Shown here: positions 1 to 40,115 of the stretch, one piece after another
How positions within the stretch are numbered: the first letter of the stretch is position 1
How the letters are laid out: the number at the start of each line of letters is the position of its first letter
IMG/VR virus record: IMGVR_UViG_3300024302_000020
Location: 1 to 40,115 of that record
Source of the DNA: a virus
DNA length: 40,115 nt
Reading direction: 5' to 3' (one strand)
Notes under the pieces: generated by a model
What the model saw: only the letters and a program-made list of their open reading frames with translations
What the model was told of the DNA's origin: nothing
The model's database searches: none
Made by a program: the position numbers and the translations under genes

Positions 1-695
1 TAGATAGCGAAGAGCTGGAAGCTGCTGCAAAGGATATGACGCCAGAGCAGTACGATCAAGAATTTGAATGTAGTTGGTCGGCAGCTATACGCGGAGCATA
101 TTACGGCAAGCTGATGACTGAGATGGAAGATGACGGTCGAATCTGTGCTGTTCCTTATGATCCTACGATGCGAGTAATAACCTCATGGGATTTGGGTATT
201 AGTGACGCCACGGTGATTTGGTTCTGGCAAGTTAGTCGCACAGAAATAAGAGCGATCAATTGCTTGTCATTTCAAGGGGCTGGATTGCCTGAGATTATTA
301 AGATTGTGAACTCAATGCCCTATGATTATGTGCAGCACATCGCGCCACATGACATCGCAGTCAGAGAGTTGGGCAGTGGTAACAGCCGGATAGATATAGC
401 ACGCGATCTGGGTATCAAGTTCGAAGTTGCGAAGAAGACATTTGTGGCTGATGGAATCAATGCCGTTAGGATGATACTCCCGAAAGTCTGGATTGATGCT
501 GAGAAATGTAAGACGGGTATCGAGGCGTTAAGACTTTACAGGACAGAATTTGACGATAAGAAGATGGTGTTTAAAGACAATCCATTGCACGATTGGACGA
601 GTGATTTTTGTGATTCAGTTCGTTATTTCGCAGTGACTCGGCACAAGACTGAGGTGTTCTCAGGCGATAATTGGAATGAATCAATCAACAGGTAG
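1..695 (+). CDS. terL: Terminase large subunit, 3' part (allele A, cut by window start)
   Basis: The frame is open from base 3 and corresponds to residues 187-416 of the complete TerL at 36707-37957, so this is the C-terminal nuclease part of the packaging motor. The first acidic nuclease residues lie in SWDLGISD. The ATPase half is missing only because the window begins here. It differs from the complete copy by scattered, mostly silent substitutions and a few replacements near the C-terminus (for example DWTSD against DWCSD, EVFSGDN against EQFSGDD), with no indels. TerL cuts concatemeric DNA and drives it into the prohead through the portal encoded immediately downstream. Confidence 0.95.
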   Translation, partial: DSEELEAAAKDMTPEQYDQEFECSWSAAIRGAYYGKLMTEMEDDGRICAVPYDPTMRVITSWDLGISDATVIWFWQVSRTEIRAINCLSFQGAGLPEIIKIVNSMPYDYVQHIAPHDIAVRELGSGNSRIDIARDLGIKFEVAKKTFVADGINAVRMILPKVWIDAEKCKTGIEALRLYRTEFDDKKMVFKDNPLHDWTSDFCDSVRYFAVTRHKTEVFSGDNWNESINR

Positions 696-2871
696 CAGAT
701 TATGATGAACAAGAAAGAAGCAGCAGTACAGCAGCTAATCGAAGAAGAAGAGATGGCTAGCAATGATGTTGCTCCTATGAGCGATGATGAGTTGGTTTCT
801 GCCTGCACGCAAGAGATTGCCCAAGGAATAGGAAGCGATAACGCATCAAATAACGCGGAAGTATCTTTGCCGTTGAGCTACTACAATGCTCGATTACCAG
901 GCATGAGCGCAAGGAAAGCAAGAGACAAAGACAGTAGTGCTTATGTCAGTGATGATTTAAGAGCAGCAGTCGAAGCAACAATGGCGGAGATTATGCCGTT
1001 GTTCACGACTAATAATCTGGGGGTATTTGATCCAGACGGTGAGGATGATATTGAACGTGCAGAAGTAGAAACAGCACTCACAAACTATTTGCTCTTTAAT
1101 GAGTACAACGGCTATTTGATACTGCAAGAACTAGTTAAAGATGTGTTGCTTAACCGAAATTGTACTGCCAAGGTCTATTGGGATGAGCGGGCACAAGTTA
1201 CATACGAAACGCTCGATAATGTACCAGGTCTGGCGATTCAGCAGGTACTTCAACCGCAACAAGATAACGAACGCGTTGAGATTGTTGAGCAGTACGTTGA
1301 TGGAGAAGAGCAAACCCCCATACAGCCTATCATGGATCCAATGACTGGGTTACCAGCCGGCATCAGCGGTGGCGAAGTAATAGAGACTTTCAGTCTTAAG
1401 ATTAAGCGAACCACACTGGTCGGCAAGCCTGTGATTGAAAGTGTAGCACCGGAAAATATTATCGTTTGTGGGGATCACACCAGCCCAATTCTTTTTGATG
1501 CTAGATTTGTCGCACATGAGAAAGTAGAAACAGCCTCGTCACTTATTCAGCAGGGCTTTGACCCCGCTATCGTTGAGAGCTTGCCCGAATATAACCAAGG
1601 CCAAGAGTCATACTCTAGGACGATGGACTATGCAGACGATTACGGAAGTGTTGATTCAAGTACAAAGCTGATTCAAGTCTATGAGTGCTATACAGACATA
1701 GATTATGATGGGGATGGCATAGCGGAAAGGCGTAAAGTTGTCATAGGCGGGGATAATACTCTATTAAGTAATGAAGAATGGGACCGCGTCCCACTTGTAG
1801 GCGGTGTTGGCACGATCATGCCGCACGCTTATCAGGGTGTTAGTCTGTTTGATAGACTAAGAGAAATACAAGATGTAAAAACCCCATTGATCCGGGCTAT
1901 CGTTGATAGTACAAAATTAAGTGCTAATCCGCGGATCGGAGTAGTCACCGGTGAAGCTAACCTCGATGATATATTAACTTCAAGCACTGGCGGTATCGTC
2001 AGAGTGACTAACCCCGGGGCAGCGTTCCAGTTTCCTAATCCTGAAGTGGGGCAGTCGAGCTACTCATTACTTGGGCTGATGGACGAGCAGCGCAGGGAGC
2101 GTGGCGGTAGTGCGATTAATACCGCAACCTCAGCACAAAGCATTAGCGGTGATACTGCGCACGGCATAGAGCGCGTGATGTCAGCGATGGAGCTAGCTAA
2201 TTCTTTGGTTGCCCGAACGATTGGGGAAACAGTAGTAAAAGGTATTTTCATTACGTTGCACTCGATTATCAAAGCTAACAGAAAGGACCCAATTAACGCA
2301 AGAATAGGCGGCAAATGGGTCAACTCAACACCTTCCGAGTGGAAGACTAGACCCAACGTACGTATACAAATGGGCAGCTCGTATGCACAGAACCAAAGAC
2401 AAGCCGCGATCATGCGTGAGATTGTTCAGACTCAAGGCATGCTGGCGCAGACGGGTTCGGTATTGTTCTCAGAAGAAAAACTATATGATGCTTTAACTGA
2501 TGGAGCTAGATTTGCAGGCATTAACTCACCAGAACGGTACTATGTCGATGTGACATCACCAGAAGGACAGCAAGCTAAGCAGCAGCAAGATCAGCAGAAG
2601 CAGCAAGAAAAGCAGAAGATGGACGAGGCTCAGCAAACGATGATGCAGGGTCAACAGATGCTTGCTCAGGCTGAGATGCTCAAAGGCCAAGCGGATATGC
2701 AGGCGAATCAGGTAAAAGTACAGAATGAGAAGTTGAAGGCAGAAATACAAGGCTTGAAAGAGCTGGCTAACGCAAACCAGAAGTCAGCAGAATTAGAATT
2801 CGATTACGCGAAGTTATATCTAGATAACCAACTCAAGAAAGAAGAAAACGAAAGCAAGCAGGCTTTGGAGC
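1..2871 (+). repeat. Terminase/portal segment, allele A (repeated at 37263-40115)
   Basis: This stretch is repeated in the same orientation at the right end of the window. Bases 1-52 match 37263-37314 exactly. Bases 2745-2871 match 39989-40115 exactly, which is 127 bases. Between them the copies diverge, most strongly in the middle of the portal gene, and copy B is a net 18 bases shorter. Both copies keep their reading frames open. Confidence 0.95.
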
Positions 2872-2939
2872 TGACGAAGCTAGAGCTGGAGGCTGGGCGT
2901 GATCTTAATGCAGAGATGGAAAGTAATGAAATCGTTTGA
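702..2939 (+). CDS. Portal protein, P22-like (allele A)
   Basis: This 745-residue protein would form the dodecameric portal ring through which TerL pumps DNA and onto which the tail assembles. Position directly after TerL, length near the P22 portal (about 725 residues) and blocks such as YNARLPG, SARKARD and YVSDDLR support the call. The last 150 residues are rich in Gln, Glu and Lys and predict a long helical coiled coil, like the barrel of P22-type portals. Two adjacent ATG codons (702, 705) could serve as start. The 3' end overlaps the methyltransferase start. A diverged second copy begins at 37964. Confidence 0.88.
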   Translation: MMNKKEAAVQQLIEEEEMASNDVAPMSDDELVSACTQEIAQGIGSDNASNNAEVSLPLSYYNARLPGMSARKARDKDSSAYVSDDLRAAVEATMAEIMPLFTTNNLGVFDPDGEDDIERAEVETALTNYLLFNEYNGYLILQELVKDVLLNRNCTAKVYWDERAQVTYETLDNVPGLAIQQVLQPQQDNERVEIVEQYVDGEEQTPIQPIMDPMTGLPAGISGGEVIETFSLKIKRTTLVGKPVIESVAPENIIVCGDHTSPILFDARFVAHEKVETASSLIQQGFDPAIVESLPEYNQGQESYSRTMDYADDYGSVDSSTKLIQVYECYTDIDYDGDGIAERRKVVIGGDNTLLSNEEWDRVPLVGGVGTIMPHAYQGVSLFDRLREIQDVKTPLIRAIVDSTKLSANPRIGVVTGEANLDDILTSSTGGIVRVTNPGAAFQFPNPEVGQSSYSLLGLMDEQRRERGGSAINTATSAQSISGDTAHGIERVMSAMELANSLVARTIGETVVKGIFITLHSIIKANRKDPINARIGGKWVNSTPSEWKTRPNVRIQMGSSYAQNQRQAAIMREIVQTQGMLAQTGSVLFSEEKLYDALTDGARFAGINSPERYYVDVTSPEGQQAKQQQDQQKQQEKQKMDEAQQTMMQGQQMLAQAEMLKGQADMQANQVKVQNEKLKAEIQGLKELANANQKSAELEFDYAKLYLDNQLKKEENESKQALELTKLELEAGRDLNAEMESNEIV

Positions 2940-3543
2940 GGAAAAGAATGATGCAGTTTTAAAGCTTTTCAGTGACGCTATAAAATATAGTGCTGCTGGA
3001 GATGTTTTGCTTGAGGCTTTCGATCATGTCTCTTTGGATGGTTTTCATTTAGAGATGGGAGTCTTTACTGGTGGAACGATTAATTTTATAGCCCATCATA
3101 ACCCTGATAAGAAAATATATGGATTTGATTCTTTCGAGGGCTTGCCTGAAGATTGGGAAAGAGATGATACAGATATTTTTAAGAGAGGGGTGTTTGCTAC
3201 TGATTATATTCCGGAAGTAGCATCAAATGTAGTTATAAAGGAGGGCTTATTCCATGATTCATTGCCTGAATTTAAAAAGGAAATATTGAAAGACGCACCC
3301 ATAGCATTTCTTCATATTGATTGCGATCTTTACGCTTCTACTAAAACCGTATTTGATATTCTATCTGATAATTTAGTATCGGGGACGGTCATCGTTTTTG
3401 ATGAGCTTTATAATTACCCAGGCTTTGATAAGCATGAAATAAAAGCCTTCACAGAATTCTTGGACGAAAAAAAGATGTTAGTGAAATTTCTAGCTTACAA
3501 CAGTGAGCATGAGCAGGTTGCGGTAAAACTAAAGGGTGTATAA
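2926..3543 (+). CDS. TylF/MycF-like SAM-dependent methyltransferase
   Basis: The 205-residue product resembles class I SAM-dependent O-methyltransferases of the TylF/macrocin family, which methylate sugar hydroxyls. The SAM-binding loop is EMGVFTGG (residues 43-50), followed by GFDSFEGLP (66-74). Candidate metal ligands are in HIDCDL (D132, D134) and FDEL (D159, E160). The ATG at 2926 is preferred, with GGA just upstream; an in-frame ATG at 2899 would lengthen the overlap with the portal gene. This is not a standard morphogenesis gene. With the GT1 enzyme at 17724 it suggests sugar tailoring of a virion or cell-surface glycan, which is inference. Confidence 0.75.
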   Translation: MKSFEEKNDAVLKLFSDAIKYSAAGDVLLEAFDHVSLDGFHLEMGVFTGGTINFIAHHNPDKKIYGFDSFEGLPEDWERDDTDIFKRGVFATDYIPEVASNVVIKEGLFHDSLPEFKKEILKDAPIAFLHIDCDLYASTKTVFDILSDNLVSGTVIVFDELYNYPGFDKHEIKAFTEFLDEKKMLVKFLAYNSEHEQVAVKLKGV

Positions 3544-4626
3544 ATGGGACTTTTTGATGAGATAAAAAAACACGGATCAGAGACCTACGACACATTATCT
3601 GAGGGGCTGATGGGTGATCGCGCTCGTGGATTGTTGGATATGTTTGCGGGAAATATCAAAAGTGGATTGCCTATGCTAGATAAAGACCCGATGGATTGGG
3701 AAGCTGCCGATGTACTGAATGTTGCAATGGGTGGGACGATAGCAGGACGCATGGCAAAGACAGCCAACCCAGACATGCTCAAGCGTGCTGATGAGATGAA
3801 AGCAGCAGGCTACTCACGCGATGAGATATGGAAAACCACTGGCGAAGAGTTTAATCAGCCTGCTTTTTTTGACGGTGATGGCAATCTTAAATGGGAGATC
3901 GATGATAGTGCCTACAAGTACACGCCTGAGAATTTAGATAAAGAATCATTTAGTGGGATGAGTTATAGAAAAGGGACTGTTGCTAAAAGCACAGACCATC
4001 CAGCAATGCTAGATGCTTATCCTGATTTAAAAGATGTGCAATCCATAGATTATCCGTTTAGATCAAAAGCAAGATTGTCTGGACAATACACGCCAGAAGA
4101 TGCGAAATGGAAAACTCCAGCATCGGTTACTTTGTGGGATGGGGGTTCTAGCACTAAGAGGTCAACAAACCTACATGAATTAAATCATGGGATACAGGAT
4201 ATTGAAAACCTTCCATTGGGGGGAAGCCAAAAGCAGTTTACCACGGTAGATAATGCTGCTGATATAGACATGCTATCGGACGCAAATATTCTAAATAAAA
4301 TAACATCTAAAATGAAGGGGGATATAGATCAGGCTAAGGTTACTTTTAAGTCTATGCTGGGAAGAGACCCCGCTTTAGGTGCAGAAAGTATTGTACTAGG
4401 TGGGGAAAGCTCGGAGAGTATTATTAAACGTAGGGAAGCATTAAAATTAGCAAGTAAAACCCCATATGAAAAATACCAGCGACTGGCCGGTGAAGCTGAT
4501 GCAAGAGCCGTGGAAGCTCGCATGGATATGACTATGCCAGAGCGGATAGCTCGACCTTTCCCGAAAGATTATGATGTACCAGAGAGCGAGTTTATCTATA
4601 ACTATAGGAAAGGATTGCTTGAATGA
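3544..4626 (+). CDS. Phage HExxH metallopeptidase-like protein
   Basis: This 360-residue protein contains HELNH at 211-215, an HExxH zinc motif, and a later RLAGEADAR block where E317 could be the third ligand, as in gluzincin peptidases. The region ADEMKAAGYSRDEIW to WEIDDSA resembles domains found in very large phage polyvalent proteins, where an HExxH block also precedes a conserved AGExxAR element. Here the domain stands alone between the methyltransferase and scaffold genes. A role in prohead maturation or as an injected protein is possible but unproven. The start directly abuts the previous stop (TAAATG), and the stop overlaps the next ATG. Confidence 0.6.
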   Translation: MGLFDEIKKHGSETYDTLSEGLMGDRARGLLDMFAGNIKSGLPMLDKDPMDWEAADVLNVAMGGTIAGRMAKTANPDMLKRADEMKAAGYSRDEIWKTTGEEFNQPAFFDGDGNLKWEIDDSAYKYTPENLDKESFSGMSYRKGTVAKSTDHPAMLDAYPDLKDVQSIDYPFRSKARLSGQYTPEDAKWKTPASVTLWDGGSSTKRSTNLHELNHGIQDIENLPLGGSQKQFTTVDNAADIDMLSDANILNKITSKMKGDIDQAKVTFKSMLGRDPALGAESIVLGGESSESIIKRREALKLASKTPYEKYQRLAGEADARAVEARMDMTMPERIARPFPKDYDVPESEFIYNYRKGLLE

Positions 4627-4802
4627 GTAAAGGTAGTTTACGCAGGCCAACTAATGAGAAAGAGTATGGTGCAAACTGGGATTTAATTTTTAACAACAAT
4701 CTGGAGACAGAAAAAGATGAGAAGCGAAGTAAGCAAAGAGAGATTATTGACATTCTCGAAGATGGTTTTATTAAACCACGAAGCAGAAATACAAGCGATT
4801 AA
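4623..4802 (+). CDS. Small conserved phage protein, 59 aa
   Basis: The ATG overlaps the previous gene's stop (ATGA at 4623-4626) and the frame reads 59 residues, beginning MSKGSLRRPTNEKEYGANWD and ending RNTSD. Small basic proteins with this RRPTxxExxxxNWDxIF pattern recur in phage genomes, which supports a real gene. Function is unknown. Its 3' third is shared with the next gene, which starts at 4717 in another frame. Confidence 0.65.
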   Translation: MSKGSLRRPTNEKEYGANWDLIFNNNLETEKDEKRSKQREIIDILEDGFIKPRSRNTSD

Positions 4803-4956
4803 TGACCGCATAGATTTCAAGCTGCTGAAAAGGTTTCAGGCGGGTGATGAGAAGAAGCGGGAAGTCATAGCGGCATTGATGAACAACAGAGATATTCTTT
4901 TCGCTGAGATGCGAGAGATTATTGCAGAGTCTGTGCAGGCTAACATCAATGAATGA
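4717..4956 (+). CDS. Hypothetical helical protein, 79 aa
   Basis: The product is charged and predicted mostly helical, with no recognised family. GGAG lies 10 bases before the ATG at 4717, and the start sits inside the preceding small gene, giving an 86-base overlap in a different frame. A later in-frame ATG at 4762 would shorten the overlap. The stop overlaps the start of the DUF6378-like gene, so these genes look translationally coupled. Confidence 0.55.
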   Translation: MRSEVSKERLLTFSKMVLLNHEAEIQAINDRIDFKLLKRFQAGDEKKREVIAALMNNRDILFAEMREIIAESVQANINE

Positions 4957-5224
4957 TATAAACCTTGATGTGATACTGAAAGCCAGAGGAAACACCTATG
5001 GTGAATTCAGGGATAATGCTCGTATAAGCCAAGGCATTAAGTCAGCGATGAGAGTAGGGAACTGGGACACGCTCCCCAACGTACAGCGCGAAGCTTTAGA
5101 GATGATAGCTCACAAGATGGCTCGTATTTTAGCGGGTGATCCCGCATACGCTGATAACATGGTTGACATAGCGGGATATGCGACATTAGTAGCAGAAGAA
5201 ATTAATTATTTGGAGACAATATAA
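4949..5224 (+). CDS. DUF6378-like phage protein
   Basis: From the ATG at 4949 this encodes 91 residues. The pattern ILKARGNTYGEF, then NWDTLPxxQREALEMIAHKMARILAGDP, then DNMVDIAGYA matches the DUF6378 family of small phage proteins, whose role is unknown. The start overlaps the previous stop, and its own stop (TAA at 5222-5224) overlaps the scaffold ATG. An upstream in-frame ATG at 4922 is less likely because it lies deeper in the preceding gene. Confidence 0.65.
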   Translation: MNDINLDVILKARGNTYGEFRDNARISQGIKSAMRVGNWDTLPNVQREALEMIAHKMARILAGDPAYADNMVDIAGYATLVAEEINYLETI

Positions 5225-6225
5225 TGGAAAGTATGGCAGATCAAATTAGTGCAATAGCGAGTGAAATCAGCCCTCAACCGCCGACAACGACTGAGCCAGC
5301 ACCCGCTCAAGACCTAGAGCCTTTGCTAGAGGAAACAATCACCGAAAGCACTCAGGAAGACCCGGTTGAAGAAGTGATTGAAGAGCCGGTTGAGCAAGTA
5401 GCTGAATCATCCGCTCCGATTGAAGATGAAATATCCACGATTGGAGGACTAGCCGAAGCGATTGGCTGGGAAGCTGCCGATCTATATGGGATGAATGTCC
5501 CGATGGGTGACGGTCAGGAAGCTGTACCCCTAGGGCAACTAAAAGACCGCTACCAAGAGTCATTACGGACAGAGACGGCCTCAAAGGCACGGATTACAGA
5601 GCTAGAAGCACAAGCAGCACAGTATCAAGGCAATTCTGAGAGAGTCAACGCGGTATCTCAGGAGATGCAGCAGGCACAGGCCGCATTGGTGTCACTACAG
5701 AACCAATACCAGGGCATAGACTGGGCAGAAGCAGAGCAAAACGACCCAGGTCAGGCGGCATTATCAAAGCAGAAATTCCAAGAAGCCTACTCGCAAGCCC
5801 GCGGGCAAGTGCAGCAAGTTGAGCAGCAACAAAATCATTTCAAAGCGGAGCATTTACAGCAGCAATCCGCGCGGATGCATGAATTAATACCTAGTTGGTC
5901 AGACCCTGAGATCATGAAGCAAGGGCAGAACGATATAAAGGAGACTTTAACAGGCCTAGGCTTTAATTCTCAAGAAATCAACACTATGGCAGATGCTCGC
6001 GCTGTTTACATGCTTAATGACTATGTAAGGTTGAAGAAACTGGAGGCAAGCTCAAGTGCAGCAATCGATAAAGCACGGAGCGCACGTAAAGCCCCCAGGG
6101 TTCTAAAAGGCGGGGGTCGAGCGGTTAATCATGACGCAGTGAAGTCATTAGCAAACAAAGCAACACGGACAGGAGATAAGACAGATAAATTTAATGCTGT
6201 TAAGGCGTTGCTTTCTGGTTCTTAA
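5224..6225 (+). CDS. Putative capsid scaffolding protein
   Basis: This 333-residue protein lies between the portal region and the major capsid gene, where scaffolds are normally encoded. The N-terminal 80 residues are acidic and rich in Pro and Glu. Residues 110-220 are a Gln/Ala/Glu coiled coil, and the C-terminus is basic (KARSARKAPRVLKGGGR), as expected for a scaffold tail that contacts coat protein. GGAG lies upstream of the ATG. Scaffolds diverge fast, so position and composition carry the call rather than a motif. Confidence 0.7.
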   Translation: MESMADQISAIASEISPQPPTTTEPAPAQDLEPLLEETITESTQEDPVEEVIEEPVEQVAESSAPIEDEISTIGGLAEAIGWEAADLYGMNVPMGDGQEAVPLGQLKDRYQESLRTETASKARITELEAQAAQYQGNSERVNAVSQEMQQAQAALVSLQNQYQGIDWAEAEQNDPGQAALSKQKFQEAYSQARGQVQQVEQQQNHFKAEHLQQQSARMHELIPSWSDPEIMKQGQNDIKETLTGLGFNSQEINTMADARAVYMLNDYVRLKKLEASSSAAIDKARSARKAPRVLKGGGRAVNHDAVKSLANKATRTGDKTDKFNAVKALLSGS

Positions 6226-6244
6226 GCGTGTATAAGTAACGAAC

Positions 6245-6264
6245 AAGGTGGCTTAGGCCACCTT
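6245..6264 (+). terminator. Hairpin between scaffold and capsid genes
   Basis: AAGGTGGC and GCCACCTT form a perfect 8-bp stem around the loop TTAG. No run of T follows, so it is a poor Rho-independent terminator. It may instead be an attenuator, an RNA-processing site or an mRNA 3'-end stabiliser that lets capsid expression differ from scaffold expression. Confidence 0.45.
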
Positions 6265-6270
6265 AATCAA

Positions 6271-6313
6271 TCTGTAAGAGATTACACACCTCAATTAGTC
6301 TGTAAGAGATTAC
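6271..6313 (+). repeat. 15-base direct repeat upstream of the capsid gene
   Basis: TCTGTAAGAGATTAC occurs at 6271-6285 and again at 6299-6313, spaced 28 bases start to start, in the 163-base gap between scaffold and capsid. Similar bases (CAAT/AATTAG) also precede each copy. The placement suggests a regulatory protein site or a duplicated promoter element; no clear -35/-10 pair is visible. Confidence 0.5.
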
Positions 6314-6388
6314 GCCTGACTTATAAAGTTGTTTGCATTGATAAACACGCGCACACGCGCATAACTTTTAATTCTGGAGTAATATAAA

Positions 6389-7474
6389 ATGGCTACAACA
6401 AACTTAGATGCAGTAAACCTGGGCGCAGTGCCTGTCGGCGGATATATCCGCGAAGACTTGATGGATAAGATTTTCTCTATCGACCCAATCGACCGTCCTT
6501 TCTGTGATAGCACAGGATCGACAACGGCGGAAAATACTTTTAAAGAGTGGGTTATGGAAGACCTTGAAGATGCAACAGCAAATAATGCGGTTGTTGATGG
6601 TGCTGATGCAGCTGGAAACGACACAAGAACAGGCGAAAGAGTAGGCAACTATTCTCAAATCGCGTCTAAAGTGGTTCGTGTTTCAGATCGTGGCCGTCAA
6701 GTAGATACAGTCGGTTCAAGTGACGAGTTAATCCGTCAGTTGATGCGTAGGCAGAAAGGCTTGAAGCGGGATGAAGAAGCTACGTATTGTTCCAACAATA
6801 TCGCTGTCCCAGGTGATGGTGCTACAGTAGCGGGTCAAACTGCTGGGATCGGTGGATGGATCGGAACAGGCCAAGCCGCGGTTAATACTGATCGTGGTGC
6901 TACTGGTGCTGATCCGGTATTATCTGGCAACCCTGGTGGCTATCCAACAACGAAAGCAGTTGCTGGTACTAAACGTGCTTTATCTGAGACATCCATCAAG
7001 AACATGATGAGATCGGCTTACGAGAAAGGTGGAAACCCCACTGTGGCGATGTCAACTCCTGCTGTTATTGAGATATTAAGTGATTATCTTTTTTCAAGCT
7101 CAGCAAGAATAGCAACACTTCAATCTGAAGCATCACAAGGTAACCGTACAGATAATGGGTCTGGTGGTGGTCGTAGTACCGGTGGTATCGTAGCTCAGGG
7201 TGCAGTTAACGTATTCGTGACAAACTATGGGACATTAGTTCTGACACCTAACCGCTTTCAGCCCGATAGTGCTGCGGGTGCTGCTGATTTATTCTTGCTT
7301 GATACTGAGCTTTGGGAACGTGCCTATTTACAAGGCTACGAGACTAAAGATTTGGCTCGTACAGGTACAGCGGAAAACCGTCAGATCACTGTCGATTTTA
7401 ACCTTTGTTCTCTTAACGAAACTGGGTCTGCTGTTGTGGCCGACATAGATTACGCGCTTCCTGCGGTAGTTTAA
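6389..7474 (+). CDS. Major capsid protein, SU10/DUF5309 type
   Basis: This 361-residue protein fits the SU10-type major capsid family, a branch of the HK97 fold. Features include an N-terminal IDRPFCDSTGST-type segment, then TFKEWVMEDLEDA, an NNAVVDGADA loop, RTGERVGNYSQI, and an LLDTELWERAYL block near the C-terminus. GGAG is 9 bases before the ATG. The gene has its own leader with a hairpin and repeats, and a strong terminator immediately follows, as expected for the most abundant virion protein. Confidence 0.85.
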   Translation: MATTNLDAVNLGAVPVGGYIREDLMDKIFSIDPIDRPFCDSTGSTTAENTFKEWVMEDLEDATANNAVVDGADAAGNDTRTGERVGNYSQIASKVVRVSDRGRQVDTVGSSDELIRQLMRRQKGLKRDEEATYCSNNIAVPGDGATVAGQTAGIGGWIGTGQAAVNTDRGATGADPVLSGNPGGYPTTKAVAGTKRALSETSIKNMMRSAYEKGGNPTVAMSTPAVIEILSDYLFSSSARIATLQSEASQGNRTDNGSGGGRSTGGIVAQGAVNVFVTNYGTLVLTPNRFQPDSAAGAADLFLLDTELWERAYLQGYETKDLARTGTAENRQITVDFNLCSLNETGSAVVADIDYALPAVV

Positions 7475-7480
7475 CCAATC

Positions 7481-7507
7481 AGGGGGTAGAAATACCCCCT
7501 TTTTTTA
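7481..7507 (+). terminator. Rho-independent terminator after the capsid gene
   Basis: GGGGGTA and TACCCCC form a perfect stem around GAAA and are followed by seven T residues. It begins 8 bases after the capsid stop and closes the capsid unit. Confidence 0.9.
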
Positions 7508-7522
7508 TCTATAGGGGCTAAA

Positions 7523-7705
7523 ATGATAGACGAAAAACCAAAAGCAAAACGTACCAAAAAATCAAACAACGTTGAGTCGGTCTACACAAATTCCGGCAAA
7601 GCAAATATCTTTACTTCGCGCGGGCGAGTTGTCCCAGGCGGTGAAATTACCTTGCTAGAGTCTGAAGCTAAAGTAAGTATTAAGCTAGTTCAGGGTCGAG
7701 CATGA
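7523..7705 (+). CDS. Small basic phage protein, 60 aa
   Basis: AGGGG precedes the ATG by 6 bases. The N-terminal 15 residues are very basic (KPKAKRTKK), and the rest (TNSGKANIFTSRGRVVPGG) looks like a small beta-rich fold. Small proteins like this are often found after the capsid gene in podoviruses and may be head completion or decoration factors, but there is no diagnostic motif. Its stop overlaps the next start (ATGA). Confidence 0.6.
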   Translation: MIDEKPKAKRTKKSNNVESVYTNSGKANIFTSRGRVVPGGEITLLESEAKVSIKLVQGRA

Positions 7706-8022
7706 GTAATCACGTTACTCACATCAAGACTGAAGATGGCAACCTATACGCCAATACTATCTTCTATGATGATGCAGCAAACGAAAAAACAAAAAGGCTA
7801 CGTGAAAGTGAGCTATTATCACGTGCTAAGCTGAGCGTGCATGAAGATGAAGACATCCGGTTTTCATTCTCTATTCCGTCAGTATTTCAATATAATATCT
7901 TTACTCGAGACAATCCCGAAACGTTCAAACTTATGCAAAGCAAAGTAGAGCATGAGCGGATGCGAGGCGCAAAACAATTTCAATTATTACACCCTGAATG
8001 GTGTATATCTGCGAGGGTATAG
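7702..8022 (+). CDS. Hypothetical head/tail-region protein, 106 aa
   Basis: The product is soluble, charged and without a recognised family. It begins in an ATGA overlap with the previous gene and is followed one base later by the next start, so it belongs to a tightly coupled group between capsid and tail genes. A virion-associated role is possible from position only. Confidence 0.55.
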   Translation: MSNHVTHIKTEDGNLYANTIFYDDAANEKTKRLRESELLSRAKLSVHEDEDIRFSFSIPSVFQYNIFTRDNPETFKLMQSKVEHERMRGAKQFQLLHPEWCISARV

Positions 8023-8023
8023 C

Positions 8024-8242
8024 ATGAAATTCAAGCCTTTAATTATGTTCCGAACGCGGGGATTATCTGGTCCACTTTTCCAGTCCTTTAGTAATCGAAT
8101 GATTCACTCAGTCGGTAACTTTATCGGGAACTCAGGTCCAGTACCCTCACCAGAATTAGAAATATCAACAGAAGACGGGAGCGCATTCTTTATCACTGAA
8201 GCGTCAACCTCCGCTTCACCTGAATACATAGAAACGGAGTAA
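8024..8242 (+). CDS. Hypothetical protein, 72 aa
   Basis: The ATG at 8024 is chosen because GAGGG lies just upstream and it begins right after the previous stop. An in-frame ATG at 7952 would overlap that gene. The product starts MKFKPLIMFRTRGLSG and ends with an acidic tail rich in Ser and Thr. No family is recognised. Confidence 0.5.
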   Translation: MKFKPLIMFRTRGLSGPLFQSFSNRMIHSVGNFIGNSGPVPSPELEISTEDGSAFFITEASTSASPEYIETE

Positions 8243-8246
8243 TAGA

Positions 8247-10019
8247 ATGTCTACTATCAAAATAAGCGAATTACCAGCCCTCACCACAGCGACAGATACT
8301 ATAGAGTTCGTTATAAACGATAGTGGTGCTTCCAAAAAGATTAACAGAGCGAATATATTAGCAACAGTTCTTAAAGACGCTGACATAGGAGTTTCAGTAA
8401 GTCCAGCATTCCTAGTCGGAACACCAACAATTACAGCACCTACTACAGGCGCAGTAGATTTCAATGGGGAAATAACAGCATCCGCTTATACGACAATTGC
8501 TGCCTATACAGGAACCCACGAATTTACTCATTGGGAACTTAGTTACACCTCAGATTTTGCTATTATTGAACTGGAAAGCACTACAGGAAATGTGACATCT
8601 TGGACACCGTCTGTCGGAGTCGCATTACAACTATGTTATGTCCGTGTTCGTTATGGTAGCGATAGCCATTTATCTGGTAATAGCGATTCTATTAGTTTCA
8701 CTACATCAAATGTTTTTATCAATACACCGACACTTACTGTAGAAGGCACTCCTACGGATGTTCCCGAAGACCCTACACTAACGACCAGTGCTTTCAGTGT
8801 TGCTAATGCCGGAACTGATACACATGTATCAACAGATTGGGAAGTGATAAGAGACAGCGACAGTGTAGTTGTGTGGTCGTCACTCGCGAATACTGTGGAT
8901 TTACTGAGTATTGTTGTTCCTAAAGGGATATTGGCTGAATCCAACGCTTATACTTTCAAAGCAAGACACACTGGCGCGACTTATGGTAGCAGTGCTTATG
9001 CTAGTGTAGAGGGAACAACATTGGCATTATTTCCTTATAACAACTATTTGAGTGTTGCTCAGACAACTAGCCCATTTGTCACAATCTATGGTAATGATGT
9101 TGATACCAGCACTAAACTTCCTGATCCTGCTACGTTGCCTACTGCTAATGGTCGTGGAGTAGCGTTCAGTGCTGATGGCGTTTATATGAGTGTTGCTCAT
9201 GACACTAGCCCATATGTCACAATCTACAAACGTAGTGGTGATATATTCACGAAACTGGCTGATCCTGCTACTTTGCCTACTTCTACTGGTGTTGGAGTAG
9301 CGTTCAGTGCTGATGGCGTCTATATGAGTGTTGCTAATGGTTATACCCCATTTGTCACAATCTACAAACGTTCAGGTGATACATTCACGAAGTTAGCTAA
9401 TCCTAATATCTTGCCTACTGACACTGGTTATGGAGTAGCGTTCAGTGCTGATGGCATCTATATGAGTGTTGCTCATGCCGCTACCCCATTTGTCACAATC
9501 TACAAAAGGTCTGGTGATACATTCACGAAGTTAGCCAATCCTAATATCTTGCCTGCTGGCACTGGTTTTGGAGTAGCATTCAGTGCTGATGGCATCTATA
9601 TGAGTGTTGCTCATCAAACTACCCCAAATGTCACAATCTACAAACGTAGTGGTGATACATTCACGAAGTTGGCTAATCCTGCTACGTTGCCTCCTAACAC
9701 TGGTTTTGGAGTAGCGTTCAGTGGTGATGGCATCTATATGAGTGTTGCTCATGCCAATAGCCCATATGTCACAATCTACAAACGTAGTGGTGATACATTC
9801 ACGAAGTTGGCTAATCCTAATGTATTGCCTACTGGATATGGTAATGGAGTAGCGTTCAGTGCCGCTGGCATCTATATGAGTGTTGCTCATGGCAGTAGCC
9901 CATATGTCACAATCTATAAAAGATCAGGTGACACATTCACGAAGTTGGCTAATCCTGCTACTTTGCCTACAGGCGATGGTAATGGAGTAGCGTATTACCC
10001 AGGACCATATACATTATGA
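8247..10019 (+). CDS. Tail/adhesin protein with a seven-repeat beta-propeller
   Basis: This 590-residue protein has three parts. Residues 1-45 (KISELPALTTATDTIEFVI) resemble the particle-anchoring N-terminus of many phage tail fibre proteins. Residues 50-265 hold two beta-sandwich-like segments. Residues 268-589 are seven consecutive 46-residue repeats with the core YMSVAHxxxPxVTIYKRSGD and GVAFSADG, which is what a seven-bladed beta-propeller would need. The likely role is binding a host surface glycan or protein. The repeats are also near-identical at DNA level, indicating recent duplication or gene conversion. A WD40/YVTN-like fold is inferred from repeat number and length. Confidence 0.7.
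   Translation: MSTIKISELPALTTATDTIEFVINDSGASKKINRANILATVLKDADIGVSVSPAFLVGTPTITAPTTGAVDFNGEITASAYTTIAAYTGTHEFTHWELSYTSDFAIIELESTTGNVTSWTPSVGVALQLCYVRVRYGSDSHLSGNSDSISFTTSNVFINTPTLTVEGTPTDVPEDPTLTTSAFSVANAGTDTHVSTDWEVIRDSDSVVVWSSLANTVDLLSIVVPKGILAESNAYTFKARHTGATYGSSAYASVEGTTLALFPYNNYLSVAQTTSPFVTIYGNDVDTSTKLPDPATLPTANGRGVAFSADGVYMSVAHDTSPYVTIYKRSGDIFTKLADPATLPTSTGVGVAFSADGVYMSVANGYTPFVTIYKRSGDTFTKLANPNILPTDTGYGVAFSADGIYMSVAHAATPFVTIYKRSGDTFTKLANPNILPAGTGFGVAFSADGIYMSVAHQTTPNVTIYKRSGDTFTKLANPATLPPNTGFGVAFSGDGIYMSVAHANSPYVTIYKRSGDTFTKLANPNVLPTGYGNGVAFSAAGIYMSVAHGSSPYVTIYKRSGDTFTKLANPATLPTGDGNGVAYYPGPYTL
9048..10013 (+). repeat. Seven tandem 138-bp coding repeats
   Basis: The same triplet phase recurs at 9048, 9186, 9324, 9462, 9600, 9738 and 9876, exactly 138 bases apart. 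The first unit is the most diverged (TTGAGTGTTGCTC against ATGAGTGTTGCTC). Units 2-7 differ mainly in the short loops between GCTAATCCT and GGAGTAGCGTT. Confidence 0.9.
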
Positions 10020-10156
10020 TAATGCCAGAAACACTAACACTAGCACAAGTAGAGGCATTGAGAGCATCGATGCCTACAACAACACAAACCATTGATGAAA
10101 TGATACAAGAAGCCAAAGACAAAGGAGCAAAAGATGTACGCATACAAGAAGAATAA
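10016..10156 (+). CDS. Small protein, 46 aa
   Basis: The ATG overlaps the previous gene's stop (ATGA) and reads MIMPETLTLAQVEALRASMP to EEAIQE-like acidic residues ending in RIQEE. The last 23 bases overlap the next gene in another frame. Its ATGA coupling between two tail genes supports expression. No family is recognised; it could be a small assembly factor. Confidence 0.45.
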   Translation: MIMPETLTLAQVEALRASMPTTTQTIDEMIQEAKDKGAKDVRIQEE

Positions 10157-10706
10157 CGAGTTCGTTTATCCAGTAAATCTCAGTTCAAAGTTCAATGGGA
10201 TTGGTGGTTGGCATCTGAAAACAGACGAGGAACGAGCAGAGGAAGAGTACTACAGATTGGTGACAGTCAATGAAGTTGCTGAAGCACACCAGATTCGTTC
10301 TACTTTCGCTGACATCGTTTTAGATGATGAGACGCTTATATGTACAGCGACTTATACACTGACTGACAAGAGTCTTGACTATTACAAGAACGAACGAATA
10401 TTAGAAGCAAAGGCACTTAGAGAGACTGAGGAGTCTGCCAGACCTGAAGTTGAGACCAGTCTTGGGTTTAGTGTTGATGGTTCTAGTGATGACATAAGAA
10501 ACTTCGAGATCGGTAAGAGATTGGGATTGCTATTCGTGATAGATGTCGCTGGAATCGAACAAACAATCACGTTGTCTGATTGGGACATTATTATTGATGC
10601 TGTATGTATTAACGGACTATCGGTTCTTGAGAAATACTGGGGATACAAAGCGGCAATAGAGAACTGTACGACATTAGCAGAAGTTCAAAGTATAGATATT
10701 AAATAG
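10134..10706 (+). CDS. DUF4376-like tail assembly protein
   Basis: The 190-residue product has a C-terminal region (residues 125-190: KRLGLLFVIDVAG, then ITLSDWD, then YWGYKAAIENC) resembling DUF4376 domains, which accompany phage tail fibres and are thought to help fibre assembly. AGGAG lies 7 bases before the ATG. The location directly after the propeller tail protein fits a chaperone or fibre-associated role. Confidence 0.55.
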   Translation: MYAYKKNNEFVYPVNLSSKFNGIGGWHLKTDEERAEEEYYRLVTVNEVAEAHQIRSTFADIVLDDETLICTATYTLTDKSLDYYKNERILEAKALRETEESARPEVETSLGFSVDGSSDDIRNFEIGKRLGLLFVIDVAGIEQTITLSDWDIIIDAVCINGLSVLEKYWGYKAAIENCTTLAEVQSIDIK

Positions 10707-10710
10707 GGCA

Positions 10711-10977
10711 ATGAAACCAGAAAGCCCAATAACAAGTGCCAAACTAATTACCATTAGCGGTTTTATTATAGTTTCAGCATTTTCATGGTTCTTTGCTTTA
10801 GCGGTGAGCAGGATTACTGATAACACTAATGGTCGTGGTGATGCTAAGATAATATCTGCAACACAGGCAACCAGGTTAGATGGGTTGGCTAGGCGTGTAT
10901 TGGTGCTAGAAGATAATACCATCCACGATCACAGAATGTTGAAATACCCTGACCTTAATAAGGATGAATTAAAATGA
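10711..10977 (+). CDS. Small single-pass membrane protein
   Basis: An 88-residue protein with one hydrophobic segment (about residues 12-32, ISGFIIVSAFSWFFALAV) and a charged soluble tail. It overlaps the next gene by ATGA. Its place at the head of the lysis region makes an accessory lysis role, such as a spanin or holin regulator, plausible. No family is recognised. Confidence 0.5.
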   Translation: MKPESPITSAKLITISGFIIVSAFSWFFALAVSRITDNTNGRGDAKIISATQATRLDGLARRVLVLEDNTIHDHRMLKYPDLNKDELK

Positions 10978-11366
10978 AAACAATACTATTATTAGCACTA
11001 TCCATAGCAACAGCAAGTGCTGACCATGCGAAGGTGGATAACTACGCAACAGGTTCAGGTTTCTTGAATGACATCTCAGAGTCTAAATACTTCTGGGAGT
11101 ATAGATGTGACAGCGTAGACAGTCTGACGGGGGTTTACTTTACACCCCTAGAAAGTGAAATAGATACTAATCGAACTCAGTTATTGAGCGAATGTGCCTT
11201 GATGGTTCTGATAGAGGAATCATTAGATGCTAAGGGTGTACAAGGTCTAGTAGACACAACACTTGAGCTAACTGACCCCTCTCCTGCGGTTTATTTTAGA
11301 CAACTACCGCCAGTCTACTGTGATGGTTTTGCACCACCAATCATTGACTGTATAGTCGCTGATTAA
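10974..11366 (+). CDS. Secreted hypothetical protein, 130 aa
   Basis: A short signal peptide is evident: MKTILLLALSIATASA followed by a soluble domain with five Cys residues after the likely cleavage site. No lipobox is seen. A periplasmic protein encoded in the lysis region could be an outer-membrane spanin-like factor or a superinfection-exclusion protein, but no family is recognised. Translation is coupled to the upstream membrane protein by a 4-base overlap. Confidence 0.5.
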   Translation: MKTILLLALSIATASADHAKVDNYATGSGFLNDISESKYFWEYRCDSVDSLTGVYFTPLESEIDTNRTQLLSECALMVLIEESLDAKGVQGLVDTTLELTDPSPAVYFRQLPPVYCDGFAPPIIDCIVAD

Positions 11367-11391
11367 TTTTAATATAAAAAAGGACACACTT

Positions 11392-11592
11392 ATGAAAGGT
11401 ACAATAACATGGCTAGGAATTGCAGTATCGCTGATCTATGGCGTAGGTGGGTACTTTGCTGGGTTACATGGAATGGATGTAATGATGGGGTTCGTGACCG
11501 GATCAGTAGGGATGTTAGGGCTAGGGCGAAAGGTAGAGAAAGTCGGTAAAGCTAATGTCGAAGAGATAGCTAAAGTAACTGACGCTAAGTAA
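11392..11592 (+). CDS. Small membrane protein, holin-like
   Basis: This 66-residue protein has two short hydrophobic segments (about residues 5-24 and 28-45) separated by a turn, and a charged C-terminal tail (GRKVEKVGKANVEEIAK). Size, topology and position just before the endolysin gene fit a class II-like holin. The 3-TM protein at 11937 is the stronger holin candidate, so this may be a second holin or an antiholin. Confidence 0.5.
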   Translation: MKGTITWLGIAVSLIYGVGGYFAGLHGMDVMMGFVTGSVGMLGLGRKVEKVGKANVEEIAKVTDAK

Positions 11593-11594
11593 TT

Positions 11595-11936
11595 ATGAAC
11601 ATCTTAGATAGCCATTTTAGCCGTGAAGAAGTTGCATGTAAATGCGGCTGCGGTTTTGATACGGTTGATGCTGAGCTACTAAATGTGATGGAAAAAATAC
11701 GCGATATTATAGGCCCTTATCAGCCTAGTAGTGTATGCCGATGTATTCAACATAACAGAAATATCGGCTCTAATGACACTTCACAGCATGTAAAAGCTAA
11801 AGCTTGCGATGTGCCTACTAAAGACCCGAAGTCTTTATATGAAAAACTTGATATAATGTACCCCAATAGGTACGGAATCGGGCTATATGATAGCTTTGTC
11901 CACATTGATGTCAGATCGCACAGAGCGAGGTGGTAG
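11595..11936 (+). CDS. Endolysin, M15-family D-Ala-D-Ala carboxypeptidase-like
   Basis: This 113-residue protein carries the M15 zinc-peptidase signature: SQHVKAKACDV with H65 and D72, then FVHIDVR with H103. These would hold the zinc and act on peptidoglycan cross-links. The N-terminal CKCGCGF segment is typical of the M15_3 subgroup. No signal peptide is present, so export would depend on a holin, and the adjacent 3-TM holin gene fits. Confidence is high for fold and role. Confidence 0.88.
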   Translation: MNILDSHFSREEVACKCGCGFDTVDAELLNVMEKIRDIIGPYQPSSVCRCIQHNRNIGSNDTSQHVKAKACDVPTKDPKSLYEKLDIMYPNRYGIGLYDSFVHIDVRSHRARW

Positions 11937-12356
11937 ATGTTTGACATACCCGCAGCGGTAGAAGCAGCAAGCAGTATGATTGATGGGATTGTCAGCCGTA
12001 TTTGGCCAGACAAGACACAGATAGATAATAACAAACTGGAAAGATTCAAAACTGAGCTTGCTACTGAACTGGCGGTAGCACAGGCTCAGAACGAAATTAA
12101 CTTACAAGAGTCAAAACATGCCAGTATCTTTGTATCAGGATGGAGGCCATTTGTCGGGTGGGGGTGCGGGGTTGGACTGCTTTATATATCAATCATTGAA
12201 CCCATCGCCAAATTCATTGCATTAGTAGGTTTCGGATATACGGGGGAATTCCCTATTGTTGACACAGATATAACCCTCCAGGTTTTGTTAGGAATGTTAG
12301 GTCTGGCAGGGATGCGGTCTTTTGAAAAGTCGAAACATGTTTCAAGGAGTAAATAA
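11937..12356 (+). CDS. Holin, 3-TM type
   Basis: The 139-residue product begins immediately after the endolysin stop. A charged helical N-terminus (residues 25-60) is followed by GWRPFVGWGCGVG and two to three hydrophobic segments (about 68-86, 88-101, 112-126), ending in MRSFEKSK. This arrangement, with the GWRP and RSFEK blocks, is characteristic of the Holin_3TM family. It would permeabilise the inner membrane for the M15 lysin. Confidence 0.8.
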   Translation: MFDIPAAVEAASSMIDGIVSRIWPDKTQIDNNKLERFKTELATELAVAQAQNEINLQESKHASIFVSGWRPFVGWGCGVGLLYISIIEPIAKFIALVGFGYTGEFPIVDTDITLQVLLGMLGLAGMRSFEKSKHVSRSK

Positions 12357-12582
12357 CATCTCACAAGATACTTGCGTAAGAATAGCCCTCTTAGAGAAGG
12401 CCGCCACTCAATCTCAAAACAGACATGACGATATTGTGCAAAGAATAAATGGGGTTGAATATAAACAGAGTGAAATACTAGCTCTTTTACTGAAAATTAA
12501 GTTCGCAGCTTATGGAGGAGCGGGGATACTTGTTGCTGATAACATCGGCATAATCGGCGTCATTAAAAAAATGGTATATTAA
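12337..12582 (+). CDS. Small coiled-coil membrane protein, accessory lysis candidate
   Basis: From the ATG at 12337 this gives 81 residues; a TTG at 12322 is an alternative. A helical stretch (LEKAATQSQNRHDDIVQRI) is followed by a hydrophobic C-terminal segment (FAAYGGAGILVADNIGIIGV). The arrangement resembles XhlA-like proteins, which anchor a soluble helix by a C-terminal membrane segment and assist lysis. It overlaps the 3' end of the holin gene in another frame. Confidence 0.5.
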   Translation: MFQGVNNISQDTCVRIALLEKAATQSQNRHDDIVQRINGVEYKQSEILALLLKIKFAAYGGAGILVADNIGIIGVIKKMVY

Positions 12583-12585
12583 ATT

Positions 12586-13188
12586 ATGAATTATCAGCAG
12601 ATTGTAGATACAGCCGTTGGGTACTCAGATAAACAAGACGCGGGTGTTGGCTCAATGTTAAGCTCTTTCTTGTTAGTCGTAGAGCAGCGTTTAGGGGATG
12701 CGTTAAAGGTCAGGGAGATGGCAAAGAGAGCGCAATTATGGATGTCAGATAACGATCAGCAGTATGTTGGCCTACCGTATGACTTTGATGGACTACGGGA
12801 CATTCAGCTAAACAGTGTTAGTCTTGATTATGTATCACCGTCTAAGATGAACGAATTACTAGACAACCAGGCAGCTATCCCAAGTCAGTATGTCTATACA
12901 ATTATAGCTGACCAGTTACAGATATATCCCGCGACTAACGAGACGCTAGAAATTATCTATTATGCAAGAATACCTCCATTGACTACGTTGGAAGACACTA
13001 ACTGGGTTAGTCAGACAAAACCGAATTTATATATCTTTGGTCTACTGGTCGAGATATTTAGTTATGTACAAGATGGACAAGCTGGTCAGATATGGGAGCA
13101 GCGATTTCAGCAAGAATTAGCTGCTGTCCGTACTAATGATGATGTAGCCCGCTGGAGCGGTACACCGATGAGGATTGTAAATGGTTGA
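12586..13188 (+). CDS. Head-tail adaptor, P22 gp4-like
   Basis: This 200-residue protein is of the type that binds beneath the portal in P22-like phages. It begins with a helix (IVDTAVGYSDKQD), has a central VGLPYDFDGLRDI segment and a beta-rich part (YTIIADQLQIYPATNETLEIIYYARIPPL), then a C-terminal helix (WEQRFQQELAAV). This order is common in phage adaptor proteins. It precedes further tail factors, consistent with the connector stack portal-gp4-gp10. Confidence 0.65.
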   Translation: MNYQQIVDTAVGYSDKQDAGVGSMLSSFLLVVEQRLGDALKVREMAKRAQLWMSDNDQQYVGLPYDFDGLRDIQLNSVSLDYVSPSKMNELLDNQAAIPSQYVYTIIADQLQIYPATNETLEIIYYARIPPLTTLEDTNWVSQTKPNLYIFGLLVEIFSYVQDGQAGQIWEQRFQQELAAVRTNDDVARWSGTPMRIVNG

Positions 13189-13579
13189 TAGAGTAAGCGA
13201 CTGGGTTTCAGAGACCACAGCAACAATTGGCTATGGGGATATAGTTCTCAACGGCCAGACGAATCAATCTCAAGCTTTATTTAGAGATGATTTAGTAGCA
13301 GGCGATGTGTATTACTCCATTGTCGATGGTATTAACAGAGAAGTGGGTGTTGGCTACTTTAATGGCACAAACGGTATTACGAGGGGTACTCAAGCAGTCA
13401 TGCTAAACGGTGCGTACACTATCACGGTGACCCCTCTTCAATTGTCCGGAACTGCCGTGGTTTCTTGTACCATGAGTGCCCAGGCAATGAACGATTTGAC
13501 TTCGGGGTTAGCGACCCAGACAGCATTGCTAAGTGCCTTACGGGTAGAATTTGATGCGTACGTAGCTGCTCATCCGTAA
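13181..13579 (+). CDS. Phage tail-region protein, 132 aa
   Basis: The segment RVSDWVSETTATIGYGDIVLNG then YYSIVDGINREVGVGYFNG is a conserved pattern in small phage proteins near tail fibres. It is probably a virion component of a beta-rich fold. It overlaps the adaptor gene by 8 bases and the next gene by one (TAATG). No biochemical role can be given. Confidence 0.6.
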   Translation: MVDRVSDWVSETTATIGYGDIVLNGQTNQSQALFRDDLVAGDVYYSIVDGINREVGVGYFNGTNGITRGTQAVMLNGAYTITVTPLQLSGTAVVSCTMSAQAMNDLTSGLATQTALLSALRVEFDAYVAAHP

Positions 13580-14520
13580 TGTTTAGCCAAGAGAGCTTTA
13601 GCCAAAGGATATTTGCGCAGGATAACAACGGGGTTGAGATTATCCCTGTTGCGCCTCCTGCGCCTGTACCTGGCCTGCCTCCCATGTATGTTACCCCTGT
13701 CGCTGGTTGGGGCGTTATATGCAAGACTGTATCCAATTGGCTTACGATTAGCAAAGATAGGCAAGACACGCGTAACTGCGGAGGTGTGACAGTAGGACAT
13801 GATGGCGGAAATACATATCCAGTTGAGCCGCCACCAGACATTACCTCACCACCGACTGTACCCCCAACCCCATGTGACCCATATTCTACAAAAGTAGAAG
13901 CCTTACTTCATCTTGATAGTAACTTAGATATTCTGGGTGATGTTTCCTCAACTGCGCCATATCTCGAAAATGGCACGGAGGCGTATGTTGAATCAGCCTC
14001 TGGTTTCGGTGACGCATTCGTATGGGATGGTTCCACTTCATTAGTTGTACCTATTAAGACAACGAACCCGATTGCTTTCACTGTCGAGGCTAGGGTTTAT
14101 ATAACTGGGGACGGCGGTATTTTTGGGGCAACGGGTAACCAATGGTCTATAGTAGCAAGAAGCGGTAACTTAGATGCGTACATACTTGGGACGGGCTGGC
14201 GAACTTTTGGGACACTTCCATATAACCAATGGGTGTCTATTGCAATAACGTATCAAGCAAATAACAACCACTATTTAACCGCATTCATTGACGGTATAGA
14301 AACTGTTAGTCACAGCAATGGAACTGCATTATTGTTGTCTAATATATCAATAGGAGAAAACGCTTATATTGGAGCATATCCTACTGGATATGTGGATGAG
14401 TTCAGGTACACGTACGATACAATTAGGTATGAAATGGGGTATGACTACACACCTTTTACCGTTCCTTTTGTCCTCGTACAGTGCCCTTCACCAGAAACTC
14501 CCCCACCAATTGGGCCATAA
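13579..14520 (+). CDS. LamG/concanavalin A-like tail protein
   Basis: This 313-residue protein has a short N-terminal FSQESFSQRIFAQ segment, a Pro-rich linker (about 85-102), and a C-terminal jelly-roll-like domain (about 105-300). The pattern HLDSN, AFVWDGSTSLVV, FTVEARVYI, WVSIAITYQ, LTAFIDGI and YVDEFRYT is typical of laminin-G/concanavalin A-like lectin folds. A glycan-binding role on the particle surface is likely. The start overlaps the previous stop by one base. Confidence 0.65.
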   Translation: MFSQESFSQRIFAQDNNGVEIIPVAPPAPVPGLPPMYVTPVAGWGVICKTVSNWLTISKDRQDTRNCGGVTVGHDGGNTYPVEPPPDITSPPTVPPTPCDPYSTKVEALLHLDSNLDILGDVSSTAPYLENGTEAYVESASGFGDAFVWDGSTSLVVPIKTTNPIAFTVEARVYITGDGGIFGATGNQWSIVARSGNLDAYILGTGWRTFGTLPYNQWVSIAITYQANNNHYLTAFIDGIETVSHSNGTALLLSNISIGENAYIGAYPTGYVDEFRYTYDTIRYEMGYDYTPFTVPFVLVQCPSPETPPPIGP

Positions 14521-14541
14521 CTTAATTTAGAGGATAGACAC

Positions 14542-15126
14542 ATGGGATTAGAATCAGGTACAACAATCGCGCAGTTAAATGAATCGTGGCCGTTGCCTAC
14601 GGACTCTCGATCAGAGGGTGACGATCATTTAAAGTTGATAAAAGAGGTATTGAAAGCTCAGTTCCCTGGGGTTAATGGCCAAGGCTATGACCAGACTATT
14701 CTAGCAACTGAGGATGAGCTTAATTATTCAACGGGGCTGACTGGGAACATTCAAGGTCAGTTCCAAGCACTATATGACCTTATTGGCGTGGGCTTTACTA
14801 CCGTTGTTGCACCTGCGGGTACTAAGATGCTGTTCTCTTCTGATGTCATCCCTGTTGCTTGGACAGTGCAGAATTACGGAACTGACTACATGCTCAGGAT
14901 TATTGACCCAAGTCAGGGTGATGTACCCAGAAACATTGGGGATGACCCATTTAATATTAACCTAAATCATCAGCACGATCTACCTGCATCTATACATAAA
15001 GCGGCTATAGGTAGTGATTTAGTTATCGTTGGGCAAGCGGTCACTGATTTTGCACCTAAACCGCCAGGCAATGAATGGTCCCCTCGATATATTAATGCGG
15101 TCGTAGCTCGGAGGGATGACTTCTAA
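14542..15126 (+). CDS. Tail fibre/collar-like protein, 194 aa
   Basis: The N-terminus (IAQLNESWPLPTDSRSEGDDHLKLIKEVLKAQFP) is a module found at the start of many phage tail fibre proteins. The C-terminal part, from APAGTKMLFS, resembles the collar domain of short fibres and has an HQHD metal-like cluster in LNHQHDLPA. It is a probable structural tail component. GAGGA lies upstream of the ATG, and the stop overlaps the next start. Confidence 0.6.
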   Translation: MGLESGTTIAQLNESWPLPTDSRSEGDDHLKLIKEVLKAQFPGVNGQGYDQTILATEDELNYSTGLTGNIQGQFQALYDLIGVGFTTVVAPAGTKMLFSSDVIPVAWTVQNYGTDYMLRIIDPSQGDVPRNIGDDPFNINLNHQHDLPASIHKAAIGSDLVIVGQAVTDFAPKPPGNEWSPRYINAVVARRDDF

Positions 15127-15413
15127 TGGAAGTTGAAACCATTAAGACATGCCCTTTGGGTAGCCAGTGCGTTGAAGTTAAAGAGGGCAAGATTTTTGAA
15201 TGCCGGTGGTATATAGCGATACAAGGTCAAGACGCTCAAGGAAAATCACAAGATAAGAAAGATTGTGCTATTTCTTGGATGCCGATTCTGCAATTAGAGG
15301 GAGCAAGGCATGGTGTCGTAAATACTGGCTCAATCAATCAGCTTGCAGCAGCGATCAGTGGTAAGATGCCTATGGGGTTACCTGTTGAGAAGACTAATTT
15401 ATTGGAGCAGTAG
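15126..15413 (+). CDS. Conserved phage protein with CPLG motif, 95 aa
   Basis: The pattern CPLGSQCVEVKEG, then CRWYIAIQG, then KDCAISWMPILQLEGAR occurs in a widespread family of small phage proteins found near tail genes. Its four Cys residues could bind a metal, but function is unknown. It is coupled by overlap to the preceding tail gene and abuts the gp10-like gene. Confidence 0.65.
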   Translation: MEVETIKTCPLGSQCVEVKEGKIFECRWYIAIQGQDAQGKSQDKKDCAISWMPILQLEGARHGVVNTGSINQLAAAISGKMPMGLPVEKTNLLEQ

Positions 15414-17042
15414 ATGAAGGAATTACTGACATTATCAAACATCGGGTCATCGGGGATTAATACCGATATTACTCCGTGGGAACTGGGTAAAGACTTTGTA
15501 ACTGCTGGTAGAAACTTCCGTGTCAAAGACGGAGCTTTTACGCCTAATGGCGGCGAGACAGAAGCAGTAGCGTCACCAGACAGCATGATGGAAGTCGGAT
15601 TCTTAATGTCAGTCAGGCTTGCTGAAAACGATTACTGGATACAAGCCTCAAGAACAAAAATCTTCGCGGCTGACGGAACAGCGGGCTGGTTTGATATATC
15701 AAGTACGGGTGGATATGCACTGGTAGCGGGTGCAGAGTGGTACTGGAATGGCTGCCAAATGGGTAACATGGTAGTCATGAACAATTCACAAATATCACCG
15801 GAGTACGTACAAAACTTAAGTAGCACTTCAACTCTTGAGCCTTTGATATTCAGTACCGTCCCCGGGATAGCCCCTGCTCCGGATGTGCATACCACATGGG
15901 ATGATTTAGGCTATACATGTACTGTCATGAGAGCGCATAAAGATTTCCTATTTGCTCTCGGATTAGGGGGTGCGGATGATAACCCTAACGCATACCGAAT
16001 ATCATCACCTGCTGTCACAGACGGGAGACCGTATACATGGGACATAGATGATAGAGGCGGACTAGCAGTAAGACAACAGTTAGGCTCAGATGGCGGCAAG
16101 ATACTGGACGGACTAACTTTACGTAACGATTTTATAATCTATAGCCGCGACTCAATAGATGTATTAACATTTAATGCGAACAGTGAGTTCTTCTGGAATA
16201 GACGAGAGCTGTCTACGAGCATTGGTATCATTGCGACAAACTGTGTAGTGGAAGCAGACGGAAAGCATTTCTTCATGTCAGATGGTGATGTATTCATGAC
16301 CAATGGCAGTGACATTACTTCTATCATGCACAATCGAATACAGAGACGATATAACGCTAAGGCGCACAAAGTCTTTATGCACCGGTCTTTTGCGATGGTC
16401 AATGTCGCACTAAAAGAAGTGTGGTTTTGCATTCCTGAAGGCACTAGCGAAACACCTAATATCGCTTTTATCTATAACTATAGAGATGATTCCTGGGCAG
16501 TCAAAGATTTGCCGTCAACTATGGCTTGTGCTGACTATGGCCCTAGTAAAACGCCCGCTGAGATCGCTATCGAAGATCAATGGGATGGAGACACTGAGAC
16601 TGAGTGGGATGTCGACCAGAAGCCGTGGGGAGCAACAACTATAACCCCCACCAATCGATCATTGCTGGGGGTATATACCGGAGGTAGTCTTAATTATATA
16701 GACCCATTATTCAGTACAGCACCGATTTCAGGCTCCGCCAATGTCGACTTCTTTATTGAAAGAACAGATTTCCCACTCGAAGGATACGCAGCAGCCGCGA
16801 CCGTAACACGCGTATATCCGCATGCTAAGGGAAGTGCTTTTGAATTCCGTTTTGGGTCACAGCAATCACCGGATGGGGGTGTCATTTGGCAACCCTATCA
16901 GATATTCAGACCTGGAATAGATAGGAAGCTAGACTTCCGGAGTAGCGGAGTTCTAATCGCGTGGAGTGTTAAAAGTATTAATAATGAGGCGTTTAGGTTT
17001 TCAGGATTTGATATTGAGTTCACCCGTGGAGGAAAAAGATAA
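15414..17042 (+). CDS. Tail hub / DNA stabilisation protein, P22 gp10-like
   Basis: This 542-residue protein fits the large tail factor that closes the podovirus connector and keeps packaged DNA inside. It opens with SSGINTDITPWELGKDFVTAGRNFRVKDG, a pattern common in such proteins, and continues with repeated beta-propeller-like strands (FIIYSRDSIDVLTF, HFFMSDGDVFMTNG, IAFIYNYRDDSWAVKDLP). The C-terminal half is beta-rich (FEFRFGSQQSPDGG). Position after the gp4-like adaptor supports the call. Sequence alone cannot separate it from other propeller tail hubs. Confidence 0.6.
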   Translation: MKELLTLSNIGSSGINTDITPWELGKDFVTAGRNFRVKDGAFTPNGGETEAVASPDSMMEVGFLMSVRLAENDYWIQASRTKIFAADGTAGWFDISSTGGYALVAGAEWYWNGCQMGNMVVMNNSQISPEYVQNLSSTSTLEPLIFSTVPGIAPAPDVHTTWDDLGYTCTVMRAHKDFLFALGLGGADDNPNAYRISSPAVTDGRPYTWDIDDRGGLAVRQQLGSDGGKILDGLTLRNDFIIYSRDSIDVLTFNANSEFFWNRRELSTSIGIIATNCVVEADGKHFFMSDGDVFMTNGSDITSIMHNRIQRRYNAKAHKVFMHRSFAMVNVALKEVWFCIPEGTSETPNIAFIYNYRDDSWAVKDLPSTMACADYGPSKTPAEIAIEDQWDGDTETEWDVDQKPWGATTITPTNRSLLGVYTGGSLNYIDPLFSTAPISGSANVDFFIERTDFPLEGYAAAATVTRVYPHAKGSAFEFRFGSQQSPDGGVIWQPYQIFRPGIDRKLDFRSSGVLIAWSVKSINNEAFRFSGFDIEFTRGGKR

Positions 17043-17290
17043 TGTACGAGCAACCGCCAGAGGAAACTACCGACACACTAAAAGGGTATTTTAGACGCTT
17101 TTTTGATGAGCTAGACAGGAGGATTAACGCAGCAAATGGCGTGGCCATCAGGCGAGAAGTACCACTTCGACCGAAGGCAGGAACTATATACTATTTAGTT
17201 GAAGACCTTAACAACGTAGCAACAGAGGGGTACTATGTTTGGATTAATGGTGCGTGGAAGCGGTTAACTCTGGAGGCGTTGGTCCCATGA
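17042..17290 (+). CDS. Small tail-region protein, 82 aa
   Basis: The start overlaps the gp10-like stop (TAATG). An N-terminal helix (TLKGYFRRFFDELDRRINAANG) is followed by a beta segment (GTIYYLVEDL, YYVWINGAWKRL). Small proteins with this layout often lie between tail hub and ejection genes in phages. No function is known. Its stop overlaps the next start (ATGA). Confidence 0.55.
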   Translation: MYEQPPEETTDTLKGYFRRFFDELDRRINAANGVAIRREVPLRPKAGTIYYLVEDLNNVATEGYYVWINGAWKRLTLEALVP

Positions 17291-17727
17291 CTATGACATG
17301 TAAATATGCGCTAGTGAAAGTACCCACCGAAAGAATAAGGTCAGCATGGCCAGATATACTGCCTTTCATTCAAAAAGTGGTTGATTGTGCGCCCGATGAA
17401 TTGACAGTAGAGGCAATTCTGAATAGAGTGCTTAGGAAAGAAGAGGATTTGATGACTGTCATATCACCGGATGGCGAGGTGGTAGCAGCTTTTACATTAT
17501 CAGTCAGGACGATGGACACAGGAAAAAGGCAATTATGCTTACCGGTCTTAGCAGCGGATGATTTTCACTTATGGATGGATGATGTATTTCCTCAATTAGG
17601 CCCGATAGCTGAAGCTTGCGGGTGCTATCAGGTACGAGCCATAGGCGCAAGACCAGGATTTTCAAAAGTCTTTGCTCGCTATAGGAAGATTGTAAACGTA
17701 CGACATGACATTAGTTTAGAGATATGA
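17287..17727 (+). CDS. GNAT-like phage protein
   Basis: The ATG at 17287 is preferred because it overlaps the previous stop (ATGA) and GGAGG lies 11 bases upstream. The 146-residue product has the pattern WPDILPFIQKVVD, DLMTVISPDGEVVAAFTLSV, KRQLCLPVLAADD and GCYQVRAIGARPGFSKV. This strand-helix order and the RPGFSKV block resemble N-acetyltransferase-like proteins found in podovirus tail regions. Catalysis is unproven, and a structural role for the fold is possible. Confidence 0.5.
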   Translation: MTMTCKYALVKVPTERIRSAWPDILPFIQKVVDCAPDELTVEAILNRVLRKEEDLMTVISPDGEVVAAFTLSVRTMDTGKRQLCLPVLAADDFHLWMDDVFPQLGPIAEACGCYQVRAIGARPGFSKVFARYRKIVNVRHDISLEI

Positions 17728-18587
17728 AAATAGGCATTTCAACATTCGGGGTCGCTGGCGATATATTACCTATGCTGGAGTATGGGCGCAGGGTTGAAGA
17801 AATGGGTCATGATGTTGAATATCTTATATTCGCACTAGATGACAAAGAGTATGGCAAGAATACTGTCAGACTTAACTTTAATGGCAACCGTTTTGCAATG
17901 CAAAATATAGACTGGATGTCACCGACCGCTTTAACAGCACTGTATCATGAATCAATTAGTGCTAATATGGGTCTTATAGCTAAGCACTGCTTTGATTTGA
18001 ATAGTCGATGTACTGATATAGTGAATTTTTATTTTTTACAGCCTATGCGGAATATATGCACTGGTAATTATACATCATTTAGCCTTAATCCTTCGATGGC
18101 GGGATGTAAAATTCCTGAGGTTGTTGCGCTGAATGCAGTAGGAAAATCTGACATTATTGCGGTTGACCCTATCTTTGGCGGGACGGGCTATTACTACTCA
18201 GAGAACAAAGCCCCATCAGTTGAAGTGCCTAAAGACGCGGTATTTATGGGTTTAGGCTCTCAACAGAAGTTTGTGAAAGATAGAGCATTAGCATTGTTTG
18301 ATATGATAGAGAAGAATATATCAAAGCCGTGCTTTATTCAGGGCCGTGATTTTGATTTTATTGATTATGATAGCGCATTTGAAAAGTGCAGTGTTATATT
18401 GCATCATGGCGGAGTTGGAACAACCCACCAGGCCACGCGATCAGGGACAAAACAGATTGTATTTCCGCTACAAGCAGACAATCTTTTTTGGGCAATGAAA
18501 GTTGAAGAGTTAGGACTAGGAATTAACGCGCATACGCTGGGTGTTGATAAAATAATTGAAGAAATAGAGGTAGTATCATGGGTTTAG
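17724..18587 (+). CDS. GT1-type (GT-B) glycosyltransferase
   Basis: This 287-residue protein resembles UDP-sugar glycosyltransferases of family GT1. The N-terminus MKIGISTFGVAGDILPMLEYGRRVEEMGHDVEYL is the typical acceptor-domain beginning. The C-terminal donor-binding block is SVILHHGGVGTTHQATRSGTKQ (about residues 223-243), followed by LQADNLFWAMKVEELGLG. It is shorter than usual family members (about 400), mainly in the acceptor domain, so the acceptor may be unusual. It is embedded among structural genes with overlaps on both sides. Modification of virion proteins or host surface glycans is inference. Confidence 0.75.
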   Translation: MKIGISTFGVAGDILPMLEYGRRVEEMGHDVEYLIFALDDKEYGKNTVRLNFNGNRFAMQNIDWMSPTALTALYHESISANMGLIAKHCFDLNSRCTDIVNFYFLQPMRNICTGNYTSFSLNPSMAGCKIPEVVALNAVGKSDIIAVDPIFGGTGYYYSENKAPSVEVPKDAVFMGLGSQQKFVKDRALALFDMIEKNISKPCFIQGRDFDFIDYDSAFEKCSVILHHGGVGTTHQATRSGTKQIVFPLQADNLFWAMKVEELGLGINAHTLGVDKIIEEIEVVSWV

Positions 18588-19513
18588 GTGGCGGTAATCA
18601 AAAAAGTTCAAGCTGGAATAAAAGCGAGTTTGATAGTTGGGCAAAACAGAATATTTCACCAGAGCAACAAAGCGCATTAAGCGACCTTTGGGACGCAGGA
18701 AGAAATTTTATAGGCCAAGATCAGTCGGGGATGAACGACTGGTTTAATAATAGATCAAGCATTGGCCAAGCTGAGTCGCAAGGCGCAGCTAATAATATGC
18801 GCCAAATGCAGGGACAAGCGCAAGGAGCATGGGGTAATCAATTACAAGGTGGCGCATATGCAGGGCAGAATATTGCGGGAGGGCTGGCTAAAAGCCTAGG
18901 TGAATCGTTGAATAACCCCAGTGCTATGCAAGATATTAATAGTATGATCATGGGGGGTTCTGGAAATAATTATGCTGATGCTATGAAATCCCAGTATATG
19001 CAGGACGCAGGACAAGCACAAGATCAGATGATGGGCAATATGGATGCTAGAGCAGCAGCAGCAGGGATGTCGGGCGGATCTATGCACGGTACTGCGATAG
19101 GCCGCGGCATGGAGGATATAAACAGAAATCTTCAGGGGGCGATGGCAAGGACTGGGTACGAAACATTTGATAAAGACTTGAACAGAAAGCTGGGTATTGC
19201 ACAACAAGCAGACCAAGGTACGCTTGCCAGACAAGGTATGATGATGAATATGTTGGGGCAGAAAAACCAGACGATGCAAAATGCAATCGGCCAAACTGGA
19301 AACATGCAGGGATACGCCCAAACTCCGTATAATATGCAGCAACAATATACGAATGATTATTCTCCCCACACTGCCGGGCAAAGACAGATGGACCAGCTCA
19401 GTTGGGCGAAGGGGTTAATCGGCCCTCAGCAAGTTCTTGATAGTAGTGGGTCAACCGGATCATCTGAAGGGTCGGGCCGAAGTAAAGGTATGAATTTCAA
19501 CGTGGGGAAATAA
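18578..19513 (+). CDS. Putative ejection (internal virion) protein 1
   Basis: This 311-residue protein is rich in Gly, Gln, Met, Ala and Asn, with almost no hydrophobic core, and is predicted helical with flexible linkers (MRQMQGQAQGAWGN, ARAAAAGMSGGS). Proteins of this composition, starting with Gly-rich residues, are typical of podovirus DNA-ejection proteins such as those in the P22 gp7/T7 gp14 position. It is the first of a run of similar proteins. The function is inferred from composition and order. Confidence 0.55.
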   Translation: MGLGGGNQKSSSWNKSEFDSWAKQNISPEQQSALSDLWDAGRNFIGQDQSGMNDWFNNRSSIGQAESQGAANNMRQMQGQAQGAWGNQLQGGAYAGQNIAGGLAKSLGESLNNPSAMQDINSMIMGGSGNNYADAMKSQYMQDAGQAQDQMMGNMDARAAAAGMSGGSMHGTAIGRGMEDINRNLQGAMARTGYETFDKDLNRKLGIAQQADQGTLARQGMMMNMLGQKNQTMQNAIGQTGNMQGYAQTPYNMQQQYTNDYSPHTAGQRQMDQLSWAKGLIGPQQVLDSSGSTGSSEGSGRSKGMNFNVGK

Positions 19514-19514
19514 A

Positions 19515-19829
19515 ATGGCAGGAATAACAGAGTTATTCAGTGGTATCGGTGGCGCAGGTAGTCTTGGTGGTGCAGCTAGTCTTGGCTCAGGAATTGATGG
19601 TATATCAGGTGCTGCAACTTCTGGAATGTCCGGGGTTGATAGTTCTGGGATAGGTGGCCTATTGGATTCAGATGAGTTCGGGGAATACCTGGGCAAGAAA
19701 ATGAATGCTAGAGCTGGGCAGCCTCAACAGAGTACAATGCAAGGGCAAGCCCAAGGGTACCAAGACATGTCTAATGGACAGCAAGGACTTCAGGGGTTAT
19801 TAAATCTTATGCAACAAGCGAGAAGATAA
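19515..19829 (+). CDS. Gly/Ser-rich small protein in ejection cluster
   Basis: The first 65 residues are almost entirely Gly, Ser, Ala and small hydrophobics (GIGGAGSLGGAASLGSG). The rest is Gln-rich and helical (MQGQAQGYQDMSNGQQGLQGLLNLMQQARR), echoing the C-terminal composition of the upstream gene. It is probably a small internal virion or ejection component. No motif is recognised. Confidence 0.5.
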   Translation: MAGITELFSGIGGAGSLGGAASLGSGIDGISGAATSGMSGVDSSGIGGLLDSDEFGEYLGKKMNARAGQPQQSTMQGQAQGYQDMSNGQQGLQGLLNLMQQARR

Positions 19830-19830
19830 T

Positions 19831-20283
19831 ATGGAATACGATCAGCTAGGTGGATTTTTTGCGTGGTGGTATCAGAAACGACCCTTTATGCCCCCGACTG
19901 TCGGTGAGGTGGTACAAGTAACAGATGTTTCTATGTCCTCAATCGTTTACCGATCTGATGATTTTCAAGTTCAGTATGTGACATATTCACCAAATTCTAT
20001 CGTAGCTACGCACAGGCATGCGAATGTAGATAATATTTTAGTCTATGGTTCTGGTGATGTTAATTTTAGACGCAACAATGAGCCACAATTGGTATGTAAT
20101 ACTCCCGGACAGGAGATTATACGGATAAAGCCTGAAGACTGGCATAGTGTAGAGTTTGGCCCTCGCGGTGGGGCTTTCTATTCAATCCAGCACTGGCTAG
20201 ATAGTAAACCCGGTTTTGTTTTGGACGACTGGGAATTTAAAAACAAAGAAGAAACTAGGAAGGCGCACCATGGGATTACTTGA
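19831..20283 (+). CDS. Cupin-fold protein
   Basis: This 150-residue protein carries a single cupin domain: ATHRHANVDNILVYGSGDVNF supplies motif 1 (HxH), and RIKPEDWHSVEFGPRGG supplies motif 2 (P-x-x-WH). These histidines could bind a metal. Standalone cupins often act on sugars or small acids, but the substrate cannot be inferred. Its position between ejection-type genes is odd for an enzyme, so a structural or particle-associated role is possible. The stop lies inside the next gene's 5' end. Confidence 0.65.
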   Translation: MEYDQLGGFFAWWYQKRPFMPPTVGEVVQVTDVSMSSIVYRSDDFQVQYVTYSPNSIVATHRHANVDNILVYGSGDVNFRRNNEPQLVCNTPGQEIIRIKPEDWHSVEFGPRGGAFYSIQHWLDSKPGFVLDDWEFKNKEETRKAHHGIT

Positions 20284-21319
20284 AGGGTACTTGAGAACGG
20301 TTAGTCCAAGCTATGCAGCACGTGAGAAAGAGCAGAGGGCGCAAGATAAAGAGTATGAGCGTGTCGATTACTTACAAGGTCTATTAGGTGAGGCAGATAC
20401 ACCAGAGCAGAATCTTGCCTCTGACGCGTTTACTATGGATGAGGCCGCACTTATGCAGCAAATGGATCAGACAGATCAGGTCTATCAGCAGGGCAAACAG
20501 GGGACTGGTCTTTTAGGCGGTCATTTATCACCTCAAGAAATTGCAATGAAATTCATGCAAGCACCAGGCGCAAATGCACAGACTCTGGGTCGTGAACAGA
20601 TGGGAAATATCCTGAATCCTAAAGCTGCTGGTGATTTGTATTCTAATTTTAAGCAGGACAAGGATGGCAAAACTTATGCTTACAATAAAAATACACATCG
20701 GATAGAAGAAATTCAGGGGGAAACTATACTCCAGAAAGAACATAGCCCGATGGTTACAATAGATAATAGTGACAAAAGCGATCCGAAGCCTGGCCCAGTG
20801 ACAGGGATGGTCGCTGTAAAAAATCCAGAAACTGGCGGATGGGAAATGCGAGTAGTCCCTAATGGCCCGCTAGATTTAGAGGGGCCTAATAATGTACGGC
20901 TAGAATCAAAAGACTATGCAAAGGATTTTACACCTATAAGAAGAATAAACTCAGGAATAAAGAGCCTTAAAAATACTGTTAACAAGTATGGTGTTACTCC
21001 AGTACCTGGGCAGCTTGGAAATTCACTTGCAGCACAGTCAACCGATATTATGATGTCGCTTAAAGAATATTATAATCTCGGTGTTTTATCTGGCCCAGAT
21101 GAAGTGTTAATGAAAAAGATAACATCAGACCCTACTTCTTTAAAAGCAGCACTTTTGGGTAAAGATGCTTATATTGCCCAGCTTGAAGAGGTAGAAGGAA
21201 TTATGAGAAGAGCTCATAGTTCTTTGGATGAGCAATATTCACACTCTAGGCAAGCAAAGAAACATATTGCAGAAAAGAAGGCATACTTAGAAAAGATTAC
21301 AGCGGATCTTGGGGAATAA
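20270..21319 (+). CDS. Putative ejection protein 2
   Basis: The ATG at 20270 is preferred, with AGGAAGG shortly upstream; this gives 349 residues and a 14-base overlap with the cupin gene. The protein is helical and charged, begins with MGLLEGYLRTVSPSYAAREKEQRAQDKEY, and ends with a long helix (KKHIAEKKAYLEKITADL). The central SDIMMSLKEYYNLGVLSGPDEVLM-like segment is seen in phage internal proteins that bind long helical partners. It probably belongs to the DNA-ejection set. Confidence 0.5.
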   Translation: MGLLEGYLRTVSPSYAAREKEQRAQDKEYERVDYLQGLLGEADTPEQNLASDAFTMDEAALMQQMDQTDQVYQQGKQGTGLLGGHLSPQEIAMKFMQAPGANAQTLGREQMGNILNPKAAGDLYSNFKQDKDGKTYAYNKNTHRIEEIQGETILQKEHSPMVTIDNSDKSDPKPGPVTGMVAVKNPETGGWEMRVVPNGPLDLEGPNNVRLESKDYAKDFTPIRRINSGIKSLKNTVNKYGVTPVPGQLGNSLAAQSTDIMMSLKEYYNLGVLSGPDEVLMKKITSDPTSLKAALLGKDAYIAQLEEVEGIMRRAHSSLDEQYSHSRQAKKHIAEKKAYLEKITADLGE

Positions 21320-21320
21320 T

Positions 21321-23321
21321 ATGGCTACTTTGGACGAGCAAATAGCAGAAGTAGAGGCTAAGCTAAGAGCAAAAAATGGTGGTGCAGCCGTACATCGTGA
21401 GGAAATAAATAAAGGTACATTGGATGAGCAAATAGCAGAAGTAGAGGCCAAGCTACTAGAAAAAAATGGTGGTACAGTAAAAAATACGCCTTCTGATGTC
21501 ATTGGCGATAACTTAGGGTTTATCGGGCAGAATATGAGGTCTGTCATTGAAGGTGTTTCTGCTGCGCCAGGTGGTATATATAATGCTGTAGGAATGATTG
21601 GTGAAATACCAAAATTAATCAGCCCTAAGCCAACATGGAATCCTGACACAATCGATACTAGGCAATATGGATCTCAATTTGCAGATACACTAGGACTCCC
21701 AAAGCCTACATCACCAGCGGCTAAAATATATCATGAGACATTATCAGGGATTTCAGAAGCTGCCGTGCCTATGGGTCTTGTAGGCTTATTAAATAAGGCT
21801 AAAGGAGCGACCAAAGGTGGTGAGGTACTAAGTAAAATAGTGGGAAGCGATGAGGTGGCATCGACTATTGCTAGTGTTGCAGCAGGATCAGGAGCAGCCG
21901 AAGTAGCAAGGCAAGGCGGAGCATCAGAGATGGAGCAGATTCTGTATCCATTGCTCGCTGGTACATCTGCTGGAGCGAGTATCCCGATGGCTAGAGCAGC
22001 AGCATCAGGAACCAGTAGATTGATTGCTCCGATGCTAGGAAAGGGAAGCGAAGGGATTGCTGGAAGATTACTAAATAGAAATGCAGGGCCAAGCTCTCTG
22101 GAGATGCTAGAAAAAGGAAACTTGCCAGGTCTTACAGCAGAAATACCAAACTTTAATCCAACATCGACACAGATAACGGGTGATCCTTGGCTGGCTGGTA
22201 TATCTAGAGCCGGTGAAAATAGCAACTTCGATCCAGGGAGCATTTTAAATAGTCGAGCTAACAATGCTGCTGCAATTAAGAAATACACAGAAAATGCAAC
22301 AGGTACGCCAGAATCAAGACAGGAAATCCTTGATGTTGTTGGGCTATTAAGCCAGGAAATGACAAACCCTATGCGACAGCGGAATAATCCAGTTAATATT
22401 GATAATGTATATTCTTCTATTAATAGCGCAATAAAAAAACACAAAGGAAACACAGGAATCGTTACAGGTCTTGAGCGAGTAAAAAAGAATTTACCTGACA
22501 CAGTAAAGTCCAACTCATCTGAAATAGACCTACTGACCCTGACTCGTAACAATAAGCAATCAGAACTAGGATTCAATGAAGTTTTAAATGCTAAACAGAA
22601 TATTGATGAGATGTTGCGTACGCCAAAAGCTCTGGCAGACAAAAAAACAATGTCTGTACAGAAGGCAGGAAACGCACTTAAAGGAGTGAAAACGCAACTT
22701 AACAAGTCTTTATCAGATGCTGAGCCAGAGTATATGGATACGGTGACTGACCAAGCCGTGGCACTAAAAGAATATGATCAGTTGGTGGCTGCTGATAATC
22801 TGGTGACAAGAGCTACAGGGACATCACCCTTAATATCTAATGCTGGTGGAGTACAGAATGAAGTTTTCCCGCTTCAATCGAATTCAATGCAAAGGTTTTT
22901 AACCAATAAAAAAATGCTATCTAGCATGAATGATGGACAGATTGATATATTAGAAAATGCTAGGAAAGCATCCGCATCACAAGCAAGAAACAATGCGGGT
23001 AGAGCAACAGGATCAAATACCGCTCAAAACCTGCAAATGTCGCAGCTAATTAAGGATGATATTGCAAATACATTGGCTGGGAGTAACGACCCTGGTTTTA
23101 TTGCTAAAGGGCTGAGTAATATAGTTGATAGAGCATCGAAGTATATATCAACTGGGAATAATGAGCAGATTTATCAGCTATTGATTGATGCCGACCTAGA
23201 CCCCGCACTCGCTGCTAGGCTAATGAGAGAGCATGCTTTAGGAGGTAAAAGCACGATGACTAGGACGACAACAGGTGGCGCAAGGGGGGCGTTATACTCG
23301 CAAGATCCTAGGGGCTATTAA
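21321..23321 (+). CDS. Large putative ejection protein with N-terminal tandem repeat
   Basis: From the ATG at 21321 (GGGGA upstream) this encodes 666 residues, the largest of the ejection-type set. Two 30-residue coiled-coil units (TLDEQIAEVEAKL...KNGG) stand at the N-terminus, with DNA period 90 (21331 and 21421). Residues 145-220 are Ala/Gly-rich and could cross a membrane (ASVAAGSGAAEVARQ). The rest is helical. Large Ala-rich helical proteins at the end of the structural cluster commonly extend the tail channel during DNA entry. Its stop overlaps the convergent gene at 23318. Confidence 0.6.
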   Translation: MATLDEQIAEVEAKLRAKNGGAAVHREEINKGTLDEQIAEVEAKLLEKNGGTVKNTPSDVIGDNLGFIGQNMRSVIEGVSAAPGGIYNAVGMIGEIPKLISPKPTWNPDTIDTRQYGSQFADTLGLPKPTSPAAKIYHETLSGISEAAVPMGLVGLLNKAKGATKGGEVLSKIVGSDEVASTIASVAAGSGAAEVARQGGASEMEQILYPLLAGTSAGASIPMARAAASGTSRLIAPMLGKGSEGIAGRLLNRNAGPSSLEMLEKGNLPGLTAEIPNFNPTSTQITGDPWLAGISRAGENSNFDPGSILNSRANNAAAIKKYTENATGTPESRQEILDVVGLLSQEMTNPMRQRNNPVNIDNVYSSINSAIKKHKGNTGIVTGLERVKKNLPDTVKSNSSEIDLLTLTRNNKQSELGFNEVLNAKQNIDEMLRTPKALADKKTMSVQKAGNALKGVKTQLNKSLSDAEPEYMDTVTDQAVALKEYDQLVAADNLVTRATGTSPLISNAGGVQNEVFPLQSNSMQRFLTNKKMLSSMNDGQIDILENARKASASQARNNAGRATGSNTAQNLQMSQLIKDDIANTLAGSNDPGFIAKGLSNIVDRASKYISTGNNEQIYQLLIDADLDPALAARLMREHALGGKSTMTRTTTGGARGALYSQDPRGY

Positions 23322-23476
23322 TATTTTTGCCATTTACGCTTTTCTGAAATATTCTCTATAAACGATAGTTTTAAGTGCCGCATCTCTTTTTTAATTATGA
23401 GTGGATTAATACCTCGATCCACCAAATAATTCAATCGGGCGTTAGACGCGATGGCCTTCTGCTGTTTCGCACTCAT
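23318..23476 (-). CDS. Small protein, 52 aa, end of minus-strand operon
   Basis: Reading the minus strand, the ATG at 23476 overlaps the upstream gene's stop (ATGA) and encodes MSAKQQKAIASNARLNYLVD through EKRKWQKY. The product is basic and helical. The stop codon overlaps the stop of the plus-strand ejection protein, so no terminator separates the convergent units. No family is recognised; the ATGA coupling supports it as a gene. Confidence 0.5.
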   Translation of the reverse strand: MSAKQQKAIASNARLNYLVDRGINPLIIKKEMRHLKLSFIENISEKRKWQKY

Positions 23477-23658
23477 TTATCCATCCTTTTCTCAAATGCG
23501 GAGGTTGTGCGTAATTCCTGCTCAAGAATTGCGCTTAAACCATCCTCATCCATATATTTTAAATAATTAGAAATTATAGAATTCCTGGACTCCTTTGATA
23601 TTTTTCTGCGTTTTAACAATTTGTCTAATACGTGTCGGAAATCTGTTTCTGAACCCAT
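23473..23658 (-). CDS. Small hypothetical protein, 61 aa
   Basis: The start at 23658 is preferred because AGGAGG lies 6 bases before it. Upstream in-frame codons up to 23745 fall within the preceding gene. The product (MGSETDFRHVLDKLLKRRKI to AFEKRMDK) is charged and helical, with no recognised domain. Its ribosome site is shared with the end of the RHH-like gene, and its stop overlaps the next start. Confidence 0.55.
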   Translation of the reverse strand: MGSETDFRHVLDKLLKRRKISKESRNSIISNYLKYMDEDGLSAILEQELRTTSAFEKRMDK

Positions 23659-23659
23659 G

Positions 23660-23815
23660 TCAGCCTCCTTTATTTTCAACCGCTTCCAACGCGGTCTTGA
23701 TAGCATTAGCAATGAAAGCATTGGCTCGTATATCCTGAGTTGCACAATGGATATTAACCTTGATCATTAATTGCTTACTAATAGCAACCTGTCTTGTTTC
23801 AACTTTATCTTTCAT
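23660..23815 (-). CDS. Ribbon-helix-helix-like small DNA-binding protein
   Basis: This 51-residue protein reads MKDKVETRQVAISKQLMIKV to ALEAVENKGG. A short strand (RQVAISKQLM) is followed by two helices with NAFIANAIKTALEAVE at the second, the layout of Arc/CopG-type repressors, which dimerise through the strand. It lies two bases downstream of the 125-aa gene and one base before the next start. A regulatory role is inferred from fold and size. Confidence 0.5.
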   Translation of the reverse strand: MKDKVETRQVAISKQLMIKVNIHCATQDIRANAFIANAIKTALEAVENKGG

Positions 23816-23817
23816 TT

Positions 23818-24195
23818 TTATTCGCTCCATTCGATTAAAATTGTATCAATATAATCATCGCCATCATACGCGACCCCTTTTGCTTCATGCTTACTTACGT
23901 GTACACCACCGATTTTTACCTGGCCGTATTTGTCTTTGTACACGTTAGCCCAACGCGAATGCGTTTCTATACTTATCATAAGGTCCAGACCAGATTCTTC
24001 ATCGCCTTCTAGATATGAACCATCAGCGCAATGTCGTGTTACCCTGCCTTTACTATCAACTACCACAATAGGCTGCTCATTTTTATTCGCATATTCTAGA
24101 TGAACAAAATCTGCAACACTAACTAATCCACCTCGATCCCTAAAAGTGACACGATCTGGCTGATCCAGCGCAATATCTAAATTAAATTCTTTCAT
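23818..24195 (-). CDS. Hypothetical phage protein, 125 aa
   Basis: A predicted mostly beta protein with VTFRDRGGLVSVADFVHL, IVVVDSKGRVTRHCADGSY and a C-terminal acidic IDTILIEWSE. GAGGAG lies 7 bases before the ATG, and a promoter-like sequence is found at 24230-24258, so this gene likely leads the terminal minus-strand unit. No family is recognised. Confidence 0.6.
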   Translation of the reverse strand: MKEFNLDIALDQPDRVTFRDRGGLVSVADFVHLEYANKNEQPIVVVDSKGRVTRHCADGSYLEGDEESGLDLMISIETHSRWANVYKDKYGQVKIGGVHVSKHEAKGVAYDGDDYIDTILIEWSE

Positions 24196-24229
24196 CTTCT
24201 TACTCCTCTGTTTTTATTAATGAACCTAT

Positions 24230-24258
24230 ATAATAAATTAATACTTATAAAAAGTAAA
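24230..24258 (-). promoter_or_regulatory. Predicted promoter for the 23318-24195 unit
   Basis: On the minus strand, TTTACT (24258-24253) is followed after 17 bases by TATTAT (24235-24230). The same TTTACT plus T-rich spacer recurs at two other predicted promoters (29869-29896 and 32467-32494), which supports it as a phage promoter class or operator. Confidence 0.5.
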
Positions 24259-24261
24259 GAA

Positions 24262-24612
24262 TTATTTTTTATTTAATGATAATATTTGTTCTTTTGCTGC
24301 TTCAAAACCTTTACAGACTAGGACTGTATAACCCACATTTTTTAAATAAGAGACGATTGTTTTCTGATCTGGTGATAGTGATCCACCTTTTGTTCTTTTC
24401 ATCTCAACCCAAACTCTCCACTCAGGTATAAACAGATCAGGGATACCTTTCACTGTGCCTTCCACTTTTAATGCCATAGCCGTTGATTTACTCCGTTTTC
24501 CTCCATTGGGTATGGAATGGATTAAAACCCCTGGATGAGCGCGTCTGAACCATTGCACAAACATCGCTTGTTCCCAAGATTCTGTGGGTATTTTTTCTGG
24601 TTTTTTTATCAT
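24262..24612 (-). CDS. VRR-NUC domain nuclease
   Basis: This 116-residue protein spans a VRR-NUC domain, a PD-(D/E)xK superfamily nuclease. It shows the early helix (ESWEQAMFVQWF), HSIPNGGKRSKSTAMALKVEG, and the catalytic block GIPDLF followed by WVEMKR, in which D and E-x-K are the expected active-site residues. A final SPDQK and GYTVLVCKG complete the family pattern. Such phage enzymes likely resolve branched DNA during replication or recombination. It ends the helicase operon. Confidence 0.8.
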   Translation of the reverse strand: MIKKPEKIPTESWEQAMFVQWFRRAHPGVLIHSIPNGGKRSKSTAMALKVEGTVKGIPDLFIPEWRVWVEMKRTKGGSLSPDQKTIVSYLKNVGYTVLVCKGFEAAKEQILSLNKK

Positions 24613-24620
24613 AATTTCTC

Positions 24621-24812
24621 CTAAAATGGTATGTCATCAAAATAGCTCTGGCAAGAATTCACCGTTGCTGCAAATCCTTCGGGTGGTGTGGATTTAAAAT
24701 GCGTACAGAATGAATCGTCCTTTTCGAAATAAGAACAAGTATGACAGCACTTAGGCATCCGTACTGATAGTGAATCCCAATATTTTGTGACAAAATCTGG
24801 TTCTTTATACAT
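24621..24812 (-). CDS. Small Cys-rich protein, 63 aa
   Basis: The product has PKCCHTCSYFEKDDSFCTHFKS and a later NSCQSYF, giving a CxxC-type metal knuckle with a C-terminal Cys. Similar small zinc proteins are common in phage replication clusters. The start overlaps the helicase stop by 8 bases, and the stop lies 8 bases before the VRR-NUC start. Confidence 0.6.
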   Translation of the reverse strand: MYKEPDFVTKYWDSLSVRMPKCCHTCSYFEKDDSFCTHFKSTPPEGFAATVNSCQSYFDDIPF

Positions 24813-27225
24813 CGCTCCAACTCCTAGTTAATACCTTATTAAATCGTCCTTCCCTTATAAATTCTATCGATGATGGATGTTGTCCTAATTCTTGCAAGTC
24901 TATTGCAATATAATCAAGTGATGAAAAATCATCGTTATACGTGCCAGATTTAAAAAAAATTTCTTGAAGTAATTGCCTCGCTTTTGAGCCGGCATAACCA
25001 TCATGGGTAACGCATAAATACTCAGTGACTGGGGGATCAGATAGCGCACCATAATAAGTGACTGCTAACATCTCCTTGCCGGATGCTTTTGATATATGCT
25101 TCCTCCATATCCAACTGGTGACCTCTATCTCTGTACCTTCTATCCCCATGATGTCGTCATCTCTGAGTGAAAGCTTTGGCTTTTCTGGTAATGGAAATGG
25201 CTCTCCACATGCAGGGCAGACGGTCACTGATATATAGACAATCTCCCCACATTCGTCACATATTTTTACCGGTGCTTCACCCGTGCCTTCACCTTTTTTA
25301 TTCGGTGGGGTAATATTGGTTATCGGCCCATGCGCTTCAACCACGCCTGCAAAATCCAGAACTAAGCAATGGTCTGTGTGCGATTTAGGACGCATTCCCC
25401 TGCCTGCCATTTGAACATACAGGCTGGCTGACATTGTGGGCCTCAGCATAGCGATAAGATCGATGTCTGGGTAATCAAAGCCTGTCGTTAAAACATTTGC
25501 ATTCGTTAACGCTTGTATCTTACCTGTTTTGAAATCCTCAATGATTTGCGCTCTTTCTTTCTGCTTTGTCTCACCGGTAATACATTCAGCAATAACGCCA
25601 TTATCAATCAATATATCTCTTATATGGAATGCGTGTTCCACACCAGAGCAGAAAAACAACCAAGCTTTCCTATCTTGTGCAAGTTTAATCACTTCTTGCA
25701 CTACCTCCTGATTAGTCTGGTCATTATCAACTGCTGCATGAAGTTCAGACTCTATAAATTCACCCCCCCTCTTATGTACTTGGCTAGTATCGAGCTTGAT
25801 ACTTGTTATTTTTGACCTCAGTGGCGATAAAAAACCTTGTTCTATCAATTGTTCAATAGAGACGGGATTAATCAATTCATCAAATAATGCAGGCTCGTCA
25901 GTAATTAATCCGTGCCCCAATCTGTAAGGCGTGGCCGTCAATCCAATCACTCTCAATAATGGGTTAATAGCGAGCAACTCGCTCAACAGCAATCTATATC
26001 CGCCCTCATTTTTATGGCTGACAAGATGGCAATTATGAACAGCTACATCATTAGCGAAGTAAGAAGGATGTCCACTGACTTGAATGTTGAAAACAAGTGT
26101 AGGGCTTTCTCGTTTCTCACACGAAACACTGACCAACCTAATTTTGTTAGAAATTCTGTTTTCTTTAAATCTTTTTCTTGAGAAAGAATAGTTCCGTGAC
26201 TTCCACCATCCAATTCTATTGCTATCATAAGCTTTTGATTCCCTATATCTACTTTGTAACAATTCGGATATATTCCATTTCGATGCCCTGCATGTGTCTT
26301 TATTGGAAACTCCGCAGTCCAACCATCTCCCAATGCGTGAAGTAATGCTAATTGTGGCAAAGATAGCAATTGCCCGTTCCCTCCACGATTTATAGGCTTG
26401 TGTTTCAATTCCTTTAGCCTCTTGCTTATCTTTTGTCTTGCTTGTGATGTCAATACAGTCGGATGTGATCTCTTTGCACACTTTATTGAGCAAAAATTTT
26501 GCTTGTTCCAGAGAGGTTCTGGTTGAGCTGATTTTATCTTCCCATCTACAATCTTTATCCAAGGTTTGAACTTGTTTCCACAAAGACCGCATACTTTCGA
26601 TGCTGAATAAATCCTCTCCGTTCTCCAAGGCTTTAGCTTCAACCCATCCTCTGTTTGTGAAGAATTTATGGTTTTCTGTACATTGGATTGTTTTTCCATT
26701 ACTTAACTCCAGTTTATATAAATCATTTGTGGTTTTGCATGAAGTTGCCTCAACAACTCCAACTCCGCATTGATTATATACTATGTCGCCACATCTCACC
26801 TTGTCAATATCAATATATCCATTAGGAGTAGATATTTGTGTTCCTTTTACAAAACACTCATCTATTATCACCAGGTCAATATGCCCTATCTGTTCTGCTT
26901 TATTTCTAACAGATTGAATGCCTGCAAAAGTGATTGGCTCTCCTAGCTGCTTCATTCTGAGACTGGATGAGTAAATCCCCAAGGGCGCACCTGGCCAGTG
27001 CTGCATCATTTTCTCTGCATTTTGAGATATTAATTCCTTTACATGTGTCAGCATTAATACACGGGTTTCGGGCCAACTGTGTAGTGCATCTTTACATAGA
27101 GCGGCAACTATATGGCTTTTGCCTGATCCTGTAGGTAACACCAAGCAGGGATTGCCCTTATTTTTTTCGTTAAACCATTTATACAAGTCATCAATGGCAC
27201 GTTGTTGATATTCTCTTAATTTCAT
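24805..27225 (-). CDS. SF2 DEAH-type helicase, interrupted by an intein
   Basis: The 806-residue precursor would splice to a 531-residue superfamily 2 helicase. Walker A is PTGSGKS (31-37). The Walker B/DEAH box is DE|CH, split between E123 and C399 by a 275-residue intein (124-398). Motif III is TATP (429-432), and motif VI is QMAGRGMRP (about 604-612). A Cys4 zinc knuckle (CDECG/CPACG, about 655-672) follows. The start overlaps the nuclease gene stop (ATGA), and GGAGG precedes it by 7 bases. Place among Sak4, DUF669 and exonuclease genes points to phage replication/recombination. Without splicing, the ATPase centre would be disrupted. Confidence 0.9.
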   Translation of the reverse strand: MKLREYQQRAIDDLYKWFNEKNKGNPCLVLPTGSGKSHIVAALCKDALHSWPETRVLMLTHVKELISQNAEKMMQHWPGAPLGIYSSSLRMKQLGEPITFAGIQSVRNKAEQIGHIDLVIIDECFVKGTQISTPNGYIDIDKVRCGDIVYNQCGVGVVEATSCKTTNDLYKLELSNGKTIQCTENHKFFTNRGWVEAKALENGEDLFSIESMRSLWKQVQTLDKDCRWEDKISSTRTSLEQAKFLLNKVCKEITSDCIDITSKTKDKQEAKGIETQAYKSWRERAIAIFATISITSRIGRWLDCGVSNKDTCRASKWNISELLQSRYRESKAYDSNRIGWWKSRNYSFSRKRFKENRISNKIRLVSVSCEKRESPTLVFNIQVSGHPSYFANDVAVHNCHLVSHKNEGGYRLLLSELLAINPLLRVIGLTATPYRLGHGLITDEPALFDELINPVSIEQLIEQGFLSPLRSKITSIKLDTSQVHKRGGEFIESELHAAVDNDQTNQEVVQEVIKLAQDRKAWLFFCSGVEHAFHIRDILIDNGVIAECITGETKQKERAQIIEDFKTGKIQALTNANVLTTGFDYPDIDLIAMLRPTMSASLYVQMAGRGMRPKSHTDHCLVLDFAGVVEAHGPITNITPPNKKGEGTGEAPVKICDECGEIVYISVTVCPACGEPFPLPEKPKLSLRDDDIMGIEGTEIEVTSWIWRKHISKASGKEMLAVTYYGALSDPPVTEYLCVTHDGYAGSKARQLLQEIFFKSGTYNDDFSSLDYIAIDLQELGQHPSSIEFIREGRFNKVLTRSWSDV
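26032..26856 (-). mobile_element. Class 1 mini-intein in the helicase DEAH box
   Basis: The 825-bp insert encodes 275 residues. Splicing residues are all present: Cys1 (block A, CFVKGTQISTPNGYIDIDKV), block B TENH with the catalytic H63, block F LVFNIQVSGHPSYFANDVA, and block G ending His274-Asn275 followed by extein Cys. It lies between E and C of the helicase DECH motif, a conserved nucleotide-binding site of the kind inteins favour. The frame has no recognisable LAGLIDADG or HNH nuclease between blocks B and F. The linker (about residues 85-245) looks like the by-product of another gene read in the +1 frame. Confidence 0.92.
26043..26699 (-). CDS. Vsr/DUF559-like homing endonuclease overprinted inside the intein
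   Basis: A 218-codon gene lies wholly within the intein DNA, on the same strand, in the +1 frame. GGAG stands 7 bases before its ATG, in codons that encode intein block B (ELSNGKT). Residues 37-74 hold CxxC and CxxxC (C37, C40, C70, C74), a zinc finger-like region. Residues 148-196 carry YKVDIG, IAIELDGGSH and KDLKKTEFLTKLGWSVFRVRN, the strand-helix-strand pattern of Vsr-like/DUF559 nucleases in the PD-(D/E)xK superfamily. Candidate catalytic residues are D151, E162, D164, H168 and D177. It ends 11 bases before the intein end. Inferred role: cutting intein-free helicase alleles to drive homing. Confidence 0.82.
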   Translation of the reverse strand: MEKQSNVQKTINSSQTEDGLKLKPWRTERIYSASKVCGLCGNKFKPWIKIVDGKIKSAQPEPLWNKQNFCSIKCAKRSHPTVLTSQARQKISKRLKELKHKPINRGGNGQLLSLPQLALLHALGDGWTAEFPIKTHAGHRNGIYPNCYKVDIGNQKLMIAIELDGGSHGTILSQEKDLKKTEFLTKLGWSVFRVRNEKALHLFSTFKSVDILLTSLMM

Positions 27226-28238
27226 CCCACTATCCTCCCATTAAATGTGGTCCTCAACTCTTCAAATCCATCCTCAGGGTGAGCGCAATAATGCGGATTA
27301 GCCAGTATCTCAGATGATTTGTATCCTGCATCGCCATTGATTACATCAGACCCCTCAATCACATAAATAGCACTGCTATCAGTCCCATCTTTTCTCTTGT
27401 ACGGGACGAGATCAGGATGTAACACATGTGAATCACATCCAGTATGCTGGTAATCAACAGGTATCTTACCTGCTTTATGCAGCTCACACCGCCATGTGCT
27501 ATCCTGCATGGGTGTTGAATGAGCGCATGTTCTACAGTTAACGTGCTGTGTTGTTTTGGTTTTGTGACAAAACTCATGGGCAGAGCAAAACTTGCACTCA
27601 TACCAACTTGGGTCTGAACTGAGCGGCTCTGGCATTCTATCCAGACCAACGATTCTATGGCCACGATCTACATATCTCTGTGCAAATTCTTTGTCTAATT
27701 TTATCCGCTCAGTATAGATCCGGTCATCATTCTTGCAGACTGCATAATATAAGGCTCTATCTACTTCAGCTCCCAGCATATAGACTTGCATCTGTACATA
27801 ATGCAGCGGTTTGGATTTCTGTACCCCACTCTTGAGTACATCGTTAAAAGATTTAAGCGCGTGTGTCTTTGCTTCTAGTATGTGCTTAGTATTCATCGCC
27901 CCAGGTACACCAAAAGAAATAACTCCATCCATACTACCGGAAACATGGAAACCAAAGTCAACTCTAGACTGGTTAGAGGTGGTGTTATCTATATGCACAC
28001 CCATTGCCCTTAAATCAGAAACAATCGTTTTTTCTTCGTTATGACCACGCCTGAACAATCTTAGTATCCTGCCTGGGAACTGCTCCTGTACCGCCCAGCG
28101 AAAGCCAAGCCATAAGTATCGATCGCAATTATGCCCCAGTCCTGAAACACCCATATGGGGTCTAGGCTTTTCTTTTCTTGCTTCGTGTGCTGCGTCAATA
28201 GAAGCTTCAACGCTGTTATCCATCTCTGGTATTTTCAT
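27222..28238 (-). CDS. PD-(D/E)xK exonuclease, RecB/Cas4-like
   Basis: The ATG at 28238 is preferred (GGGG 6 bases upstream), giving 338 residues. The nuclease core is H98, GSMDG (D104), then HILEAKTH with E122 and K124, followed by YVQMQVYM. This H-D-ExK-Q order is typical of RecB-family nucleases. A C-terminal Cys cluster (C215, C218, C224, C235, C238, C251, C268) may bind an iron-sulfur cluster or zinc, as in Cas4-like enzymes. With Sak4 and DUF669 neighbours it probably processes DNA ends for recombination. It is translationally coupled to the helicase. Confidence 0.8.
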   Translation of the reverse strand: MKIPEMDNSVEASIDAAHEARKEKPRPHMGVSGLGHNCDRYLWLGFRWAVQEQFPGRILRLFRRGHNEEKTIVSDLRAMGVHIDNTTSNQSRVDFGFHVSGSMDGVISFGVPGAMNTKHILEAKTHALKSFNDVLKSGVQKSKPLHYVQMQVYMLGAEVDRALYYAVCKNDDRIYTERIKLDKEFAQRYVDRGHRIVGLDRMPEPLSSDPSWYECKFCSAHEFCHKTKTTQHVNCRTCAHSTPMQDSTWRCELHKAGKIPVDYQHTGCDSHVLHPDLVPYKRKDGTDSSAIYVIEGSDVINGDAGYKSSEILANPHYCAHPEDGFEELRTTFNGRIVG

Positions 28239-28260
28239 ATCATGCCCCAAAATAATAAGA

Positions 28261-28278
28261 GTGGGGGTTTCCCCCCAC
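28261..28278 (-). terminator. GC-rich hairpin between exonuclease and DUF669 genes
   Basis: GTGGGGG and CCCCCAC can pair around a small loop. On the minus strand it is followed by TCTTATTATTTT, a weak T tract, so it may act as a partial terminator within the operon and lower expression of the downstream nuclease/helicase genes. Confidence 0.45.
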
Positions 28279-28291
28279 GCCGTTTTATGAC

Positions 28292-28756
28292 TTAGCTATT
28301 TGCCCATGGTGGTGCTTCTGCTTTTGCAGCTTTGGGTAATGTGGGAAGAGATCCTGTTATGGCCTTAAAACCACTGACATCATTTGATGCCGCGTAATTG
28401 TCATTCTCAGCGGTGACCTTTAATTTAATGGATAAATCACCTCCAATAAGCTGGTCAGTGTCGTTGACTTTGGTTAGGCCAATCGCTCGCATGATGTTTC
28501 CTAGCTGCTGACGGCCTATTTCTTCTGCCTTTGGATTAGGGTTCTTGATGTTTAAGTTGCCAAACACAAATCTCCCCTGATGTGACGGCCCGGTGATTCC
28601 ATACTTCACTGAGATATACTTGCCAGTCCCTGCTTTTGTCGTGCGTACTTCTGCATCAGCAATACTCGCGGTATACCAGCCTGGTGGAAGTGGCTCAAAG
28701 CTATTTGTATCAACAGGTAGTTCGTCTAAATTGATTTCTTCTTCTAAGAATGACAT
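28292..28756 (-). CDS. DUF669-family, ssDNA-binding-like protein
   Basis: This 154-residue protein matches DUF669: PPGWYTASIADAEVRTTKAGTGKYISVKYGI, then GRFVFGNLNIKNPNPKAEEIGRQQLG, then GGDLSIKLKV and a C-terminal APPWANS. Members resemble OB-fold single-strand-binding proteins and lie next to Sak4-type ATPases. It likely coats single-stranded phage DNA and helps recombinase loading. Its ATG overlaps the previous stop by one base. Confidence 0.75.
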   Translation of the reverse strand: MSFLEEEINLDELPVDTNSFEPLPPGWYTASIADAEVRTTKAGTGKYISVKYGITGPSHQGRFVFGNLNIKNPNPKAEEIGRQQLGNIMRAIGLTKVNDTDQLIGGDLSIKLKVTAENDNYAASNDVSGFKAITGSLPTLPKAAKAEAPPWANS

Positions 28757-29142
28757 TATATTTCCTTGGTTATTTTAAATGATGGTCTGCTTGGTTTAGA
28801 TGTCACAGCATCTAATAGCGGGCCGGTTATCTCTTCTGAGCTATTCATCCATGCCTTCATATCAATAGTGGGCGTCCACTTTAATAAATAAGATAGATGG
28901 TCTGACAGCCCATTTTCTGCTGCAAGTTCTTGTACTAATTTTGCATCCACTTTGCGCGTGATTCTACCGGTCACTTTGATAATATATCCACATGATTCAG
29001 TCGTATCAACGCCTTCTAAACTTTCCTTAATTCCGATGAGTGCTACCATCTTATCTTCTATTTCTCTCCTTTTCTTTATCGCCTCTACTTCCTGTTCTTT
29101 AGAGCGAACCCATAACCGAGTTAACTCTTCAAATTCATCCAT
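28756..29142 (-). CDS. Phage recombination-region protein, 128 aa
   Basis: This protein has an N-terminal coiled coil (RSKEQEVEAIKKRREIEDKMVALIG) followed by a small beta part (GYIIKVTGRITRKVDAKLVQEL) and a C-terminal FKITKEI. Proteins with this layout often sit between a phage RecA-like ATPase and a DUF669 gene, suggesting an accessory role in recombination. Enzymatic motifs are absent. Confidence 0.55.
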   Translation of the reverse strand: MDEFEELTRLWVRSKEQEVEAIKKRREIEDKMVALIGIKESLEGVDTTESCGYIIKVTGRITRKVDAKLVQELAAENGLSDHLSYLLKWTPTIDMKAWMNSSEEITGPLLDAVTSKPSRPSFKITKEI

Positions 29143-29813
29143 TATTCACCTCCAATTTTTGTAATGATTTCACCAATATCCGGTTGCTCCCATGATTGAA
29201 GCTTTCCTGATCTGTCTTTTGCTAGCCATAAGCCGTCTGAGTCACACATTAGAGCTCTCTGAGCAATACCGTCTGCATCTTTTTCAACTCTTAGTGCAAC
29301 GACTAAGTCAAAGAAGTACGGCAACGCCTGCCCCACTTTGTTACCAGCCATGGATGGCGCGTAGAGCATCCTTCCTGACTCGTCTTGTGATTTCTCTACC
29401 TTGGCTGTCATTAATACATTCTTACCTTTAAGGTCACGGAATGAACGGATCAGAGCTAGCATCTGCACGGCCATCTCGCCATACGCTGCACGACCGTCTT
29501 TGTTCAGTGTTTTTTCATGTATTAAAATCACTTCTGATATTTCAGAAAGTGAGTCTATAATGACAGAATCATATTTTTCGCCTTCTTTGGAAATAAGCCA
29601 GGCGTATGCTTCCTTTAAGTCATCCATGCTTTTTACTTCTATATAAGGAATGCTTGCATCTTTTATTGATAATAAGCCCCCTTCTGCACTGATAATGACA
29701 GGGTTTGGCATAGTAGTGGATAGTGTTGTCTTACCAACACCTGCATGACCGTACACCAATATCTTTACACCGTCAGAATGCGCGTCCGCTGTGTTTTTTA
29801 AGTCTATCGACAT
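29142..29813 (-). CDS. Sak4-like RecA-type ATPase (phage nucleotide-binding protein)
   Basis: From the ATG at 29813 (GAGGTG upstream; a GTG at 29822 is possible) this gives 223 residues. Walker A is GHAGVGKTT, Walker B is YDSVIIDSLSE, and KNVLMTAKVEKS and ALPYFFDLVVAL follow in the order typical of AAA_24/Sak4 proteins. These RecA-like single-strand annealing or exchange factors replace RecA in many phages. It leads the minus-strand replication operon and is driven by the divergent promoter region upstream. Confidence 0.82.
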   Translation of the reverse strand: MSIDLKNTADAHSDGVKILVYGHAGVGKTTLSTTMPNPVIISAEGGLLSIKDASIPYIEVKSMDDLKEAYAWLISKEGEKYDSVIIDSLSEISEVILIHEKTLNKDGRAAYGEMAVQMLALIRSFRDLKGKNVLMTAKVEKSQDESGRMLYAPSMAGNKVGQALPYFFDLVVALRVEKDADGIAQRALMCDSDGLWLAKDRSGKLQSWEQPDIGEIITKIGGE

Positions 29814-29868
29814 CTTGTTCACCTCTGTTATGAGCAGGTTGGAAAATTCCGGTTAGCTCTTGAGTACC

Positions 29869-29896
29869 ATTATAACTAAAAAAAATAAAAAGTAAA
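29869..29896 (-). promoter_or_regulatory. Predicted minus-strand early promoter
   Basis: On the minus strand, TTTACT (29896-29891) is followed after 16 bases by TATAAT (29874-29869). It would transcribe the Sak4-to-VRR-NUC operon. The -35 box sits inside the left half of an inverted repeat, so a repressor bound there would block it. Confidence 0.55.
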
Positions 29897-29937
29897 CATT
29901 TTTTTGTAAATAAGCTATAATGATTTAGTGTTTACTT
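29890..29937. promoter_or_regulatory. Candidate operator, inverted repeat
   Basis: AAGTAAACA at 29890-29898 is mirrored by TGTTTACTT at 29929-29937, a perfect 9-bp inverted pair 30 bases apart. The left arm overlaps both -35 boxes and the right arm lies just past the plus-strand -10. This fits an operator for the adjacent HTH protein, possibly with DNA looping. Confidence 0.5.
29893..29921 (+). promoter_or_regulatory. Predicted plus-strand early promoter
   Basis: TAAACA (29893-29898) and a perfect TATAAT (29916-29921) are 17 bases apart. Transcription would start near 29928 and enter the HTH gene and the primase-helicase. The -35 overlaps the operator arm shared with the opposite promoter. 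Confidence 0.55.
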
Positions 29938-29953
29938 AAATGAGGGTTATAAA

Positions 29954-30130
29954 ATGATGGAATTAGAAGAAATACGAAATAAGCTACAAGACAGAAGAGT
30001 TCTCATGGTTGCAGAGGCAACGGGGCTGCACTTCAACACGGTCAGGAATGTGCGGGACAATGTAAATGCCAATCCTACTTATAATGTGATGGTGTCACTC
30101 TCAAAATATCTAGAGGAAAAATATGACTGA
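29954..30130 (+). CDS. Small Cro-like HTH protein, 58 aa
   Basis: This 58-residue protein starts with GAGGG upstream and contains a helix-turn-helix: VAEATGLHFNTVRNVRDN (about residues 19-36), in the pattern of Cro/CI-type or plasmid regulators. Its size and place, first gene after a divergent promoter with an inverted repeat, support an early switch regulator. It overlaps the primase-helicase start by 8 bases, so both are probably made from the same message. Confidence 0.65.
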   Translation: MMELEEIRNKLQDRRVLMVAEATGLHFNTVRNVRDNVNANPTYNVMVSLSKYLEEKYD

Positions 30131-32150
30131 TATAACGGGGATAACGAATGGGCCTTTTACTCTAGAAGATAAGTTTATAGAGAGCCCAGAAAACCAACTC
30201 AGAAATGCCATGCTAGATGCTGGGATTGAACCCCCTAGAGCACTTTATCTGGATGGCAATATCCACCGCTTTAGTACGAATTCAAAGGGACAGTCAGGCC
30301 ATGGAGACAAGCCAGGATGGTATGTTTGTTTCAGTGACTCTATTCCTGCCGGACGATTTGGGGACTGGCGATCTGGTATTGAAATGTCATTTCGTGGCGA
30401 TATTGGCAGGAAGTTTACTGTTGCTGAAGAGATGGTGCATGCCCGTAGACTCTCAGAAGCAATGGCGCAGCGTGATCTGGAGCGTGATAAAAAGCACGAA
30501 CTGACAGAAAAGGTTGTTGAAAAGATTTGGGATAATTGCCTTGAATCCGACCCACAGCACCCTTACTTACAGAAAAAACGCATCCAAAGTCACAGATCAA
30601 GAGTGACGGGCGATGGTCGTTTAGTTGTTCCCTTGCGAGATATAGATGGTGCGATCTCAACCCTTCAATATATCTCAGGCGATGGCTCTAAGCTCTATCA
30701 CAAAGGTGGTTCGACCTCCGGTAAGTTTTGGACAATCGGGAATAACGACAACTTTAAAACCCTGTACATCGCTGAAGGGTTCGCAACAGCAGCGACTATC
30801 CATGAGCAGACCGGTGATAACTGTATTGTTGCCTATTCTGCATCTAATCTCGTGCCTGTAACAGGTTTGATTAGAGAAAAGTATGGAATAGCACTGGAAA
30901 TAATTATCATCGCTGACAACGATGCTAGTGGAGTAGGGATGAAATATGCAGAAAAAGCTAGTGCCACACACGGGGCTAGAATTGTCATGCCCCCCAATGA
31001 GGGTGATGCCAACGATTTTGTCAATGCGGGTGGTGATTTCATGAACCTGGTGTCACCAAGGTCAGATGAATGGCTTGTCCCAGCAGACGATTTAAGTGCG
31101 CAACCCGCTCCATTAAAATGGATGGTGAGGGGCTGGATACAAGAAAATGCGCTTATCATGGTGCATGGCCCGAGTGGTGGCGGAAAGACATTCATGGTGT
31201 TAGACCAGTTATTATCTATTGCAGCAGGATTGCCAGACTGGGCAGGGTGTAAAGTGAAAGCTGGGACCGTGGTTTACTTTGCGGGAGAGGGTCACCACGG
31301 TTTGCGAGGTAGAATTGCAGCTTGGAAACACCATAACATCGTAGATACGTTGGATATGTGGGTCAGCAAAGACGGTTGTGATCTGAATACACCTACTGGC
31401 TATCAGCGCGTCAGAGAGAGTCTTATAAAATTAACATCACCTCCTAAAGTCATTGTCTTTGACACACTACATCGTTTTTTATTAGGTGACGAGAACTCTG
31501 CACAGGACGCTAAAACAATGCTGGACGCTTGCAGTTTATTAATGAATGAGTTTCTCTGCTCTGTGATATTAGTTCACCATACTGGCGTGTCCTCGGAAGC
31601 ACAGCACAGGGCTCGTGGCTCTTCTGCCTGGCGCGGGGCATTGGATATAGAAATCAGTATTGTGCCAGGGGATGAGGCCAGTCCGATGGAAATACACCAG
31701 AAAAAATCAAAGGACGCTGAGCTTGCGCATTCTATTTACGCTAATTTAGAAGGCGTGGATATACCAGGCTGGCGAGATGAAGATGGCGAGCAAGTATCCA
31801 GTGCCGTTTTAGATATTGTGGCAAACCCTAAAGAAGGGAAAAAGCAAGACCGGATGAAAGACAAAAAAGAAGAAAATCTCAATAAATTTAAAAAGTATGT
31901 TGAGAGAGCATTTTTTGCCAGTCATTGTGAGCTAAGAGATGGCCTTCCCTATGTGAGCAGATCGGCGATTCTTGAACTGTTAACCAAGGATAAAATTGGA
32001 AGTGAGCGAACCATTGAGAACTGGATGTGCCCTGGAAGGAAGGGATCAATGATAAATGTTCTCATCGAAAATGAAGATATTACACCTTTTGAGCAGGGTT
32101 ATAAAGTCACCGGAGTGGAGCTTTCAACCCTATTACTATTATTAATGTAG
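30123..32150 (+). CDS. Toprim primase fused to RepA-like helicase
   Basis: This 675-residue replication protein has a primase Toprim part and a hexameric-type ATPase. Toprim motifs are LYIAEGFATAATI (about 214-226) and IIIADNDASGVGMKYAE (about 261-277), where E218 and DND would bind metal. Walker A is GPSGGGKT (349-356), and Walker B lies in KVIVFDTLHRF. A VILVHHTG segment and a HRARGSSAWRG block follow, as in RepA/AAA_25 helicases. The C-terminal 110 residues are a charged linker and small domain. No DNA polymerase is seen in the window, so host polymerase is probably recruited. Confidence 0.85.
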   Translation: MTDITGITNGPFTLEDKFIESPENQLRNAMLDAGIEPPRALYLDGNIHRFSTNSKGQSGHGDKPGWYVCFSDSIPAGRFGDWRSGIEMSFRGDIGRKFTVAEEMVHARRLSEAMAQRDLERDKKHELTEKVVEKIWDNCLESDPQHPYLQKKRIQSHRSRVTGDGRLVVPLRDIDGAISTLQYISGDGSKLYHKGGSTSGKFWTIGNNDNFKTLYIAEGFATAATIHEQTGDNCIVAYSASNLVPVTGLIREKYGIALEIIIIADNDASGVGMKYAEKASATHGARIVMPPNEGDANDFVNAGGDFMNLVSPRSDEWLVPADDLSAQPAPLKWMVRGWIQENALIMVHGPSGGGKTFMVLDQLLSIAAGLPDWAGCKVKAGTVVYFAGEGHHGLRGRIAAWKHHNIVDTLDMWVSKDGCDLNTPTGYQRVRESLIKLTSPPKVIVFDTLHRFLLGDENSAQDAKTMLDACSLLMNEFLCSVILVHHTGVSSEAQHRARGSSAWRGALDIEISIVPGDEASPMEIHQKKSKDAELAHSIYANLEGVDIPGWRDEDGEQVSSAVLDIVANPKEGKKQDRMKDKKEENLNKFKKYVERAFFASHCELRDGLPYVSRSAILELLTKDKIGSERTIENWMCPGRKGSMINVLIENEDITPFEQGYKVTGVELSTLLLLLM

Positions 32151-32178
32151 GGTTGAATATGGGTAAAAAAGGGCTAAA

Positions 32179-32426
32179 AACCCCCTCAAAACGTGTTTAG
32201 GGGGCGTGTTAAAAAATAAGGCTGTTAAGTGGCCTATTTTTAGGAAAACCCCCTTGTACCCCCTCATGGAATTAAACTCTGGAGGCACTATAAATACTGG
32301 AAACCCCCTCACCCCCTCTTTAAAGAAACGCGCACAGGGGGTCAAAATTGACAAAGACAGTCAACAACCCCCCCCCTACTCTCTCCTACTTAAGTAGGAG
32401 AGATAGGAAGGGGGTTTGATTGTGGG
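32179..32426. other. Gene-free region with C/G-run iterons, candidate replication origin
   Basis: About 390 bases (32151-32541) follow the primase-helicase without a convincing gene. C5 runs occur at 32181, 32249, 32259, 32304 and 32312, a C9 run at 32368, and G5 runs at 32200, 32337 and 32410. Several share the unit A-CCCCC-T-C. The runs allow hairpins on either strand and G-quadruplex-like folding on the minus strand. Position beside a replication gene and iterated elements fit an origin; no experimental signal is available. Confidence 0.45.
32368..32414. repeat. Long palindrome with C-run/G-run arms
   Basis: The core 32380-32403 is a perfect 24-bp palindrome (arms TCTCTCCTAC and GTAGGAGAGA around TTAA). 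Outside it, CCTA pairs with TAGG after a one-base bulge, and C9 faces G5. The whole can form a stem of more than 18 pairs. It could end primase transcription or serve as a replication structure. Confidence 0.7.
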
Positions 32427-32466
32427 GCTTTTGTAGAGGCTTATCAATGTTTAATTAAAATAATAC

Positions 32467-32494
32467 TTTACTTTTATTTTTACTGTAGTATACT
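32467..32494 (+). promoter_or_regulatory. Predicted promoter for the 32542 unit
   Basis: TTTACT (32467-32472) and TATACT (32489-32494) are 16 bases apart. The -35 and its T-rich spacer match the two minus-strand promoters. The first gene of the unit begins 48 bases downstream of the -10. Confidence 0.55.
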
Positions 32495-32541
32495 AGAACC
32501 GTACCAAGAAAAAACCAACTAACAACAACCGAGGAAACAGA

Positions 32542-32811
32542 ATGAAAAATGTAATCAAAGCAGCCATCGTAATCGCAATGATCTCATCAGCACCAGCAGC
32601 ACAATCCGGTGATTATGAGAACGATTATTATCAACGCCAAATGTTAAGAGCTGTACGACAAGGAAATGCAGACAGAAGAAGGGAAGCAATAAATCGGAGG
32701 TCGGCCCAAATCTCTCGAGACAACAAAGCTGCCGATAGAGAAAGAAACCGCCGACAGGGATTGGGATTTCAAAATCAAAGGTATTATAATCCGAATCGTT
32801 ATACATGGTGA
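32542..32811 (+). CDS. Small secreted basic protein, 89 aa
   Basis: A signal peptide is evident (MKNVIKAAIVIAMISSAPAAQSG). The mature part is strongly basic and rich in Arg, Asn and Tyr (RREAINRRSAQISRD, RERNRRQG), ending YYNPNRYTW. AGGA precedes the ATG. Export suggests a host-envelope role, for example superinfection exclusion, but no family is recognised. Confidence 0.6.
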   Translation: MKNVIKAAIVIAMISSAPAAQSGDYENDYYQRQMLRAVRQGNADRRREAINRRSAQISRDNKAADRERNRRQGLGFQNQRYYNPNRYTW

Positions 32812-32856
32812 TCAAAAGCGACAAATAATAATTAAAATAATTTTGAGGATATAAAA

Positions 32857-33147
32857 ATGAAAACAAATGTTAGCAAAAATGATTTTGTAGATAGCGAACC
32901 GTTAGACTGTTTCAGTTACGAGGCCAGAATCGCGCTGTGGGAGTATTTTGAAGAGTATGAGTATGGTACAGGCTATGAACTGGATTTCGACCCTGTAGCG
33001 ATACGAGGTGAGTTTGTAGAATATTCAAGTATTGAAGACTTTTGGGAAGATTATAGCAGAGATGAATATACCACCTTACAGGCCCTAATGGATTACACCA
33101 CGGTTATTGAAGTTAATGATAGTTGTTTCTTAATTGAGGCATTCTAA
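32857..33147 (+). CDS. Conserved acidic phage protein, 96 aa
   Basis: The product is acidic and aromatic: NFSYEA-like FSYEARIALWEYFEEYEYGTG, then DPVAIRGEFVEYSSIEDF, ending in VIEVNDSCFLIEAF. Small proteins with this pattern are common in phages and in prophage regions of bacteria. The acidic, DNA-mimic-like composition could suit an anti-host factor, which is speculation. GAGG lies upstream of the ATG. Confidence 0.6.
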   Translation: MKTNVSKNDFVDSEPLDCFSYEARIALWEYFEEYEYGTGYELDFDPVAIRGEFVEYSSIEDFWEDYSRDEYTTLQALMDYTTVIEVNDSCFLIEAF

Positions 33148-33149
33148 AG

Positions 33150-33329
33150 ATGAGAATTAAACACGACTATGTACACTTACCTACCTATTCTGAGCGTTTT
33201 AAGCTATCTACAAGGCTTTTTCAGCGTCTAGCTAAAGTTCGGCAAGGGATTTTTATTTTCGTGGCTATAACGCTAATTTTGGCTGGCGAGTCAATTGCTG
33301 ATGTATTGGCTGACTGGATATTAATATAA
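33150..33329 (+). CDS. Small single-pass membrane protein, 59 aa
   Basis: The ATG at 33150 comes two bases after the previous stop, and the gene ends at 33329 in a TAATG overlap with the next start. A basic N-terminal half (ERFKLSTRLFQRLAKVRQG) precedes one hydrophobic segment (FIFVAITLILAGESIADVLA). Function is unknown. Confidence 0.5.
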   Translation: MRIKHDYVHLPTYSERFKLSTRLFQRLAKVRQGIFIFVAITLILAGESIADVLADWILI

Positions 33330-33940
33330 TGTTTACAGAAATACCAGCTTCTCCTCGAAGCATTGCACAGAGAAAGCCTGTTTACGGCATTGGTACTAAT
33401 GATGCTGATTACCTTACCAAGATAGAAAGAAATGGTAAGCGATACATGTGCCCTTTCTATACCAAATGGAAAGGCATGCTTGAACGCGGGTATTGCCCTA
33501 AGCTCCATAAACAACAACCCACTTATGCTGATTGCTCTGTTGCAGAAGAGTGGCATTTATTTAGCACCTTTAAAGACTGGATGCGGTCTCAAAACGGTCT
33601 TGGTCTTGAGCTGGATAAGGATATTCTGTTAATTGGTAATAGAATTTACTCACCTGAGACCTGTTGCTTTGTTACTCGACAAATAAACGGCCTTCTTAAT
33701 GATCATGCCGCTGCGCGGGGTGAGTCCCCCCCAGGCGTTTGCTGGGATAAGAAGGCAAGTAAGTACCGGGCTCAGATAAGAATTCACGGTAAAAAAACGT
33801 TTATAGGACTCTTCACTACCGTTGAAGCGGCTGAGCAGGCATACAATGCAGCTAAAAAAGCATATATCATCGCGTGTGCTCAAGATCAACTACCGCACAT
33901 AAAAGCGGGTTTATTAAGACATGCTGAGAGGTACACATGA
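33329..33940 (+). CDS. HNH-like protein with AP2 DNA-binding domain
   Basis: The first 125 residues resemble HNH-type phage proteins: PFYTKWKGMLERGYCPKLHKQ, then ADCSVAEEWHLFSTFKDWM, then LELDKDILLIGNRIYSPETCCFV. The clear His residues of a classical HNH site are few, so activity is uncertain. Residues 136-176 (GVCWDKKASKYRAQIRIHGKKTFIGLF) form an AP2/ERF-like DNA-binding domain. HNH-AP2 fusions are known as free-standing homing endonucleases in phages. It is coupled to the next gene by ATGA. Confidence 0.7.
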   Translation: MFTEIPASPRSIAQRKPVYGIGTNDADYLTKIERNGKRYMCPFYTKWKGMLERGYCPKLHKQQPTYADCSVAEEWHLFSTFKDWMRSQNGLGLELDKDILLIGNRIYSPETCCFVTRQINGLLNDHAAARGESPPGVCWDKKASKYRAQIRIHGKKTFIGLFTTVEAAEQAYNAAKKAYIIACAQDQLPHIKAGLLRHAERYT

Positions 33941-34551
33941 AATATCCTATTCAATTTGAAACGCTTGGGGAGAAGCTTCTCTATTTCGTATCTGAATCTG
34001 AACCAAAAAGAAGAGAAGAAATAGAAATTCAAAAATATAAGCTTACGAGTCTTAAACAAGAAACATGGAACAGTATTAGTAAGGGTCTTATTGCTGACAT
34101 CGGAGGGTATTTGTACCTTAGCGAGCATGGAAGAGCAAAACTGGAAGCGATAAAAAATAAAGATATGACTAAATTCAGTCAAAAACGTGTGCTTTCTGCT
34201 TTCAGGCTGCACGATAACTTTACTATTAGAGATGTTCTCTACCAGCTACATGTAGAAGAAACCCCGGTTAGGATGAACACTGTCAGGACCAGACTACGTG
34301 CGCTGATAGGTCTGGGGAAAATAGTGCGTGTGGGCGTTGGTGAGAAGAAGCAAATCTTGTATGCCAAGGCGACTACCGATAAGGGGCGAGAAAGGCAAGA
34401 CTCTGCCGGTGTACAATTGAGAATCAGGAAAGAGGCACAAACTAAACAACGTTTAATTATTAGAGATTTTCAGATCGCATTGCCTGGTACACTCACAGCA
34501 GAAAGAGGCGGGTGCGGAGAAATAGTAATGAGGAGAAAAATTTATGGATAA
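33937..34551 (+). CDS. Winged-helix-like DNA-binding protein, 204 aa
   Basis: Two HTH-like segments can be seen: residues 55-80 (ETWNSISKGLIADIGGYLYLSEHG) and 82-140 (QKRVLSAFRLHDNFTIRDVLYQL, then VRTRLRALIGLGKIVRVGVG). The second ends in a wing-like LGKIVRVGVGEKKQILY. The C-terminus is basic. A regulator or replication accessory protein is plausible. Overlaps on both sides show co-expression with neighbours. Confidence 0.5.
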   Translation: MKYPIQFETLGEKLLYFVSESEPKRREEIEIQKYKLTSLKQETWNSISKGLIADIGGYLYLSEHGRAKLEAIKNKDMTKFSQKRVLSAFRLHDNFTIRDVLYQLHVEETPVRMNTVRTRLRALIGLGKIVRVGVGEKKQILYAKATTDKGRERQDSAGVQLRIRKEAQTKQRLIIRDFQIALPGTLTAERGGCGEIVMRRKIYG

Positions 34552-34678
34552 TCGAGATATGGTATTGACCACTATTTTTGTATTGTTAATGCTATTAATA
34601 TTCGTCCCTCATGATTCTAGAGCATCAGAATCTGGCAGCAAGGATTTGAGCCGCCAAAATATCATTGACAGAAAATAA
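34544..34678 (+). CDS. Small membrane or secreted protein, 44 aa
   Basis: AGGAG lies 8 bases before the ATG. One hydrophobic segment (VLTTIFVLLMLLIFV) is followed by a short polar tail ending IIDRK. It may be a signal-anchored small protein. It overlaps the previous gene by 8 bases and is the last gene before the terminator at 34739. Confidence 0.5.
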   Translation: MDNRDMVLTTIFVLLMLLIFVPHDSRASESGSKDLSRQNIIDRK

Positions 34679-34738
34679 AAGTGGTGATAATATCAAAGGT
34701 AATTAACTTCTCCTCGATGTTGATTTAGTGACCCCTCT

Positions 34739-34780
34739 GGCCGAACCAAGTTTTAAAGCTTGTGTCTCGGCCTTTTTTTT
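34739..34780 (+). terminator. Rho-independent terminator
   Basis: GGCCGA and TCGGCC form the outer stem, with an inner CAAG/CTTG pair, and are followed by eight T residues. It separates the middle genes from the ParB/terminase unit. Confidence 0.8.
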
Positions 34781-34794
34781 GATATAAATAAACT

Positions 34795-35421
34795 ATGAAT
34801 ACAAAATTAGAGATAATTTACAAGTCAGAGACTGACATCACGCCATATATCAATAACACCAGGACTCACAGCCCTGAGCAAATAGAGCAGATAAAAAGCA
34901 GTATTAATGAGTTCGGCATGTGTTCTGCTATCGGAATTCACAATGGCTCCATAGTCTATGGACATGCACGATTCATCGCCCTCAAACAACTTGGTTATAC
35001 CGAGTTCCCCACGCTAGACCTGTCACACCTCTCCGATGCCCAACGAAAAGCCTATATCATTGCTGATAATAACCTGGCGATAAATGCTGGCTGGGATAAT
35101 GAGCTATTGAAAATTGAACTGGGTGGATTGGAGGACCTTGAATTTGATGTAAGATTGCTCGGATTTGATGATGGGTTTATGAGCGGTCTAAACTTAGAGG
35201 TAGAACATGGTACTACTAATGCAATGGATGAATGGACAGGAATGCCAGAGTTTACACAAGATGATAAAACATCCTTCAGGCATTTAACCGTTCATTTTGC
35301 GAATAATGATGATGCTAATGAATTCTTTAGCATTATTGGTCAAAGTAATACAGACAAAACAAGATCAATTTGGTTTCCAGAAGCAGAGATAGAAACGACA
35401 GCAGATAAAGAATATTCATAA
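34795..35421 (+). CDS. ParB-like nuclease-domain protein
   Basis: This 208-residue protein has an N-terminal ParB/Srx-like domain: NNTRTHSPEQIEQIKSSINEFG, then GSIVYGHARFIALKQLGY with the GHAR box (56-59), and LSDAQRKAYIIADNNLA. A C-terminal part (residues 144-208: EWTGMPEFTQDDK, HFANNDDANEFFSIIGQ, IWFPEAE) is a module found with phage DNA-modification and packaging genes. It abuts a glycosyltransferase and the terminase, so recognition of phage DNA for modification or packaging is a reasonable inference. Confidence 0.75.
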   Translation: MNTKLEIIYKSETDITPYINNTRTHSPEQIEQIKSSINEFGMCSAIGIHNGSIVYGHARFIALKQLGYTEFPTLDLSHLSDAQRKAYIIADNNLAINAGWDNELLKIELGGLEDLEFDVRLLGFDDGFMSGLNLEVEHGTTNAMDEWTGMPEFTQDDKTSFRHLTVHFANNDDANEFFSIIGQSNTDKTRSIWFPEAEIETTADKEYS

Positions 35422-36335
35422 TGAATCAGTTCCCAATATACATTCCCAGTAAAGGAAGAAGTGAGTATATGGTGACAAGTAAAGCACTGACCAGAATGGG
35501 AGTGGATCATTATGTTGTTGTAGAACCTGTAGAACGCCCAAAGTATCTAGCAGCAATAAAGAAAATGAAGCTGAAAGCTAGTATTGTTGATCTTAATTAT
35601 TCGTTTAAAGAGGATTATGAGCTTTGCGATAATTTGGGTCTAGAGAAAAGCACTGGGCCTGGACCTGCTAGGAATTGTGCGTGGGATCACTCCAAAAGAA
35701 ATGGTTTTTCACATCACTGGGTGATGGATGATAATATAGCAGGATTTAATCGGCTGAATAAAAACCTTAAAGTGCCTTGCAGAACTTCAGAATTGTTTAC
35801 TGCAATGGAGGATTTTATATTACGTTATAAAAACATCGCGATGTCTGGGCCAAACTATTTCTTTTTTTCACCCAGAAAAGTAAAGCAAGAGCCATTTGTA
35901 ACAAATACACGCATATACTCATGCAATTTAATCCGTAACGATTTGCCATTCAGATGGAGAGGCCGATACAATGAAGATACTATACTCTCACTAGATATGC
36001 TAAAAGCAGGATGGTGTACGGTTCAGTTCAATGCATTCTTACAAGATAAAATGCAGACCCAAAAATTAAAGGGTGGTAATACATCTGAATTTTATCATGC
36101 AGAGGGAGTAGTTGAAGAAGGAAAGAAATATTCAGACACTGGCACAATAGCTAAGTCAATGATGCAAGTAAAGGTTCATCCGGATGTTTCTAAAATAGTC
36201 CATAAATTTGGTCGTGTCCATCACCATGTTGATTACAGTTCCTTTAAAAATAACAAATTAATCAAATACGATAATGCAGTGATAAGGGATGGTATTTATA
36301 ATTATGGGATGGAGTTGAAAAAGAAAAATGGTTAA
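35421..36335 (+). CDS. TET-associated-type glycosyltransferase (GT-A)
   Basis: This 304-residue protein resembles the TET-associated glycosyltransferase family. It opens with FPIYIPSKGRSEYMVTSKAL, then HYVVVEPVERPKYL, GPARNCAWDHS, the metal-binding HWVMDDNIAGF (DDN at 103-105), and FRWRGRYNEDTILSLDML (RYNEDT at 182-187), then LKGGNTSEFY. In related phages such enzymes are predicted to glycosylate modified bases in DNA. No TET/JBP dioxygenase or hydroxymethylase is recognised in the window, so its acceptor is unclear. The start overlaps the ParB-like stop. Confidence 0.72.
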   Translation: MNQFPIYIPSKGRSEYMVTSKALTRMGVDHYVVVEPVERPKYLAAIKKMKLKASIVDLNYSFKEDYELCDNLGLEKSTGPGPARNCAWDHSKRNGFSHHWVMDDNIAGFNRLNKNLKVPCRTSELFTAMEDFILRYKNIAMSGPNYFFFSPRKVKQEPFVTNTRIYSCNLIRNDLPFRWRGRYNEDTILSLDMLKAGWCTVQFNAFLQDKMQTQKLKGGNTSEFYHAEGVVEEGKKYSDTGTIAKSMMQVKVHPDVSKIVHKFGRVHHHVDYSSFKNNKLIKYDNAVIRDGIYNYGMELKKKNG

Positions 36336-36365
36336 AAAATACACTAAAAGAAAGGAGGGCGCGAT

Positions 36366-36710
36366 ATGACCAAAGCAGTAGGAAGGCCACTGATTAAGAT
36401 AGATTGGGAGCTGGTGGATAGAATGTGTGGTATCCATTGTACCGGTGAAGAACAAGCAGGGATGTTGTCGATTGATTATGATACTTTGGATCGTGCTTGT
36501 CAGCGTGAAAAGGGTGTAAATTTTGCGGAGTATTTCAAGCAAAAGAGTGCTAATGGTAAGATGTCATTGAGGCGCAGGCAGTACACAGCAGCGATGGAAG
36601 GGCAACCGACCATGATGGTGTGGCTAGGTAAACAGTGGCTAGGTCAGACAGATAAGATAGAGTCTGATTTGAATGTTTCAGGTGGACTCAAAATTAGCTG
36701 GGACGAATGA
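36366..36710 (+). CDS. terS: Terminase small subunit
   Basis: This 114-residue protein precedes TerL with a 4-base overlap. GGAGGG lies upstream of the ATG. It begins with GRPLIKIDWELVDRMCGIHCTGEEQAGMLSIDYDTLDRACQ, an HTH-like DNA-binding helix set, and ends with a QYTAAMEGQPTMMVWLGKQWLGQTDK block that is common in small terminases. It recognises phage DNA and regulates the large subunit. Confidence 0.85.
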   Translation: MTKAVGRPLIKIDWELVDRMCGIHCTGEEQAGMLSIDYDTLDRACQREKGVNFAEYFKQKSANGKMSLRRRQYTAAMEGQPTMMVWLGKQWLGQTDKIESDLNVSGGLKISWDE

Positions 36711-37957
36711 CCCCTGTTAAAATACCCTTTAAACCAAGACATCAACAGAAAGATTTATATGTCACATCAAAGCGTTTCAATGTCAACGTATGCCATAGAC
36801 GCTTTGGCAAGACAGTTTATGAGATCAACAAACTAATCAGAATGGCTCTGACTTGCGAGCTTCATAACCCACGTTATGCTTATATTGCTCCTTTTTATCG
36901 TCAGGCAAAGAATGTCGCATGGGATTATCTAAAGCACTTTACTAGGCCTATCCCTGGTACTGTATGGAATGAGTCTGAGTTAAGAGCAGACTTACCTAAT
37001 GGTGCACGTATTACATTATATGGTGGTGAGCCAGATAATCTGCGTGGTCTATATCTTGATGGTGTTGTTCTTGATGAGTATGCACAAATCAACCCGAGAA
37101 TGTGGGCTGAGGTCATAAGGCCCGCACTGTCTGACCGTAAAGGATGGGCTGACTTCATCGGTACGCCACAAGGGCATAACAACTTTTACGATCTTTATCA
37201 GCACGCACTAAGCGATGAAGACTGGACAGCCAGGACATTCAAGGCAAGTGAAACAGGCATTGTAGATAGCGAAGAGCTGGAAGCTGCTGCAAAGGATATG
37301 ACGCCAGAGCAGTATGATCAAGAATTCGAATGCAGTTGGTCGGCAGCTATACGCGGTGCTTATTACGGAAAGCTGATGACTGAGATGGAAGATGACGGTA
37401 GAATCTGTGCTGTCCCTTATGATCCTACGATGCGAGTGATAACTTCATGGGATTTGGGAATAAGTGATGCTACTGTTATTTGGTTTTGGCAAGTTTCGCG
37501 CACAGAAATAAGAGCGATCAATTGTCTATCCTTTCAAGGGGCTGGATTGCCTGAGATTATTAAGATTGTAAACTCAATGCCCTATGATTATGTACAGCAC
37601 ATCGCGCCACATGACATCGCAGTCAGAGAGCTGGGCAGTGGTAACAGCCGGATAGATATAGCACGTGATCTGGGTATCAAGTTTGAGGTTGCGAAGAAAA
37701 CATTTGTGGCTGATGGAATCAATGCCGTTAGGATGATACTCCCGAAAGTCTGGATTGATGCTGAGAAATGTAAGACGGGTATCGAAGCGTTAAGACTTTA
37801 CCGTACAGAGTATGATGATAAAAAGATGGTGTTTAAAGACAATCCATTGCACGATTGGTGTTCAGACTTTTGCGATTCAGTTCGTTATTTCGCAGTGACT
37901 CGGCACAAAACAGAACAGTTCTCAGGCGATGACTGGAATGAATCAATCAACAGGTAG
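36707..37957 (+). CDS. terL: Terminase large subunit (complete, allele B)
   Basis: The 416-residue packaging motor is complete. Walker A is HRRFGKT (30-36), Walker B is VVLDE (120-124), and the coupling motif lies in IGTPQG (151-156). Nuclease acidic residues are D249 and D254 in SWDLGISDA, with a later CSDFCDSVRY block. From residue 187 it has a second version at 1-695. It follows the small subunit by an ATGA overlap and precedes the portal by 6 bases. Confidence 0.95.
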   Translation: MTPVKIPFKPRHQQKDLYVTSKRFNVNVCHRRFGKTVYEINKLIRMALTCELHNPRYAYIAPFYRQAKNVAWDYLKHFTRPIPGTVWNESELRADLPNGARITLYGGEPDNLRGLYLDGVVLDEYAQINPRMWAEVIRPALSDRKGWADFIGTPQGHNNFYDLYQHALSDEDWTARTFKASETGIVDSEELEAAAKDMTPEQYDQEFECSWSAAIRGAYYGKLMTEMEDDGRICAVPYDPTMRVITSWDLGISDATVIWFWQVSRTEIRAINCLSFQGAGLPEIIKIVNSMPYDYVQHIAPHDIAVRELGSGNSRIDIARDLGIKFEVAKKTFVADGINAVRMILPKVWIDAEKCKTGIEALRLYRTEYDDKKMVFKDNPLHDWCSDFCDSVRYFAVTRHKTEQFSGDDWNESINR

Positions 37958-40115
37958 CAGATTATGATGAACAAGAAAGAAGCAGCAGTACAGCAGCTAA
38001 TCGAAGAAGAAGAGATGGCTAGCAATGATGTTGCTCCCATGAGTGATGCCGAGCTAGTCTCAGTCTGTACCCAAGAGATTTCACAGGGTCTGGGGGGAGA
38101 AAATGGAAGCGATAACCAGGAAATATCCCTACCACTCGAATATTATAATGCTCGTTTGCCAGGTATTTCAGCACGAAAAGCACGTGATCGCGACTCCTCT
38201 GTCTATGTTAGCGATGATTTAAGGTCAGCCGTTGAGTCTACGATGGCTGAGATAATGCCACTTTTTCAGACTAACGAGCTGGGTGTGTTTGATCCAGTAA
38301 GTGAAGAAGATGTTGAGCAAGCAGAAGTAGAAACTGCGCTATCAAACCATTTATTCTTTACAGAGTATAGCGGATATTTAATTTTACAAGAGCTGGTGAA
38401 AGACGCGCTGTTGAATCGCAACTGCACTGCTAAAGTCTATTGGGATGAGCGTGGCGAAGTTAGCTATGAAGAGTTGGACGGTATCCCCGCCATGGCTATC
38501 CCGCAAGTGCTACAGCCTCAGCAAGAAAATGAATCTGTTGAGCTAGTCGAGCAAGAAGTGGATGGCCAAGTAGAAATCCCACCAATGATTGACCCGATAA
38601 CCGGGATGCCCGCGGACATGGGGCAGGTTATTGAGACCTATCGCGTAAAGATCAAGCGTATCAAGATGATTGGGAAGCCTGTCATAGAATCGATTGCGCC
38701 TGAAAATTTAGTTGTCGGATCAGATCATCACAGTCCTGTACTTTTTGACGCACGATTTGTTGCACACTCGAAAGTTGAGACAGCAAGCTCACTGATAGCG
38801 CAGGGTTTTGATCCCGAGGTCGTTAAGAAGCTACCGGATTATAATAGCGGTCAGGAATCCTCCTATGCCAGAAGCAACTCAGATTATGGCTCGGTTGACG
38901 ATAGCACCATGCTCATCCAGGTATACGAATGTTTTATAAATATTGATTTCGATGGCGATGGTCTAGCTGAGCGACGAAAGGTAGTGATTGCTGGGGATGA
39001 TACTCTATTAAGCAATGATGTCTGTGATCACACACCACTCGTTGGGGGTGTTGGCACGATTATGCCGCATGCCTATGAAGGTGTGAGTTTATTCGACAGA
39101 TTAAAGGGTATTCAGGATGTTAAGACGAATCTGATCAGATCAGTCATAGACAGCACAGCGTTAAGCGCAAATCCTAGAATCGGAGTGGTGACTGGCGAAG
39201 CGAATCTCGATGATATATTAAGCAGCTCAACGGGTGGTATCGTACGAGTAACAAACCCTGGTGCTGCGTTCCAGTTTCCAAACCCAGAAGTCGGTCAATC
39301 TAGTTATTCATTGCTCAGTATGATGGATGCTCAGCGCCAAGAGCGTGGCGGTAGTGCAATTAGTACAGCTAATGCGGCACAGAGTGTATCTGGTGATTCT
39401 GCGCACGGCATAGAAAGGGTCATGAGTGCGATGGAGCTGGCGAATACATTAATAGCCCGCACGATTGCAGAGACAGTAGTGAAAGGTATCTTTATCACAC
39501 TCCATGCTGTCATCAAAGCCAATATGAAATCACCAGTCAACGCTCGTATCGGTGGTAAGTGGGTAAATAGTACGCCTGCTGAATGGAAAGATAGACCAGT
39601 AGTAAGAGTCCAGATGGGCAATTCACATGCTAAGAATCAGCAGATGGCGGGCGTGATGAATCAGATTGCACAGGTCCAAGGAATGCTTGCACAAGCGGGG
39701 TCAGTATTATTCTCAGAAGAAAAGCAATATGATGCGCTGACTGATGGGGCTAAATACTCTGGGGTCACAACACCTGAGCGGTATTATGTAGACATTACAT
39801 CACCTGAAGGGCAGCAAGCAAAACAGCAGCAAACTCAGCAGAAGCAGCAAGAAAAACAGAAGATGGACGAGGCTCAGCAGACAATGATGCAGGGTCAACA
39901 GATGCTTGCTCAGGCGGAGATGCTTAAAGGCCAAGCGGATATGCAGGCGAATCAGGTTAAGGTACAGAATGAGCAGTTGAAAGCTGAGATACAAGGCTTG
40001 AAAGAGCTGGCTAACGCAAACCAGAAGTCAGCAGAATTAGAATTCGATTACGCGAAGTTATATCTAGATAACCAACTCAAGAAAGAAGAAAACGAAAGCA
40101 AGCAGGCTTTGGAGC
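37263..40115 (+). repeat. Terminase/portal segment, allele B (repeat of 1-2871)
   Basis: This is the second version of the left end. Offset is 37262 through the terminase part and 37244 at the end. TerL is nearly identical. The first 70 or so bases of the portal gene match, then the copies diverge, and the last 300 bases become near-identical again. The final 127 bases (39989-40115) match exactly, with a mismatch at 39988. Confidence 0.95.
37964..40115 (+). CDS. Portal protein, P22-like (allele B, cut by window end)
   Basis: The frame stays open from the ATG to the window end, so about 717 residues are present and only the last 22 or so are missing. It is clearly homologous to the protein at 702-2939. 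Examples of substitutions are YNARLPGMSA against YNARLPGISA, and NNLGVFDPDGE against NELGVFDPVSE. The GGVGTIMPHAY, ANPRIGVVTGEANLDDIL and FQFPNPEVGQSSYSLL blocks are preserved. Net deletion of 18 bases relative to copy A keeps the frame, so both alleles look functional. Confidence 0.9.
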   Translation, partial: MMNKKEAAVQQLIEEEEMASNDVAPMSDAELVSVCTQEISQGLGGENGSDNQEISLPLEYYNARLPGISARKARDRDSSVYVSDDLRSAVESTMAEIMPLFQTNELGVFDPVSEEDVEQAEVETALSNHLFFTEYSGYLILQELVKDALLNRNCTAKVYWDERGEVSYEELDGIPAMAIPQVLQPQQENESVELVEQEVDGQVEIPPMIDPITGMPADMGQVIETYRVKIKRIKMIGKPVIESIAPENLVVGSDHHSPVLFDARFVAHSKVETASSLIAQGFDPEVVKKLPDYNSGQESSYARSNSDYGSVDDSTMLIQVYECFINIDFDGDGLAERRKVVIAGDDTLLSNDVCDHTPLVGGVGTIMPHAYEGVSLFDRLKGIQDVKTNLIRSVIDSTALSANPRIGVVTGEANLDDILSSSTGGIVRVTNPGAAFQFPNPEVGQSSYSLLSMMDAQRQERGGSAISTANAAQSVSGDSAHGIERVMSAMELANTLIARTIAETVVKGIFITLHAVIKANMKSPVNARIGGKWVNSTPAEWKDRPVVRVQMGNSHAKNQQMAGVMNQIAQVQGMLAQAGSVLFSEEKQYDALTDGAKYSGVTTPERYYVDITSPEGQQAKQQQTQQKQQEKQKMDEAQQTMMQGQQMLAQAEMLKGQADMQANQVKVQNEQLKAEIQGLKELANANQKSAELEFDYAKLYLDNQLKKEENESKQALE

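Follow-up and report, generated by a model that had tools for sequence, protein, structure and literature searches.

The window, by which we mean the whole 40,115-nucleotide stretch of DNA analysed here (a 40-kb virus record, IMG/VR IMGVR_UViG_3300024302_000020), carries a helicase gene, an intein inserted in it and a nuclease gene nested within the intein, all on the minus strand. The features at this locus are as follows (points mark codon or splice junctions).

24805..27225 (-): precursor of an SF2 (ResIII/Helicase_C) phage DNA helicase with an intein, 806 aa, read 27225→24805, with zero internal stops
26032..26856 (-): intein, 275 aa, read 26856→26032, splitting helicase motif II between DE and CH (DE·CF...HN·CH)
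26043..26699 (-): nested gene for a putative homing endonuclease, 218 codons, read 26699→26043 in the +1 frame of the intein from an ATG start
26707..26710 (-): Shine-Dalgarno GGAG, 7 nt upstream of the nuclease ATG, doubling as the Glu codon of the intein motif LELSNG
26697..26699 (-): ATG start of the nuclease, straddling the intein codons AAT·G (Asn-Gly)

The helicase precursor matched the Pfam families ResIII (3.5e-18), Helicase_C (5e-17) and Intein_splicing (5e-12), as well as PHROG 16, DNA helicase (7e-95). All splicing blocks of the intein were present, namely Cys1, block B TxxH (T60, H63), block F (GHPSYFAND), block G (HN) and the Cys at C+1, and a Pfam scan of the intein reading frame found no nuclease domain. 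In the AF2 model of this frame, residues 1-90 and 240-275 were confident and residues 170-236 fell under pLDDT 50; the best PDB folds were inteins, including gp41-1 (TMt 0.84), so that the requirement for a Hint fold is met. In blocks and fold, the element therefore satisfies the criteria of a class 1, cis-splicing intein; its self-excision and the ligation of the exteins are inferred, without splicing data. A group I or II intron was considered and rejected: neither strand gave an Rfam match at E up to 0.5, and no stop interrupts the host frame.

The nested ORF begins just upstream of block B and its stop ends 11 bases short of the intein end, so that block B and most of block F are doubly encoded. 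Its product consists of an N-terminal Cys4 finger, a GGNG motif and a C-terminal DUF559/EDxHD domain (Vsr-like PD-(D/E)xK). The ORF matched Pfam DUF559 (PF04480) at E=8e-8, above the curated cut-off, and the same profile was matched by 33/33 nuclease homologues. Residues D151, E162, D164, H168 and D177 were invariant in the 33 sequences, as were the finger cysteines C37, C40 and C74, with C70 nearly so. When the single nested ORF was used for a PDB sequence search, no match was found, and PHROGs holds no family for it; only the family profile and the fold search gave PDB matches. The profile hit 3hrl, an endonuclease-like protein, at 9e-7 and I-Bth0305I weakly (E=0.03). The structure predicted from an alignment of the window and the fetched loci had a pLDDT of 83 and a pTM of 0.51, and its top PDB fold was the catalytic domain of I-Bth0305I (3r3p; prob 0.99, but E 0.011 and TMt 0.57). 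I-Bth0305I is an example of the EDxHD enzymes, a recognised homing endonuclease family (PMC3943268). Because the fold match has an E of about 0.01 and the pTM is 0.51, the fold identity rests on the sequence profile and the catalytic residues. On these two grounds the nested ORF is a DUF559/EDxHD nuclease; its cleavage activity is inferred.

The original prediction, made from the sequence alone, had described a complete intein without an in-frame nuclease, and in its +1 frame a 218-codon gene with these coordinates, ATG, GGAG 7 nt upstream and end 11 bases before the intein end, encoding a Cys4 finger and a Vsr/DUF559-like core built on the five residues above. All of these claims held, with only C70 of the finger short of full invariance.

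Both frames were then found together in other phages. In tblastn searches against named phages, they were co-located in Vibrio phages (the 159E43 group, 104E43.1 and the 1.194.O group), and in every such match the nuclease was offset by one base from the intein frame; the same nested arrangement was present in CP-T1 and Pseudomonas phage MR14. When viral contigs were searched with the nuclease alignment, 48 loci were recovered; of these, 41 were nested in +1 within an open helicase ORF, while the remaining 7/48 were distant DUF559 genes without helicase-intein context. With three bacterial MAG contigs that also showed the arrangement, the nuclease search gave 44 nested loci in all. These three contigs (L056, L057 and L058, titled Actinomycetes, Planctomycetota and Polyangiaceae) may be prophages or misbinned phage contigs.

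A second search, with the intein alignment, yielded 75 complete copies. In 75/75 the host frame was open and the nuclease intact in +1, with no copy carrying it in frame or in +2; nearly all were inserted between DE and C. This search was not fully blind to the nuclease, as the middle of the alignment is encoded by nuclease DNA, although its seed patterns came from the splicing blocks. The Intein_splicing domain was detected in 37/38 host ORFs scanned, and DE·CF and HN·C in all or nearly all of the 38. The nested arrangement is thus a real, conserved and recurrent architecture, and its fixation in +1 is shown. The original prediction had presented it as the unusual architecture of one locus; this held, and extends to a family, and also to a second origin described below.

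A sequencing or assembly frameshift that masks an ordinary in-frame fusion of intein and nuclease deserves mention, since mobile inteins usually have their nuclease fused in frame. However, the same frame relation recurs in dozens of independent assemblies and in the isolate phages CP-T1, MR14, 104E43.1 and 1.194.O, and in each of these the intein frame is intact through block G, which leaves this explanation practically no room. Sequencing error, absence of a nuclease match and lack of conservation of the frame had been named in advance as the findings that would refute the prediction, and none of the three applied.

Two loci (L035 and L048) at first appeared to contain broken nucleases; this was rejected, as both are intact with a later start. 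In two others (L033:1212-4847 and L058:759-4547), one helicase gene holds two inteins: the out-of-frame DUF559 intein occupies motif II, and a classical LAGLIDADG intein with its nuclease in frame lies at a different site.

The codons of the intein motif V/L-E-L-S-D/N-G hold both the GGAG and the ATG of the nuclease (in relatives, GTG GAG TTG TCC GAT G). In a second group of loci the nuclease starts about 40 codons later, after a GAGGT encoded by DEV. Across both groups, a Shine-Dalgarno was found at the nuclease start in 30/36 non-redundant loci, compared with 45/535 (8%) of control ATGs, taken from the same frame elsewhere in the same genes. As the loci are related, neither these counts nor those of the shuffles described below are independent trials.

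The nuclease might instead be produced by programmed ribosomal frameshifting out of the intein frame, yielding a fusion of the intein N-part and the nuclease without internal initiation. One mRNA indeed carries both frames, which overlap from block B onward, and in several loci the nuclease frame is open for some distance upstream of the ATG. Against this, a normally spaced Shine-Dalgarno stands at the start far more often than at controls, the family uses two start positions, each with its own Shine-Dalgarno, and in L035 and L048 a stop closes the nuclease frame just upstream of the later start. The conserved start signal is shown, and internal initiation is therefore favoured; we regard frameshifting as very improbable. 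Translation of the nuclease itself is inferred.

Constraint on the two frames was assessed by codon shuffling and by comparison of relatives. When synonymous codons were shuffled so as to keep the intein protein of the window, the nuclease frame remained open in 0.3% of 2000 trials; when the nuclease protein was kept, the intein frame acquired a mean of 13.9 stops and was never free of them (2000 trials). At a G+C-rich MAG locus, intein-preserving shuffles left the nuclease frame open in up to a third of trials. Between relatives, nuclease codon position 3, which is intein position 1, changed about twice as often as nuclease positions 1 and 2. Identity in the intein frame was far above the value expected from nuclease constraint and stop avoidance only at the two ends of the overlap (0.68 and 0.79 vs 0.32 and 0.34), where the splicing blocks sit. 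Two stretches of the overlap are distinguished.

26046..26102 (-): dual-constrained stretch, nuclease C-terminus and intein block F; identity 0.72 and 0.79, intein-frame expectation 0.34
26103..26582 (-): middle of the overlap, linker filler; nuclease frame conserved at 0.48-0.73, intein frame near expectation

This identity profile, together with the low-confidence model of the middle, indicates that in its middle part the intein frame merely reads through the nuclease gene without stops, and that true dual coding is limited to the edges. Codon shuffles, substitution patterns and the Shine-Dalgarno show that both frames are maintained.

These data also bear on the possibility that the open +1 frame is a chance product of base composition or of the coding constraints on the intein. 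The survival of the frame in about 0.3% of intein-preserving shuffles of the window, and in up to a third at the G+C-rich locus, is what can be said for it. On the other side stand the match to a curated family, the invariant catalytic residues in 33 sequences, the excess of third-position changes and the conservation in 75/75 inteins, and chance is as good as excluded; homology and conservation are far stronger evidence here than either shuffle test. An initial estimate of 3 in 100,000 for such a frame was a fair order of magnitude for one uniform-base frame, but is not a decisive test.

Elsewhere in the window, positions 21731-22705 (-) hold a 324-aa open frame antisense to a 670-aa ORF (21309-23321, +); the antisense frame has no Pfam match.

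Helicases without the intein exist: such empty DECH alleles are 92% identical in helicase protein. One of them (L066), from metagenome 3300028706, aligns across the empty DE·CH site, and the same metagenome also has a contig bearing an intein identical to that of the window. Downstream of the insertion site, identity to the empty allele drops to 0.77 over 270 bp. This could reflect co-conversion, but the signal is weak and no more than suggestive, as another region of the alignment is equally low.

The intein-free alleles are shown; homing is inferred. We consider it highly probable that the locus is a mobile intein and that its homing endonuclease is encoded by a gene of its own, which lies within the coding DNA of the intein but in another reading frame, although expression, splicing and cleavage data are lacking and the cutting site is likewise an inference. 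In this model, one mRNA would be read in two ways. Ribosomes in the helicase frame would make the helicase-intein precursor, in which the splicing blocks at both ends would form a Hint domain that cuts out the intein and ligates DE to CH, so that helicase motif II is made whole again. Other ribosomes would initiate at the internal ATG, behind the Shine-Dalgarno in the intein-motif codons, and release a free 218-aa nuclease. During co-infection, helicase alleles that lack the intein would be cleaved by the nuclease at their motif II codons, and repair of the break would copy the intein and the nested gene into the cut allele.

An objection is that the nested nuclease may be kept for a job other than homing, such as excluding competing phages or regulating the host gene, like some domesticated homing nucleases. 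In its favour, no degenerate nuclease copy was found among the 75 complete inteins. Free homing nucleases, by contrast, tend to degenerate once they are fixed; this usual decay cycle is therefore not documented for these inteins. However, the scattered empty alleles and the single fixed site in helicase motif II fit homing. The lack of decay is also expected if the overlap couples the frames, because a frameshift in the nuclease would destroy the host frame too, and this may be why no decayed copy was seen. We thus judge a non-homing role very unlikely and retain the mobile intein.

As for its origin, it is likely that a nuclease gene invaded a mini-intein out of frame and that the host frame was thereafter kept free of stops. 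Invasion is favoured over de novo overprinting because, in the middle of the overlap, conservation marks the nuclease frame as the one that carries information, and the intein frame there is low-confidence filler. 'Overprinting' in the de novo sense, the term first applied to this locus, therefore probably has the direction wrong. The checks that had been proposed with it, for the same nested frame in related SF2 helicase inteins and for constraint in both frames, are met by the 44 nuclease-found loci and 75/75 complete inteins and by the maintenance of both frames, with dual constraint at the overlap ends.

Several known systems resemble the locus in part. Classical bifunctional inteins (LAGLIDADG or in-frame HNH) likewise unite intein and homing nuclease in one mobile element, but there the nuclease is a domain of the intein protein, whereas in the window it is a separate protein from a shifted frame; with no nuclease in the intein frame of the window and +1 in 75/75 complete inteins, the locus is not of this type. 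In fractured genes, EDxHD/Vsr-like homing nucleases are reported to lie between the two parts of a split intein (Dassa et al. 2009, NAR 37:2560). Such genes share with the window the nuclease superfamily, an intein in a phage replication gene and a nuclease that is not fused in frame; but host gene and intein are there in two pieces with the nuclease between them, whereas the helicase ORF of the window continues over the nuclease through all 806 aa and the definition (host gene and intein as two ORFs) is not met. The nearest solved fold, I-Bth0305I (PDB 3r3p), is an EDxHD homing endonuclease of a phage group I intron, with a weak profile match over the catalytic domain. It resides in an RNA intron, whereas the window has no Rfam intron, and its DNA-binding part differs from the Cys4 finger seen here.

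The ShiLan element and the Pacc40 gp60 insertion, with an out-of-frame HNH in a phage DNA methylase (PMC11855218), likewise combine a phage gene whose frame remains open with a homing-type nuclease read in another frame. These insertions have no splicing blocks and are thought to be retained in the host protein, whereas the host frame of the window contains a complete intein and so does not qualify as an insertion without a splicing element. In addition, the ShiLan nuclease is HNH rather than DUF559/EDxHD and is reported without a Shine-Dalgarno (PMC11855218), while the window family has a conserved one before the start.

An out-of-frame nuclease inside an intein was not described in the full-text literature searched, which excluded bioRxiv 10.1101/2025.01.02.630785 and Dassa et al. 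2009; a survey of mycobacteriophage inteins (PMC5050341) makes no mention of out-of-frame nucleases. The bioRxiv paper is a survey of actinobacteriophage inteins whose title contains 'Non-Canonical Architecture' (Gosselin et al. 2025; ref. 7 of PMC11855218). An earlier mention there, which is the main risk to novelty, or in Dassa et al. 2009 remains possible. The architecture is best filed as a variant of mobile inteins, and the out-of-frame nuclease within the intein is apparently new.

The arrangement is not confined to helicases. A terminase intein of a Rhodobacteraceae phage, matched solely via its splicing blocks, holds an HNH_3 gene (2e-13) in +2, and in Tetrasphaera phage TJE1 and Acinetobacter phage Highwayman an HNH gene is likewise nested in a terminase intein. 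A search of viral contigs with the HNH proteins gave 80 loci. Nesting out of frame in an open TerL-intein ORF was seen in 60/80, mostly in +2 with a few in +1, and the Intein_splicing domain was present in 34/38 TerL host ORFs scanned. Another 10/80 were fractured: TerL and the intein N-part stop near the HNH start, and a short ORF of the intein C-part and C-extein begins near the HNH end. The remaining 10/80 were free HNH genes adjoining TerL.

L148-L227; L008, L143, L144: HNH_3 loci, nested in terminase inteins, with fractured and free relatives

The nested out-of-frame architecture thus arose at least twice, with DUF559 in helicases and HNH in terminases. In a tree of 59 HNH proteins, the nested, fractured and free states were mixed, with at least 10 changes; well supported branches, however, force just 1 change for the fractured state, so the number and direction of the transitions are not settled.

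A bolder reading is that out-of-frame nesting is general and repeatedly evolved, and that natural split inteins arose through it as the missing intermediate. On this reading, a nuclease with its own start would already be in place, and a stop in the intein filler plus a new start before block F would give the fractured layout. That layout does occur in the same HNH family as the nested copies (10 loci), but for now we lean slightly against this reading and offer it only tentatively.

Such inteins are easily overlooked. Intein surveys translate the host frame alone, so that these inteins are scored as nuclease-free and a real nuclease is missed; in GenBank the loci are annotated as a plain helicase, a hypothetical protein or a terminase. 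The arrangement couples two selfish functions within a single DNA segment, in which a frameshift in the nuclease also disrupts an important host gene. At >200 codons, the overlap is moreover unusually long for two genes on the same strand, with constraint clearly divided between the frames. The architecture may help to explain the origin of naturally split inteins, which becomes directly testable with nested, fractured and free-standing states in one HNH family at terminase genes.

Two further loci were observed. At L205:1673-3019, a terminase with an apparent mini-intein is followed directly by a free-standing HNH gene of the nested family. In Salmonella phage CF-SP2 (L145:1811-4775), a split intein divides uvsW at the motif II site that is also used in the window (NDE·CF...HN·CH), and a NUMOD3/TnsA-like ORF overlaps both halves out of frame.

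Follow-up and report, generated by a model that had tools for sequence, protein, structure and literature searches.

Out-of-frame HNH endonucleases have been described in phage DNA methylases as the ShiLan domain and Pacc40 (Arsenault et al. 2025, PMC11855218), and the same paper poses the question of how such out-of-frame nucleases get translated. ShiLan has no splicing domain, starts with GTG, and was not found by its authors to have a ribosome-binding site (RBS). In the fractured genes of Dassa et al. 2009, split inteins reportedly carry a free-standing endonuclease between their halves; these genes are reported from phage and metagenomic helicases, and their nuclease reportedly belongs to the family from which I-Bth0305I was described. 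For I-Bth0305I itself, the description is of an intron-type homing enzyme, with no overprinting on a coding frame reported. Canonical large inteins with a LAGLIDADG nuclease, such as the TerL inteins of mycobacteriophages (PMC5050341), have Hint and an endonuclease coded between blocks B and F, and free-standing homing endonucleases of the phage T4 type lie beside their target, neither inside nor overlapping an intein.

We found that a virus (record IMGVR_UViG_3300024302_000020; the window is the whole stretch analysed, 40,115 nucleotides) carries a helicase gene interrupted by an intein whose DNA contains a second ORF in the +1 frame. We consider it very likely, with a probability of roughly 0.85, that this is a dual-coded mobile intein, whose overprinted endonuclease is translated from an internal RBS. 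The data show both ORFs and the protein families they belong to, the conserved nesting, the ATG and Shine-Dalgarno (SD)-forming codons, the selection on the nested protein and the intein-free alleles; initiation, splicing, cleavage and homing are inferred.

The locus resembles ShiLan in its disjunct distribution and in that a homing-type endonuclease lies out of frame in an insertion left open in the host-gene frame. However, the second mark of the ShiLan type, an HNH domain without a splicing domain, is not met, because a DUF559 nuclease and a Hint domain are present, and the locus further differs in its complete intein, EDxHD-type nuclease, and conserved SD and ATG. As in fractured genes, an intein would be combined with a separately translated nuclease, but fractured genes have both the intein and the host gene split into separate ORFs, whereas here the intein is contiguous and the nuclease overprinted; with one 806-codon ORF in the window, the locus does not qualify as a split intein. 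The Vsr-like fold, the D...ExD..H...D residues and a phage-borne, multi-domain nature are shared with I-Bth0305I and other EDxHD homing endonucleases (PDB 3r3p; PMC3943268), although the present nuclease is wholly within intein coding sequence and has a Cys-rich N-terminal region. The placement between blocks B and F recalls LAGLIDADG inteins, in which, however, the nuclease is in the same frame, forms part of the spliced-out polypeptide and is impossible without the precursor; here and in all nested relatives the frame is +1, so the definition of a canonical endonuclease-containing intein (nuclease in the intein's own frame) is not met. No earlier description of an endonuclease overprinted on an intein was found in the open-access literature searched, an absence that is no proof. 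Apart from the ShiLan work, the search for out-of-frame or nested intein endonucleases returned only a genome announcement with a similar case.

The host gene and its intein comprise the following features:
24805..27225, minus strand: RadD/phrog_16-like superfamily 2 helicase ORF, the intein host, an 806 aa precursor (Pfam, NCBIfam, PHROG).
26032..26856, minus strand: intein of 275 aa, from Cys1 (CFVKGT) to the C-terminal His-Asn, followed by Cys+1 (Pfam, boundaries, empty alleles).
26572..26856, minus strand: N-terminal half of the Hint splicing domain, intein residues 1-95, blocks A and B (AlphaFold2, Foldseek).
26149..26562, minus strand: overprinted intein linker, residues 99-236 (low AlphaFold2 confidence).
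26032..26139, minus strand: C-terminal half of the Hint domain, residues 240-275, blocks F and G (pLDDT about 90, invariant HPS and HN).

The helicase ORF matched Pfam ResIII (3.5e-18) and Helicase_C (5.2e-17) as well as PHROG 16 (6.9e-95), and its match to the NCBIfam RadD model (6.6e-86) fell under that model's cut-off. The intein is inserted at DE|CH of helicase motif II and matched Pfam Intein_splicing above cut-off (5.6e-13). Its motifs read CFVKGT...CTENH...HPSYFANDVAVHN|C, with all hallmarks of a class 1 type Hint domain present (Cys1, block B TxxH, C-terminal His-Asn and +1 Cys); C1, T60, H63, H274 and N275 were invariant among 22 inteins, as were HPS and HN of the C-terminal half. Structure prediction, run without three named-phage rows, gave AlphaFold2 pLDDT values of about 85-94 for intein residues 1-90, and the best Foldseek match of the intein model was 2lwy (E 1.2e-8), with the gp41-1 intein at 5.0e-7. 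The linker scored mostly below 50 or below 70, except for a helix near residues 111-127, and is predicted by the model to be mostly disordered when read in the intein frame.

The overprinted gene and its domains are as follows:
26043..26699, minus strand: overprinted endonuclease gene, 218 aa, in the +1 frame of the helicase ORF (Pfam DUF559, fold matches).
26478..26591, minus strand: Cys-rich CxxC...CxxxC region with C37, C40, C70 and C74 (all four invariant or nearly so in alignments).
26100..26258, minus strand: nuclease catalytic core, residues 148-200, YKxD...ExDGxxH...D (invariant residues, VIA-align).

The 218-codon ORF runs from an ATG inside block B to a stop inside block G, wholly within the intein, and hence 657 of the 825 intein bases are double-coded. 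Its product matched Pfam DUF559 above cut-off (8.1e-8), as did all 23 of the 23 aligned nuclease relatives, and D151, E162, D164, H168 and D177 were invariant across 26 nuclease sequences. VIA-align gave Z values of 9.2 to 3hrl, 8.7 to 3r3p (I-Bth0305I) and 8.3 to 1cw0 (Vsr); the lower end of this range has also been given as 8.2. A PDB profile search returned 3hrl at 6e-10 and 3r3p at 0.014. Since Foldseek with the nuclease model found nothing at E <= 0.001, the fold assignment rests on the VIA Z values of 8-9 and the profile searches. The nested product is thus very likely a Cys-rich, Vsr-like (DUF559/EDxHD) nuclease, with cleavage inferred, and its Cys-rich region is probably a DNA-recognition module whose zinc binding is likewise inferred.

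Three short elements define the putative internal start:
26707..26710, minus strand: internal SD GGAG of the nested gene, in the Leu-Glu codons CTG GAG (sequence; SD-forming codons kept in relatives).
26703..26705, minus strand: TAA stop of the nested frame, two codons before the ATG (sequence).
26697..26699, minus strand: ATG start of the nested gene, across the Asn-Gly codons AAT GGA (sequence; ATG kept in relatives).

On the minus strand, 5' to 3', TAT AAA CTG GAG TTA AGT AAT GGA AAA ACA encodes Y K L E L S N G K T in the intein frame, and the spacer TTAAGTA (26706-26700) separates GGAG from ATG. The first-pass annotation, made from the sequence alone, had proposed GGAG-TTAAGTA-ATG as an internal RBS embedded in intein block B codons, which held, on the minus strand, with two corrections. 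Its placing of the ATG within the Ser-Asn codons failed, as the ATG takes its A and T from the Asn codon (bases 2-3) and its G from the Gly codon (base 1); its statement that the codons of ELSNGKT spell GGAG held only in part, as GGAG combines the final G of a Leu codon with the Glu codon GAG, and that Leu codon precedes ELSNGKT. The further proposal, that independent initiation in the intein lets the nuclease be made apart from the helicase, is strongly supported by comparative evidence, without translation data, because the ATG is conserved, synonymous codons that make an SD are used, substitutions are frame-specific, and upstream in-frame stops occur in most relatives. The proposed decoupling of nuclease dose from splicing follows logically from a separate start, given which the amount of nuclease need not track precursor splicing, although the dose itself is inferred.

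SD pairing of the nested gene was -5.9 kcal/mol, ordinary for this phage, versus -10.2 kcal/mol for the helicase's own RBS, and a lower nuclease dose is therefore plausible. Of the 45 out-of-frame ATGs that the helicase gene contains, only three have an SD this strong, one of them being the next gene's own start. GGAG-N7-ATG occurred four times in the window versus 5.2 in shuffles, and the other three occurrences were all starts of listed ORFs. Predicted RNA pairing partly masks the nested SD and ATG, a point against initiation. At this single locus the probability of a T-ending Asn codon was 0.76, and codon-synonymous randomisation gave an equally good SD with p about 0.10; one sequence is therefore no proof, and tests across the family were used.

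With the nested protein as query, tblastn gave 40 matches in 50,697 phage records, most of them in annotated helicases or larger P-loop/coiled proteins. In all eight named phages examined (Vibrio phages 159E43-1b, 104E43.1, 24, K391, 1.088.O and 1.194.O, Pseudomonas phage MR14, and Corynebacterium phage phi673), the nuclease was in +1 relative to the host ORF. Profile scanning of IMG/VR yielded 326 relatives, 80 of which were fetched; 77 had the nuclease in the +1 frame of a longer ORF (76 fully contained, one cut by the contig end), and the remaining three were not nested. In a scan of bacterial genome and MAG contigs, 21 of the 22 closest relatives were nested, the cases including MAGs labelled Methylococcaceae, Microbacteriaceae, Cyanobacteria and Chloroflexi and the cultured planctomycete Roseiconus nitratireducens. 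No in-frame nuclease was found among the IMG/VR, named-phage and bacterial-contig relatives checked. The host genes include helicases and clamp-loader-like AAA+ genes (L003-L005), the latter interrupted after the matching DE of Walker B.

At the homologous block-B [N/D]G site, ATG was present in 36/36 non-redundant loci whose nested frame includes the site. An ATG there requires an Asn or Asp codon ending in T, and such codons were found at 44 of the 46 motif loci versus 21.9 expected from each gene's own codon usage. Mean SD pairing was -4.98 kcal/mol, versus -2.90 +/- 0.32 kcal/mol in synonymous randomisations, none of 2000 being as low. Relatives used SD-forming synonymous codons in excess, with GAG for Glu in 15 of 16 cases (9.7 expected) and AGG for Arg in 9 of 11 (1.65 expected), and along the gene the SD excess reached z of -6.3 to -7.3 at shifts -1 to +2, the next strongest shift giving -3.7. 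A few loci of the clade tested at this site (L042, L045, L071, L076) have a weak SD. The clades inspected in which the nuclease starts elsewhere have an SD there too: GAGG in Asp-Glu-Val codons after block B in the Vibrio/Pseudomonas (DEV) clade (-6.3 to -6.9), and AAGGAGG-like SDs in the clamp-loader inteins (-11.4, -12.3 and -8.7). A nested-frame stop was located within 4 codons upstream of the ATG in 21 of the 36 loci. Two cautions apply. The randomisation counts overstate independence because the loci are related by descent, and the only available control, loci with the motif but a start elsewhere, is imperfect (8/10 T-ending, no SD excess); closely related inteins at this site that lack a nested ORF would have served as controls, but none was found.

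The substitution pattern was assessed as the fraction of differing sites at codon positions 1/2/3 in 61 moderately diverged pairs. Divergence was.256/.142/.559 in the N-extein versus.385/.183/.143 in the mid-overlap, where amino-acid identity was.771 in the nested frame versus.555 in the intein frame. This position flip is likely to reflect protein-level constraint on the nested frame, being the pattern expected from it. In the block B part of the overlap (.270/.165/.298), both frames are constrained. When one frame was preserved and the other shuffled, both rarely stayed open (513 and 33 of 29,500 draws); the 513 draws in which the nested frame stayed open under codon-synonymous randomisation came from 36 of 59 loci, mostly GC-rich, and at the present locus 0/500 randomisations reached 218 codons.

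Evidence on mobility comes from intein-free alleles. In the helicase genes of L093-L097 (identity of 89% for C-extein amino acids and 90% for N-extein nucleotides), the intein is absent exactly at GATGAG|TGCCA, and intein-free L096 has its IMG sample number in common with intein-bearing L002. Presence and absence at one exact site fit a homing element, homing itself being inferred. The non-nested relatives (the three from IMG/VR and one from a bacterial contig) are also informative: L083 has a split intein with a nuclease ORF overlapping both intein halves, and L073, L084 and L120 have free-standing nuclease genes that lie immediately upstream of an intein-free helicase and overlap it slightly, much like the T4-type enzymes. 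L083 is thus a true split form of the same nuclease family that bridges the fractured-gene and overprinted arrangements, and together these loci place free-standing (by the likely target), split-intein and overprinted forms in one nuclease family. The tree did not resolve the order of the free-standing, split and overprinted forms.

Under the dual-coding reading, frame 0 would yield a helicase with an in-frame Hint intein at DE|CH, and from the last part of block B through the linker to blocks F/G the DNA would also encode the Vsr-like (EDxHD) endonuclease in the +1 frame. Ribosomes would bind the internal GGAG and initiate at 26699 to give free nuclease, and the helicase precursor would self-splice into active helicase. 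Helicase genes without the intein may then be cut by the nuclease at DE|CH, and intein and nuclease would be copied into them during repair of the cut (homing).

Two alternatives are unlikely but survive best. First, the nuclease could have its own short transcript from a promoter inside the intein, with the same RBS. The candidate is:
26780..26807, minus strand: promoter-like TTGACA-16-CATAGT (possible, not significant), about 80 nt upstream of the nested ATG.
This match is on the right strand; however, such matches occur at the chance rate (5 vs 4.5 expected), the helicase lies in a same-strand gene run and would be co-transcribed, and a promoter would supplement internal initiation, not substitute for it. 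Second, the protein could be a Vsr-like repair, recombination or defence nuclease that sits in the intein by happenstance and does not home. DUF559 proteins do occur in many contexts, and free-standing ones (L129-L134) have no association with an intein. Against this, the whole close family lies in inteins, in a split intein or adjoining an intein-free helicase, presence is polymorphic at one exact site, and the structure matches the homing enzyme I-Bth0305I.

Very unlikely is +1 ribosomal frameshifting from the helicase, which would give an N-extein/intein-N/nuclease fusion and no free protein. The nested frame is always +1 in this nuclease family, as such a shift needs, but the stop two codons before the ATG here, and within 4 codons at the loci counted above, leaves a tiny window for shifting, the conserved ATG and SD would be superfluous, and clades use three different start places with an SD at each. 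Our judgement rests on the stops just before the ATG and the conserved SD, and not on slippery-sequence evidence. That the 218-codon frame is a chance open frame or dead remnant is all but excluded: codon-synonymous randomisation does leave the frame open at some, mostly GC-rich loci, but the curated domain match, the invariant catalytic residues and purifying selection in the nested frame speak against it, and the substitution pattern with the failed randomisations at this locus rules out a chance ORF.

The dual-coded intein may not be confined to Vsr-like nucleases. During the hunt for control inteins, the terminase inteins of Rhodobacteraceae phage LS06-2018-MD07 and Tetrasphaera phage TJE1 surfaced with an HNH nuclease in the +2 frame, the nested proteins matching Pfam HNH_3 at 2.3e-13 and 2.8e-14, respectively. 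For this class, 80 relatives from a profile scan were fetched, and 56 of them proved to be nested within a longer ORF in a different frame, giving 42 non-redundant nested loci (35 in +2, 7 in +1); none of the fetched relatives had the HNH nuclease in a long frame of its own. Both host ORFs inspected in full resemble TerL genes with Hint motifs, and HNH_3 was matched by 5/5 nested proteins tested. Divergence was.126/.221/.159 in the overlap versus.190/.155/.378 in the extein (17 pairs, several nearly identical), which is the substitution flip predicted for a +2 frame. RBS enrichment was weak overall (13 of 300 randomisations as strong), with near-perfect sites at some loci.

With this class, overprinting seemingly arose more than once, and a bolder reading appears likely, namely that it has evolved repeatedly as a general means by which phage inteins carry their homing nuclease. 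Its likely scope would be Vsr-like nucleases in +1 in helicase and clamp-loader inteins and HNH nucleases in +2, sometimes +1, in terminase inteins, often with an internal RBS. If so, some large inteins that look devoid of an endonuclease would encode one in a different frame, and its production would not depend on splicing.

One DNA stretch would thus serve two unrelated, folded functions in two frames, namely self-splicing and the cutting of DNA at a specific site, an arrangement conserved across many phages and bacterial contigs. For inteins, this offers an answer to the question raised in PMC11855218 of how an out-of-frame nuclease is translated, and annotation by the longest ORF would miss whole nuclease groups. 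A phage presumably pays a cost for losing the intein frame, whereas loss of the nuclease frame would affect mobility only, and hence these loci form a natural test bed for the evolution of overlapping genes. The arrangement would explain how such inteins spread while the nuclease stays separate from the splicing domain.

Homologues of the nested nuclease were also found as free-standing genes in the relative loci L120, L073 and L084, where the nuclease gene lies immediately 5' of an intein-free DExH helicase gene and overlaps it slightly. In locus L083, the helicase (2552-5032) has a split intein, and a nuclease of the same family as that nested in the window overlaps both intein halves.

Nuclease and helicase genes in relative loci (positions in each locus)
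L120 3276-5335, free-standing nuclease and helicase
L073 1531-3373, free-standing nuclease and helicase
L084 3297-5064, free-standing nuclease and helicase
L083, end at 3379, IntN ORF
L083 3276-4061, nuclease
L083 3941-5032, IntC ORF

The uvsW of Salmonella phage S16 (L148 1314-4040) is a fractured gene of a T4-like phage: an intein splits the UvsW helicase, and the pieces flank a NUMOD3/TnsA-like endonuclease ORF annotated as hypothetical.

Clamp-loader-like AAA+ genes in loci L003, L004 and L005 are interrupted by the same intein as the helicase of the window; it follows the Walker B residues DE, and its nested nucleases have near-perfect Shine-Dalgarno sites. L003 also appears to contain a second intein, at the P-loop (GSTG|C...N|CGKTT).

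Other features in the window
26780-26807, minus, TTGACA-16-CATAGT in the intein, resembling a promoter; the nested ATG lies about 80 nt 3' of it
26613-26619, minus, GGAGAGG in intein codons
24262-24612, minus, VRR-NUC domain protein downstream of the helicase, same strand

Matches such as the promoter-like one were no more frequent than the chance rate. GGAGAGG occupies the start-signal position of the later-starting Vibrio/Pseudomonas clade of nested-nuclease relatives but, unlike in that clade, is without an in-frame ATG, and may be a relic or a chance occurrence. Elsewhere, the window encodes tailed-phage genes (portal, scaffold, terminase, primase and Sak4-like).

Within terminase inteins (L145, L152, L153-L232), an HNH_3 endonuclease is encoded in the +2 and sometimes the +1 frame, and was nested in 56 of the 80 fetched relatives.

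HNH_3 genes nested in terminase (TerL) genes
L145 1743-2255, within TerL ORF 400-2448
L152 2003-2911, within TerL ORF 870-3056

This nesting is the same arrangement as in the helicase intein, apparently of independent origin.
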